Source of the DNA: Methanosphaera stadtmanae
Lineage (GTDB): Archaea > Methanobacteriota > Methanobacteria > Methanobacteriales > Methanobacteriaceae
Assembly (NCBI GenBank): GCA_015062805.1
Contig: SUTQ01000020.1
Span: 1 to 44,812 of the forward strand
DNA length: 44,812 nt
Direction: 5' to 3'
Positions 1 through 44,812 of the stretch are shown here, piece after piece. The notes beneath the pieces are model-generated. The model saw only the letters and a list, made by a program, of their open reading frames with translations. It was not told the origin of the DNA and searched no databases. The translations under genes and the position numbers were made by a program. Each line of letters begins with the position of its first letter. Positions within the stretch are counted from its first letter, which is position 1.

Positions 1-351
1 TTAGGTATTGATGTGTCAGGTTATGATTTGTCTAAGATAAGTTTATCTGATGTTATTGATATCTTAAACAAATCTGATTTTATCAAGTCTCTTATTTCAG
101 CAATGTTAAAATTATTCAATCTTGACTGGGAAAGATTTGATACATCTGAATTAATAGTTAGCTTTGACTCAGAAAAAATGGATATTAATGCATTATTAAC
201 TAGTCTAAATATACCTGGAGTCGATATTTCTGGAATTTTAGATATGTTTAATAGGAATGGTTTTGATTTAACAGAATTCATAAATCAATTCTTAAAGATG
301 TTCATGCAGAAAAATGTTCAGGAAGTTACATTATCTGATGATAATGATTAA
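1..351 (+). CDS. Unknown protein, C-terminal fragment (5' end outside window)
   Basis: The frame is open to the first base of the window, so this is the tail of a longer gene; the GTG at 13 is in frame but has no ribosome binding site. The 116 visible residues alternate short hydrophobic helices (LISAMLKLF, FINQFLKMF) with acidic or serine-rich turns. Two similar segments, near GIDVSGYDLS and GVDISGILDM, suggest internal repeats. I see no cysteine pairs, membrane spans or catalytic motif, and I do not recognise the family. The protein ends in an acidic tail (LSDDND). T-rich DNA follows the stop. Confidence 0.55.
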   Translation, partial: LGIDVSGYDLSKISLSDVIDILNKSDFIKSLISAMLKLFNLDWERFDTSELIVSFDSEKMDINALLTSLNIPGVDISGILDMFNRNGFDLTEFINQFLKMFMQKNVQEVTLSDDND

Positions 352-633
352 TTTGTAATCAAATTTATTCATTCTCAAAAAATTTAACGAAGTATTAAAC
401 ATGACTTAATTAATAAATAATGGATTAATTTTCATTATTCTTATTTTTTTTCAAGTAATTGACATCTCTTTTTCTATAAATATTTAGGGATTATTTTTTT
501 TCTAAAAAAAAATTAAATGCTAAAATATTTAATTATTTTTTCATTTTCCAATCATAGAAATAATAACTTATATTAATTCTAAAAAAGATAATAATAATAA
601 ATATACAATATTATTTTTTATATAGGGGATTTT
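352..633. other. Intergenic region, 282 bp, A+T-rich
   Basis: No ORF with a ribosome binding site is visible. Several T-runs (around 445-452 and 495-502) could end transcription of the upstream gene. A TATA-like stretch near 565-575 and an AGGGGAT ribosome binding site at about 624-630 belong to the next gene. Confidence 0.4.
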
Positions 634-954
634 ATGACAAAGAATGTGGAAAGATTAGAAAAACGTATGGAAGAACTCAGAGAGTCTTTGGAATTACATA
701 AAGAAAATCCGGGCAGTGGATTTGAAGAAGTTAAATCTGTTGAAATGTTAATTAAATTCGAAATTTATTTAAACGATGCAGAAATTGGAATAACAGATGG
801 TATCTATTTATATATGAATGAAGATGGACAAATAGTTAATGCAGAATACTTCGTTAAAGAAGATGGGGATGTAACTATCATAAGTTTTACCGATGAACAA
901 CTTGAAGTAATAGTAGAACTATTCGCAGATGTCTTCACAGTAAATGTAGAATAA
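634..954 (+). CDS. Small acidic protein of unknown function
   Basis: This is a 106-residue protein starting at ATG with an AGGGGAT ribosome binding site about 4-10 bases upstream. Residues 1-25 are charged and look like a short amphipathic helix or coiled coil (VERLEKRMEELRESLELHK). The rest alternates predicted strands and acidic loops, ending in a helix followed by FTVNVE. There is no signal peptide, membrane span or cysteine. I do not recognise the family. It is followed closely by T-runs and then by the SelA-like gene on the same strand, so it is probably its own transcription unit. Confidence 0.6.
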   Translation: MTKNVERLEKRMEELRESLELHKENPGSGFEEVKSVEMLIKFEIYLNDAEIGITDGIYLYMNEDGQIVNAEYFVKEDGDVTIISFTDEQLEVIVELFADVFTVNVE

Positions 955-959
955 ACTTA

Positions 960-1005
960 ACTTCCACTTTTTTTTTAAACTTTTTTTTGAAATTTTATTT
1001 TTAGG
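960..1005 (+). terminator. Poly-T terminator region
   Basis: Two long T-runs (about 9 and 8 T) lie directly after the stop of the small gene. Archaeal RNA polymerase terminates at such tracts. They sit only about 20-40 bases before the next start codon. Confidence 0.5.
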
Positions 1006-1013
1006 TTATTATC

Positions 1014-2165
1014 ATGACAATAGAATTAGATGAAATCAAAAAACGAGAAAAAGGACTAAAAATTATCAACGAAAAAATTAAAAATGAAGGCATAGATTCA
1101 CTAATTGATTTAACTGGACTTGCCGGTGGTTTTGACGTGACACCAAAAGATATTTCCTTACTAGAAACATATGCCGGACCAGCAGTTTTTGATGAAAAAA
1201 TACAAAAAGTGGGTATAGAACATTTAGGTGGGGAAAAAGTATTACCATTAAACCGGACAACCAGTGGTATTGCAGCAATGATTATGACCTATGTGAAAGA
1301 AGGAGATGAAATAGCACATTATTTGCCAGAAGAACCGGGACATCCTTCAATAGCTAGAACTGCAAAACTTGTTGGAGCAGACTATGTGGAATACACTGAT
1401 ATAAACGATTTTAAAATCAATGATAATACTTCTTTAGTAGTTATTACAGGTACAACAATGGATCATGAAGTTATTAGCGAAAATGATTTTAAATATGTGA
1501 TTAATAAAGCAAAAGAACAAGATATTCTCGTTTTTGTTGATGATGCATCAGGTGCTAGATTACGTAGAGCAGTATATAATCAACCTACAGCTATTGATTT
1601 AGGAGCTGATTTAAGTGTTACCAGTACTGATAAACTTATGGAAGGACCACGTGGAGGACTTATGGCCGGTAGTGAAAAGTTAATTGATGAAATAAAATTA
1701 ACTGTAAATCAGTATGGGTTTGAAGCACAAGCACCTTTGGTTGTTGGAATGATTAAAGCATTAGAAAAATATTCACCTGAAAGAATTAAAGAAGCTTATG
1801 TTGAAAAAGATGAGTTATATCAGAAATTAATTGATAAGGGATTGAATCCATTAACTACTCCTACGGGTTTTATGTTTAAAGAAGATGAAATTAAAAATGT
1901 TGTAGTTGATAAAATTGGTGAAATGGATACTCCTTCAGATATAATTGCAACAGTTTATTCAATGTTGCTTCTTGAAAATTACAATATTGTAACTATCCCT
2001 GCAGTTGGAATGCCTGGTGCTAGTAAAACTATTCGTATCGATTGGTCTGCAAAAGATTCTGATAAAATAACTATGGACGAAATGGTTTGTGCAATTGTTG
2101 ATACTTTTAATAAAACAGCAGAAGTATGTAAGAATAATAAGGTAGAACAAGTATTATATGAATAA
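1014..2165 (+). CDS. PLP-dependent enzyme, MJ0158 family (SelA-like)
   Basis: A 383-residue fold-type I aminotransferase-like protein related to bacterial selenocysteine synthase (SelA). The signature around Lys207 (STDKLMEGPRGG) matches the SelA pattern DKLLGGPQ, so Lys207 is the likely Schiff-base lysine; Asp176/Asp177 in VFVDDASG are the likely PLP ring contacts. The N-terminal DNA-interacting domain of bacterial SelA is absent. It is known that the M. jannaschii homologue was not shown to make Sec-tRNA, so the substrate is open; I do not call it selA. Start: ATG with a weak AGG upstream. It converges on birA, with a shared hairpin between the two stop codons. Confidence 0.85.
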   Translation: MTIELDEIKKREKGLKIINEKIKNEGIDSLIDLTGLAGGFDVTPKDISLLETYAGPAVFDEKIQKVGIEHLGGEKVLPLNRTTSGIAAMIMTYVKEGDEIAHYLPEEPGHPSIARTAKLVGADYVEYTDINDFKINDNTSLVVITGTTMDHEVISENDFKYVINKAKEQDILVFVDDASGARLRRAVYNQPTAIDLGADLSVTSTDKLMEGPRGGLMAGSEKLIDEIKLTVNQYGFEAQAPLVVGMIKALEKYSPERIKEAYVEKDELYQKLIDKGLNPLTTPTGFMFKEDEIKNVVVDKIGEMDTPSDIIATVYSMLLLENYNIVTIPAVGMPGASKTIRIDWSAKDSDKITMDEMVCAIVDTFNKTAEVCKNNKVEQVLYE

Positions 2166-2196
2166 TATTGGTGGATATTTTAATTAAAAATAGTAT

Positions 2197-2218
2197 GATG
2201 ATGAAATTATTCATCATC
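2197..2218. terminator. Convergent hairpin between SelA-like gene and birA
   Basis: A perfect 9-bp inverted repeat (GATGATGAA / TTCATCATC, loop ATTA). The right arm is the last three codons of birA read in reverse, and the loop contains the birA stop codon. It lies in the 41-bp gap between convergent genes and could act in both directions. Confidence 0.45.
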
Positions 2219-3175
2219 TATAATTATACATTCACCGGATGTGATTTTTTCTAGTTTTCCATCATCTGTTTCAACTATCAATGCACCTTTATTAGTGATA
2301 CCTACAGCATCAGCAATTAAAGCTTTACCACCTTTGTATACTTTTACACGATTACCAGTTGTGCTTGATAATCTTCTCCATTCAGAAACAATTTCTTTAA
2401 AGTTTCCTTCTTTAAATTGTTCATATAATTCTTCAAATATTCTGAAGAATTCTCTCATTATTGCAGCTCTATTAAGTTCAATGTTAGTTTCTTTTTTAAC
2501 ACTGGTTGCAATACTTTCTAGTTCATTAGGAATATCTTCATCATTGATATTAACATCAATTCCAACACCAACAAGGATAGCTTCCAATTTATCTTTTTTA
2601 GTAACGGCTTCTGTAAGAATTCCACATATTTTTTTATTTCCAATTAATAGATCATTAGGCCATTTGATTCCAACATTTATATCAAATTCATCATGTAATG
2701 TTTTTGCAATTGCAACGCCAGTTACGATTGTTAATTTAGAAGCTTCAAGAAGAGTAACATCTGGTCTAAGAATCATTGTCATATAGATACCACCTTCTGG
2801 TGATATCCAATCGGTATTTTTTCTACTTCTACCTGCTGTTTGATGTTCTGCAATAACTACTGTTCCTTCAGATGCATCATCTTCAACAAATTTTTTAGCA
2901 GTATTATTTGTAGAGTCTACTTCTTCATAGAAATGAATATTATGCCCAATATATTTTGAGTTTAAACCTCTACCTACTTCGAATGGTTCGATAATATCTG
3001 GTGTATCTTCTAATTTATATCCTTTATCATCATCATGAACAATTTTATATCCTGCTTCCCTTAATATGTCTAAATTTTTTCTAAGTTTTTCCTCAGAAAT
3101 GTTTAATCTTTTTAATAATTCAGATTCAGTAGCAAATTCTGCTTCAATATTTTTTAAAATATGTTGTCTAATCAT
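2207..3175 (-). CDS. birA: Bifunctional biotin-protein ligase / biotin operon repressor
   Basis: A 322-residue BirA that activates biotin to biotinyl-AMP and attaches it to the carboxylase carrier domain. Residues 1-60 form a winged helix-turn-helix (helices near 15-24 and 27-42, then GYKLED). The ligase core follows: DSTN at 87-90, the biotin/AMP loop GRSRKNTDWISPEGG at 115-129 and KWPND at 171-175. The C-terminal 50 residues are the SH3-like domain (GNRVKVYKGG). The HTH makes it a group II BirA, so it may also be a DNA-binding regulator. It is divergent from pycA, the gene for part of its expected target enzyme; this pairing is known in other Methanobacteriales. Confidence 0.95.
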   Translation of the reverse strand: MIRQHILKNIEAEFATESELLKRLNISEEKLRKNLDILREAGYKIVHDDDKGYKLEDTPDIIEPFEVGRGLNSKYIGHNIHFYEEVDSTNNTAKKFVEDDASEGTVVIAEHQTAGRSRKNTDWISPEGGIYMTMILRPDVTLLEASKLTIVTGVAIAKTLHDEFDINVGIKWPNDLLIGNKKICGILTEAVTKKDKLEAILVGVGIDVNINDEDIPNELESIATSVKKETNIELNRAAIMREFFRIFEELYEQFKEGNFKEIVSEWRRLSSTTGNRVKVYKGGKALIADAVGITNKGALIVETDDGKLEKITSGECIIIDDE

Positions 3176-3465
3176 CTCAAACCCTAATATTACTTTATTT
3201 TAATATAGAATCACATATTGTTTAAAAATGTGATATTTATTTGTAGTATAATATTATATTATCTTATGGTCATAAATAGATTTTTAATTTTATTAGTTTA
3301 TGATACATTTATTTTTTGAATAGTTTTGATTATATAAATTTTATTTAAAAAATTGACAAACTATAAACCTATATAGTATTAACTAAATAAAATAATATAT
3401 AGAAACTAAGATAATGTAGTATAATATTAATTTCTAACAATAATCAAAAAAAGGGGAACAATAAA
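3176..3465. promoter_or_regulatory. birA-pycA divergent promoter region
   Basis: A 290-bp gap serves both divergent genes. It contains an inverted repeat ACTATA-N6-TATAGT at 3360-3377, overlapping TATA-like sequence upstream of pycA, and further TATA-like stretches near 3395-3402 and 3250-3260. The ribosome binding site of pycA (AAAAGGGG) is near 3448-3455. Since BirA carries a DNA-binding domain, the dyad is a candidate operator; this is inference only. Confidence 0.35.
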
Positions 3466-4956
3466 ATGTTTGATAAAGTTTTAATCGCTAACCGTGGTGA
3501 AATAGCAATACGTGTTATGCGAGCTTGTAAAGAATTAGATGTAGATACAGTTGCAATATACTCGGATACTGATGAATCTGCATTATTCACAAAATATGCT
3601 GATGAAGCAAGACCACTTAATTCATCTATATTAGCACAATCTTATTTGGATATTGATAAAATAATGGATATAGCTATTGAAACTGGAGCTGATGCTATAC
3701 ATCCAGGATATGGTTTTTTATCAGAAAATCCTTCATTAGGTGAAAGATGTGATGAAAATAATATTACCCTTATTGGTCCAAGAAAAAATGCAATAGAATC
3801 AATGGGGGATAAAATTACATCAAAACAATTAATGGAAAAAGTAGGAGTACCTACCGTTCCAGGTGACAAAGAAGGAATAACCGATGTTGAAGAGGCTAAA
3901 AAAAGAGCAAAAGAGATAGGTTATCCAGTTATTATAAAATCTTCTGCAGGTGGTGGAGGAATAGGTATGAGAGTAGTTTATGAAGAAGATGAACTAGCTC
4001 GTGCAATTGAAACTACTCAAAACTTAGCACAATCAACATTTGGTGATGGAACGGTATACATAGAAAAGTATATTGAAAGACCTAGACATATTGAATTCCA
4101 AGTCTTAGCAGATAATCATGGCAACACAATACATGTGTGTGATCGTGAATGTTCTATTCAAAGAAGACATCAAAAGTTAATAGAAGAAGCACCATCACCA
4201 ATCATGACTGAAGAACTAAGAGAAAGAATGGGAGAATCTGCTATTAAAGCAGCTCAAAGTGTAGATTATAACAGTGCCGGTACAGTTGAATTTATGTATT
4301 CTAATGGTGAATATTATTTCCTTGAAATGAATACGAGAATTCAAGTAGAACATCCAATTACCGAAGCAATTACTGGGATTGACTTGGTTAAACAACAAAT
4401 TAAAGTTGCAGCAGGGGAAAAATTAGGATATGAACAGGATGATATTAAAGTAAATGGTCATGCTATTGAATGCCGTATCAATGCTGAAGATCCGTTAAAT
4501 GATTTTGTGCCTAGTCCTGGTAAATTATTAGGTTATCGTTCACCAGGTGGTATAGGAATCAGAATGGATAGTGGAGTATATACTGGTTATACTATTCCAT
4601 CAATTTATGACTCAATGATTGCAAAATTAATCGTTCATGGTAATTGTAGGGAAGAGGCAATTGCTCGTATGAACAGGGCATTAAATGAGTTTATTGTTGT
4701 GGGTGTTCCAACAACAATTCCGTTCCATAAAGCACTGATGAAAAACAAAAACTTCAAAGAAGCAAACCTTCATACTAGTTTCATTGAAGAAAATAAAAGA
4801 GATTTACTGATGGAAATAGAAAAAGTTGTGAAAGAAGAGGAAGCTAGAATCAGTGAATTAAATTCAACGTTCTTACCTAGTAAGAAGGTAGCTGCTATTT
4901 CAACAAGTGTAAACACTTATATGCAAAGAATTATGGATGAACAGCAAAAAAGATAA
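3466..4956 (+). CDS. pycA: Pyruvate carboxylase subunit A (biotin carboxylase)
   Basis: A 496-residue biotin carboxylase subunit of the two-subunit archaeal pyruvate carboxylase, which makes oxaloacetate for the incomplete TCA branch. The N-terminal domain begins ANRGEIAIRVMRA. The ATP-grasp domain has the glycine loop AGGGGIGMR (161-169), the invariant DRECSIQRRHQK (226-237), and the metal/catalytic set Glu275, Glu287, Asn289, Arg291 in EMNTRIQVEHP. Lys116 and His208 match E. coli AccC Lys116 and His209. It has no biotin carrier domain; the partner PycB (carboxyltransferase plus carrier) is not in this window. A long T-rich tract follows the stop. Confidence 0.95.
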   Translation: MFDKVLIANRGEIAIRVMRACKELDVDTVAIYSDTDESALFTKYADEARPLNSSILAQSYLDIDKIMDIAIETGADAIHPGYGFLSENPSLGERCDENNITLIGPRKNAIESMGDKITSKQLMEKVGVPTVPGDKEGITDVEEAKKRAKEIGYPVIIKSSAGGGGIGMRVVYEEDELARAIETTQNLAQSTFGDGTVYIEKYIERPRHIEFQVLADNHGNTIHVCDRECSIQRRHQKLIEEAPSPIMTEELRERMGESAIKAAQSVDYNSAGTVEFMYSNGEYYFLEMNTRIQVEHPITEAITGIDLVKQQIKVAAGEKLGYEQDDIKVNGHAIECRINAEDPLNDFVPSPGKLLGYRSPGGIGIRMDSGVYTGYTIPSIYDSMIAKLIVHGNCREEAIARMNRALNEFIVVGVPTTIPFHKALMKNKNFKEANLHTSFIEENKRDLLMEIEKVVKEEEARISELNSTFLPSKKVAAISTSVNTYMQRIMDEQQKR

Positions 4957-4969
4957 TGAAGACTAGTTC

Positions 4970-4995
4970 CCTTTTTTCTTTAATTATTTTTTTAA
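4970..4995 (+). terminator. Poly-T terminator after pycA
   Basis: T6 at 4972-4977 and T7 at 4987-4993 lie within 40 bases of the pycA stop codon. This is a typical archaeal U-tract terminator without an obvious hairpin. Confidence 0.5.
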
Positions 4996-5151
4996 TATTA
5001 TGTTGAAGATATTTTACAAAGACTTAATAATTGTATTTTGTAATATTTAAAAGTTTTCTTAATAATCCCATTTTTGAAAAATTCATAAAACAATTTTTCT
5101 TAAGTAAAATTAAATATTTATCTCTTTTTTTATCACTCTTAAAACGGTAAG

Positions 5152-5161
5152 TTTATATATA
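5152..5161 (+). promoter_or_regulatory. TATA box upstream of SPOUT methyltransferase / ribosomal run
   Basis: TTTATATATA is a near-ideal archaeal box A. It predicts initiation near 5182-5188, about 60 bases before the favoured start at 5246. Confidence 0.5.
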
Positions 5162-5245
5162 GTTATAAAGTAATATATAATATAGTATTCCAACTGATAA
5201 AAACTTCCTATAAACTAATATATGTTTTTGAACAAATTTTTTATT

Positions 5246-6064
5246 ATGGAAAAATTATCAATATTCGTACCGAATAGTTATTTGGCCGAATCAAAAGATT
5301 CAAAAATTAGAACATATAAAGTTGGCTTAATAGGGAGATATGCTGCTCTATTTAGGGCTAATAATATAGTTATTTACAATGACAATTCAGACGGAGGTAG
5401 TAGGGATGATGCTCTCTATATGAAAACTATCCTAGAATACATGGATACACCTCAATACTTGAGAAAACAAGTGTTTCCGATTACACCGGAGCTGAAGAAT
5501 GTAGGAATACTTCCACCACTTAGGACACCACATCATCCTTCGTCAGATGATCTTCAAGTTGGAGATTTCAGAAAAGGATTGACAAAAAAACGTGTTCGTA
5601 AGGGCACTATGGTCGATATTGGTGTAGACCAACTTGCATTATGTAAGGAGAAACTAAGTGTCAACAAAGTACTAAGTTTTCGTATTGAAAAGTTAGGCAA
5701 AGAAATTTTAATAGAACCTGATGAACCTGAGAGTGTTTATTGGGGATATGAAGCAATTACTAGTGACCGTAACCTCTATGACAGCATAACCATGATGAAA
5801 CAGAAACCTGATTTGGTAATTGGTACATCAAAATATGCTCCTAACATTAATTCTATTCTAGATGAGGTTCAAACAAGTATCAAACAAGCATCTCATGTAG
5901 CTATTTTATTCGGAGGACCATACTCAGGAATAAACAGCTTAATAAGTGAGCGAAAGTTAGATTTTGAAATTAATACTGTTCCTTGTCAGGGTACTGAAAC
6001 AGTTAGGACAGAAGAAGCAGTAATTAGTACATTGTCTATATTAAACATATTGCTAGACTATTAG
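5246..6064 (+). CDS. SPOUT-family RNA methyltransferase (MTH1-like, putative)
   Basis: A 272-residue member of the RNA_methyltransferase-like SPOUT family (MTH1/C9orf114 type). The conserved blocks are MDTPQYLR, GILPPLRTPHHP, the OB-like insert with KRVRKGTMVDIG, and the C-terminal trefoil-knot region ILFGGPYSG followed by TETVRTEEA. The family is predicted to methylate RNA with S-adenosylmethionine; its substrate is not evident from sequence. It sits immediately upstream of rpl3, as in Methanothermobacter, which fits a ribosome-related role. An in-frame ATG at 5222 would add eight residues (MFLNKFFI), but homologues begin close to MEKLSIFVP, so I prefer 5246. Neither start has a clear Shine-Dalgarno sequence. 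Confidence 0.85.
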   Translation: MEKLSIFVPNSYLAESKDSKIRTYKVGLIGRYAALFRANNIVIYNDNSDGGSRDDALYMKTILEYMDTPQYLRKQVFPITPELKNVGILPPLRTPHHPSSDDLQVGDFRKGLTKKRVRKGTMVDIGVDQLALCKEKLSVNKVLSFRIEKLGKEILIEPDEPESVYWGYEAITSDRNLYDSITMMKQKPDLVIGTSKYAPNINSILDEVQTSIKQASHVAILFGGPYSGINSLISERKLDFEINTVPCQGTETVRTEEAVISTLSILNILLDY

Positions 6065-6140
6065 TATTTTGTTACTTATTAAAAATAACTTGTAAATAAC
6101 ACCATAACAATTATAATTTTAAAATTAAGGAGAAGAAAAC

Positions 6141-7154
6141 ATGACTAGACATCACCAACCAAGAAAAGGATCGGTTGCATTCAGTCCACGTAAAAGAGTG
6201 GCTAGAGAAACACCTCGTGTAAGTACCTGGCCAGAAGTAGAAGAGACTGGACTGCTCGGATTCGCAGGATACAAGGTGGGCATGACCCACGTGACGGCTC
6301 TGGACTCTAGGAAAGGTTCTCCAACAGAAAACATGGAATTATCTGTTCCATGTACAATATTAGAGGCACCACCTTTAGTAGTGTTGGGAATTAGAGCTTA
6401 CACAAAAACTACATACGGATTAAAAACTTTAACCGATGTGCTCGCAAATGATAATTTGGACGAAGAATTATCCAGAAAAATATCTGTTCCTAAATTCGAA
6501 GATATCGAATCAAAATTAGAAAACTTAAGAAACAGAATCGATGAAATTGATGAAGTTAGAGTTCTAGTTCACACTAAACCAAAACTTGCCAGTGTGCCTA
6601 AGAAAAAACCAGAAGTTCTTGAATTCGGAGTAGGTGGAAAATCTGTAGAAGATAAATTAGAATATGCTATAAGTGTATTAGGACAAGAAATTACTCCTAA
6701 AGATGTATTTGAAGAAGGAGAATTCACTGATGCAATAGCAACCACCAAAGGAAAAGGTGTTCAAGGACCAGTAAAAAGATTCGGTGTAAGAATCCAATAT
6801 GGTAAAGCAGCACGTAGTGGTATTGAAAGACACGTAGGTTCTATTGGACCATGGACTCCAAACAGAACCATGTGGACCGTTGCAATGCAAGGTCAAATGG
6901 GATACCATAAAAGAACAGAATATAACAAAAAACTCCTAAAAATAGGCGATGAATCTGAGGTTGACTTAATAAACCCAGATGGTGGATTTGTAAAATATGG
7001 ATTAGTTAAAAACAATTACATAATTGTTAAAGGTTCATTACCAGGACCTTCCAAAAGATTAGTTGTTTTAAGAAAAGGAGTAAGAAATGCAAGTAAAGAT
7101 GCAACAGCTCCAGAAATATCTTACATAAGCACAACTTCAAGACAGGGAGTATAA
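6141..7154 (+). CDS. rpl3: 50S ribosomal protein L3 (uL3)
   Basis: A 337-residue uL3 that folds near the peptidyl-transferase centre. The N-terminus is the archaeal/eukaryotic form (MTRHHQPRKGSVAFSPRKR). The KTTKGKGVQGPVKRFG-like loop (residues about 198-212 here) and the GSIGPWTP region are diagnostic. An AAGGAGAAG ribosome binding site precedes the ATG. This is the first gene of a run of closely spaced ribosomal genes; the 76-bp gap upstream contains no convincing TATA box, so it may be co-transcribed with the SPOUT gene. Confidence 0.97.
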   Translation: MTRHHQPRKGSVAFSPRKRVARETPRVSTWPEVEETGLLGFAGYKVGMTHVTALDSRKGSPTENMELSVPCTILEAPPLVVLGIRAYTKTTYGLKTLTDVLANDNLDEELSRKISVPKFEDIESKLENLRNRIDEIDEVRVLVHTKPKLASVPKKKPEVLEFGVGGKSVEDKLEYAISVLGQEITPKDVFEEGEFTDAIATTKGKGVQGPVKRFGVRIQYGKAARSGIERHVGSIGPWTPNRTMWTVAMQGQMGYHKRTEYNKKLLKIGDESEVDLINPDGGFVKYGLVKNNYIIVKGSLPGPSKRLVVLRKGVRNASKDATAPEISYISTTSRQGV

Positions 7155-7172
7155 ATTTAAAGAGTGATTAGT

Positions 7173-7952
7173 ATGGCAAAAGTAAACGTTTATTCATTAA
7201 AAGGCGACATCACCGAGGAAATTGAGCTCCCAGAAATTTTTGAAGAAACATACAGACCTGACGTAATTAAAAGAGCTGTAATTTCAATTCAAACAGCAAG
7301 AATTCAACCTTGGGGAGCAAACCCAATGGCTGGTAAAAGAACTACAGCTAAATCAATGGGTTCAGGTAGAGGAGCAGCAATGGTACCTCGTATAAATGGG
7401 TCATCCAAAGCAGCATTCGTACCTCAAGCAATTGGTGGTAGAAAAGCTCACCCTCCACGAGTAAATACTATTTATCATGAAAAAATCAACAGAAAAGAAA
7501 GAATCTTAGCAATTAGATCTGCAATTGCAGCTACTGCTAATAAAGATTTAGTATCTGAAAGAGGACATCAAATTTCTGAATTAGATCAAATTCCTTTCGT
7601 TGTAGATGATGAATTAGAAACAATCAAAACAACCAAAGAAACTCGTGAAATCTTTAAAGATTTAGGTATCCTGGATGATATTGTAAGAGCTAAAAAAGGA
7701 AGAAAAATCAAATCTGGTAAAGGAAAACTTAGAGGAAGAAAATACAGAACACCTAAAGGACCTTTAGTAGTTGTTGGCAGTGATCGTGGAATTAGTTTAG
7801 GAGCAAGAAACCATGCTGGTGTAGATGTTGTTGAAGTAAGCAACGTTAACGCTGAATTACTTGCACCTGGTACTCATGCTGGAAGATTAACTATTTACAC
7901 AAAATCTGCAATCGAAAAACTTGGAGATTTATTCCAACAAAATAGGAGTTAG
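7173..7952 (+). CDS. rpl4: 50S ribosomal protein L4 (uL4)
   Basis: A 259-residue uL4 of the archaeal type, with the extended internal loop that reaches into the exit tunnel (residues about 45-95, rich in Gly/Arg: KSMGSGRGAAMVPR, GGRKAHPPR). It ends in LTIYTKSAIEKLG, the conserved C-terminal segment. I use the ATG at 7173, giving MAKVNVYSLKG, rather than the in-frame GTG at 7164, because that GTG lies in the ribosome binding sequence (GTGAT). It follows rpl3 by 18 bases. Confidence 0.97.
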   Translation: MAKVNVYSLKGDITEEIELPEIFEETYRPDVIKRAVISIQTARIQPWGANPMAGKRTTAKSMGSGRGAAMVPRINGSSKAAFVPQAIGGRKAHPPRVNTIYHEKINRKERILAIRSAIAATANKDLVSERGHQISELDQIPFVVDDELETIKTTKETREIFKDLGILDDIVRAKKGRKIKSGKGKLRGRKYRTPKGPLVVVGSDRGISLGARNHAGVDVVEVSNVNAELLAPGTHAGRLTIYTKSAIEKLGDLFQQNRS

Positions 7953-7957
7953 TTATT

Positions 7958-8218
7958 ATGGATCCATATTCAGTAATAATAAAACCACAATTATCAGAAA
8001 AAACCATGAATCAAATTTATGATGAAAACAAAATAACATTTGTGGTTCGTAGATCTGCTAATAAAAGAGTAATTAAAGATGCTTTCCAAGAGTTATACGA
8101 TACAAAAGTTCTCTCAGTTAATACTCATATTACTCCTAGAGGAGAAAAAATTGCAACAATTGAATTAGAAGAATCAGAAGCTGCAGAAGATATCGCAGTA
8201 AAATTAGGAGTCTTCTAG
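7958..8218 (+). CDS. rpl23: 50S ribosomal protein L23 (uL23)
   Basis: An 86-residue uL23, the normal archaeal length. It begins DPYSVIIKPQLSEKTM, followed by NKRVIKDAFQELYDTKVLSVNT, the conserved rRNA-binding helix and strand. uL23 lines the tunnel exit, where SRP and chaperones dock. The GGAGTTAG around the rpl4 stop serves as ribosome binding site; the gap is five bases. Confidence 0.96.
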   Translation: MDPYSVIIKPQLSEKTMNQIYDENKITFVVRRSANKRVIKDAFQELYDTKVLSVNTHITPRGEKIATIELEESEAAEDIAVKLGVF

Positions 8219-8242
8219 TAAGCATAATTAGGAGGATTGATT

Positions 8243-8968
8243 ATGGGACATCGATTAATTATTCAAAGAAGAGGTCGAGGAACTCCAACATACCGTAGTT
8301 CATCACACAGATTCAGAGGAAAAGTATCATACCGTTCATATGATGCACTTGAAAAAGAAGGAAGTCTAAAAGGATTAGTAACTGATATCATACATGATCC
8401 AGGACGTTCAGCACCTGTTGCAATTGTTAAATTTGAAAATGGTGAAGAAAAATTAGTTCTTGCACCAGAAAGTATTGCAATAGATGATGAAATAGAATGT
8501 GGTATTTCTGCTTCAATTGAACCAGGAAACACATTACCATTAAGTGAAATTCCTGAAGGTACTCCAGTATTTAACATTGAGAAAAACCCTGGAGACGGTG
8601 GAAAATTCGTCCGTTCTTCTGGAACATACGCTTCATTAATCACACACGATGTAGGTAAATCAATGATTGAATTACCATCTGGTGAATTAAAAGCATTTAA
8701 CCCAAGAAGTAGAGCAACTATTGGTGTAGTTGCAGGTGGAGGAAGAAAAGATAAACCATTCCTTAAAGCTGGTAACAGATATCATGCACTTAAAGCAAAA
8801 GGTAAGAAAATGATGACTGTTAGAGGTGTTGCAATGAACGCAGTAGACCACCCACACGGTGGAGGTAACAGACAACACCCAGGAAGACCTACTACTATCT
8901 CAAGACATGCACCTGCAGGTAGAAAAGTTGGTTCCATAGCAGCTAAACGTACAGGTAAAAGACGATAG
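8243..8968 (+). CDS. rpl2: 50S ribosomal protein L2 (uL2)
   Basis: A 241-residue uL2, needed for subunit association and peptidyl transfer. It starts MGHRLIIQRRGRGTPTYRS. The C-terminal loop RGVAMNAVDHPHGGG contains the conserved HPHGGG histidine motif. A GGAGG at 8231-8235 lies seven bases before the ATG at 8243; the TTG at 8237 in the same frame is between them and is rejected as start. Confidence 0.97.
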   Translation: MGHRLIIQRRGRGTPTYRSSSHRFRGKVSYRSYDALEKEGSLKGLVTDIIHDPGRSAPVAIVKFENGEEKLVLAPESIAIDDEIECGISASIEPGNTLPLSEIPEGTPVFNIEKNPGDGGKFVRSSGTYASLITHDVGKSMIELPSGELKAFNPRSRATIGVVAGGGRKDKPFLKAGNRYHALKAKGKKMMTVRGVAMNAVDHPHGGGNRQHPGRPTTISRHAPAGRKVGSIAAKRTGKRR

Positions 8969-8982
8969 AAGGAGGCACTTAA

Positions 8983-9390
8983 TTGGCTCGTAAGATATTT
9001 AAATTTAGAGGATATACACTTGAAGAACTTCAAGCAATGTCCTTAGAAGAAGTAATAGAATTATTACCTTCAAGACAAAGAAGATCTCTCAAAAGAGGAT
9101 TTTTACCAAGACAAGAAAAAGTTCTTGCTAAAATGGAAAAAGTTGACATTGAAAACAATAATGGAAGACCAGAAGTTATCAAAACACATTGTCGTGATAT
9201 GATTGTACTTCCTAACATGGTAGGATACACTTTTGGTATCTACAATGGTAGAGAATTTGTAGAAGTAACAATAAAACCAGAAATGATTGGATGCTACTTC
9301 GGTGAATTCGCACAAACACGTAGTAGAGTACAACACGGAGACCCTGGTATGGGTGCTACAAGATCATCAATGTTTGTACCACTTAAATAG
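8983..9390 (+). CDS. rps19: 30S ribosomal protein S19 (uS19)
   Basis: A 135-residue uS19 starting at TTG with a strong GGAGG at 8971-8975. The conserved segment is [19 protein letters not shown], followed by [15 protein letters not shown] and the archaeal end YFGEFAQTR...[12 protein letters not shown]. It binds the 16S rRNA head with uS13, whose gene lies in the second ribosomal run. The TTG start is supported by spacing and by the family N-terminus ([15 protein letters not shown]). Confidence 0.96.
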
Positions 9391-9405
9391 ATAGGAGAAA
9401 TTTAT

Positions 9406-9870
9406 ATGGCAAAGAAAAATACTTACTCATATCAAGCTAAACCAGATGAAAAAATTGCTAAAGCATCAGGTCACAGTTTAAAAATTTCTCCAAAACATTC
9501 CGTGGAAATTTGTAGAACTATTCGTAACATGTACTTAGAAGATGCTAAAGCATTTTTAGAAGATGTTATTGAGAAAAAAACAGTAGTACCTTTCAAAAGA
9601 CACAACAAAAAAGTTGGTCACAGAAGTGATTTAAAAGGTTGGCCATCTGGTAGATATCCAGTTAAAGCAGCAGCAGCTATATTAAAAGTATTAGAAAATG
9701 CTGAAGCAAATGCAGAAAACGAAGAATTAGATGTAGAAAACCTTAAATTAGTTCATGCATCAGCTAACAGAGGGGTTATCATAAGAGGTTGGACTCCAAG
9801 AGCATTTGGTAGAGCTAGCCCTTCAAATACACCTACAACACATATTCAAATCGTATTGGGGGAGGCCTAA
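9406..9870 (+). CDS. rpl22: 50S ribosomal protein L22 (uL22)
   Basis: A 154-residue archaeal uL22. It has [12 protein letters not shown] and [12 protein letters not shown] in the first half, and the beta-hairpin that lines the exit tunnel near [13 protein letters not shown]. It has an AGGAGAA ribosome binding site. The last codons (GGGGGAGG at 9858-9865) double as the ribosome binding site of rps3. Confidence 0.97.
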
Positions 9871-9876
9871 GTACAA

Positions 9877-10830
9877 ATGATTGAAAAAGATTTCGTTAAA
9901 GAAGGATTAAGAAGAACACGTATTGATGAATATCTTGAAACCAAACTCGAAAGAGCAGGTTACGGTGGAATGGATATTCAAGTTACACCTGTTGGAACAA
10001 TGGTTATTGTTTATGCTGAAAAACCGGGTATGGTTATCGGTAGAGGTGGAAAAACTGTTAGATCAATTACCAAAACTCTTCAAAACAACTTTGATTTAGA
10101 AAACCCACAAGTTGAAGTTAAAGAAGTAAAAGTTCCAGAATTAAACCCAAGAATCATGGCACACAAATGTGTATCTATGTTACAAAGAGGAATGCAATTC
10201 CGTAGAGTAGCATATGCAAACATTAGAAGAATCATGAATGCTGGAGCTCAAGGTGTAGAAATTACAATTTCTGGTAAAATAAGAGGATCAAGATCCGCTT
10301 GTGCAAAATTCCACGATGGATATATTAAAAAATGTGGAGAACCTTCAATTAAACACGTTAAAGAAGGATTTGCTACAGTTACTTTAAAACCTGGTGTACT
10401 TGGAATTTACGTTAGAATCATGCCTCCTGAAGTAATTTTACCTGATAATGTTGAAATTAGTGAACCTGAAACAGTAGATGTACTTGCAGAAGAAACTCCT
10501 GTAGTAGAAGAAGTACCTGAAACTGAAATTCAAGAAGAAATCACTGGTGAAGACATTTTAGAACAACTTTCAGAAGAAGCTGAAGTTGAAGAAATTACCG
10601 AAGATGACATTGAAGAAACAAATTTAGAAGCAAAAATTAAAAAATTTGAAGAAAATGTTATTCCTAAATTAAAAGAAGATATTGAAAAAATTTCTGAAGA
10701 AGAACACAAAATACTCAATATCATTCGTGAAAAAGATGATGTATCCTTTATGGATTCCGAAAGTTTTTCAAAATTAAAAGAAAAAGTTGAAAGTATTCAT
10801 CTTAAATTAAAAAAATCTGAAGATTTATAG
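9877..10830 (+). CDS. rps3: 30S ribosomal protein S3 (uS3) with long acidic C-terminal extension
   Basis: A 317-residue uS3. Residues about 1-186 are the standard protein: the KH domain with the GxxG loop VIGRGGKT (53-60), then the C-terminal uS3 domain ending GIYVRIMPPEVILP. From about 191 to 317 it carries an extension: first very acidic (195-250, rich in Glu), then a charged helical part with a probable coiled coil (251-317). Other archaeal uS3 proteins have shorter tails. The extension is in frame with normal codon use and ends 43 bases before rpl29, so it is not an obvious misassembly. Its role is unknown; the tail would project from the 40S-like head near mRNA entry. Confidence 0.95.
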   Translation: MIEKDFVKEGLRRTRIDEYLETKLERAGYGGMDIQVTPVGTMVIVYAEKPGMVIGRGGKTVRSITKTLQNNFDLENPQVEVKEVKVPELNPRIMAHKCVSMLQRGMQFRRVAYANIRRIMNAGAQGVEITISGKIRGSRSACAKFHDGYIKKCGEPSIKHVKEGFATVTLKPGVLGIYVRIMPPEVILPDNVEISEPETVDVLAEETPVVEEVPETEIQEEITGEDILEQLSEEAEVEEITEDDIEETNLEAKIKKFEENVIPKLKEDIEKISEEEHKILNIIREKDDVSFMDSESFSKLKEKVESIHLKLKKSEDL

Positions 10831-10873
10831 AACTGGAAGGCATTAAACTTTAAAAGAATAACGAGGAATCACT

Positions 10874-11080
10874 ATGGTTATTTTAAGAAGTAAAGAAATC
10901 AGGGAATTAAGTCCATCTGACATGCAAGCTAAACTTAACGAACTTCATGCTGAGTATGATACATTAGTTGGTAAAGGTGCAGTAGCTGGAGTAGATAACC
11001 CTGGAAAAATTAGAGAAACTAGAAGAACTATTGCCCGTGTTCTTACTATAATGAATGAAAATAAACAACAGGGAGAATAA
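10874..11080 (+). CDS. rpl29: 50S ribosomal protein L29 (uL29)
   Basis: A 68-residue uL29 with two long helices. It shows [24 protein letters not shown] and the conserved [26 protein letters not shown] ribosome binding site lies at 10863-10866. It sits near the tunnel exit beside uL23. Confidence 0.95.
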
Positions 11081-11088
11081 GAATAGAG

Positions 11089-11394
11089 ATGAAAATCTGT
11101 GAAATATGCGGTCTTCCAGAAGATCTATGTGTATGTGAAGAAATTGCACGTGAAGTACAAAAAGTTAAAGTATATACAGTACGTCGTAGATTCGGTAAAC
11201 TCATGACTATAGTTGAAGGTATTGATGAACACGATATTGATATACGTGAATTAACAAAGACTCTTAAGTCTAAATGTGCTTGTGGTGGAACTGCTAAGAA
11301 AGGTCAAATTGAATTACAAGGAGATCACAAACGTAAAGTTAAAGAAGTATTAGCAGGTATGGGTTTCTCATCAGATACGATAGAAATAAAATAG
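11089..11394 (+). CDS. sui1: Translation initiation factor aIF1 (SUI1)
   Basis: A 101-residue archaeal aIF1, which helps the small subunit discriminate start codons. The N-terminus has four cysteines (C4, C7, C14, C16 in [15 protein letters not shown]), the expected zinc-binding arm. The SUI1 domain follows, with [19 protein letters not shown], then [18 protein letters not shown] and the C-terminal helix. Placement between rpl29 and the RNase P subunit gene is the normal archaeal order. The stop codon lies inside a 12-bp palindrome (11392-11403). Confidence 0.95.
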
Positions 11395-11444
11395 ATTAAT
11401 CTAGAAGATTCAGATGAAATTTCAATATTACTTAGAATATTGAA
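11392..11444 (+). repeat. Palindrome and hairpin in the sui1-rnp1 gap
   Basis: The 84-bp gap begins with the perfect palindrome TAGATTAATCTA (11392-11403, overlapping the sui1 stop), followed by a perfect 9-bp stem TTCAATATT / AATATTGAA with loop ACTTAG (11421-11444). In RNA this would be a stable hairpin for such A+T-rich DNA. It may mark a processing or regulatory site. Confidence 0.5.
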
Positions 11445-11478
11445 CAGGGAATAAAAATTCATTATGTGAAGTTTTATT

Positions 11479-11760
11479 ATGATAACTCCACAAAACGTAT
11501 TTCGACACGAATTCATAGGATTATCTGTTGAAGTTATAGACAGTAATCATGAAGGATTGATAGGAATACACGGAATAATTATTGACGAAACTCGTAATAC
11601 TATTAAACTAGATACGGGTAACGAAGAGAAAATTATCCCAAAGGCAAATGTAACATTATTGTTTACATTACCTACTGGTGATAAAGTTTCAATTGATGGA
11701 AAAGTTATTTTAGCCCGCCCTGAAGACCGGATAAAAAAGAAATTTAAAAAAATTAGGTGA
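11479..11760 (+). CDS. rnp1: Ribonuclease P protein component 1 (Rpp29/Pop4)
   Basis: A 93-residue Rpp29 homologue, an archaeal RNase P protein that pairs with Rpp21 and aids 5' tRNA maturation. It has the Sm-like barrel pattern: [38 protein letters not shown], and a basic tail ([12 protein letters not shown]). The position between sui1 and rps17 is the standard archaeal one. There is only a GTG AAG-type weak ribosome binding site; the start at ATG 11479 fits the family. Confidence 0.94.
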
Positions 11761-11764
11761 AAAT

Positions 11765-12085
11765 ATGGTAGGCATTAATGTTAAACAACCAGAAAACGAA
11801 TGTCATGATCCTAACTGTCCATTTCACGGTGAACTCTCTGTAAGAGGTCAAATTATAGAAGGAACAGTTACTAGTGATAAGGCAGATCGTACAATTACTG
11901 TAGAAAGAAGTTTCTATAAGTTTATTAAAAAATTCGAAAGATACGAAAAAAGAAATTCAAAAATACAAGCACACAAACCAGATTGTATGGATGTAAAAGT
12001 AGGGGATTCTGTTAAAATCGCAGAATGCAGACAATTAAGTAAAACTAAACACTTTGTGCTAGTAGAAGTTAAAGAAGGAGAATAG
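11765..12085 (+). CDS. rps17: 30S ribosomal protein S17 (uS17)
   Basis: A 106-residue uS17 with OB fold. The N-terminal [11 protein letters not shown] is the archaeal Cys/His motif. The [19 protein letters not shown] and [20 protein letters not shown] segments are conserved. It follows rnp1 by four bases, with the AGGTGA at the rnp1 end as ribosome binding site. Confidence 0.96.
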
Positions 12086-12090
12086 ATAAA

Positions 12091-12489
12091 ATGAAAGCTA
12101 TAACATCAAAAGTCTCCAAATCACTTCCTATCGGTGCTAGACTTAAATGTGTAGATAATACCGGAGCACGTGAAGTTGAAATAATTTCTGTAAAAGGATT
12201 TAAAGGAGTTAGAAGAAGACTTGCAACAGCAGGTGTAGGTGACATGGTAGTTATTTCCGTTAAAAAAGGAACAGCTGACATGAGAAGAGAAGTTACAACA
12301 GCAGTTGTAGTTCGCCAGAAAAAAGAATACAGACGTGCAGATGGTCTCAGAGTTAAATTTGAAGATAACGCAGCTGTAATAATAACTGAAGATGGTGTAC
12401 TTAAAGGTTCAGAAATCAGAGGTCCTATAGCAAAAGAAGCTGCAGATCTTTGGCCTGCAATTGGTAGTGCTGCAAGTATAATAGTATAA
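12091..12489 (+). CDS. rpl14: 50S ribosomal protein L14 (uL14)
   Basis: A 132-residue uL14 at the subunit interface. It has [22 protein letters not shown] and, near the C-terminus, [23 protein letters not shown]. Ribosome binding site GAAGGAGAA overlaps the end of rps17. Confidence 0.97.
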
Positions 12490-12499
12490 GGGTGAAAAT

Positions 12500-12853
12500 A
12501 TGTCAAAACAACCAAGAAAACAACGTAAAGCTTTATATACAGCTCCACTACATAAACGTCACAATTCAATGAGCGTACATCTTTCTGATGATTTAAGAAA
12601 AGAATTCAACAGAAGATCTTTCCCAGTAAGAAAAGGGGACGAAGTTGAAATAGTACGTGGTGACTTTAAAGGAACTGAAGGAAAAGTTGAAGGTGTAGAT
12701 CTTAAAAATTACCGTGTACTTGTTGATGGTGCATCCAGTCAAAAACAAGACGGTTCAAAATTATACCAACCAATTCACCCATCAAACTTAGTTATTACAG
12801 ATATTTATTTAGATGACGAAAGAAGAAACAGTGCATTAAATAGGAAGGTATAA
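12500..12853 (+). CDS. rpl24: 50S ribosomal protein L24 (uL24)
   Basis: A 117-residue archaeal uL24. The KOW motif is in VRKGDEVEIVRGDFKGTEGKV, and the archaeal N-terminal extension is basic (SKQPRKQRKALYTAPLHKR). It is an assembly initiator for the large subunit. AGGGTGA precedes the ATG; two bases separate it from rps4e. Confidence 0.96.
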   Translation: MSKQPRKQRKALYTAPLHKRHNSMSVHLSDDLRKEFNRRSFPVRKGDEVEIVRGDFKGTEGKVEGVDLKNYRVLVDGASSQKQDGSKLYQPIHPSNLVITDIYLDDERRNSALNRKV

Positions 12854-12855
12854 TC

Positions 12856-13584
12856 ATGGCAAATATGGGATCAAGAAAACACTTAAAAAGATTTAAAGCA
12901 CCTAAAATGTGGCCTATCCATAAAAAAGAAGAAACATGGACCACTAAATCAAGTGCAGGACCACATGCTTTAGATAAATCATTACCTTTAGTAATGATAT
13001 TAAGAGATATTTTAGGCTTAGCTGCAAATTCACGTGAAGCAAAAATTATCTTAAACAATGGTGATGTATTAGTTGATGGAACACCAAGAAAAGACCACAG
13101 ATTCCCTGTAGGTTTCATGGATGTTGTTTCAATACCAAAAATCAACAAACACTACCGTTTAATACCTGACCACAAAGGAAGATTAGTACTCAATGAAATT
13201 GATGAAAAAGATGCTACTTTCAAATTAGTAAGTATTGAAAACAAAACCACAATTAAAGGTGGAAAAACTCAATTAAACTTACATGATGGTAGAAACGTAA
13301 TCCTTGAAGAAGACGATTACAAAACAAGTGATGTGTTATTATTAAACATACCTGAACAAAAAATATCAGACTCAATTAAATTTGAAGTTGGTTCATTAGC
13401 ATTAATTACTGCTGGTAAACACACTGGTGAATTAGGTAAAATTGATGAAATTAACGTCACACAATCATCAAAATCAAACACTGTATTAATTGAAACAAAA
13501 GAAGGTTCATTCTTAACCTTAGCAAAATATGTATTTGTTGTAGGTACAGATAAACCAGTCATATCATTATTAGGAGATGACTAA
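12856..13584 (+). CDS. rps4e: 30S ribosomal protein S4e (eS4)
   Basis: A 242-residue eS4, found only in archaea and eukaryotes. The N-terminal part is [21 protein letters not shown]. It has an S4-like RNA-binding motif ([20 protein letters not shown]) and a C-terminal KOW-like domain ([14 protein letters not shown]). AGGAAGG precedes the ATG. Confidence 0.97.
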
Positions 13585-13586
13585 TC

Positions 13587-14093
13587 ATGAATGTGATGGA
13601 AAAACCTTACATTGCAAAAGCAACAATCAACATTGGTGTTGGTGAAGGTGGAGAAAAATTAACAAGAGCAGAAGCATTAATAGAATCTCTTGTAGACCAA
13701 ACTCCTGTAAGAACATACTCAAAAGTAACAAACCCTGAATTCGGTATTCGTAAAAAACAACCAATTGCATGTAAAGTTACTTTAAGAGGAGAAAAAGCTG
13801 AAAAAATCATATCTATGGTATTAGCTGGATTAGAAAACAGAATTAAAGCTTCTCAATTTGATAAAGAAGGTAATGTATCCTTCGGTATCAGAGAACACAT
13901 TGATATTCCTGGCGTAAGATATGATCCTGATATTGGAATCTTTGGTATGGATGTTTCTGTAACTTTCCAAAAACCTGGTCACAGAATTAAAGAAAGAAGA
14001 ATCAGACCTAAAAAAATACCAAAAGCACAAAGAGTTACAAAAGAAGAATCAATGGAATTAATGAAAGAAAAATTCCAAGTTACTATCGAATAG
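13587..14093 (+). CDS. rpl5: 50S ribosomal protein L5 (uL5)
   Basis: A 168-residue uL5 binding 5S rRNA. It has [46 protein letters not shown] and [25 protein letters not shown] lies ten bases before the ATG. An internal ATG three codons later is also possible but further from the ribosome binding site. Confidence 0.97.
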
Positions 14094-14106
14094 AAAGGTG
14101 ATTATT

Positions 14107-14250
14107 GTGCCAAGAAAATACGGAAAAGCAGCAAGAAAATGTAGTCGATGTGGAGATCACTCAGCAATAGTAAGAAGATACGGCTTAAATCTTTGTCGTC
14201 AATGCTTCAGAGAAATAGCTCCAAAAATCGGATTTAAAAAATACAACTAA
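14107..14250 (+). CDS. rps14: 30S ribosomal protein S14 (uS14, zinc type)
   Basis: A 47-residue zinc-binding uS14, starting at GTG with AAAGGTG just upstream. It begins [16 protein letters not shown] and ends IGFKKYN. The four zinc cysteines are C12, C15, C30 and C33 (CSRCG then CRQC). The order rpl5-rps14-rps8 is standard. It is short enough to be missed by ORF length filters. Confidence 0.96.
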
Positions 14251-14267
14251 ACAGGAGTGTTTATAGA

Positions 14268-14660
14268 ATGTCTCTTATGGACCCTCTTGCAGATGCTTTA
14301 ACAAACATTAGAAACAATGAGTTACAAGGAAATGCTACTGCAACAATCAGACCAGCATCAAAACTCATTGGTCATGTTTTAAGTGTAATGCAAAAGGAAA
14401 ATTATATCGGAAATTTTGAATTAGTAGATGACGGTAAAGCTGGAATATTCAATGTAGAATTAGTAGGTAACATCAACAAATGTGGTGTTATCAAACCTCG
14501 TCACGCTGTAAAAAACGATGAATTCGAAGATTTTGAGAAAAGATACTTACCAGCTAAAAACTTCGGTATTCTTATCGTAACTACACCTCAAGGTGTAATG
14601 ACCCATCATGAAGCTAAAGAAGCTGGAATTGGTGGAAGATTATTAGTTTATGTATATTAG
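14268..14660 (+). CDS. rps8: 30S ribosomal protein S8 (uS8)
   Basis: A 130-residue uS8 that binds the central domain of 16S rRNA. It has [14 protein letters not shown] at the N-terminus and the conserved end [40 protein letters not shown] precedes the ATG. Confidence 0.97.
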
Positions 14661-14668
14661 GTGAAAAA

Positions 14669-15229
14669 ATGGTTAAATTAGCAAATATAACAGAGATAAT
14701 CCCTGTTCCTGAAGATGTTACAGTAACAGTTGAAGCAAACAATGATGTTACTGTAAAAGGTAACGGTGGAGAAATTAAGAGAAACTTCAACCATAACAAT
14801 ATTACCGTAACAAAAGATGATGAAAATGTTACAGTCTTTGTAGCATTCCCAAACAAAAAAGATAAAGCTATGGTAGGAACTATTAAATCACACATTTCAA
14901 ACATGATTTATGGTGTAAAACATGGTTTTACTTACAAAATGAAAATCGTCTATGCTCACTTTCCAATGACTGTGAAAGTTCAAGGTAAAAAAATAACTAT
15001 CGACAACTTCCTTGGGGAAAGAAGTCCACGTGAAGCAAGAATTATTGGTGACGATGTAAAAGTTCAAGTTAAAGGTGATGATGTAATAATCACAGGTATT
15101 AACAAAGAACATGTAGGTCAGACAATGGCTAACATTGAACAAGCTACCAAAATTAAAAGACGCGATCCTCGTATATTCCAAGACGGTATTTATTTAGTGG
15201 ATAAAAGACAGGAAGAACTAGAAGAATAA
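14669..15229 (+). CDS. rpl6: 50S ribosomal protein L6 (uL6)
   Basis: A 186-residue uL6 near the sarcin-ricin loop. It has two alpha/beta repeats; HISNMIYGVKHGFTYKMKIVYAHFP and NFLGERSPREARI are diagnostic. AGGTGA at the rps8 end is the ribosome binding site. Confidence 0.97.
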   Translation: MVKLANITEIIPVPEDVTVTVEANNDVTVKGNGGEIKRNFNHNNITVTKDDENVTVFVAFPNKKDKAMVGTIKSHISNMIYGVKHGFTYKMKIVYAHFPMTVKVQGKKITIDNFLGERSPREARIIGDDVKVQVKGDDVIITGINKEHVGQTMANIEQATKIKRRDPRIFQDGIYLVDKRQEELEE

Positions 15230-15249
15230 ATTATTAAGAGGTAGTTATT

Positions 15250-15579
15250 ATGGCTAGAAAACCAACTTTCAAAAGACAAGAATATTGGAGATACAAAAAA
15301 CTTGGTGACAGTTACCGTAGACCTAGAGGTAAACTAAGTAAAAGACGACGATACCAAGCAAGAAAACCTGCAATGGCTAGAGTTGGATATAGATGTCCAA
15401 AAAATACTAGGGGATTACATCCTTCAGGTTTTAAAGATGTATTAGTAGAAAATGTTGAACAAATCAAAGCTTTAAATCCTGAAACTGATGCAGCAAGAAT
15501 TGCAGCAACAGTAGGAAAAAGAAAAAGACAGTTAATTGTAGCAATAGCTAAAGAAAACGGGGTAAAACTATTAAATTAA
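15250..15579 (+). CDS. rpl32e: 50S ribosomal protein L32e (eL32)
   Basis: A 109-residue eL32. It shows FKRQEYWRYKKLGDSYRRPRG and VGYRCPKNTRGLHPSGF. It is on the short side because the N-terminal extension seen in many archaeal eL32 proteins is absent. AAGAGG precedes the ATG. Its stop codon is followed by a long inverted repeat before rpl19e. Confidence 0.95.
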   Translation: MARKPTFKRQEYWRYKKLGDSYRRPRGKLSKRRRYQARKPAMARVGYRCPKNTRGLHPSGFKDVLVENVEQIKALNPETDAARIAATVGKRKRQLIVAIAKENGVKLLN

Positions 15580-15633
15580 GATTAAAGCAATAGTAATGAT
15601 TCATTTTTGAATACATTATGATTAAATCTTAAT
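15575..15633 (+). repeat. Two-part hairpin in the rpl32e-rpl19e gap
   Basis: Outer arms ATTAAGATT (15575-15583) and AATCTTAAT (15625-15633) are perfect. Between them is a 10-bp stem TAATGATTCA / TGAAT-A-CATTA with loop TTTT and a single bulged A (15594-15618). The whole structure fills most of the 81-bp gap. Confidence 0.55.
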
Positions 15634-15660
15634 AGTTATTTTATTTATAGGAGGATTTTC

Positions 15661-16119
15661 ATGAATCTTACCACACAGAAAAAATTAGCTGCAAAAATAC
15701 TTAAGGTAGGAGTTAACAGGGTTTGGATAGATCCAGAACATATGGAAGAAGTATCCAGAGCAATCACAAGAAACAGTATTAAAGCTTTGATTAATGACGG
15801 AGTTATTAAAGCTAAACCTGTTAATGGTATAAGCAGTTACAGAGCAAAACATAATGCTGAACAAAAGAAAAAAGGTAGAAGACGAGGCCATGGTAGTATC
15901 AAAGGGGCTAAAAGAGCAAGAACTCCTAAGAAAGAAGCATGGATGAGTACCATTCGTTCTTTAAGAGTTGTTCTCAAAGACATGCGTGCTAACGATGAAA
16001 TCGATAGAACAACATACCGTAAATTATACAATATGGCAAAAGGTGGAGCATTTAGAAGTAAATCTTACATGAAAACTTATGCAAAAGACCACGGAATGCT
16101 TAAACAAACGGGGGAATAG
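15661..16119 (+). CDS. rpl19e: 50S ribosomal protein L19e (eL19)
   Basis: A 152-residue eL19, archaeal/eukaryotic only, with a long basic helix bridging subunits. It has TTQKKLAAKILKVGVNRVWIDP and the basic linker KKKGRRRGHGSIKGAKRART. A strong ATAGGAGGA lies about eight bases before the ATG. Confidence 0.97.
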   Translation: MNLTTQKKLAAKILKVGVNRVWIDPEHMEEVSRAITRNSIKALINDGVIKAKPVNGISSYRAKHNAEQKKKGRRRGHGSIKGAKRARTPKKEAWMSTIRSLRVVLKDMRANDEIDRTTYRKLYNMAKGGAFRSKSYMKTYAKDHGMLKQTGE

Positions 16120-16122
16120 ATT

Positions 16123-16704
16123 ATGGCACGTGGAGCAACATATAAAGTACAATTCAAAAGAAGAAGAGAAGGTAAAACTAATTACAATAAAAGATATAAA
16201 TTAGTTGACCTTGATAAAACTAGAATGGTTGTCAGAATTACCTCCAATCATACCATAGCCCAATTAGTTAAAATTGGAGAAAACGGGGACGAAACATTAG
16301 TTTCAGCAAGTTCAATTCAATTAAAAGAATTTGGTTGGTTAGGTAATGGTAAAAACACATCTGCAGCTTACTTAACTGGTTACTTATTCGGTAAAAGAGC
16401 AATTAGTGAAAACTATGATGAAACAATTTTAGATATCGGATTACAACCAGCAATCAGAGGTACTAAAATTTACGCAGTACTTAAAGGAGCTTTAGATGCA
16501 GGATTATACATACCTCATAATGAATCCATTTTACCTGATGATTCAAGAATCAGAGGGGAACACATTGCACAATATGCAGAAAACATGGATGAAGAAGAGA
16601 AAAATGCAAAATTCGCAAATTACATAAGATGTGGATTATCTCCTGAAGAAATACCAGATCATTTTGAAAGCGTTAAAAATAAAATAGATGAGGCAACACA
16701 ATGA
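16123..16704 (+). CDS. rpl18: 50S ribosomal protein L18 (uL18)
   Basis: A 193-residue archaeal uL18, a 5S rRNA binder. It begins [20 protein letters not shown], with GYLFGKRA and [26 protein letters not shown]. The stop overlaps the rps5 start in ATGA. Confidence 0.97.
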
Positions 16705-17384
16705 GCAAAAGATCAAATAGATCAAACAACAAGAATTCTACTAACAAGTTCAATGTTGAAGCATGGGAACCAAAAACTGAACTTGGTAGAAAAGTTAAAG
16801 AAGGCGAAATAACTGATATTGATCAAATATTAGACAAAGGTCTTCCTATAATGGAATTAGAAATTGTTGACGCACTATTACCAGATCTTGAAGAAGAAGT
16901 TATGGATGTTAACCTTGTTCAAAGAATGCACAAATCTGGTAGAAAAGTTAACTTTAGAGTAATTGTAGCAGTAGGAAACAAAAACGGATATGTGGGATTA
17001 GGTCAAGGTAAATCACAAGAAGTTGGTCCTGCAATCAGAAAAGCTGTAGATGATGCAAAATACAACCTTATTAAAGTCCGAAGAGGCTGCGGTGACTGGG
17101 GTTGCGGTTGTGGAAGAAGACACACAGTACCTTACAAAGTTGAAGGTAAAATGAGTAGTGTAAAAGCAACACTTATACCAGCACCAGCAGGAGTAGGTCT
17201 TGCAATAGGAAATGTTGGAAAAACTATTCTTTCATTAGCAGGTATTGCTGATGTATGGAGTATGACCAGTGGTCAAACACAAACAACCATTAACTTTGCA
17301 GGTGCAGTATTTGATGCTCTTAAAGCATTATCTAGTGTAAAATCAAGTGAACAAGATCTTAAAGCTCTTGGAGTAATTGATTAA
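16701..17384 (+). CDS. rps5: 30S ribosomal protein S5 (uS5)
   Basis: A 227-residue archaeal uS5. The double-stranded RNA-binding part is near [20 protein letters not shown]; an insert with cysteines ([15 protein letters not shown]) is typical of archaea and eukaryotes, followed by [14 protein letters not shown]. It overlaps rpl18 by four bases, implying coupled translation. Confidence 0.97.
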
Positions 17385-17398
17385 GTGAGGTTTTTATT

Positions 17399-17857
17399 AT
17401 GTATGCAGTTATAAGAATTCGTGGAAGAACTGGAATTAGAAAAAACATTGCAGATACACTTGATATGCTTAATCTTACAAGAATTAGTCATGTTGTAGTA
17501 ATTCCAGACACACCAAGTTACAAAGGAATGTTACAAAAAGCAAAAGATTACATTACATGGGGAGAAGTTTCCGAAGAAACTTTCAAAAAATTAGTTTCAG
17601 AAAGAGCAAGACTTCCTGGTAATAAAAGAGTTACTGATGAATACGTTAAAGAAAATACTGACTATGCTTCTGTAGATGACTTAGCAATAGCAATCCTTAA
17701 CGGTGAAACAACTCTTAAAGAATCTGGTTTAAAACCAATATTCCGTTTAGCACCTCCTAAAAAAGGTTACGAAAACACAAGAACACCTTTTACAGAAGGA
17801 GGTTCCCTTGGTTACAGATCTGAAAATATCAATGAATTACTTGAAAAAATGATTTAA
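17399..17857 (+). CDS. rpl30: 50S ribosomal protein L30 (uL30)
   Basis: A 152-residue archaeal uL30, longer than the bacterial form. It begins YAVIRIRGRTGIRKNIADTL and ends with the archaeal segment FRLAPPKKGYENTRTPFTEGG. GTGAGG precedes the ATG. Confidence 0.96.
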   Translation: MYAVIRIRGRTGIRKNIADTLDMLNLTRISHVVVIPDTPSYKGMLQKAKDYITWGEVSEETFKKLVSERARLPGNKRVTDEYVKENTDYASVDDLAIAILNGETTLKESGLKPIFRLAPPKKGYENTRTPFTEGGSLGYRSENINELLEKMI

Positions 17858-17874
17858 ATTTGTAGGTGTTATTA

Positions 17875-18312
17875 ATGATAAGAAAAACTAAAAAAATCAG
17901 AAAACTCCGAGGTTCAAGATCTGTAGGTGGAGGATGTACTAAAAAACGCCGAGGTGCAGGACACCGCGGAGGTCGTGGAAACGCAGGTTTAAACAAACAT
18001 CACAAAACTTGGATGGTTATTAACGATCCTAAACACTTTGGTAAATATGGTTTTTCACGTCCAACAAAAACTATACAACAATTCAAACCTATCAATCTAT
18101 TAGATATTGATAACAATATTGAAAAATATTTAGCTGATGAAGTAGCTGTAAAAGAAGATGGACAAATTGTCTTAGATGTAACTGATTTAGGTTACAACAA
18201 AGTATTAGCAAAAGGTTCATTATCAACTGCAATGGTTATTAAATCACCTAAATTCTCACAAAGTGCTATCGCTAAAATCGAAGAAGTAGGCGGAATAGCA
18301 GAAATTATATAA
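17875..18312 (+). CDS. rpl15: 50S ribosomal protein L15 (uL15)
   Basis: A 145-residue uL15. It starts MIRKTKKIRKLRGSRSVGG and has RGAGHRGGRGNAG. I choose ATG 17875 because AGGTG at 17864-17868 is well placed for it; the in-frame GTG at 17866 is part of that ribosome binding site. Confidence 0.96.
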   Translation: MIRKTKKIRKLRGSRSVGGGCTKKRRGAGHRGGRGNAGLNKHHKTWMVINDPKHFGKYGFSRPTKTIQQFKPINLLDIDNNIEKYLADEVAVKEDGQIVLDVTDLGYNKVLAKGSLSTAMVIKSPKFSQSAIAKIEEVGGIAEII

Positions 18313-18321
18313 ATAAATACA

Positions 18322-18345
18322 AAGGTATAAAGTAAATTATATCTT
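18322..18345 (+). repeat. Hairpin in the rpl15-secY gap
   Basis: AAGGTATAA (18322-18330) and TTATATCTT (18337-18345) form a 9-bp stem with one G-U pair and loop AGTAAA. It ends about five bases before the GGGAG ribosome binding site of secY, close enough to influence it. Confidence 0.4.
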
Positions 18346-18359
18346 CCATGGGAGTAAAT

Positions 18360-19709
18360 ATGTCATCATTAGATGTTATAAAACCATTTTATTCCCTTTT
18401 ACCACAAGTTGCAAATCCTGAAAAAAGACTTGGGTTTAAAGAGAAACTTAAATGGACAGGAATAATTTTAGTATTATACTTCATTTTAGCTGAAGTATCA
18501 TTATTTGGTCTCAGCCCAACGGCTGTCGATCAATTTGCACAATTAAGATCAGTTATGGCAGGTAGCTTTGGTTCTATATTAACATTAGGAATAGGACCTA
18601 TTGTTACTGCATCAATTGTAATGCAGTTATTAGTTGGGGGTAAACTGATAGATTTGGATTTATCTTCAACGGAAGATAAAGCTGCATTCCAAGGAACTCA
18701 GAAATTACTAGCTATAATTTTCACTTTATTTGAAGGAGCAGTACTTGTAATTACAGGTTCTTTACCTCCAATAAGTGGAGAATATACATTAATACTTATA
18801 TTACAAATGGTTCTTGGTGGTATATTAATAATTTATATGGATGAAGTTGTAAGTAAATGGGGATTCGGTAGTGGTATTGGATTATTCATTGCCGCAGGTG
18901 TGGCTCAAACAATTCTTGTTGGTTCCTTAAATTTCCTTCCAACTGCAGCATCATCAGCTCCTGCAGGTAGAATACCTGGATTTATATATTCATTAATGAC
19001 TGGACAACCAAACTTCAGTTTATTAATTCCTGTAATCGCTACAATTATTGTATTCTTAGTTGTAGTATATGCAGAAAGTATGAGAGTTGAAATTCCATTA
19101 TCATATGGTGGAGTTAAAGGAGCAAGATCAAAATATCCTCTTAAATTTGTGTATGCTAGTAACATGCCTGTAATTTTAGTAAGTGCATTATTCTTAAATG
19201 TACAATTATTTGCAGGTTTGTTCCAATCAGTAGGATTCCCAATTTTAGGAGAAGTATCACAAGGTCAAGCAATTAGTGGTATTGCATATTACCTAAGTAC
19301 CCCTTCAAGTATTTCTGTTTTATTTACAGATCCTTTGAAGGTATTAATTTATGCAATAGTATTTATATCTTTATCAATCGTATTTGCTTTATTATGGGTA
19401 GAAATCAGTGGAATTGGTTCCAAACAAGTTTCACAACAACTATCCAATATGGGTGTACAAGTACCTGGATTTAGAAGTAGTAAAGTCCAATTTAGAAGGA
19501 TAATGGATAAATACATTCCAACTATTACAGTACTCGGTGGTGCATTTGTAGGTTTACTTGCATTTGTTGCAGACCTTACTGGTGCATTAGGTGGAGGTAC
19601 TGGGGTATTACTTACTGTAGGTGTTGTTTACAGATTATACGAAGAAATCGCAAAAGAACAACTTATGGATGTAAACCCAATGTTAAGAAGATTCTTAGGT
19701 GACGAATAA
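18360..19709 (+). CDS. secY: Preprotein translocase subunit SecY
   Basis: A 449-residue SecY (Sec61 alpha), the protein-conducting channel. About ten hydrophobic segments are visible, the first at about 32-52. The plug region is near TAVDQFAQLRSVMAGS, and FGSGIGLFIAAGVAQTI and the cytosolic loop YAESMRVEIPLSYGGVKGARSKYP are conserved. I choose ATG 18360 (MSSLDVIKPFYSLLP), preceded by GGGAG at 18350-18354, over ATG 18348. It closes the spc-type cluster as in other euryarchaea. A 20-bp-stem hairpin follows its stop immediately. Confidence 0.96.
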   Translation: MSSLDVIKPFYSLLPQVANPEKRLGFKEKLKWTGIILVLYFILAEVSLFGLSPTAVDQFAQLRSVMAGSFGSILTLGIGPIVTASIVMQLLVGGKLIDLDLSSTEDKAAFQGTQKLLAIIFTLFEGAVLVITGSLPPISGEYTLILILQMVLGGILIIYMDEVVSKWGFGSGIGLFIAAGVAQTILVGSLNFLPTAASSAPAGRIPGFIYSLMTGQPNFSLLIPVIATIIVFLVVVYAESMRVEIPLSYGGVKGARSKYPLKFVYASNMPVILVSALFLNVQLFAGLFQSVGFPILGEVSQGQAISGIAYYLSTPSSISVLFTDPLKVLIYAIVFISLSIVFALLWVEISGIGSKQVSQQLSNMGVQVPGFRSSKVQFRRIMDKYIPTITVLGGAFVGLLAFVADLTGALGGGTGVLLTVGVVYRLYEEIAKEQLMDVNPMLRRFLGDE

Positions 19710-19710
19710 G

Positions 19711-19754
19711 ATTATTAAAAATAGTAAAAATATAATATTTTTACTTTTAATAAT
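19711..19754 (+). repeat. Long hairpin directly after secY
   Basis: Inner arms 19723-19733 and 19735-19745 (AGTAAAAATAT / ATATTTTTACT, 11 bp, perfect) and outer arms 19711-19719 and 19746-19754 (ATTATTAAA / TTTAATAAT, 9 bp, perfect) are separated by a three-base bulge on the left. With T5 and T4 tracts it could end some secY transcripts or be an RNA processing site. Confidence 0.6.
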
Positions 19755-19793
19755 TTATGAAAAAATTATTTAAATTATATTGAAGTGATTATA

Positions 19794-20351
19794 ATGAACA
19801 TAGTAGTACTTGCAGGAATACCTGGTACTGGTAGTACAACAGTATTGAACAAAGTATTAGAAGAAATTGACTATGTCAACATCAATTATGGAAATGTTAT
19901 GTTTGATATTGCACAGGAAAAAGGATTAGTTGAATCTCGTGATGATATGAGAAAATTAAATCCTGAAATCCAAAAAGAAGTGCAACAACAAGCAGCTGTA
20001 AAAATTCATGAAATGGCTGAAAATGATGATGTTATCATTGATACACATTGTACTATTAAAACTCCGAAAGGATTTTTACCAGGTTTACCAATATGGGTAT
20101 TAGATGAACTAAAACCAACACAGTTTATTTTAATCGAAGCAAAACCTAGTGAAATTATGTACAGAAGAATGAACGATCCAACTCGTGTACGTGATATGGA
20201 ATATACTGATGAAATAGATTTACATCAAGCTATGTCCAGAGCAACAGCTATGAGTTATGCCGTTCAAACTGGTGCAACAGTAGCTATGGTTCAAAACAAT
20301 GATGATGGATTAGAAAAAGCAGTATCTGAAATAGTTGATATTTTATCCTAG
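19794..20351 (+). CDS. adkA: Archaeal adenylate kinase
   Basis: A 185-residue AdkA-type adenylate kinase, which balances ATP + AMP with 2 ADP. The P-loop is GIPGTGST (8-15); the usual Walker A lysine is replaced by Ser, as in methanococcal AdkA. Other family segments are NYGNVMFDIA, DDMRKLNPEIQ, VIIDTHCTIKTPKGFLPGLP and RRMNDPTRVRD. ATG 19794 follows GAAGTGAT; the GTG at 19785 lies within it. Neighbours secY and DUF106 match the archaeal order. Confidence 0.94.
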   Translation: MNIVVLAGIPGTGSTTVLNKVLEEIDYVNINYGNVMFDIAQEKGLVESRDDMRKLNPEIQKEVQQQAAVKIHEMAENDDVIIDTHCTIKTPKGFLPGLPIWVLDELKPTQFILIEAKPSEIMYRRMNDPTRVRDMEYTDEIDLHQAMSRATAMSYAVQTGATVAMVQNNDDGLEKAVSEIVDILS

Positions 20352-20362
20352 AGGATTGAAAA

Positions 20363-20899
20363 ATGAGTTATTTAGATTTCATACTTAATCCATTAATTAG
20401 TTTGGATCCAACACCATCCAATCCAATATTTACAATATTCATTATTGCAACAATAATTGCATTCTTTATTGTACTATTACAAAAACTGTTAATAGATTAT
20501 GATAGGATGGAGGAACTTCAAGCTGAAATGAAAGAATTACAAGCTGAAGCTAGGGAAGCACAAAAGTCAGGTGATCCTAAAGCATTGGCAAAAGTTCAAA
20601 AGAAACAAATGGAATTAATGCCTAAAAATAAGGAATTGATGATGATGCAAATGAAACCATCATTCATAACAATTATCCCTATTATGATAATTTATTATGG
20701 TATGATTGGTAATCATGCAATAAGCCATGTTATAATTAACATTGCTTCCAGTCAATATTATCTATTATTGATACCAATTTGGAATATATTTTGGACACAA
20801 TCAAATCCATTAACAATAAACTTCTTCGGATGGTATATCCTCGCATCATTTGCGATGAGTTTTGTATTCAGAAGAATATTTGGATTAAAAACAATGTAA
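20363..20899 (+). CDS. Archaeal Oxa1/EMC3-like membrane insertase (DUF106)
   Basis: A 178-residue membrane protein of the DUF106 (EMC3/TMCO1, YidC/Oxa1 superfamily) family. Hydrophobic segments are at about 22-44, 99-118 and 145-170. Between the first two lies a charged cytosolic coiled coil (RMEELQAEMKELQAEAREAQ), the hallmark of the family. Archaeal homologues contact ribosomes and are believed to help insert small membrane proteins. Its place beside secY supports this. GAGG precedes the ATG by about nine bases. Confidence 0.88.
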   Translation: MSYLDFILNPLISLDPTPSNPIFTIFIIATIIAFFIVLLQKLLIDYDRMEELQAEMKELQAEAREAQKSGDPKALAKVQKKQMELMPKNKELMMMQMKPSFITIIPIMIIYYGMIGNHAISHVIINIASSQYYLLLIPIWNIFWTQSNPLTINFFGWYILASFAMSFVFRRIFGLKTM

Positions 20900-20950
20900 T
20901 TCTAAAAGATAATATTTTATGTTATCAAAAATAAAAGTAATATTAAATAA

Positions 20951-20993
20951 AATTATTAAGAGTATAAGGGAAAAATACATTTACTTAATAATT
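20951..20993 (+). repeat. Hairpin in the DUF106-rpl34e gap
   Basis: Perfect 10-bp arms AATTATTAAG (20951-20960) and CTTAATAATT (20984-20993); a further GTAT/ATAC pair (20962-20965 and 20975-20978) extends it inward. The gap is 117 bp and otherwise without features until AGGAGGA before rpl34e. Confidence 0.5.
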
Positions 20994-21016
20994 AATAAAT
21001 TGATAGGAGGAAAACA

Positions 21017-21286
21017 ATGTCTGCACCTAGATTTAGAACTGGAACTTTCAAAAAAAGAGAAAAAAGAGTTCCTGGTGGAAGAAGAGTTGTACACTACAGT
21101 AAGAAAAAACCTTCTAAACACGTATGTGCTAAATGTGGAAAAGTTTTAGATGCAGTTCCACGTGGAAGACCATATGAAATTAGAAAATTATCTAAAAATC
21201 AAAGAAGACCAAATAGACCTTACGGTGGAATGTACTGTACAAACTGTACAAAACAATTATTTAAAGAAGAGGCAAGATCATTATGA
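21017..21286 (+). CDS. rpl34e: 50S ribosomal protein L34e (eL34)
   Basis: An 89-residue eL34, archaeal/eukaryotic only. The zinc ribbon cysteines are in HVCAKCG and MYCTNC. A strong ATAGGAGGA precedes the ATG. The stop overlaps the cmk start in ATGA. A 76-residue frame at 20919-21149 overlapping it is a shadow. Confidence 0.95.
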
Positions 21287-21801
21287 TTATTACAATCGGT
21301 GGACTCGCAGGTACTGGAACTTCAACTGCAGCCAAAAAGTTATCGGAATATTTAAATATCCCCTACATATCTGCGGGTGATGTTTTTAGACAGTTAGCTA
21401 AGGAGCATAATATGACTGTGCTAGAGTTTAACGAGTTTGCTGAGGGTAATGATGATATTGATAAAGCTTTAGACAAAAGACAAGCAGATATCGCAAATGA
21501 AGCAGATGATTTGATTGTTGAAGGTCGTATTTCAGCATTTTTTGTAGATGCTGATTATCGTATCTGGCTAATGACTCCAGATAACATTAGAGCTGAACGC
21601 ATAAGTTACAGAGAAGATAAAAGTCTTGATACGGTTATTCAAGAAATTAAAGAACGTACCGCTAGTGAAAAGAAAAGGTATCAGGATATTCACAATATTG
21701 ATATTGATAATTTTGAAATTTATGATATAATTATCAATACTGGTACTTTTGATGAACAAGCTACGTTAGATATTATAACTAAATGTATTGAACAAAAATA
21801 A
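21283..21801 (+). CDS. cmk: Cytidylate kinase, archaeal type
   Basis: A 172-residue CMP kinase making CDP from CMP and ATP. The P-loop is GLAGTGTST (7-15), without the usual lysine, as in archaeal Cmk. [14 protein letters not shown] is the nucleotide-monophosphate site; the LID region has [10 protein letters not shown]. It overlaps rpl34e by four bases and precedes rpl14e by 13, so the three are likely co-translated. Confidence 0.93.
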
Positions 21802-21814
21802 ATAGGTGAAATAA

Positions 21815-22036
21815 ATGCCAGCAATAGAAAAAGGAAGAGTATGTGTTAAAATCGCAGGAAGAGAATCTGGGAAAAAATGTGTTATCGTAGATGTTATTGA
21901 TGAAAACTTTGTAGAAATCGTAGGAAACGAAGTTAAAAACAAAAGATGTAACATTAAACACTTAGAACCAGTGGATGAAACTGTTGAAGTATCAGATGAT
22001 ATTGAAGCAGTTAAAGAAGCTTTAGCAAACTTATAA
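21815..22036 (+). CDS. rpl14e: 50S ribosomal protein L14e (eL14)
   Basis: A 73-residue archaeal eL14. It has IEKGRVCVKIAGRESGKKCVIVD, a KOW-like fold, and CNIKHLEP. The archaeal form lacks the eukaryotic C-terminal extension. ATAGGTGA precedes the ATG. In relatives cbf5 follows soon after; here an accessory block of about 6.6 kb comes first. Confidence 0.95.
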   Translation: MPAIEKGRVCVKIAGRESGKKCVIVDVIDENFVEIVGNEVKNKRCNIKHLEPVDETVEVSDDIEAVKEALANL

Positions 22037-22045
22037 GTTTAAAGC

Positions 22046-22107
22046 TTTTTTATCACTTACTTATTTTTTAACCCCCTTAATTATCTTTTTTTAAAAAATT
22101 TTTTTTA
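22046..22107 (+). terminator. Poly-T terminator region after rpl14e
   Basis: Four T-runs of six to eight bases occur within about 60 bases of the rpl14e stop. It is a likely end of the long ribosomal/secY transcript. Confidence 0.55.
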
Positions 22108-22150
22108 GTATAACTTCCATATTGAATATTATATTATATGGTGATTTAAT

Positions 22151-22714
22151 ATGAAAATTATCGGAATAAATACAAGTCCCAGGAAAAACAGTAATTCTAA
22201 AATTGCATTAGAAAAAGCATTAGAAACGGTTGAATCTAAGGGTGCAATCGTAAAAATCTTTGATTTGAATAATATGAATATTCAAACTTGTCAAGCCTGT
22301 GATTATTGTGTTAACCATGATGGGCAATGTTCTTTGGACGATGATATGCAGCAAATTTACGAGGATATTCGTGATGCTTATGGAATAATATTAGCTACAC
22401 CAATATATATGGGAAATGTTTCCAGCAATGCTAAAATATTTATTGATAGGTTGTATGCTATAATGAATTCTATTGATACTTATAATGTTCCTGGAAAAAA
22501 ATTTTCTGTAATTGCTTCTCAAGCAGCAGTCGATCCTCCAATGTATGAATACATAAAACATAATCTTGAAACTACTGTTGATATTTTTAGAGGTATTGGC
22601 TTGGATGTTGAGGATGTGGAATTATTAATTGGTAATGCAAAGGAAGGCAATATTTTAACCAATGAAAATCAGATGAATAAAGCTGTAATGATTGGTAATA
22701 AAATAGTAAGATAA
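22151..22714 (+). CDS. Iron-sulfur flavoprotein (Isf family)
   Basis: A 187-residue flavodoxin-fold protein. The FMN phosphate loop is NTSPRKNSNSK (7-17). Cysteines C47, C50, C53 and C60 form CX2CX2CX6C, matching the compact 4Fe-4S motif of archaeal iron-sulfur flavoproteins. The ATPIYMGNVSSNAKIFIDR segment is also conserved. Isf proteins accept electrons from ferredoxin and are linked to reduction of O2 or H2O2 in methanogens; the exact role here is inference. GGTGAT is the ribosome binding site. It is the first gene of the accessory block. Confidence 0.88.
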   Translation: MKIIGINTSPRKNSNSKIALEKALETVESKGAIVKIFDLNNMNIQTCQACDYCVNHDGQCSLDDDMQQIYEDIRDAYGIILATPIYMGNVSSNAKIFIDRLYAIMNSIDTYNVPGKKFSVIASQAAVDPPMYEYIKHNLETTVDIFRGIGLDVEDVELLIGNAKEGNILTNENQMNKAVMIGNKIVR

Positions 22715-22826
22715 TCCTAATCTTATCTTAAAATAAACCATATTTAATTATTTTTTTTGATTATTTTTAGTTAATTATTATATCATATTGAAAAAAATTA
22801 TTTACATATATTAAGAAAAAAAGCTA

Positions 22827-22842
22827 TTTTTTTTAAAAAAAA
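22827..22842. terminator. Bidirectional T8A8 terminator
   Basis: Eight T followed by eight A form a perfect palindrome between two convergent genes, giving a T-run on both strands. Further T-runs lie at about 22751-22758. Confidence 0.5.
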
Positions 22843-22856
22843 GTTTAAGGAAATGA

Positions 22857-23858
22857 TTATAATTCATTTCCACAATTTACACATATTTTTGCATAAGATG
22901 GATTAGAGTATCCGCAGTTACTACATTTTTTCGTAAGAGTTTCAGAAGATTCATTTGTTTGATTGTTATTTTGAGTATCAATATTTTGGAAATCAATATT
23001 TTCAGTATTGTTTACTTTTTGATCTTGATTGTTTTCTATTGGTGTATATGGTTGTTGGAAAGTATTTTGCGTAAATGTTTCTCCATTCTTTTCCTGATAT
23101 AATAAACCATATGCTCTGTATGTAACCAATATTGTATAACTGTATAATAGATACATAACAATAATAGTTCCAATAAGAGGTATCATACTAATGAATATTC
23201 CTACCACTGAAAGAATACCCAAAAGAACGTTACAAATAAGTAAAGTTGCAAATATTTTAATAAAACCTATTTTTTTTCCTATTTCAATTATGTTACTTAT
23301 GTTAAGTGCTTCACTTATACTATTAGTTTCTGCCAATCTACAAATTGCTATAGTTAATAATATTCCAATTATAATTATTGCAATGAAATATAACAACATT
23401 AACAATAGGATTAAAATTCCAGAATTTTCACCTAAAGCGACTCCAACAATTCCAAAAAGTATGAAAAATATTATTGTAGGAACACCGATGTAAATTAATG
23501 ATATTATGATACTTTTAATACCATCTAAAATGTTTGTTTTAAGTTCAATGTTTGGTAACAAATTTGATGGTTTTATAGTTTCTTTAATAACGGATATTCC
23601 AATACCATTCATGACAATTAAACAAATAAATGATACTATAAGAAATAGTAAAAACGTTATCATGAATGTTGAAAATATTGGTGAAGCTAATATCATTTCT
23701 TCAGTTGCATTAGCTAATGAAGCCATATTAATGCTTTCAAAAGCGAATAACAAAGTGAATAATCCAATTATAAGATAGGGAATTCCTAAGATTAAGAATT
23801 TTTTGAAGTCTGAAAGGGGATATTTAAACGAATCTCCAATAATGTCACTTATTTCCAT
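22857..23858 (-). CDS. DUF4013 membrane protein with C-terminal zinc ribbon
   Basis: A 333-residue membrane protein. It begins ISDIIGDSFKYPLSDFKKFLILG, the start typical of DUF4013 proteins in Methanobacteriales. About six hydrophobic segments follow, up to around residue 245. Then comes a polar linker rich in Asn and Gln (about 255-308), and a C-terminal zinc ribbon with two CxxC pairs (CSNCG and CVNCG). The function is not known. It is divergent from a second, shorter DUF4013 gene that lacks the ribbon; the two are probably paralogues. Confidence 0.8.
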   Translation of the reverse strand: MEISDIIGDSFKYPLSDFKKFLILGIPYLIIGLFTLLFAFESINMASLANATEEMILASPIFSTFMITFLLFLIVSFICLIVMNGIGISVIKETIKPSNLLPNIELKTNILDGIKSIIISLIYIGVPTIIFFILFGIVGVALGENSGILILLLMLLYFIAIIIIGILLTIAICRLAETNSISEALNISNIIEIGKKIGFIKIFATLLICNVLLGILSVVGIFISMIPLIGTIIVMYLLYSYTILVTYRAYGLLYQEKNGETFTQNTFQQPYTPIENNQDQKVNNTENIDFQNIDTQNNNQTNESSETLTKKCSNCGYSNPSYAKICVNCGNEL

Positions 23859-24024
23859 TTATACTTCTCCATTTTTTCAATAATCTTATTATGTAAATAA
23901 TATTATTTAATTATAGTTAATCTACTAAAAAAAAAGTTAAATAGAATTATAAATACATCATAAAATATAATCTCTAGATTATTATGTGTAATTAGGGATT
24001 ATTAAAAAAAATGGGGGTCAAAAT

Positions 24025-24816
24025 ATGGATGTACTAGATATAATTAAAGAAGCTATTAATTTCCCTCTTACTGATTATAAAGGATGGGGAATGGTTGCAG
24101 TAATTACATTAATAATAGGTATTTTCCAACAATTATCCATATTATATCCTGATTATTCAACAATATTGGGTATATTAACGTTCTTAGTAGCTATCTTATT
24201 AATGGGAGTAAATTTATCAATACTTCGAGTTACTATCAATAATGAAAATCAAATTCCTATAATCGAACCAGTAAAAAACTTTATTGATGGATTGAAAAAT
24301 TTAATTGTAAATGCAGTATATTATATTATCCCTGCAATATTGGTATTTATTATCTCAATTATTGCAGGAGTATACACAAACACAGAAAAATTTATATTAG
24401 CTTTAAATTCATCTAATGTTGCAAATGCTACTGCCGCTAGTATGTTAAGTAACGTACCTGCGGATGTAACTAATGCCTTATTTGTTAGTGTTGCTATTGT
24501 TTCAATAATTGCATTTGTCTTATTTGTTTTCTTTGCATTATTAAATATCATGGCTGAAGCACGTTTAGCACAAACAGGTAACATTTTTGAAGCAATTGAT
24601 ATTAGGTATGTGATTCAAAAAATATCAAGTATTGGATGGGCTAATTATATCTTATTTATAATTTTATTGTTAATTACAATATTTGTCTTAGGTTTAATCT
24701 CGGGTATAATCTCACTTATTCCATATGTTGGAGCAATTATTTCATCAGTCGTTGTGGACTCTTATATGATGATAGTTATTTCACGTGCTATAGGATTAGT
24801 TTACAATGAAGGATAA
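24025..24816 (+). CDS. DUF4013 membrane protein
   Basis: A 263-residue membrane protein starting MDVLDIIKEAINFPLTDYKGWG, similar to the divergent neighbour. About six hydrophobic segments are seen; ARLAQTGNIFEAIDI matches CRLAETNSISEALNI in the neighbour. It has no linker or zinc ribbon. GGGGG at 24013-24017 is the ribosome binding site, and a TATA-like TTATAAATA lies near 23948-23956. Function unknown. Confidence 0.78.
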   Translation: MDVLDIIKEAINFPLTDYKGWGMVAVITLIIGIFQQLSILYPDYSTILGILTFLVAILLMGVNLSILRVTINNENQIPIIEPVKNFIDGLKNLIVNAVYYIIPAILVFIISIIAGVYTNTEKFILALNSSNVANATAASMLSNVPADVTNALFVSVAIVSIIAFVLFVFFALLNIMAEARLAQTGNIFEAIDIRYVIQKISSIGWANYILFIILLLITIFVLGLISGIISLIPYVGAIISSVVVDSYMMIVISRAIGLVYNEG

Positions 24817-24868
24817 TTCAGTTCTTCTTTTTTTTTCTTTTTAATTTTTACTTTTTTATTACAAATTC

Positions 24869-24876
24869 ATATAAAT
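24869..24876 (+). promoter_or_regulatory. TATA box of first NudC gene (possible leaderless mRNA)
   Basis: ATATAAAT is centred about 26 bases before the ATG at 24899. That is the usual box A to start-site distance, and no Shine-Dalgarno sequence is present, so the transcript may begin at or next to the start codon. Confidence 0.4.
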
Positions 24877-24898
24877 AATTAATTACATAACTAAATGT

Positions 24899-25711
24899 AT
24901 GATAGAAAAGAATATTTATGAAAATTATTCTATTGGTTTTGCCGAAGATTATAAGGTCAAAACAGAAGCATATTGTTTTATCTTTAATAACAATCGAGAG
25001 TTGTTTTTAACTGATGATAACAAAATTCCATTATTTAATCAAAACAAATTAAATGAATTTGATTTAGAGTTTATTTTATTTATTGGAACATTATTCGATA
25101 AAGAAGTAATTGTAGCAAATACTAATAATGGAAAAGATTTTCATACATTATTCGATTTATATGAAATAAGTCATGATGATTATCAGATAGCTTCGAAAGC
25201 CGTATTGATTCGGGATTGGTATAAAACTCATAAGTTTTGTGGAAGTTGTGGAACAAAGACGATTTTAGATGAAAAGGATATGATGTTATTATGTCCTAAT
25301 TGTGGTCAAATGCACTATCCACGCATTTCACCAGCTATTATTGTTGCTATCAGTAATGATGGATCTTTGCTCATGGCAAAACATAGTTATCATAAAACAT
25401 CAAACTATTCTTTGATAGCAGGATTTGTTGAGCCGGGTGAATCAATAGAAGAAGCTGTTCATAGGGAGGTTTCGGAAGAAGTAGGTATAAAAATTAAAAA
25501 TCTACATTATCAAAGAAGTCAATCTTGGCCATTTCCAAATTCATTAATGTTTGGGTTTACTGCGGACTATGATAATGGTGAAATTGAAGTTGATGGTGAA
25601 GAAATAATTAATGCAAAATGGTTTAAACCAGAAGAAATAGAAATACCTTCATCTGATATTAGCATATCTTCATGGTTAATACAAAATTTTATTGAAACAA
25701 ATGACGGGTGA
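24899..25711 (+). CDS. NudC-type Nudix hydrolase (NAD(H) diphosphatase), copy 1
   Basis: A 270-residue NudC homologue; NudC enzymes split NAD(H) to NMN(H) and AMP and, in bacteria, remove NAD caps from RNA. The N-terminal domain covers about 1-110. The zinc ribbon cysteines are C114, C117, C132 and C135. The Nudix box GX5EX7REUXEEXGU is complete from G175 to I197. The NADH-specificity motif reads SQSWPFPNS at 207-215, where the consensus has SQPWPFP, so Pro is replaced by Ser at 209. Copy 2 keeps the Pro. No Shine-Dalgarno sequence. The stop overlaps the ribosome binding region of the Ser-rich gene. Confidence 0.9.
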   Translation: MIEKNIYENYSIGFAEDYKVKTEAYCFIFNNNRELFLTDDNKIPLFNQNKLNEFDLEFILFIGTLFDKEVIVANTNNGKDFHTLFDLYEISHDDYQIASKAVLIRDWYKTHKFCGSCGTKTILDEKDMMLLCPNCGQMHYPRISPAIIVAISNDGSLLMAKHSYHKTSNYSLIAGFVEPGESIEEAVHREVSEEVGIKIKNLHYQRSQSWPFPNSLMFGFTADYDNGEIEVDGEEIINAKWFKPEEIEIPSSDISISSWLIQNFIETNDG

Positions 25712-25719
25712 TAAATAAA

Positions 25720-26172
25720 ATGAGAGAACAGGCTAAAAAAATGATATTGGGTGTAGTTCTTGCACTTCTTTTAATAGGTTGTGTAGTTGCTGCATCGTCA
25801 TTTATAAAGTTTGGTGATAACACAGATTCTGGAAAAGTAATTCTAGAAGTAAACAATACAACAGAAAACATTACAGAGGATACAACTTCTGATGATTCAA
25901 CGACATCAAATGACGATTCTTCAGCTACCGATTCATCCGGTGGACAAAAAGTATCATCATCTTCACAAAGTGCGTCAAGTAATTCAGCAACAGGCCGATC
26001 TTCTTCTAGTAACAGAAGATCATCTTCCAGTGGTTCTAGCAGATCTTCTAGTAGTTCTTCTAGTAGTTCTTCTAGTAGCTCTTCTAGTGGTTCTTCAGGA
26101 GGTTCTTCTGGAGGTTCTTCAGGAGGTTCATCCAGTTCCGGTGGAGATTCTGATTACATATTTGAGATTTAA
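25720..26172 (+). CDS. Ser-rich low-complexity protein with N-terminal membrane anchor
   Basis: A 150-residue protein. Residues about 9-27 are hydrophobic (ILGVVLALLLIGCVVAASS) after a basic N-terminus, so it is a signal anchor or signal peptide. The rest is almost all Ser, Gly, Thr and Asp, with a run of seven in-frame 12-bp repeats encoding SSSS to SSGG units (26044-26127). Such regions are often surface-exposed and glycosylated in archaea, which is inference here. I choose ATG 25720 over GTG 25708 because GGGTGAT before it is the ribosome binding site. It lies eight bases after nudC copy 1, so the two are probably co-transcribed. Function unknown. Confidence 0.7.
   Translation: MREQAKKMILGVVLALLLIGCVVAASSFIKFGDNTDSGKVILEVNNTTENITEDTTSDDSTTSNDDSSATDSSGGQKVSSSSQSASSNSATGRSSSSNRRSSSSGSSRSSSSSSSSSSSSSSSGSSGGSSGGSSGGSSSSGGDSDYIFEI
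26044..26127 (+). repeat. Seven tandem 12-bp repeats in the Ser-rich gene
   Basis: Units TCTTCTAGTAGT (three copies with small changes), TCTTCTAGTGGT, then three TCTTCnGGAGGT units. The period equals four codons, so gain or loss of units keeps the frame. Confidence 0.8.
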
Positions 26173-26317
26173 TCATTTATAATAATCTCAATTTATTTAT
26201 ATTCTTTTTTTTTGATTTCGTAATTATCATATTTTTTTAGTAGACTATTTTTAATTAAATAACATTTTTAAATTTTCTGAGAAAAATTGAATAATTATAG
26301 AATAAATAATTATTTTT

Positions 26318-27121
26318 ATGATAGAAAAATATCTATATTCTGATTATTGTATTGATTTCAAAGAAGGTTTTATAAGTAAAGAAGATTCTTACTATTTAAT
26401 TTTCAACGAAGAACGTGAATTATTCTTAACGGAAGATAAAAAAATTCCATTAGTTAATCATTCTTTCTTATCAAATTTTAATGTTAATTTCATTTTATAC
26501 ATAGGGACATATAAAAGTCATGATTGTTTTGTAGTAAATGTAGATGGGGGGATTAATTATTACTCTTTACATCAACTTTATGAAATAGATAAAGATATTT
26601 ATCAAATAGCTACAAGGGGAATATTGGTAAATGATTGGTATCAATTGAATCAATTTTGTGGAAAATGTGGTACAAAAACAATTATTAAGGAAAATAGTAT
26701 GTCCTTAATCTGTCCAAAATGTGGAACAAGTTTTCACGGTAAAATTCAGCCTGCCGTGATAGTGGCCATTCATAATGAAGATAAGTTATTGATGGCAAGA
26801 CATATTTATAACAAAAGTGTCCCTTATGCATTAATAGCAGGTTTTGCTGAAATGGGTGAATCAATAGAAGAAACTGTTCGAAGAGAAGTTCAAGAAGAAG
26901 TTGGTATTAACATAAAGAATATTCAGTATATGGGCAGTCAGCCATGGCCATTTCCAAATTCATTAATGTTTGCATTTAAAGCGGAATATGATTCTGGTGA
27001 AATTGAAGTTGATGATAAAGAGATTGTTGAAGCAAAATGGTTTACTAAAGAGGAAATAGTGGAAATTGATAATGATATAAGCATATATTCATTATTGGTC
27101 GAGGATTTTCTAAAAAGTTAG
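26318..27121 (+). CDS. NudC-type Nudix hydrolase (NAD(H) diphosphatase), copy 2
   Basis: A 267-residue paralogue of the gene at 24899, with the key residues at the same positions: zinc cysteines C114, C117, C132 and C135, Nudix box G175 to I197 (GFAEMGESIEETVRRE then EEVGI), and the motif SQPWPFPNS at 207-215. The last matches the NADH diphosphatase consensus, so this copy is the better candidate for the standard activity. No Shine-Dalgarno sequence is seen before the ATG, as in copy 1. It is separated from the Ser-rich gene by 145 bp with T-runs. Confidence 0.92.
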   Translation: MIEKYLYSDYCIDFKEGFISKEDSYYLIFNEERELFLTEDKKIPLVNHSFLSNFNVNFILYIGTYKSHDCFVVNVDGGINYYSLHQLYEIDKDIYQIATRGILVNDWYQLNQFCGKCGTKTIIKENSMSLICPKCGTSFHGKIQPAVIVAIHNEDKLLMARHIYNKSVPYALIAGFAEMGESIEETVRREVQEEVGINIKNIQYMGSQPWPFPNSLMFAFKAEYDSGEIEVDDKEIVEAKWFTKEEIVEIDNDISIYSLLVEDFLKS

Positions 27122-27291
27122 TAATTTTCTCATTGTTGATTAAATCTTATATTTTTTTTAAACATGAAAAAAGTCTAAATTAATTTAAAATAATTATAAA
27201 AATAATGATTATTTTTTAGAAAGTTTTACTATATATCAAGAATAAAAATAAGGTATAGTTTTAATTGAATAAAATCATATAAGTGTTTCTT

Positions 27292-27762
27292 ATGGTAAAA
27301 TATTTAAGAGATTATTATAAAATATTGGGAATTAATCCATTCGCAGATAAAAAAACAATAAAAAAAGCTTATAAAAAAGTAGCGCTAAAATATCATCCGG
27401 ATAAAAATAATAATCCAGATGCTAAAAAGAAATTTAATTTAGTTAAAGAAGCTTATATAGTCTTGATTGATGATAAAAAACGTACCAATTATGATAAATT
27501 AAGATCTGCTGCAATTAAAAATAAAAATGAAAAACAAAAGAAAAAAAGCAATAAGAAAAGCATATCTGATGCAGTAGATTTAGTTTCTGATTTGGAAGAT
27601 AATGTTGGTATTGTTTCCAAATTATTCAAAACAGGTTCTGGAGCTATGAAAGGTAAAGCTATGATTTCAGGATCAAACCTCATATTTGGTGGGTTAATGG
27701 CCGGTTACGGTATTAAAAAGGGAAGAGATTATATGGCAAAAAGAGGTCGTAAGCAAGAATAA
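27292..27762 (+). CDS. Small J-domain protein
   Basis: A 156-residue protein whose residues about 6-70 are a J-domain (DYYKILGINPFADKKTIKKA, then the HPD motif at 35-37). J-domains stimulate DnaK ATPase. It lacks the Gly/Phe region, the four-repeat zinc centre and the C-terminal substrate domain of DnaJ. After a lysine-rich linker there is a weakly hydrophobic segment (SGSNLIFGGLMAGYGI), which might touch a membrane. No dnaK or grpE is in the window. ATG 27292 is chosen over GTG 27283. Confidence 0.85.
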   Translation: MVKYLRDYYKILGINPFADKKTIKKAYKKVALKYHPDKNNNPDAKKKFNLVKEAYIVLIDDKKRTNYDKLRSAAIKNKNEKQKKKSNKKSISDAVDLVSDLEDNVGIVSKLFKTGSGAMKGKAMISGSNLIFGGLMAGYGIKKGRDYMAKRGRKQE

Positions 27763-27942
27763 ACTCTTTTAATTACTTTTTTTTTATTTTTATTATTATT
27801 TTCTACAATATCTTTATCTTCTCACAGTAAACTTGTTTTTTCTTTTTACAATTTTTTGTGCGGATAAATTAATAGATATTAATCACATATAACTAGTTAA
27901 CTAAGTAATTTAATTGTTTAAAAATAACATAGGGATAATAAT

Positions 27943-28656
27943 ATGAAACTTGGATTTTCAACTTTAGCACTATTCATGAAATCAAATCAAGAAATAATAA
28001 ATACAGCAAAAAAACATGGATTTGAAATGATAGAGATTTTGGCTGAAGATTTATTCTATGAGAAAAATAACTGTGAATTTAGAGATTGTGGATTGGATGT
28101 TAGAATACATGCGGCCACAGTGGATATTAATATTGCAAGTCTTAATAAGGGTATTCGGTCTGAAAGCATTAAACAGATGATTCATTGTGCAAATTTTGCT
28201 GAGGAAATCGGTGCTAAAACTATCACAGTTCATCCTGGAAAAGTTGGTAGAAACGACCCAAGATTAAGAAAATATGCATTAAATATAGCTATCGAAAGTA
28301 TATGTGAAATAATTGATAACTCAAATGTAGATGTATCGATTGAAAATATGCCTGTAAGAAAGTCTTTTTTAGCAAATACTGTTGAAGAAATGGAAATGAT
28401 TCAGAATTCTACCGATTGTTATTTAACTATTGACACGGGTCATGCCAATACATGTGACAATCTTGTCGAAATGTTGAATCTAAAAAATATTAGTTATTGT
28501 CATTTAAATGATAATGATGGATTACATGATCAACATATTACATTAGGGGATGGAACCTTAAATTTAGATTTACTTAAAAAAATTGATTGTGGTATTATAG
28601 AGTTAAATAATTTTGATAATGTTTTAAAAAGTCAACAGATTATTAAGAGATTATAA
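27943..28656 (+). CDS. Sugar phosphate isomerase/epimerase-like TIM-barrel protein
   Basis: A 237-residue member of the AP-endonuclease 2 / xylose isomerase-like TIM-barrel family. It begins MKLGFSTLALFMKS. Likely metal-site residues are His in IHAATVD, His in TVHPGKVG, Glu in SIENMP, Asp and His in TIDTGHAN, His in YCHLNDNDG, and a C-terminal Glu in IIELNNF. The set fits a divalent-metal isomerase or epimerase, or an endonuclease IV-type phosphodiesterase; the short length and lack of the DNA-binding loops favour the former. Substrate unknown. AGGGAT is the ribosome binding site. Confidence 0.8.
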   Translation: MKLGFSTLALFMKSNQEIINTAKKHGFEMIEILAEDLFYEKNNCEFRDCGLDVRIHAATVDINIASLNKGIRSESIKQMIHCANFAEEIGAKTITVHPGKVGRNDPRLRKYALNIAIESICEIIDNSNVDVSIENMPVRKSFLANTVEEMEMIQNSTDCYLTIDTGHANTCDNLVEMLNLKNISYCHLNDNDGLHDQHITLGDGTLNLDLLKKIDCGIIELNNFDNVLKSQQIIKRL

Positions 28657-28766
28657 TCTAATTTTCATATTTATCAAATAATTTGTTACCAAAAAATAAA
28701 ACGTGGATAAATTTTCTTTAAATTTTGATATGAATTTCTTTTTAATACACATTAATTCTAACAAAC

Positions 28767-28776
28767 TTTATATATA
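28767..28776 (+). promoter_or_regulatory. TATA box of histone gene
   Basis: TTTATATATA is a near-consensus archaeal box A. Initiation is expected near 28797-28803, leaving a leader of about 25 bases with AGGAG at 28808-28812. Confidence 0.55.
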
Positions 28777-28824
28777 CGTTAATTACAAAATATTAACATT
28801 GATATATAGGAGAAAGTGATATTT

Positions 28825-29025
28825 ATGGCAGAATTACCAATTGCACCTGTAAAAAGAATCATCAAAGCAAGTGGTGCAGCTAGAGTAAGTGATGATGCAG
28901 CTATTGAATTAGCAAATGCAATAGAAGATTACGGAGAAGTTATAGCAGTACAAGCAGTAAAACTTGCAAAACACGCAGGTAGAAAAACTGTTACTGCTGA
29001 AGATGTAATTTTAGCAATGCAATAG
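28825..29025 (+). CDS. Archaeal histone
   Basis: A 66-residue HMf-like histone fold, which wraps DNA as dimers and longer stacks. It begins [22 protein letters not shown] and ends [14 protein letters not shown]; the helix-strand-helix layout and [11 protein letters not shown] are classical. ATG 28825 follows AGGAG well; the in-frame GTG at 28816 would add three residues and is rejected. A strong TATA box lies upstream and a hairpin plus T10 downstream, so it is a single-gene unit. Confidence 0.95.
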
Positions 29026-29038
29026 ATAAATTGAATAG

Positions 29039-29081
29039 ATATGTTATTATTATAACATATTACTAAATTTCTTTTTTTTTT
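29039..29081 (+). terminator. Hairpin plus T10 terminator after histone
   Basis: A perfect 9-bp stem ATATGTTAT / ATAACATAT with loop TATT (29039-29060) is followed after 11 bases by ten T (29072-29081). It resembles a bacterial intrinsic terminator. Confidence 0.6.
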
Positions 29082-29231
29082 AAAAATTATTTTAAATTTC
29101 GTTATATTGTTTTAATTAATAATTTTATTCTCTATTTTTTGTTCAGATTTTAAATTAATTTTTTATCAAAGAAAAAAATATTAAGAATTTTAAATAAAAA
29201 TATATGTAATAATATAGGAATTTGATTTTTA

Positions 29232-30197
29232 ATGACTGATTATGATTTTAAGCAAGAAGCTGATACTGATTATAACTATGGTTGCAGACCTTCTGAAAGA
29301 AGTATTGAAGAGCATATTAACAAGGGTATTTTCAATATAGATAAACCTTCCGGTCCAACTAGTCATGAAATTGATAATTGGGTTAAAAACATTATGCATG
29401 TTTCTAAAACCGGTCATGGAGGTACTCTCGATCCTAAAGTAACGGGTGTTCTGCCAGTTGCAATGAACACTGCTACTAAAAGTTTACAATTTTTACTTTT
29501 ATCACCAAAAGAATATGTATGTTTAATGAGATTACATAAACCAGTAGATGAAGAACGTATAATTGATGTTCTTGATGAATTTACGGGCAAGATTTATCAG
29601 ATACCACCAGTTAAATCAGCCGTCAAACGTGAATTACGTGTTCGAAATATTTATGAAATTAAACTTCTTGAAATACAGGATAAACAAGATGTTTTATTTA
29701 GGATAAAGTGTGAATCAGGTACTTATATTAGAAAATATTGTCATGACATTGGTGAAGTTCTGGGTTGTGGAGCACATATGGCTGAACTTAGGCGTACCAT
29801 GGCAGGATCTTTTAAAGAAGATGATACATTAACTACTTTACAAGATGTTACCGATGCATATTATTTCTATAAAGAAGATGGTGATGAAAAGTATTTAAGA
29901 AAACTGATTCAACCTATGGAATATACTACAAAATATGTAAAAAAGATCTATGTTAAAGATTCTGCTGTTGATGCAATTTGTCATGGAGCTAGTCTTGCCA
30001 GCAGTGGTATTGTAAAATTAAATAATCAAATTCATGAGAACAATACTGTTGCAATCATGACACTTAAAGATGAACTTTTGGCATTAGGTCAAAGTTTATA
30101 TAATGTGGATGACATAATAAATATGGATACTAAAATAGTAGTGAAAATACAAAAAGTATTTATATTACCAAATACATATCCTAAAATGTGGAAGTAA
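29232..30197 (+). CDS. truB: tRNA/rRNA pseudouridine synthase Cbf5 (archaeal TruB)
   Basis: A 321-residue Cbf5, catalytic subunit of H/ACA ribonucleoproteins and a possible tRNA U55 synthase. The catalytic Asp67 is in HGGTLDPKVTGVLPVA; NIDKPSGPTSHE precedes it and the substrate motif RIKCESGTYIRKYCHDIG follows. The C-terminal about 80 residues form the PUA domain (KYVKKIYVKDSAVDAICHGA). AGGAATTTGAT is a weak ribosome binding site. It lies between the histone gene and tRNA-Ser. Confidence 0.95.
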   Translation: MTDYDFKQEADTDYNYGCRPSERSIEEHINKGIFNIDKPSGPTSHEIDNWVKNIMHVSKTGHGGTLDPKVTGVLPVAMNTATKSLQFLLLSPKEYVCLMRLHKPVDEERIIDVLDEFTGKIYQIPPVKSAVKRELRVRNIYEIKLLEIQDKQDVLFRIKCESGTYIRKYCHDIGEVLGCGAHMAELRRTMAGSFKEDDTLTTLQDVTDAYYFYKEDGDEKYLRKLIQPMEYTTKYVKKIYVKDSAVDAICHGASLASSGIVKLNNQIHENNTVAIMTLKDELLALGQSLYNVDDIINMDTKIVVKIQKVFILPNTYPKMWK

Positions 30198-30539
30198 TAG
30201 CATAGGGAAAAAATAATAAAAAATATTTTTTCGGTATGATTATTCTTCAAATAGCATTTAACATTTTTTTATTAACTGTAGAACCTATAATATGCGTATT
30301 ATGGGCGAGGTCGATATTTAAAATATTATTAATTGTTTAATAATATGATTATTAAGTTTTACATAGATTAGCTTTGGCTATGTAATTTTAATGAATTTAC
30401 ATGGGAGTATACTCTCTGTATGGATATTAATCTTTTCTATAGATAATGAAAAAAAGACTATTTGAGAAGATTTATATTCGAGAATATAGATATTATTGTT
30501 TAAATTGTATATCTGAAATAATTATAAACAAACAGATAT
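30198..30539 (+). other. cbf5-tRNA-Ser gap with a series of hairpins (candidate ncRNA)
   Basis: This 342-bp gap has no convincing ORF. It holds a palindrome A6TAT6 (30218-30231), then stems at 30284-30305 (9 bp, loop TGCG), 30323-30346 (10 bp perfect, loop TTGT), 30359-30385 (8 bp perfect), 30398-30420 (9-10 bp with a bulge) and 30473-30488 (6-7 bp). A TATA-like TGTATAT at 30506-30512 probably drives the tRNA. The palindrome may end cbf5 transcription; the rest is unexplained. Confidence 0.4.
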
Positions 30540-30623
30540 GCCGAGATAGTCTAGCTTGGTAAGGCGCAAGACTGGAAATCTTGTGGGCAGATGCCCTCCT
30601 GGGTTCAAATCCCAGTCTCGGCG
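30540..30623 (+). tRNA. tRNA-Ser (anticodon GGA)
   Basis: An 84-base class II tRNA. The acceptor stem is GCCGAGA (30540-30546) with TCTCGGC (30616-30622), and G30623 is the discriminator, as in archaeal tRNA-Ser. The anticodon stem is CAAGA/TCTTG with a seven-base loop, and the anticodon GGA at 30574-30576 reads UCC and UCU. A long variable arm (TGGGCAGATGCCC region) and the T-arm CTGGG-TTCAAAT-CCCAG complete it. The 3' CCA is not encoded and there is no intron. Confidence 0.96.
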
Positions 30624-30902
30624 TTTATAATTATTTTAAAATAATATCTTGAAAATTTCATTAAAAAAAAATTTCTACTTTTTTAACGATTTATTTATTA
30701 TTTTTAATCACAATAAAACAGTACACTGTTTTGACTAGATTAATTCCGAATTGATTAATTTAGATAAATAACTGTTTTCTTGATATATTTACAATAATTA
30801 TAAAAATTCAAAGCTTATTTTTTCTTATAAAGAAATTACTTTTCACACACATTAGATTAATCTAGTTTTTCATTTATTATATTAATAAAAAGGAGAATTC
30901 AA
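30624..30902 (+). promoter_or_regulatory. Leader and promoter region of the rps13 operon
   Basis: Right after the tRNA is a perfect 16-bp palindrome (30630-30645), probably the tRNA terminator with nearby T-runs. Two hairpins follow: AAAACAG/CTGTTTT (30715-30732) and CTAGATTAAT/ATTAATTTAG (30735-30763). A TATA-like TTATAAA sits inside the dyad TTTCTTATAAAGAAA (30821-30835), followed about 20 bases later by the palindrome TAGATTAATCTA (30853-30864). AAAGGAGAA precedes rps13. Confidence 0.45.
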
Positions 30903-31355
30903 ATGGCTGAAGAAGAATTTAGACATATGGTCCGTATTACTCGTAAAGACGTAGACGGAAACAAAACAATTGCATCAGCTTTAACTGAAATTAAAGGTAT
31001 AGGTAAAGCTTTTGCTATAGCTATATGTAAAGTTGCAGATTTAGATCAAGAACAACAAATCGGTTACATTGATGACGCATCTGTAGAAAAAATCGAAGAA
31101 GTACTCGAAAACCCTCAAGAATTCGGAATTCCTGAATGGTTCTTAAACAGAAGAAATGATTACGAAACTGGTGAAACTTCTCACTTAATCGAATCTGACT
31201 TAAACATGACTTTACGTGACGATCTTAACAGAATGAAAATGATCAGAAGTTACAAAGGTAAAAGACACGAAGTTGGACTTCCTGTACGTGGTCAAAGAAC
31301 TAAATCAACATTTAGACATGGTTCATCTGTTGGTGTAAGCAGATCAAGAGGATAG
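30903..31355 (+). CDS. rps13: 30S ribosomal protein S13 (uS13)
   Basis: A 150-residue uS13 in the head of the small subunit. It has [25 protein letters not shown] and the C-terminal [21 protein letters not shown]. It opens the second ribosomal/RNA polymerase run. AAAGGAGAA precedes the ATG. Confidence 0.97.
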
Positions 31356-31399
31356 ATGTGAAAAAAACTTTTTTAAATAAACATTAAGGAGATTTGATT

Positions 31400-31957
31400 A
31401 TGGGACATCCAAGAAAACCACGAAAACAATATGACACTCCATCACATCCATGGAATGCAGAACGTATTAAAGAAGAAAACAGATTAGCTGCTAAATACGG
31501 ATTAAAAAATAAAAAAGAAATCTGGAAAGCAGATTCAAAAGTTAAAAGATACCGAAGAGATGCTCGTATTATCTTAGGTATGGACGTTGATGAAAGACAA
31601 AAAGAAGAAACTGAATTATTAAACCATCTTGTAAGATTAGGTTTTATATCACCTAATGCTAGACTTGAAGAAGTATTAGATTTAAATGTTGAAGACGTTT
31701 TAAGAAGAAGATTACAAAGTTTAGTTCACAAAAAAGGTTTAAGTCAAACAGCTAAAGAAGCAAGATTATTCGTTGTACATGGTCACATAACCTTAAACGG
31801 TAAAAAAATCAATGCACCAGGACACTTAGTTGAAGTAGCTGACGAAGATAATATTGACTTCTATCCAGGTTCACCAGTTGCACACAAAATAGAAGCTCCA
31901 GAAAACACTGAAGAAGAAGTAGTTGCAGCAGAAGAAGAACCAGAAGACGATGAATAG
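31400..31957 (+). CDS. rps4: 30S ribosomal protein S4 (uS4)
   Basis: A 185-residue archaeal uS4. It begins [19 protein letters not shown]. The S4 RNA-binding motif is [20 protein letters not shown] with [20 protein letters not shown]. The last 18 residues are acidic. I choose ATG 31400, with AAGGAGA upstream, over the TTG at 31394. Confidence 0.97.
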
Positions 31958-32003
31958 ACACAAGATGTTTAAATTACTTAACAAATAATTTATAGGTGAT
32001 AAA

Positions 32004-32396
32004 ATGGCAGAAAATGATAAATGGGGTGTAGCTCACGTTTACTCATCATTTAACAACACTATTATAACAGTAACTGATATAACTGGTGCTGAAACTATTA
32101 CACAATGGTCTGGTGGAAAAGTTGTACGTTCTGACAGACAAGAATCATCACCATTTGCAGCTATGGAAGCAGCAAACAGAGTAGCTGATGATATTAAAGA
32201 AAAAGGAATTGCTGGACTCCATATTAAAGTACGAGCTTCTGGAGGAAACGGTCCTAGAACTCCTGGACCTGGTGCTCAAGCAACAATCAGAGCATTAGCA
32301 AGAGCTGGTATTAAAATTGGTAAAATTGAAGACGTAACTCCTATTCCTCACGATGGTACCGGTAGACCTGGTGGTAAAAGAGGTAGAAGAGTATAA
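32004..32396 (+). CDS. rps11: 30S ribosomal protein S11 (uS11)
   Basis: A 130-residue uS11 on the platform of the small subunit. It has [22 protein letters not shown] and the C-terminal [29 protein letters not shown] precedes the ATG. Confidence 0.97.
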
Positions 32397-32419
32397 GTAT
32401 TTTTATAAAGGGTCATATT

Positions 32420-33217
32420 ATGAATATAGAAATTAGAGAAAAGGATGAAGAAAGAGCTGTATTTGTAGTTGAAGGTGTAGATGATACATTCATAAATACA
32501 ATAAGAAGAATATGTCTTGTAGAAATTCCTACTCTAGCAATTGAAGATGTAAACATTTTCAAGAACGATGCAAAAATGTTTGATGAAGTTTTAGCTCACC
32601 GTCTAGGTTTAATTCCTATTAAAACTGATTTAAGTTCATATGTATTTAAATCTGAATGTGATTGCGAAGATCATTGTTCAAATTGTAGCGTTTCATTCCT
32701 TTTAAAAGAAAAAGGTCCTAAAGTAGTATATTCAAAAGATCTAAAATCTGACGACCCAGCTATAAAACCAGTTTATGATACAATACCAATAGTAGAACTT
32801 CGAGAAGGCGAAGAAGTTGAATTAGAAGCTATAGCAGAACTTGGTCTAGGATCAGAACATGCAAAATGGCAAGCAACTACAACCTGTGGATATAAATATT
32901 ATCCAAAAATTATCATTGACAACGATAAAGTCACTGATTTAGAAGAATATGTAGAAGAATGTCCGAGAAATGTATTGCAAATTGAAGATGATGCATTAAC
33001 ATACAACAATATTGAAAATTGTTCTACATGTAGAACTTGTCAAAGATTGTCTGAAAAAGATGACAATGCAATAACCATTGATTTCGAAGAAGGGAAATAC
33101 ATATTTAAAATCGAAACAGATGGATCACTAGAACCATTAGAAGTTCTTACAATAGCTTGTGATATACTATCAGAAAAAGCAGATAATATTATAAACTTTG
33201 TTAATGAGGAGGAATAA
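32420..33217 (+). CDS. rpoD: RNA polymerase subunit D (Rpo3)
   Basis: A 265-residue alpha-like subunit that nucleates RNA polymerase assembly with subunits L, N and P. The N-terminal dimerisation motif has INTIRRICLVEIPTLAIEDV. A first cysteine cluster (C80, C82, C86, C89) lies in the insert domain. A second set, C181, C201, C204 and C207, matches the 4Fe-4S cluster known in Sulfolobus subunit D. So one Fe-S cluster is expected, with the first set perhaps a metal site. AGGG precedes the ATG. It lies next to rps11, as is usual. Confidence 0.95.
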   Translation: MNIEIREKDEERAVFVVEGVDDTFINTIRRICLVEIPTLAIEDVNIFKNDAKMFDEVLAHRLGLIPIKTDLSSYVFKSECDCEDHCSNCSVSFLLKEKGPKVVYSKDLKSDDPAIKPVYDTIPIVELREGEEVELEAIAELGLGSEHAKWQATTTCGYKYYPKIIIDNDKVTDLEEYVEECPRNVLQIEDDALTYNNIENCSTCRTCQRLSEKDDNAITIDFEEGKYIFKIETDGSLEPLEVLTIACDILSEKADNIINFVNEEE

Positions 33218-33222
33218 TTAAA

Positions 33223-33582
33223 ATGAAATTATCAAAAACTAACCCAAACACAATTGATTTAATCAAATCCCTCACCAAACAATCATCTGCAGAAGATGCT
33301 CCTATATGGAAGGCTGTTGCTAAAGAGCTTTCAAGGGCTAATAGAAAAAACAAAGAAGTAAATGTTTACCATATAGACAAATATTCTGATGACGATGATA
33401 CAGTACTAGTACCAACAAAAGTTTTAGGTGAAGGTAACATAACCAAAAAAGTAACTGTAGCTGCATTTAAATTCTCACAAGAAGCAGAAAACAAAATCAC
33501 TGCTGCTGGAGGAAAATGCCTAGCAATTGATGAATTAATGGCTGAAAATCCAAAAGGATCCAATGTTAAAATCATAAAGTAG
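33223..33582 (+). CDS. rpl18e: 50S ribosomal protein L18e (eL18)
   Basis: A 119-residue eL18, related in fold to bacterial uL15. It has KTNPNTIDLIKSLTKQSS, APIWKAVAKELSRANR and VPTKVLGEGNITKKVTVAAF. GAGGAGGAATAA at the rpoD end supplies the ribosome binding site. Confidence 0.95.
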   Translation: MKLSKTNPNTIDLIKSLTKQSSAEDAPIWKAVAKELSRANRKNKEVNVYHIDKYSDDDDTVLVPTKVLGEGNITKKVTVAAFKFSQEAENKITAAGGKCLAIDELMAENPKGSNVKIIK

Positions 33583-33591
33583 GTGGATTGA

Positions 33592-34020
33592 ATGGTAACT
33601 ATTATAGATGGAGAAGGATTAGTACTTGGAAGACTTGCAAGTACAGTCAGTAAAAGACTTTTAAACGGTGAAGAAATCACCATTATCAATGCTGAAAAAA
33701 TAATCATCTCTGGTAATAAAGATTTCCTATATGCTAGATACAAACAAAGAGTAGACAGAGCAAGTATCTCTAACCCTAGAGACTTAGGTCCTAAATATCC
33801 AAGAAGACCAGATGATATTTTCAGAAGAACCGTTAGAGGAATGATTCCTTACAGAAAAGCTCATGGAAGAGCAGCATACAAAAACTTAAAAGTAAATGTT
33901 GGTATTCCTAAAGAGTTAGAAGGACAAGAAGTAGTGGAAGTTAAAGAAGCACAACCTAGAAATATTCAAAAAAGTATGGAATTAGGTACAATTTCTAAAT
34001 TATTAGGTGCTAAATTTTAA
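33592..34020 (+). CDS. rpl13: 50S ribosomal protein L13 (uL13)
   Basis: A 142-residue uL13. It has [20 protein letters not shown] and [35 protein letters not shown] precedes the ATG. Confidence 0.97.
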
Positions 34021-34042
34021 ATAAATTAAAGGTAGTGTAAAT

Positions 34043-34444
34043 ATGAGTAAAGTAGTACACACTAGTGGTAAAAGGAAAACCGCTATTGCTAGAGGTACAG
34101 TTAGAGAAGGAACTGGGAAAGTTAGAGTTAACCGTAAACCAGTAGAATTATACAGTCCTGAATTAGCAAGATTAAAAATATTCGAACCATTAGAATTAGC
34201 AGGAGACTTAGCAGATTCCGTAGATATCAATGTACGTGTAATTGGTGGAGGAGTAATGGGTCAAGCAGAAGCTGCAAGAATGGTTATAGCTAAAGGTTTA
34301 GTAGAATATTATGGGGACATGAACCTCAAAGACAGATATGTTCAATACGACAGAACAATGTTAGTTGGAGATCCACGTCGTTCAGAATCTAAAAAATTCG
34401 GTGGACCAGGTGCAAGAGCTAGAAAACAAAAAAGTTACAGGTAA
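34043..34444 (+). CDS. rps9: 30S ribosomal protein S9 (uS9)
   Basis: A 133-residue uS9 whose C-terminal tail reaches the P-site tRNA. It has [39 protein letters not shown] and the terminal [16 protein letters not shown] with the final Arg replaced by the usual SYR end. AAAGGTAGTG precedes the ATG. Confidence 0.97.
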
Positions 34445-34450
34445 ATTCTT

Positions 34451-34618
34451 ATGTTACTCGTAAGATGTTTTTCGTGTGGAAAAGTTATTTCAGCAAGTTT
34501 TGATGAATTTAAGGAAAGAACACAGAATGGAGAAAATCCTAATGATGTTCTAGATGATCTTGGAATCAAAAAATATTGTTGTAGAAGAATGTTCATATCA
34601 CACGTTGATGTATGGTAA
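34451..34618 (+). CDS. rpoN: RNA polymerase subunit N (Rpo10)
   Basis: A 55-residue subunit homologous to eukaryotic RPB10, a zinc protein that joins subunits D and L. The zinc ligands are C6 and C9 (RCFSCGK) and the pair C43-C44 (YCCRRM). It is only six bases after rps9, whose end supplies no strong ribosome binding site, so translation is probably coupled. Too short for many ORF filters. Confidence 0.95.
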
Positions 34619-34639
34619 TGAATATTATTAAACTAAATA

Positions 34640-34683
34640 AGGAGCTAATTATAGAGTATTTACTCGATTAAATGAGGACTCCT
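34640..34683 (+). repeat. Nested hairpin in the rpoN-rpoK gap
   Basis: AGGAG (34640-34644) pairs with CTCCT (34679-34683); inside are TAAT/ATTA (34646-34649, 34667-34670) and GAGT/ACTC (34654-34657, 34662-34665) with loop ATTT. It is followed by a pyrimidine-rich CTCCTTTTT tract. Confidence 0.4.
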
Positions 34684-34767
34684 CTCCTTTTTACCTTTAT
34701 GGTATTAGGGATATTTTTAGTTAAGTTGTTGAATAGGATATATACCAGAAAGGAGCATTTAAGTAAT

Positions 34768-34956
34768 ATGCAATCTAGAAAAGATACAAGATTTGAAAAA
34801 GCTAGATTAATTGGTTCACGAGCATTACAAATTTCAATGGGAGCAAAACCATTAGTAGAATTTGAACCTGATGAAGATACAATTAAAATAGCAATACGTG
34901 AATATGAGGAAGGAGTACTTCCATTAGATGCAGTAGTTAAAGATGAATATAAGTAA
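34768..34956 (+). CDS. rpoK: RNA polymerase subunit K (Rpo6)
   Basis: A 62-residue omega/RPB6-like subunit that aids RNA polymerase assembly. It has [20 protein letters not shown] and ends with [15 protein letters not shown]. The frame is open back to an ATG at 34672, giving a 32-residue hydrophobic extension ([16 protein letters not shown]), but Rpo6 proteins begin close to TRFEKAR and AAGGAG lies at 34750-34755 before ATG 34768, so I use the short form. The extension is therefore probably untranslated leader. Confidence 0.9.
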
Positions 34957-35076
34957 ATTATTTATTTTTAATACCTGAGTATGAAATTTAAATTTCTTAT
35001 TTATACACTTAGAAAGAAATAAAAAAAAGCCCTTTAATTGAACAACTATTTCTACATTTAAAAAGAGGTGTTTTTT

Positions 35077-36321
35077 ATGGATAGTGTAATTGAAGACGTA
35101 CGATTAAGAAAAATAATAGATAGTAGAGGAAATCCAACTGTTGAAGCAGATATTTTAACTTGGAATGGATTCGGTAGAGCTGCAGCACCTAGTGGAGCAA
35201 GTACGGGAATAAATGAAGTTGCATCATTCCCAGAAGGTGGAGTAGATCAAGTAATAGCTGAAGTTGAAGATTTAATTTCATCTGAAATTATTGGAATGGA
35301 AGCAGAAGATTTAAGAGAAATTGACACAGTGCTTAAAGAAATTGACGGTACTGATAACTTCTCTACAATAGGTGGAAATACAGCAGTAGCAGTATCCATG
35401 GCAACAGCAAAAGCAGCAGCTTCAAGTTACAACTTACCATTATACAAATTTTTAGGCGGAATCATGCCTGTATCAATTCCTTTCCCATTAGGAAATATGA
35501 TTAACGGTGGAGCACATGCTGGTACAAATGCACCAGATATTCAAGAATTTTTAGTAATTCCTGTAGGTGCATCTAACATAATGGAAGCAATGGAAACAAA
35601 CATCAACGTTCACAGAAGAATAAAAGAAAAAATTCAAGCAACTGACAGTACATTTACTGGAGGTAAAGGTGACGAAGGTGGATGGGCTCCTAACCTTACA
35701 AACGAACAAGCTTTAGAAATTCAAACATCTTCATGTGAAGAGATTACAGATGAAACTGGAGTAGAAGTAAGACCAGGTTTAGATGTAGCATCAAGTGAAT
35801 TCTGGAATGAAAAAGAACAAAAATACATTTATGAACGTGAAGGAACATCCAGAACAGTTGAAGAACAAATTGATTATATCGCAGATTTAGTAGATACCTA
35901 CAAATTCTTCTATGTAGAAGACCCAATTCAAGAAAATGACTTCGAAGCATTTGCTGAATTAACAGCTAAATCAGGTAAAGATTGTTTAATTTGTGGAGAC
36001 GACCTATTTGTAACCAATCCTGAAATATTGGCAAAAGGAATTGAAGCAAAAGCAGCAAATTCATTAATCATTAAACCAAACCAAATAGGTACATTAACTG
36101 ATACTTACAATTCTATCCAATTAGCAAAAGCTAACAAATATGTTCCAGTAGTATCTCACAGATCCGGTGAAACTACAGATGAAACAATTGCACATATTGC
36201 AGTAGCATTCAATGCACCAATCATTAAAACTGGAGCAGCTGGTGGAGAAAGAATAGCAAAACTTAATGAATTAGTCAGAATTGAAGAAGAATTACCAAAT
36301 CCAAAAATGGCTGATTTATAG
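35077..36321 (+). CDS. eno: Enolase
   Basis: A 414-residue enolase interconverting 2-phosphoglycerate and phosphoenolpyruvate. It has [18 protein letters not shown], the flexible loop [28 protein letters not shown], the metal-site segments [12 protein letters not shown] and CGDDLFVTN, the catalytic lysine in [11 protein letters not shown], and [19 protein letters not shown] precedes ATG 35077; the GTG at 35068 is part of it. Location after rpoK and before ferredoxin and rps2 is typical for Methanobacteriales. A 14-bp palindrome (34983-34996) lies in the leader. Confidence 0.97.
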
Positions 36322-36332
36322 ACGGGTTTAAT

Positions 36333-36518
36333 ATGTATATTAACATAGACTATGAAAAATGTAACTCATTAAACTGTTTGGAATGCTTAGATTTATGTCC
36401 AATGCAAGTTTTTGAAATTAAAAATAATCATTTGGTTATTGAAAATATTGATGCTTGCTGTGGCTGTTTGGCATGTCAGGAAGTATGTAGTTATGATGCA
36501 ATTAGTCTTTCATATTAA
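36333..36518 (+). CDS. Small 2[4Fe-4S] ferredoxin
   Basis: A 61-residue ferredoxin with two cluster motifs. The first is C10-x4-C-x2-C-x3-CP, one gap longer than usual between the first two cysteines. The second is CxxCxxCxxxC in CCGCLACQEVC, followed by SYDAISLS. It may serve as a low-potential electron carrier; its partner is not evident. It lies 11 bases after eno and 46 before rps2, likely in one operon. No clear ribosome binding site beyond GGG. Confidence 0.9.
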   Translation: MYINIDYEKCNSLNCLECLDLCPMQVFEIKNNHLVIENIDACCGCLACQEVCSYDAISLSY

Positions 36519-36564
36519 AACAAGGAAAATATTTTAAAAAAAATTATTATAAAGAGGAAATAAA

Positions 36565-37161
36565 ATGTCTGAATTATTAATACCATTAGATAAGTACCTA
36601 GCAGCAGGTTTACACATAGGTACTCAACAAAAAACCAAAGATATGGAAAAATACATCTACAGAGTAAGAGCAGATGGTCTTCACGTATTAGATGTAAAAA
36701 GCAGTAACGATAAAATTATCATCGCTGCAAAATTATTATCAAAATATGACCCTGATGATGTTCTTGTAGTAAGTACAAGACAATATGGTCAAGCACCAGT
36801 TAAAAAATTCGGTGAAGTAACTGGATGTAAAACCATTCCTGGAAGATTCATCCCTGGTACTCTTACAAACCCTAGATATTCCAAATTTATAGAACCAAAA
36901 TTATTAGTTGTAACTGACCCTAGAAGTGACTCACAAGCAGTTATTGAAGCAAGACAAAACGGTATTCCTGTAGTAGCTTTATGTGATACAGAAAACCTTT
37001 TATCCAATGTTGATGTTGCAATTCCTGTAAACAACAAAGGTAGAAAAGCTATTGCTTTAGTATACTGGTTACTTGCTAGACAAGTATTAAGAAACAGAGG
37101 AGTCTTATCCAGTGATGAAGAATTTGATTTAGATCCTACTGATTTCGAATTAAAAATATAA
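36565..37161 (+). CDS. rps2: 30S ribosomal protein S2 (uS2)
   Basis: A 198-residue archaeal uS2. It has [60 protein letters not shown] and [30 protein letters not shown] precedes the ATG. It ends the rps13-rps2 run, as shown by the hairpin and T8 after it. Confidence 0.97.
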
Positions 37162-37176
37162 TTTTGTAGGGAATTG

Positions 37177-37215
37177 ATAGAAGAGATTTATCTTCTATAT
37201 TTTACTATTTTTTTT
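37177..37215 (+). terminator. Hairpin plus T8 terminator after rps2
   Basis: A perfect 8-bp stem ATAGAAGA / TCTTCTAT with loop GATTTA (37177-37198) is followed after nine bases by eight T (37208-37215). Confidence 0.6.
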
Positions 37216-37387
37216 GGCTAAATTTTATAGCTTCTTTTTTTCTAAGTTATTTATTTTGTGTTAATATTGTTTCTTGTTTTACCTAATGTATTATGATTAA
37301 GTATTTTTCTACCTACTGGTAAGTTGGTAAAATTGAATACAAATGAAAAATATTATTTCTTTTATTTTCATTAAATTATAATTTTTT

Positions 37388-37417
37388 AAAAAAAGAAGGT
37401 AGAATAGTATCTATTCT
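37388..37417 (-). terminator. Hairpin plus T-run terminator after the Memo gene
   Basis: AGAATAG / CTATTCT with loop TAT (37401-37417, perfect) followed on the minus strand by a run of seven T (37388-37394 as A). It lies about 35 bases past the minus-strand gene. Confidence 0.5.
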
Positions 37418-37453
37418 TTATTGGTTTTTAGGTTTTGAAAAAATTCTAAAAAA

Positions 37454-38287
37454 TTATTCTGTGATTATACTTGACATATAACCAACCACATTATCATAAT
37501 CTCCGGATGTATCACCACTAGTTGTATGATTTAATACAATAGAACTATTAGCATTTTGTAGTTTTGAATAACATATTGCTGTTATAACGGGTCCATATCC
37601 ACACATTGTAATATCATAATCTATTATATCTTTTATCATTTGATTCATGTCCATTGATTCAACAGATTTTATTATTTTGTTGTCTAAAAAGGTTGTAGTT
37701 TCTTGGTCATCATAATGATTTAAATCGGTACTTGCAATAATTACACAGTTTCTATTTAACTTATTTATTACAGTGTCTAAACTTTCAGCAAGTTTTTCAC
37801 ATAACTGTGGAATTTGTTGGGAGATAACGATGGGCACAATCTTGAAATCATGATCTTCACAGATATACTGTAAAAAAGGTAGTTCTACTTCTATGCTGTG
37901 TTCTCTGACGTGTGCATTATTGTCAATGTAAACGTTTGAATCAACATTCAATAATTCTTGTATGAATTCAGTGTCAACATCAACCAATCCTAAGGGGGTT
38001 TCCCATTTTTCATAATCACAAACATCAATCTTTGTACCGTAGCCTGTATGATTTGGTCCTAATATAATAAAGGTATCCGGTAATTCATTTTTTCTTACTT
38101 CATTGAAAGTATAGCATGCTGTTTTACCGGAATAAATGTAACCAGCATGTGGAACTATTCCTGCAACAAGTTTACTATGAATCTTGTTGTCTTTTTTAAC
38201 TTTACTAAATAACTTTTCAATATCTTCCATTAAATAATCAGGATTATTTTCATAAAACATTCCACTAACACATGGCAATCGTATCAT
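37454..38287 (-). CDS. Memo family protein (AmmeMemoRadiSam protein B type)
   Basis: A 277-residue Memo-like protein with a fold related to extradiol dioxygenases. It begins IRLPCVSGMFYENNP. Probable metal or substrate histidines are in IVPHAGYIYSG, LGPNHTGYG and HVREHSIEVELPFLQ; Cys in MCGYGPV is the family cysteine. In prokaryotes Memo is linked to AMMECR1 and a radical SAM protein, with unknown chemistry; those partners are not seen here. It is on the minus strand between rps2 and mvk, a region where relatives also have a Memo gene. AAGTGAT precedes the start. Confidence 0.9.
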   Translation of the reverse strand: MIRLPCVSGMFYENNPDYLMEDIEKLFSKVKKDNKIHSKLVAGIVPHAGYIYSGKTACYTFNEVRKNELPDTFIILGPNHTGYGTKIDVCDYEKWETPLGLVDVDTEFIQELLNVDSNVYIDNNAHVREHSIEVELPFLQYICEDHDFKIVPIVISQQIPQLCEKLAESLDTVINKLNRNCVIIASTDLNHYDDQETTTFLDNKIIKSVESMDMNQMIKDIIDYDITMCGYGPVITAICYSKLQNANSSIVLNHTTSGDTSGDYDNVVGYMSSIITE

Positions 38288-38711
38288 TCAAATCACTTCT
38301 TAAATATAAATATGTTTTTTAAGGTTAATAATATGATGATTGAATTAACAGTTATTACATTTTCTCAAAAATCTTTTTAGTAACATTTATAATATATAAT
38401 ACAAATATATATTATTAACAGATTCTCTAATAATAATTGATTAAATAATCAGTGATTGTTACATAGTAACGGTATAAGAAAGGATTTTTTTTATGCTTGA
38501 GAATCATTTTAAGGGAATTGTCTTTTTAAGACAAATGTATTGGAATTAGGTAGGTAAAACTCAAGGTAGTATATCTATGGATAATATTACACTCATCTTA
38601 CCTTCAGTACTAAAAGTAGATTATATGTAATACTGATAACTATCGAAATTAATATACTTTCTATTTTTACTAATTTTTTTACATGAATCCTTGGCTAATA
38701 GGAGAAAAATT
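38288..38711. promoter_or_regulatory. Memo-mvk divergent region with long mvk leader and possible sORF
   Basis: This is a 424-bp gap. TATA-like sequence lies at about 38385-38400, which would start mvk transcription near 38415-38425. The leader would hold hairpins at 38438-38451, 38458-38470, 38518-38534 (7 bp perfect) and 38604-38636, and an 18-codon ORF at 38493-38549. A second TATA-like stretch (AATTAATATAC) is near 38646-38656 and could start a short leader. AGGAG at 38700-38704 serves mvk. Confidence 0.4.
38493..38549 (+). CDS. Possible 18-residue leader peptide
   Basis: ATG at 38493 with AAAGGA about nine bases upstream, encoding MLENHFKGIVFLRQMYWN and a TAG stop. It spans the 7-bp hairpin at 38518-38534. 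I see no repeated regulatory codon. It may be chance; listed because it has a plausible ribosome binding site inside a long leader. Confidence 0.2.
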   Translation: MLENHFKGIVFLRQMYWN

Positions 38712-39683
38712 ATGAAAATTAAAGCTTTTGCACCAGGAAAACTAATATTGTTTGGTGAACATTCTGTTGTACATAATAAACCGGCAATTGCAGTAGCAAT
38801 CAATAAGGGAGTAGATGTAGAACTAAACTCTAGAAATGACGGTATTGTTACAGTAGAAGTGCCTTCCATAAATTATTCAAAAGAACATGAATTGGTGGAT
38901 AAAAAGCTAATTTTTGAATTGGATAGTCAAAATAAAATGATTACTGATTATGTTTATGAAGTTATAGACTTATTTGAATTTGAAACTGGTTTTGATTTAA
39001 CAGTCGATATCAAAATGTACTTGGGAGCTGGACTGGGTTCTTCAGCGGCAGTAACTGTTAGTTGTATAAAAGCATTATCATTATTCAATGGTATTGAAAT
39101 GGATAAAAAAGAGATTGCAACAAAGGCACGTAATATAGAAATAAAAATACAGGGTGCCGCTAGCCCTATAGATACATCAATGAGTACATATGGTGGAATA
39201 ATCTACATCAATGAAGAATTCGAGTTAGAAAGAATTAAATTTGATATGGACTTGCCGTTAATAGTTTCAAACTGTGAATTAAGTGGAAACACGGGACAAT
39301 TAGTGGAATCAGTTAGACAAAAATATGTAAAATATCCTGAAATAGTTGGAAACATTTTCAATGCGATGCAGGAAATTGCTAAAAATGCAAGAATTGCCCT
39401 AGAAGATAGTAATTCCGAAAAATTAGGGGATCTAATGAATTTAAATCAAGGATTATTGGATTCAATTGGAGTTAACACGATTGAACTATCGGATATGGTT
39501 TATTTATCCAGAAAATTTGGAGCAAAAGGTTCAAAATTAACTGGTAGTGGTGGTGGTGGCTGTATAATAGCTTACTGTCCAGAAAACATAGATCAGGTCT
39601 ATAAGCAATTAAGTAAGAAATATCCTACATTTAAATGTGAACAATCAGATGATGGAGTTTACGGTAGAATCATTCAAAAATAA
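38712..39683 (+). CDS. mvk: Mevalonate kinase
   Basis: A 323-residue GHMP kinase phosphorylating mevalonate to 5-phosphomevalonate. It begins MKIKAFAPGKLILFGEHSVV. The ATP loop is GAGLGSSAA (105-113), the catalytic Asp155 is in SPIDTSMSTYGG, and the C-terminal motif is KLTGSGGGGCI. AGGAG at 38700-38704 fits ATG 38712; the TTG at 38691 in the same frame is rejected. It is the first gene of the isoprenoid cluster. Confidence 0.95.
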   Translation: MKIKAFAPGKLILFGEHSVVHNKPAIAVAINKGVDVELNSRNDGIVTVEVPSINYSKEHELVDKKLIFELDSQNKMITDYVYEVIDLFEFETGFDLTVDIKMYLGAGLGSSAAVTVSCIKALSLFNGIEMDKKEIATKARNIEIKIQGAASPIDTSMSTYGGIIYINEEFELERIKFDMDLPLIVSNCELSGNTGQLVESVRQKYVKYPEIVGNIFNAMQEIAKNARIALEDSNSEKLGDLMNLNQGLLDSIGVNTIELSDMVYLSRKFGAKGSKLTGSGGGGCIIAYCPENIDQVYKQLSKKYPTFKCEQSDDGVYGRIIQK

Positions 39684-39701
39684 TTCAAGGATGAAATTAT
39701 T

Positions 39702-40490
39702 ATGATGATAGTAAAACTAGGTGGTAGTGCATTAACCATTAAAGATGCAAAAGAAGCAACGGTTGATGAAGTAAATTTGGATAGAATTGCAGAAGAAGTA
39801 TCAAATTACAATGATGATATGGTAATTGTGCATGGGGCAGGTTCATTTGGTCATATACTTGCAAAAAAATATGCAATAGGGGATAAAATAACAAACGCTC
39901 AAGAAAATCTTTTTAAAATTGAAGGTTTAAGTTTAACACAATCCTCAATGCAATTACTTAACTATCGTGTAGTAAGTAAATTACAGGAAAAAGGTATACC
40001 TGCGATAGGTATAAAACCATCAACATTTATAATCACAGAAAATCAAAGAATATCGATTTGTGATACAAGTATAGTTAAACGATATGTAGATGAAGGATTT
40101 GTACCAGTATTATATGGTGATGCAGTTTTAGATATGAATGAAGACATAAAATTTGCAATAATCTCCGGAGATCAAATAATTACATACTTCGCTAAAGCCC
40201 TGAAGGCAGATAAGGTAATATTGTCTTCTGATGTTGACGGAATATTTACTGATAATCCAAAGACAAATCCTGATGCAAAGTTAATAGAAGTTGTTACTAA
40301 GGATACTCAATTAACATTGACTGAAAATGAAAATCAAGCAGATGTAACAGGTGGTATGGCAGGAAAAATAAGGGAATTATTGGAACTTGCCGAAGATGGA
40401 ATTGAATCCATAATTATTAATGCAGAAAAAGAAGGAAACCTAAAACTAGCAGTTTCAGGAAAGGATGTTAAGGGTACTATAATTAGATAA
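39702..40490 (+). CDS. Isopentenyl phosphate kinase
   Basis: A 262-residue amino-acid-kinase-fold enzyme that phosphorylates isopentenyl phosphate to the diphosphate in the archaeal alternative mevalonate route. It begins MMIVKLGGSALTIKD. HGAGSFGH (44-51) includes the histidine that marks the family and binds the phosphate. YGDAVLD, ISGDQI and ILSSDVDGIFTDNP follow. ATG 39702 and ATG 39705 are adjacent; AAGGATG lies upstream. It follows mvk by 18 bases and precedes fni. Confidence 0.95.
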   Translation: MMIVKLGGSALTIKDAKEATVDEVNLDRIAEEVSNYNDDMVIVHGAGSFGHILAKKYAIGDKITNAQENLFKIEGLSLTQSSMQLLNYRVVSKLQEKGIPAIGIKPSTFIITENQRISICDTSIVKRYVDEGFVPVLYGDAVLDMNEDIKFAIISGDQIITYFAKALKADKVILSSDVDGIFTDNPKTNPDAKLIEVVTKDTQLTLTENENQADVTGGMAGKIRELLELAEDGIESIIINAEKEGNLKLAVSGKDVKGTIIR

Positions 40491-40532
40491 TTTTAATCTT
40501 TAATCAATAAAACATTAAGGAGGTAAAATGTT

Positions 40533-41582
40533 GTGATATCAGACAGAAAATTAGCTCATCTAGAGATATGTAAAAACAACAATGTAGAACATAATAAAAC
40601 TACAGGTTTTGAAGATATTGAATTAGTTCATAGGACATTACCGGAAGTTAATTTTGACGATATTGATACATCAATAGAGTTTCTTGGAAACACTCTTGAT
40701 TCACCTTTAATTATCTCAGCAATAACTGGTGGACATGAAGCAAGTAAAGAAATCAATAAAAATCTTGCAATAGCTACTGAAAATACCAGTATTGCAATGG
40801 GTGTGGGTAGTCAAAGAGCAGGAATAACTCATGAAAAATTGGAAGATACATTCACAGTTGTCAGGGATTATGTAAGAAAATCAATGATAATAGGTAACAT
40901 TGGAGCACCACAAGTAGAATATGCTCCAAAAGCAATAGAAATGTTAGATTGTGATGCATTAGCTATTCATTTAAATCCATTACAGGAAATCATTCAACCT
41001 GAAGGAGATATAAATGCTAAAGGCTATGTTGAATCTATAAAAGAAATATGTTCTGGAACCAATATTCCAATAATAGCAAAAGAAACCGGTGCAGGTATAG
41101 ACGGAAGAGACGCAAAAATACTTGAAGATATCGGTGTAGATGCAATAGACATTCAAGGAGTAGGTGGAACAAGTTGGGCAGCAGTTGAAACATATAGGGC
41201 AGAAGATCCAAATCTTGGAAATCTATTCTGGGATTGGGGTATCCCTACAGCTGTAAGTACAATAGACGTATTGGAAAATACTTCATTACCTGTTGTATCA
41301 TCTGGTGGTATCAGAAATGGATTAGAGGCAGCAAAAGCTATTAGTTTGGGAGCAGATTGTGTGGGAATGGCATTACCATTTTTAAAATATGCTTATGAAA
41401 GCCCTGAATTAATTGAAGAAAAAATTAACCAATTCACCAGAGAATTAAAAACAGCAATGTTCCTTGTTGGAGCATCAAATATAGAAGAATTAAAACAAAA
41501 AAGATTGATTATCACTGGAAAAACTAGGGAAATATTAACAGAAATGAATATCGATACAAAAAAATACGCGAGGAGGATATAA
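40533..41582 (+). CDS. fni: Isopentenyl-diphosphate delta-isomerase, type II
   Basis: A 349-residue FMN-dependent enzyme converting IPP to DMAPP. It has DRKLAHLEICKN, SPLIISAITGGHEASKEINK, GVGSQRAGI, HLNPLQEIIQPEGD, and the FMN phosphate region SSGGIRNGLEAAKAISLGAD. The GTG start at 40533 is eight bases after AAGGAGGT. An ATG at 40528 reads only two codons before a TGA that overlaps this GTG. The stop is one base before the rnj start. Confidence 0.95.
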   Translation: MISDRKLAHLEICKNNNVEHNKTTGFEDIELVHRTLPEVNFDDIDTSIEFLGNTLDSPLIISAITGGHEASKEINKNLAIATENTSIAMGVGSQRAGITHEKLEDTFTVVRDYVRKSMIIGNIGAPQVEYAPKAIEMLDCDALAIHLNPLQEIIQPEGDINAKGYVESIKEICSGTNIPIIAKETGAGIDGRDAKILEDIGVDAIDIQGVGGTSWAAVETYRAEDPNLGNLFWDWGIPTAVSTIDVLENTSLPVVSSGGIRNGLEAAKAISLGADCVGMALPFLKYAYESPELIEEKINQFTRELKTAMFLVGASNIEELKQKRLIITGKTREILTEMNIDTKKYARRI

Positions 41583-41583
41583 T

Positions 41584-42927
41584 TTGACAATAGAAGTAAT
41601 AGCAGTCGGAGGATACGAACAAATTGGAAAAAACATGACTGCTGTAAAAGTAAATGATGATGTAGTAATATTTGATATGGGTATACACCTTGACAGACTT
41701 CATATTCATGAAGATACAGACATATCAAGGATGCATAGTTTAGATTTGATAGAACGTGGAGTAATCCCTGATGATACGTTAATGAGGGAAGTTGATGGTA
41801 AAGTTAGAGCAATAGTATGTACACACGGTCACTTGGATCACATAGGAGCAATAGCAAAACTTGCACACAGATATGAAGCTCCAATTATCGCTACACCATA
41901 TACTATTGCATTAATAGAAAAAACCATTAAAGGTGAACGTAAATTTAAAGTAAACAATCCTTTAAAAATATTAAATCCTGGAGAAAAATTACAGATATCA
42001 CCTAATTTAACTCTTGAATTTGTTAGAACAACACATAGTATACCTCAAACAATTACGGCAGCTCTTCACACACCAGAAGGAGTTGTGATTTACGCAAACG
42101 ACTTTAAATTTGACAACCATCAGATGGTTTCACCACCACCTGACTACAGAAGATTCCGTGAAATAGGTAAAAAAGGTGTTAAAGTAGCAATAATGGATAC
42201 TACAAACATCAAAGAGGTTAAAGAAAGTAAAACACATTCCGAAAAGATTGCAAGAGATTTACTTAAAGATGTTCTAAAAGGACCTTTGGAAGAAAGAAAA
42301 GGATTAATCGTTACAACATTCTCAAGTCACATAGAAAGAATTCAAGCAATAACAAAAATTGCTGAAAGAAGCCGAAGAAAAGTATTAATCCTTGGACGTA
42401 GTATGGAAAGATACTGTTCAATAGCAGAATCATTAGGAATTCTAAACTTACCACGAAACGTAAGCATATATGGAAATTCAAAGTCAATCAACAAGGCATT
42501 GGCCAGAGCAAATGATAACAGAACAAAATACATGCTAATTGTAACAGGTCACCAGGGAGAACCTGATGCATTACTTCCAAGAATTGCAAACAATAAAACT
42601 AACTTCGAAATCAAACCTGGAGACAACATAGTCTTTTCAGCTACTACAATTCCAAACCCAATAAACCTTGCTAATAGGGATTTATTAAACAGAAGACTCA
42701 AAGAAAGAGGTGCAAGAATATACAATAATGTTCACGTTTCTGGTCACGCAGGTCCGGAAGACTTAAGAGACTTTATAAGAATGTTAAATCCGCAACACTT
42801 AATCCCATCACACGGTGATTTAAGTCATTTAGCAGCATTTGTAGAACTAGCAGAAGAAGAAGGATATAAATTAGGAAATGATGTTCACATACTAAGAAAT
42901 GGACAAGCCCAAGTATTTAATAGGTGA
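41584..42927 (+). CDS. rnj: Ribonuclease J
   Basis: A 447-residue archaeal RNase J, a 5'-to-3' exonuclease of the metallo-beta-lactamase/beta-CASP group. The metal motif HGHLDHIGA begins at His81 (H81, H83, D85, H86), with later ligands in TTHSIPQT and [10 protein letters not shown]; the beta-CASP part includes [21 protein letters not shown] and [12 protein letters not shown], and HLIPSHGD. It starts at TTG with GAGGAGG at 41570-41577. Its place inside the isoprenoid cluster is conserved in Methanobacteriales. Confidence 0.94.
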
Positions 42928-42932
42928 TTATA

Positions 42933-43916
42933 ATGGATGTATTGGAAATATTAAAAGCATACTCAGCAGATGTTGATTTAGAAATTGAAGAAGCTTTAAG
43001 CACACTTGAACCAGATGAATTAAAAGATGCTTCAGCACATTTAATTAAAGCAGGCGGAAAAAAATTCAGACCAGCATTAACAGTACTAAGCTGTCAGGCA
43101 GTAGGTGGAGAAACAGAAAAAGCATTAAAAGCTGCAGCTTCACTCGAACTGATTCACACCTTCAGTCTCATACATGATGATATAATGGATAATGACGATA
43201 CAAGACGTGGAATGAAAGCAGTACACAAAATCTGGGGAGAACCGTTAGCAATACTCGCAGGTGACACATTATTTGCTAAAGCATATGAAACAATCATCAA
43301 AACTGCAGATGACAACATTGCATATGAAAGAGCAATAGATGCATTACGTGTACTCGTTGATTCATGTATTAAAATCTGTGAAGGTCAGGCATTAGACATG
43401 TCATTCGAAGACACATTTGAAGTAACACAAGATGAATACATGAACATGATCTACAAAAAAACAGGAGCACTTATTACCGGAGCAACAGCAGCAGGAGCAA
43501 TTATTGGTGGAGCTTCATCAATGCAAATCAAAGCATTACAGGAATACGGCCGTAATGTAGGATTGGCTTTCCAGATACAGGATGATTACATTGATTTAAC
43601 AGGTGACGAATCAATAGGAAAACCTGTTGGCAGTGACCTTGTCGAAGGTAAAAAAACAATCATGGTATTATACGCACTTGAAAAAGCTAATCAGGAAGAT
43701 CATGATAGGTTAATAGAATTGTTAGAAGCAAATGATGAAAATATCATTCCTGAAGCAATGGCATTACTCGAAAAATATGGTGCAATACAATATGCTAGAG
43801 CAGTAGCATATGATTGTGTAATTAAGGCAAAAGAATCATTAGGATTCTTGCCTGAATCAGAAGCAAAAGATGCATTAATGAAACTTGCAGACTTTGTATT
43901 TACAAGAAAAGCATAG
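42933..43916 (+). CDS. idsA: Short-chain isoprenyl diphosphate synthase (GGPP/FPP synthase)
   Basis: A 327-residue trans-prenyltransferase that extends IPP and DMAPP to farnesyl and geranylgeranyl diphosphate for ether lipids. The first Asp-rich motif is DDIMD (82-86) with RRG after it; the second is in [24 protein letters not shown] binds IPP. I choose ATG 42933; the GTG at 42924 lies in the AGGTGAT ribosome binding site that overlaps the rnj stop. Product chain length is not settled from sequence. Confidence 0.94.
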
Positions 43917-44008
43917 ATACTTTTTAACTTAACCTCCCAACAATACTTTTTTTACATTAGATTTTAACATTCTTTGTTTAAAATTATTTAAATTTTGAAT
44001 TTTATGAA

Positions 44009-44053
44009 TTATCATTTTAAAAAACAATAACTTATCATTATAAAAAACAATAA
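44009..44053 (+). repeat. Two 22-bp direct repeats upstream of ferritin
   Basis: Copies at 44009-44030 and 44032-44053 share the core ATCATTwTAAAAAACAAT and differ at one position in 22. The period is 23 bp. They end about nine bases before the ferritin TATA box. Confidence 0.75.
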
Positions 44054-44062
44054 TTTGAAAAG

Positions 44063-44070
44063 TATATAAA
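44063..44070 (+). promoter_or_regulatory. TATA box of ferritin gene
   Basis: TATATAAA, preceded by AAAAG as a possible BRE. Initiation is expected near 44090-44097, just before AGGAGAAGG. Confidence 0.55.
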
Positions 44071-44113
44071 TTTTAATTTATCATAATAATATTATAAAAT
44101 AGGAGAAGGTATA

Positions 44114-44623
44114 ATGTTAGATAAAAAAATGGAACAAGCATTAAATGATCAATTAAACGCAGAAATGCAGTCAGGATATTTATATTTATCAATGGCAACT
44201 TATTTTGAAGATAATGATTTACCAGGTTTTGGTAATTCTCTCAGAGTACATGCAGAAGAAGAATTAGAACACGCAATGAAATTCTATGACTACATCTTAA
44301 GAAAAGGTGGAAGTGTAGTATTACAAGCAATCGATGAACCAAAAAGAGACTGGAAAGATGTTGTAGAAGTATATGAAGAAATTCAGGAACACGAAGAATT
44401 AGTAACATCATTAATCCATAATCTTGTAGATTTAAGCATAGAACTTAAAGACCACGCAACCAACCAATTCTTACTCTGGTTTGTAGAAGAACAAGTTGAA
44501 GAAGAAGAATTGGCTGCTGAAGACTTAAGAAAAGTTAAAATGTCTGTAAATTCACCAGAACTTTTATTCTTACTTGATAAAGAATATGGTGAATTTACCG
44601 GTGAAGAAGAAGAGGAAGAATAA
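44114..44623 (+). CDS. Ferritin (FtnA-like)
   Basis: A 169-residue non-haem ferritin storing iron. It begins MLDKKMEQALNDQLNAEMQSG. Ferroxidase-site ligands visible are Glu17, Glu50 and His53 (EEELEHA), with further Glu/Gln in the second half (FVEEQVEEEE). The four-helix pattern is complete. The last residues are a run of Glu. AGGAGAAGG precedes the ATG. It is transcribed from its own promoter with a direct repeat upstream. A T6 run follows the stop. Confidence 0.94.
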   Translation: MLDKKMEQALNDQLNAEMQSGYLYLSMATYFEDNDLPGFGNSLRVHAEEELEHAMKFYDYILRKGGSVVLQAIDEPKRDWKDVVEVYEEIQEHEELVTSLIHNLVDLSIELKDHATNQFLLWFVEEQVEEEELAAEDLRKVKMSVNSPELLFLLDKEYGEFTGEEEEEE

Positions 44624-44649
44624 ACTATTTTTTCTCTTCTTTTAATTTC

Positions 44650-44812
44650 TTAAACATCTATTGGACTTATTTTTATGCCATCCTCTCTTGTATAAACAAA
44701 TTTATCACCAGTTATAATTGCTAAAAAGGATGGTTAGGTATATTTTCATCAGTATTGCTTTTTCTTTTTTCTTTGATTAATTTATCTATAATTTTGTTTG
44801 ACTGTTTTTCGT
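44650..44812 (-). pseudogene. Frameshifted 3' end of a minus-strand gene (5' part outside window)
   Basis: On the minus strand the last frame reads PSFLAIITGDKFVYTREDGI to a stop at 44650-44652, but is closed upstream by a stop near 44737. The neighbouring frame reads open from the window edge to DENIPNHPF and then a TAG at 44721-44723. One extra T in the T5 run at 44723-44727 would join them as NHPFLAIITGDKF. This fits a single-base deletion in one gene. I do not recognise the family with certainty. A sequencing error is possible. Confidence 0.5.

Follow-up and report, generated by a model that had tools for sequence, protein, structure and literature searches.

The described RNAs lying closest to the element presented here belong to several quite different groups. 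Archaeal RNase P RNA is alike in being near 300 nt long and in adjoining a tRNA gene, and the archaeal 7S (SRP) RNA, which in the genome under study is paired with a tRNA-Ser gene, provides a local precedent for a large structured RNA upstream of tRNA-Ser. The archaeal H/ACA and C/D guide RNAs are brought to mind by a location beside cbf5 and a possible L7Ae site, and the kink-turn and k-junction motifs (Kt-7, the TPP riboswitch, DUF-3268) by a stable helix flanked on either side by GA and by a three-way junction; in k-junctions, as here with P5, a third helix is found on the non-bulged strand, and neither of the two k-junctions tested with L7Ae was folded by it (PMC10573300). Lastly, comparative genomics has yielded orphan candidate structured RNAs (e.g., PMC2864571), which, like the present one, were recognized by conservation and whose function is unknown.

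The locus in question is a gap at 30198–30539 (plus strand) of the window, i.e., the whole 44,812-nt stretch of DNA that was analyzed, from a Methanosphaera-type archaeon (Methanobacteriaceae). The gap is flanked by cbf5, whose 3′ end is at 30197, and by tRNA-Ser(GGA) (30539–30624, plus strand), downstream of which the rps13-rps4-rps11-rpoD genes are located. A sequence-only reading had seen there a series of hairpins without a convincing ORF and had proposed a candidate undescribed RNA. Comparison of the genus gaps agrees with this and makes for a stronger case than had been put forward: no conserved ORF, small ones included, is present, and the structure being conserved and covarying among related sequences leaves the reality of the RNA well supported. 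The ncRNA, on the plus strand, is roughly 300 nt long; its likely limits, about 30187 and the tRNA leader, are near those of the gap itself.

Comparison with Known RNA Classes and Distribution

That the gap encodes neither SRP RNA nor RNase P RNA, as had been supposed from the lack of their hallmarks, turned out to be correct: no covariance-model match to either (RF01857 and RF00373, respectively) was obtained in the gap, and the genome's own SRP and RNase P RNAs are located elsewhere, at G000:C11 (168 bits) and G000:C15 (153.5 bits). A search of the window and 12 relatives against Rfam 15 (4227 families) at the gathering score returned only tRNA above the cut-off, and the few remaining matches admitted at loose E-values (up to 10) were far below the cut-off, none of them being credible in the gap. 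No published description of the locus was found in a literature search that covered a minority of the subscription journals. With no Rfam match, SRP and RNase P RNA placed elsewhere, and compensatory changes among relatives (see below), the proposal of an undescribed RNA stands, and the element would represent a new RNA family in the sense of lacking an Rfam match, the novelty being that of the family and not of the mechanism. As compared to the orphan structured RNAs, it has no Rfam 15 match (the comparison being one with Rfam only) and is confined, among the genomes searched, to one archaeal genus.

The proximity of cbf5 had also led to a guide or processing RNA being considered conceivable, a suggestion that found no support. 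An ACA box 3′ of a pocketed hairpin is absent, the sole conserved ACA lying within the P7 stem (alignments A1 and A2, by eye), no conserved boxes C (RUGAUGA) and D (CUGA) were seen in alignment A1 (by eye), and rRNA, sought as the guide target, was not found in the genomes searched. Unlike the H/ACA and C/D guides, the ncRNA is several times longer, occurs in one copy, and has neither conserved guide boxes nor a recognized pocket. An identity as a guide of either class is, judging by these motif comparisons, not supported, and a putative promoter within the 3′ end of cbf5 accounts better for the position beside this gene.

The pattern TGTRGAACCT..GGGCGAGGTC occurs as a single copy in 15 of the 20 genus genomes, including 13/13 of those at least 90% complete, and the ncRNA is found between cbf5 and tRNA-Ser(GGA), once each, in 13/13 high-quality Methanosphaera genomes and in two partial ones (the genus sample is small, and several of its genomes are incomplete); synteny with tRNA-Ser is retained in every genus genome having a complete gap. 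A covariance model of the core matched only the same 15 genomes among the 151 genomes of the order searched, i.e., one of 19 genera, with the ncRNA not being found in the other 18, and laxer filters applied to 15 chosen genomes outside the genus gave nothing above chance level. The best outside match (G024, E = 0.48) overlaps a purF-like coding frame in antisense orientation and was taken as chance, as were the pattern-scan matches beyond Methanobacteriaceae, which are scattered among bacteria, the distribution to be expected of random matches to a short, gapped pattern; a pattern scan of IMG/VR gave no matches.

Other genera, too, have cbf5 adjacent to tRNA-Ser but lack this ncRNA. In one of these (G024, L017), the cbf5/tRNA-Ser gap holds a different large inverted repeat, GTGAGTGTCGG ... 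CCGACCCTCAA, for which no Rfam match at the cut-off was obtained. In other Methanosphaera genomes, the gap is 294–383 nt long, except for G002, in which it reaches 634 nt and the RNA region (L014) is much enlarged, with extra sequence in the head. In yet another relative (G031:C1:442238-443175), cbf5 is represented by two adjacent open frames, reflecting either a sequencing error or a real split.

Predicted Fold and Coevolution of Its Arms

Per-sequence minimum-energy (MFE) folds agree on one tree for most species, consisting of a stalk that pairs both RNA ends (P1, P1b, P2, and P3), a three-way junction (P3/P4/P5), and a head (P6, P7, and P8). The plus strand of the gap has an MFE of −79.4 kcal/mol vs. 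−54.0 ± 4.8 for dinucleotide shuffles (z = −5.3), and z ranges from −3.3 to −5.8 in 11 of the 12 genus gaps tested, with G016 (z = −1.2) being the exception. An RNA of the minus strand was rejected, given its weaker fold (z = −3.7) and the lack of coevolution in the half-swap test described below.

In the genome under study (G000), the 5′ strand of P1 (30211–30219) pairs with 30493–30501; this helix is part of the MFE fold in G000, G008, G007, G003, G017, G001, and G016, nearly so in G019, and is weaker or absent in G015, G004, and G011. Further up the stalk, P1b is formed by 30224–30239 and 30472–30488, P2 by 30243–30259 (starting with UUCUUCAAAUAG) and 30455–30468, and P3 by 30264–30283 (UUUUUUUAUUAACUGUAGAA, near-invariant in alignments A1 and A2) and 30435–30454. 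The P4 hairpin (30284–30305) comprises 9 bp and, in G000, a UGCG loop, and the 5′ strand of P5 (GAGGUC..., 30307–30320) pairs with 30421–30434 in the MFE folds of most species. The head is made up of the sequence-variable P6 hairpin (30323–30346), the P7 stem (30359–30385), whose conserved 11-nt loop AUUAGCUUUGG at 30367–30377 has one exact copy in the genome, and the variable P8 hairpin (30398–30420), also drawn from the per-sequence MFE folds. The same folds assign the 3′ strands of P5 and P3 to 30421–30454 and, together with the swap test, those of P2, P1b, and P1 to 30455–30501. P4, P6, P7, and P8 are present just as the sequence-only reading had described them; the hairpin it had placed at 30473–30488 can form, but this segment pairs better with 30224–30239 as the P1b 3′ strand, and the stalk (P1/P1b/P2/P3) and P5, which link both ends of the gap, had been missed.

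As the variable parts align poorly, coevolution was evaluated by a swap test, in which 5′ and 3′ arms taken from different species are joined and the pairing energies are compared. The native arms of both P4 and P6 beat the chimeras in all 20000 permutations (z = −5.1 for P6), and pairing in P4 is kept via double changes at three of its nine pairs. The native arms were also better in 20000/20000 permutations for P2 and in 99.8% of them (fraction 0.002) for P1b, where it should be kept in mind that the segment ends for P1b, P2, and P3 were taken from native folds, which somewhat favors native pairs. The two strands of inner P3 are complementary in each of the ten species tested, by a wide margin over shuffles, and give no coevolution signal because only the 3′ strand varies. 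When halves of the whole molecule were swapped, the native ones beat the chimeras weakly on the plus strand (0.03–0.055), and no signal was seen on the minus strand (0.80). Compensatory change among relatives, which had been suggested as a check on the candidate RNA, is thus found in P4, with the arms of P1b, P2, P4, and P6 coevolving.

Nearly invariant in alignments A1 and A2 are the P7 loop and the two strands flanking P4, UUUUAUUAACUGUAGAACCU and GGGCGAGGUC, with exceptions in G016, G002, G019, G004, and G001. These two strands (ACU-GUA-GA-ACC, then P4, then GGGC-GA-GGUC; 30275–30312, plus strand) are a candidate kink-turn or, if P5 is taken as the additional helix, a candidate k-junction: GA is found on both sides of P4 in 15/15 genomes matched, and the near-invariant genus sequence fits a three-nt bulge followed by tandem G·A and A·G pairs, a fit which competes with the inner P3 and P5 pairs. 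The same can be said of the kink-turn/kink-loop in an H/ACA upper stem, to which the sequence conforms in competition with P3 and P5. In contrast to k-junctions, the innermost P3 pairs of the ncRNA conflict with the bulge, and UCUAUAG in the P3 3′ strand keeps complementarity to CUGUAGA, which speaks for the kink-turn strands having other pairing partners. The 3b·3n pair of the candidate kink-turn would be A·C, which is not among the combinations folding in ions alone according to published rules (PMC4382518).

Putative Promoter and Linkage to tRNA-Ser

A putative promoter of the ncRNA lies within the 3′ end of cbf5 (30150–30164, plus strand) and is composed of a BRE-like CAAAAAGTA and the box A TTTATA (30159–30164). 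Codons 310–311 of cbf5 are TTT ATA in all of the Methanosphaera sequences aligned, preceded by the BRE-like stretch or close variants of it, and, across ten species, this TTT is the sole invariant Phe column of 5 and this ATA the sole invariant Ile column of 12, with ACA at codon 315 being the sole invariant Thr column of 12. Codons of conserved residues are invariant in 6/11 cases within the last 16 cbf5 codons vs. 16/152 elsewhere (p = 0.0009). At codon 311, ATG (Met) is found instead in other genera, in which T-rich sequence often comes directly after the cbf5 stop. A synonymous freeze of this kind, seen in this genus only, is what one would expect of a box A retained within a coding end. 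If the start site lies about 23 nt past box A, the distance measured in Thermococcus (PMC4247193), the ncRNA would start near 30187, close to the cbf5 stop codon, which would place ACATAT (30174–30179) at about −13 to −8; the conserved start of the RNA is 11–14 nt past the stop in most species. We infer that the ncRNA may well be transcribed independently of cbf5.

In this genome, the interval from the 3′ strand of P1 to the tRNA is free of T-runs of five or more. A stem formed by AAATAATTATAA (30516–30527) and TTATAATTATTT (30625–30636) encloses the tRNA in most genus members and has arms that covary (native better than chimera, fraction 0.0002), and a T-run past the tRNA (30679–30684) is a candidate terminator of a joint transcript, with an A-run and an ACTTTTT-type T-run being found past the tRNA in most genus members. 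The ncRNA and tRNA-Ser are therefore probably one transcript, for which the enclosing stem is possibly a processing signal. On the other side, the tRNA may have a promoter of its own, and the spacing between the RNA and the tRNA varies; the conserved TAATTATA upstream of the tRNA, considered as such a promoter, is too near the tRNA for a box A and was read as a stem arm. There are also T6–T7 runs within the first 80 nt of the ncRNA, which could terminate some transcripts. Such runs are not disqualifying, because runs of U7 and U6 are also found in this genome's SRP RNA and RNase P RNA, respectively, and taking them as disproof of transcription was rejected for this reason. The SRP RNA in question (L047, about 1350–1820) is followed by another tRNA-Ser on the same strand, and the RNase P RNA (L046, about 1500–1900, minus strand) adjoins tRNA-Met; stable RNAs adjoining tRNAs recur in this genome.

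Interpretation and Alternatives

The explanation we prefer, and regard as rather probable, is that of a genus-specific, undescribed ncRNA that is co-transcribed with tRNA-Ser and acts in trans as a protein-bound RNA. Transcription would be driven by the box A in the last cbf5 codons, start near the cbf5 stop codon, run through the ncRNA into tRNA-Ser(GGA), and end at the T-run past the tRNA, with 5′ maturation of the tRNA freeing the ncRNA. The latter would then fold into the long stalk, the near-invariant three-way junction, and the three-hairpin head exposing the conserved P7 loop, and would act in trans as a stable protein-bound scaffold, the junction and the P7 loop being its functional faces. 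The promoter, co-transcription, and processing are what we infer, whereas the trans-acting ribonucleoprotein and its partners are put forward as a hypothesis. It is the two invariant faces, variable helices, single copy, and variable distance to the tRNA that give the element its closest resemblance to a protein-bound RNA acting in trans; no specific binding partner is indicated by any of the analyses, and the poor folding of G016, the large insertion in G002, and the one-sided variation of P3 were counted against this explanation.

Its main rivals are both cis-acting. A tRNA-Ser leader controlling only the transcription or 5′ maturation of the tRNA, and degraded after cleavage, would sit well with the lack of a terminator before the tRNA in this genome, with the covarying stem wrapped around it, and with the synteny in all genus genomes having a complete gap; such a leader nonetheless seems unlikely to us, as the P1-to-tRNA spacing varies widely (and is much longer in G002), tRNA-Ser in the other genera of the order does without it, and the conserved P7 loop, far from the tRNA, would be unneeded. 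Less likely still is an element of the cbf5 mRNA 3′ UTR that controls stability or translation, perhaps via the binding of Cbf5 or L7Ae. The kink-turn-like motif could indeed bind L7Ae, and the RNA, with its strongly conserved start, begins at a nearly constant distance past the stop in most species, but a promoter accounts for this spacing equally, the synonymous freezing upstream resembles the box A of a separate transcript, and H/ACA features are lacking.

An atypical H/ACA or other L7Ae-bound guide RNA has to be considered quite improbable: against its location beside cbf5 and the fit of the invariant ACU-GUA-GA-ACC/GGGC-GA-GGU to kink-turn rules stand the absence of a correctly placed ACA box, of a recognized pseudouridylation pocket, and of an Rfam match, the P3 complementarity that speaks for the kink-turn strands lying in other pairs, and an A·C 3b·3n pair not predicted to fold in ions alone (PMC4382518). 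Hardly credible, and the least probable of all, is a neutral AT-rich spacer with chance hairpins, for even though AT-rich sequence folds easily and the stalk helix P3 is without coevolution, the invariant blocks, z-scores down to −5.8, coevolution of P2, P4, and P6, and genus-wide retention all speak against it, and significant arm coevolution, which would disprove such a spacer, was indeed observed. If confirmed, the ncRNA would be a novel RNA family of a methanogen genus that is host-associated and has cultivated species, and its invariant junction and loop are directly open to probing; it would also exemplify a promoter preserved within the conserved end of a protein-coding gene, as well as an ncRNA co-transcribed with a tRNA.

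The rps13 Leader and the P7 Loop

CAAAGCU (30809–30815), in the conserved rps13 leader, is the complement of AGCUUUG, a part of the P7 loop. The leader heptamer is present in the 13 genomes with a canonical or near-canonical P7 loop and was not found in the two with a divergent one; one pair is broken in G019 and its near-twin G009, G016 is divergent everywhere, and the leader of G002 may fall outside the stretch read. The chance for CAAAGCU in one leader is about 2% (from the heptamer frequency of the window), before counting other places examined. A genus-specific regulatory RNA gained in the Methanosphaera lineage, the P7 loop of which would pair with the rps13-rps4-rps11-rpoD leader and thereby link tRNA-Ser transcription to ribosomal protein synthesis, is a speculative and improbable reading of this complementarity. 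An antisense target for the full 11-nt P7 loop was sought as well and dismissed, the only exact match in the genome being the loop itself. The rps13 leader (30690–30902) also harbors, at 30808–30872, an element of the form CAAAGCTTATTTTTTC-(variable hairpin)-GAAATTACTT...TTAGATTAATCTAG, which is conserved in 13 genus genomes and is a candidate ribosomal-protein leader.
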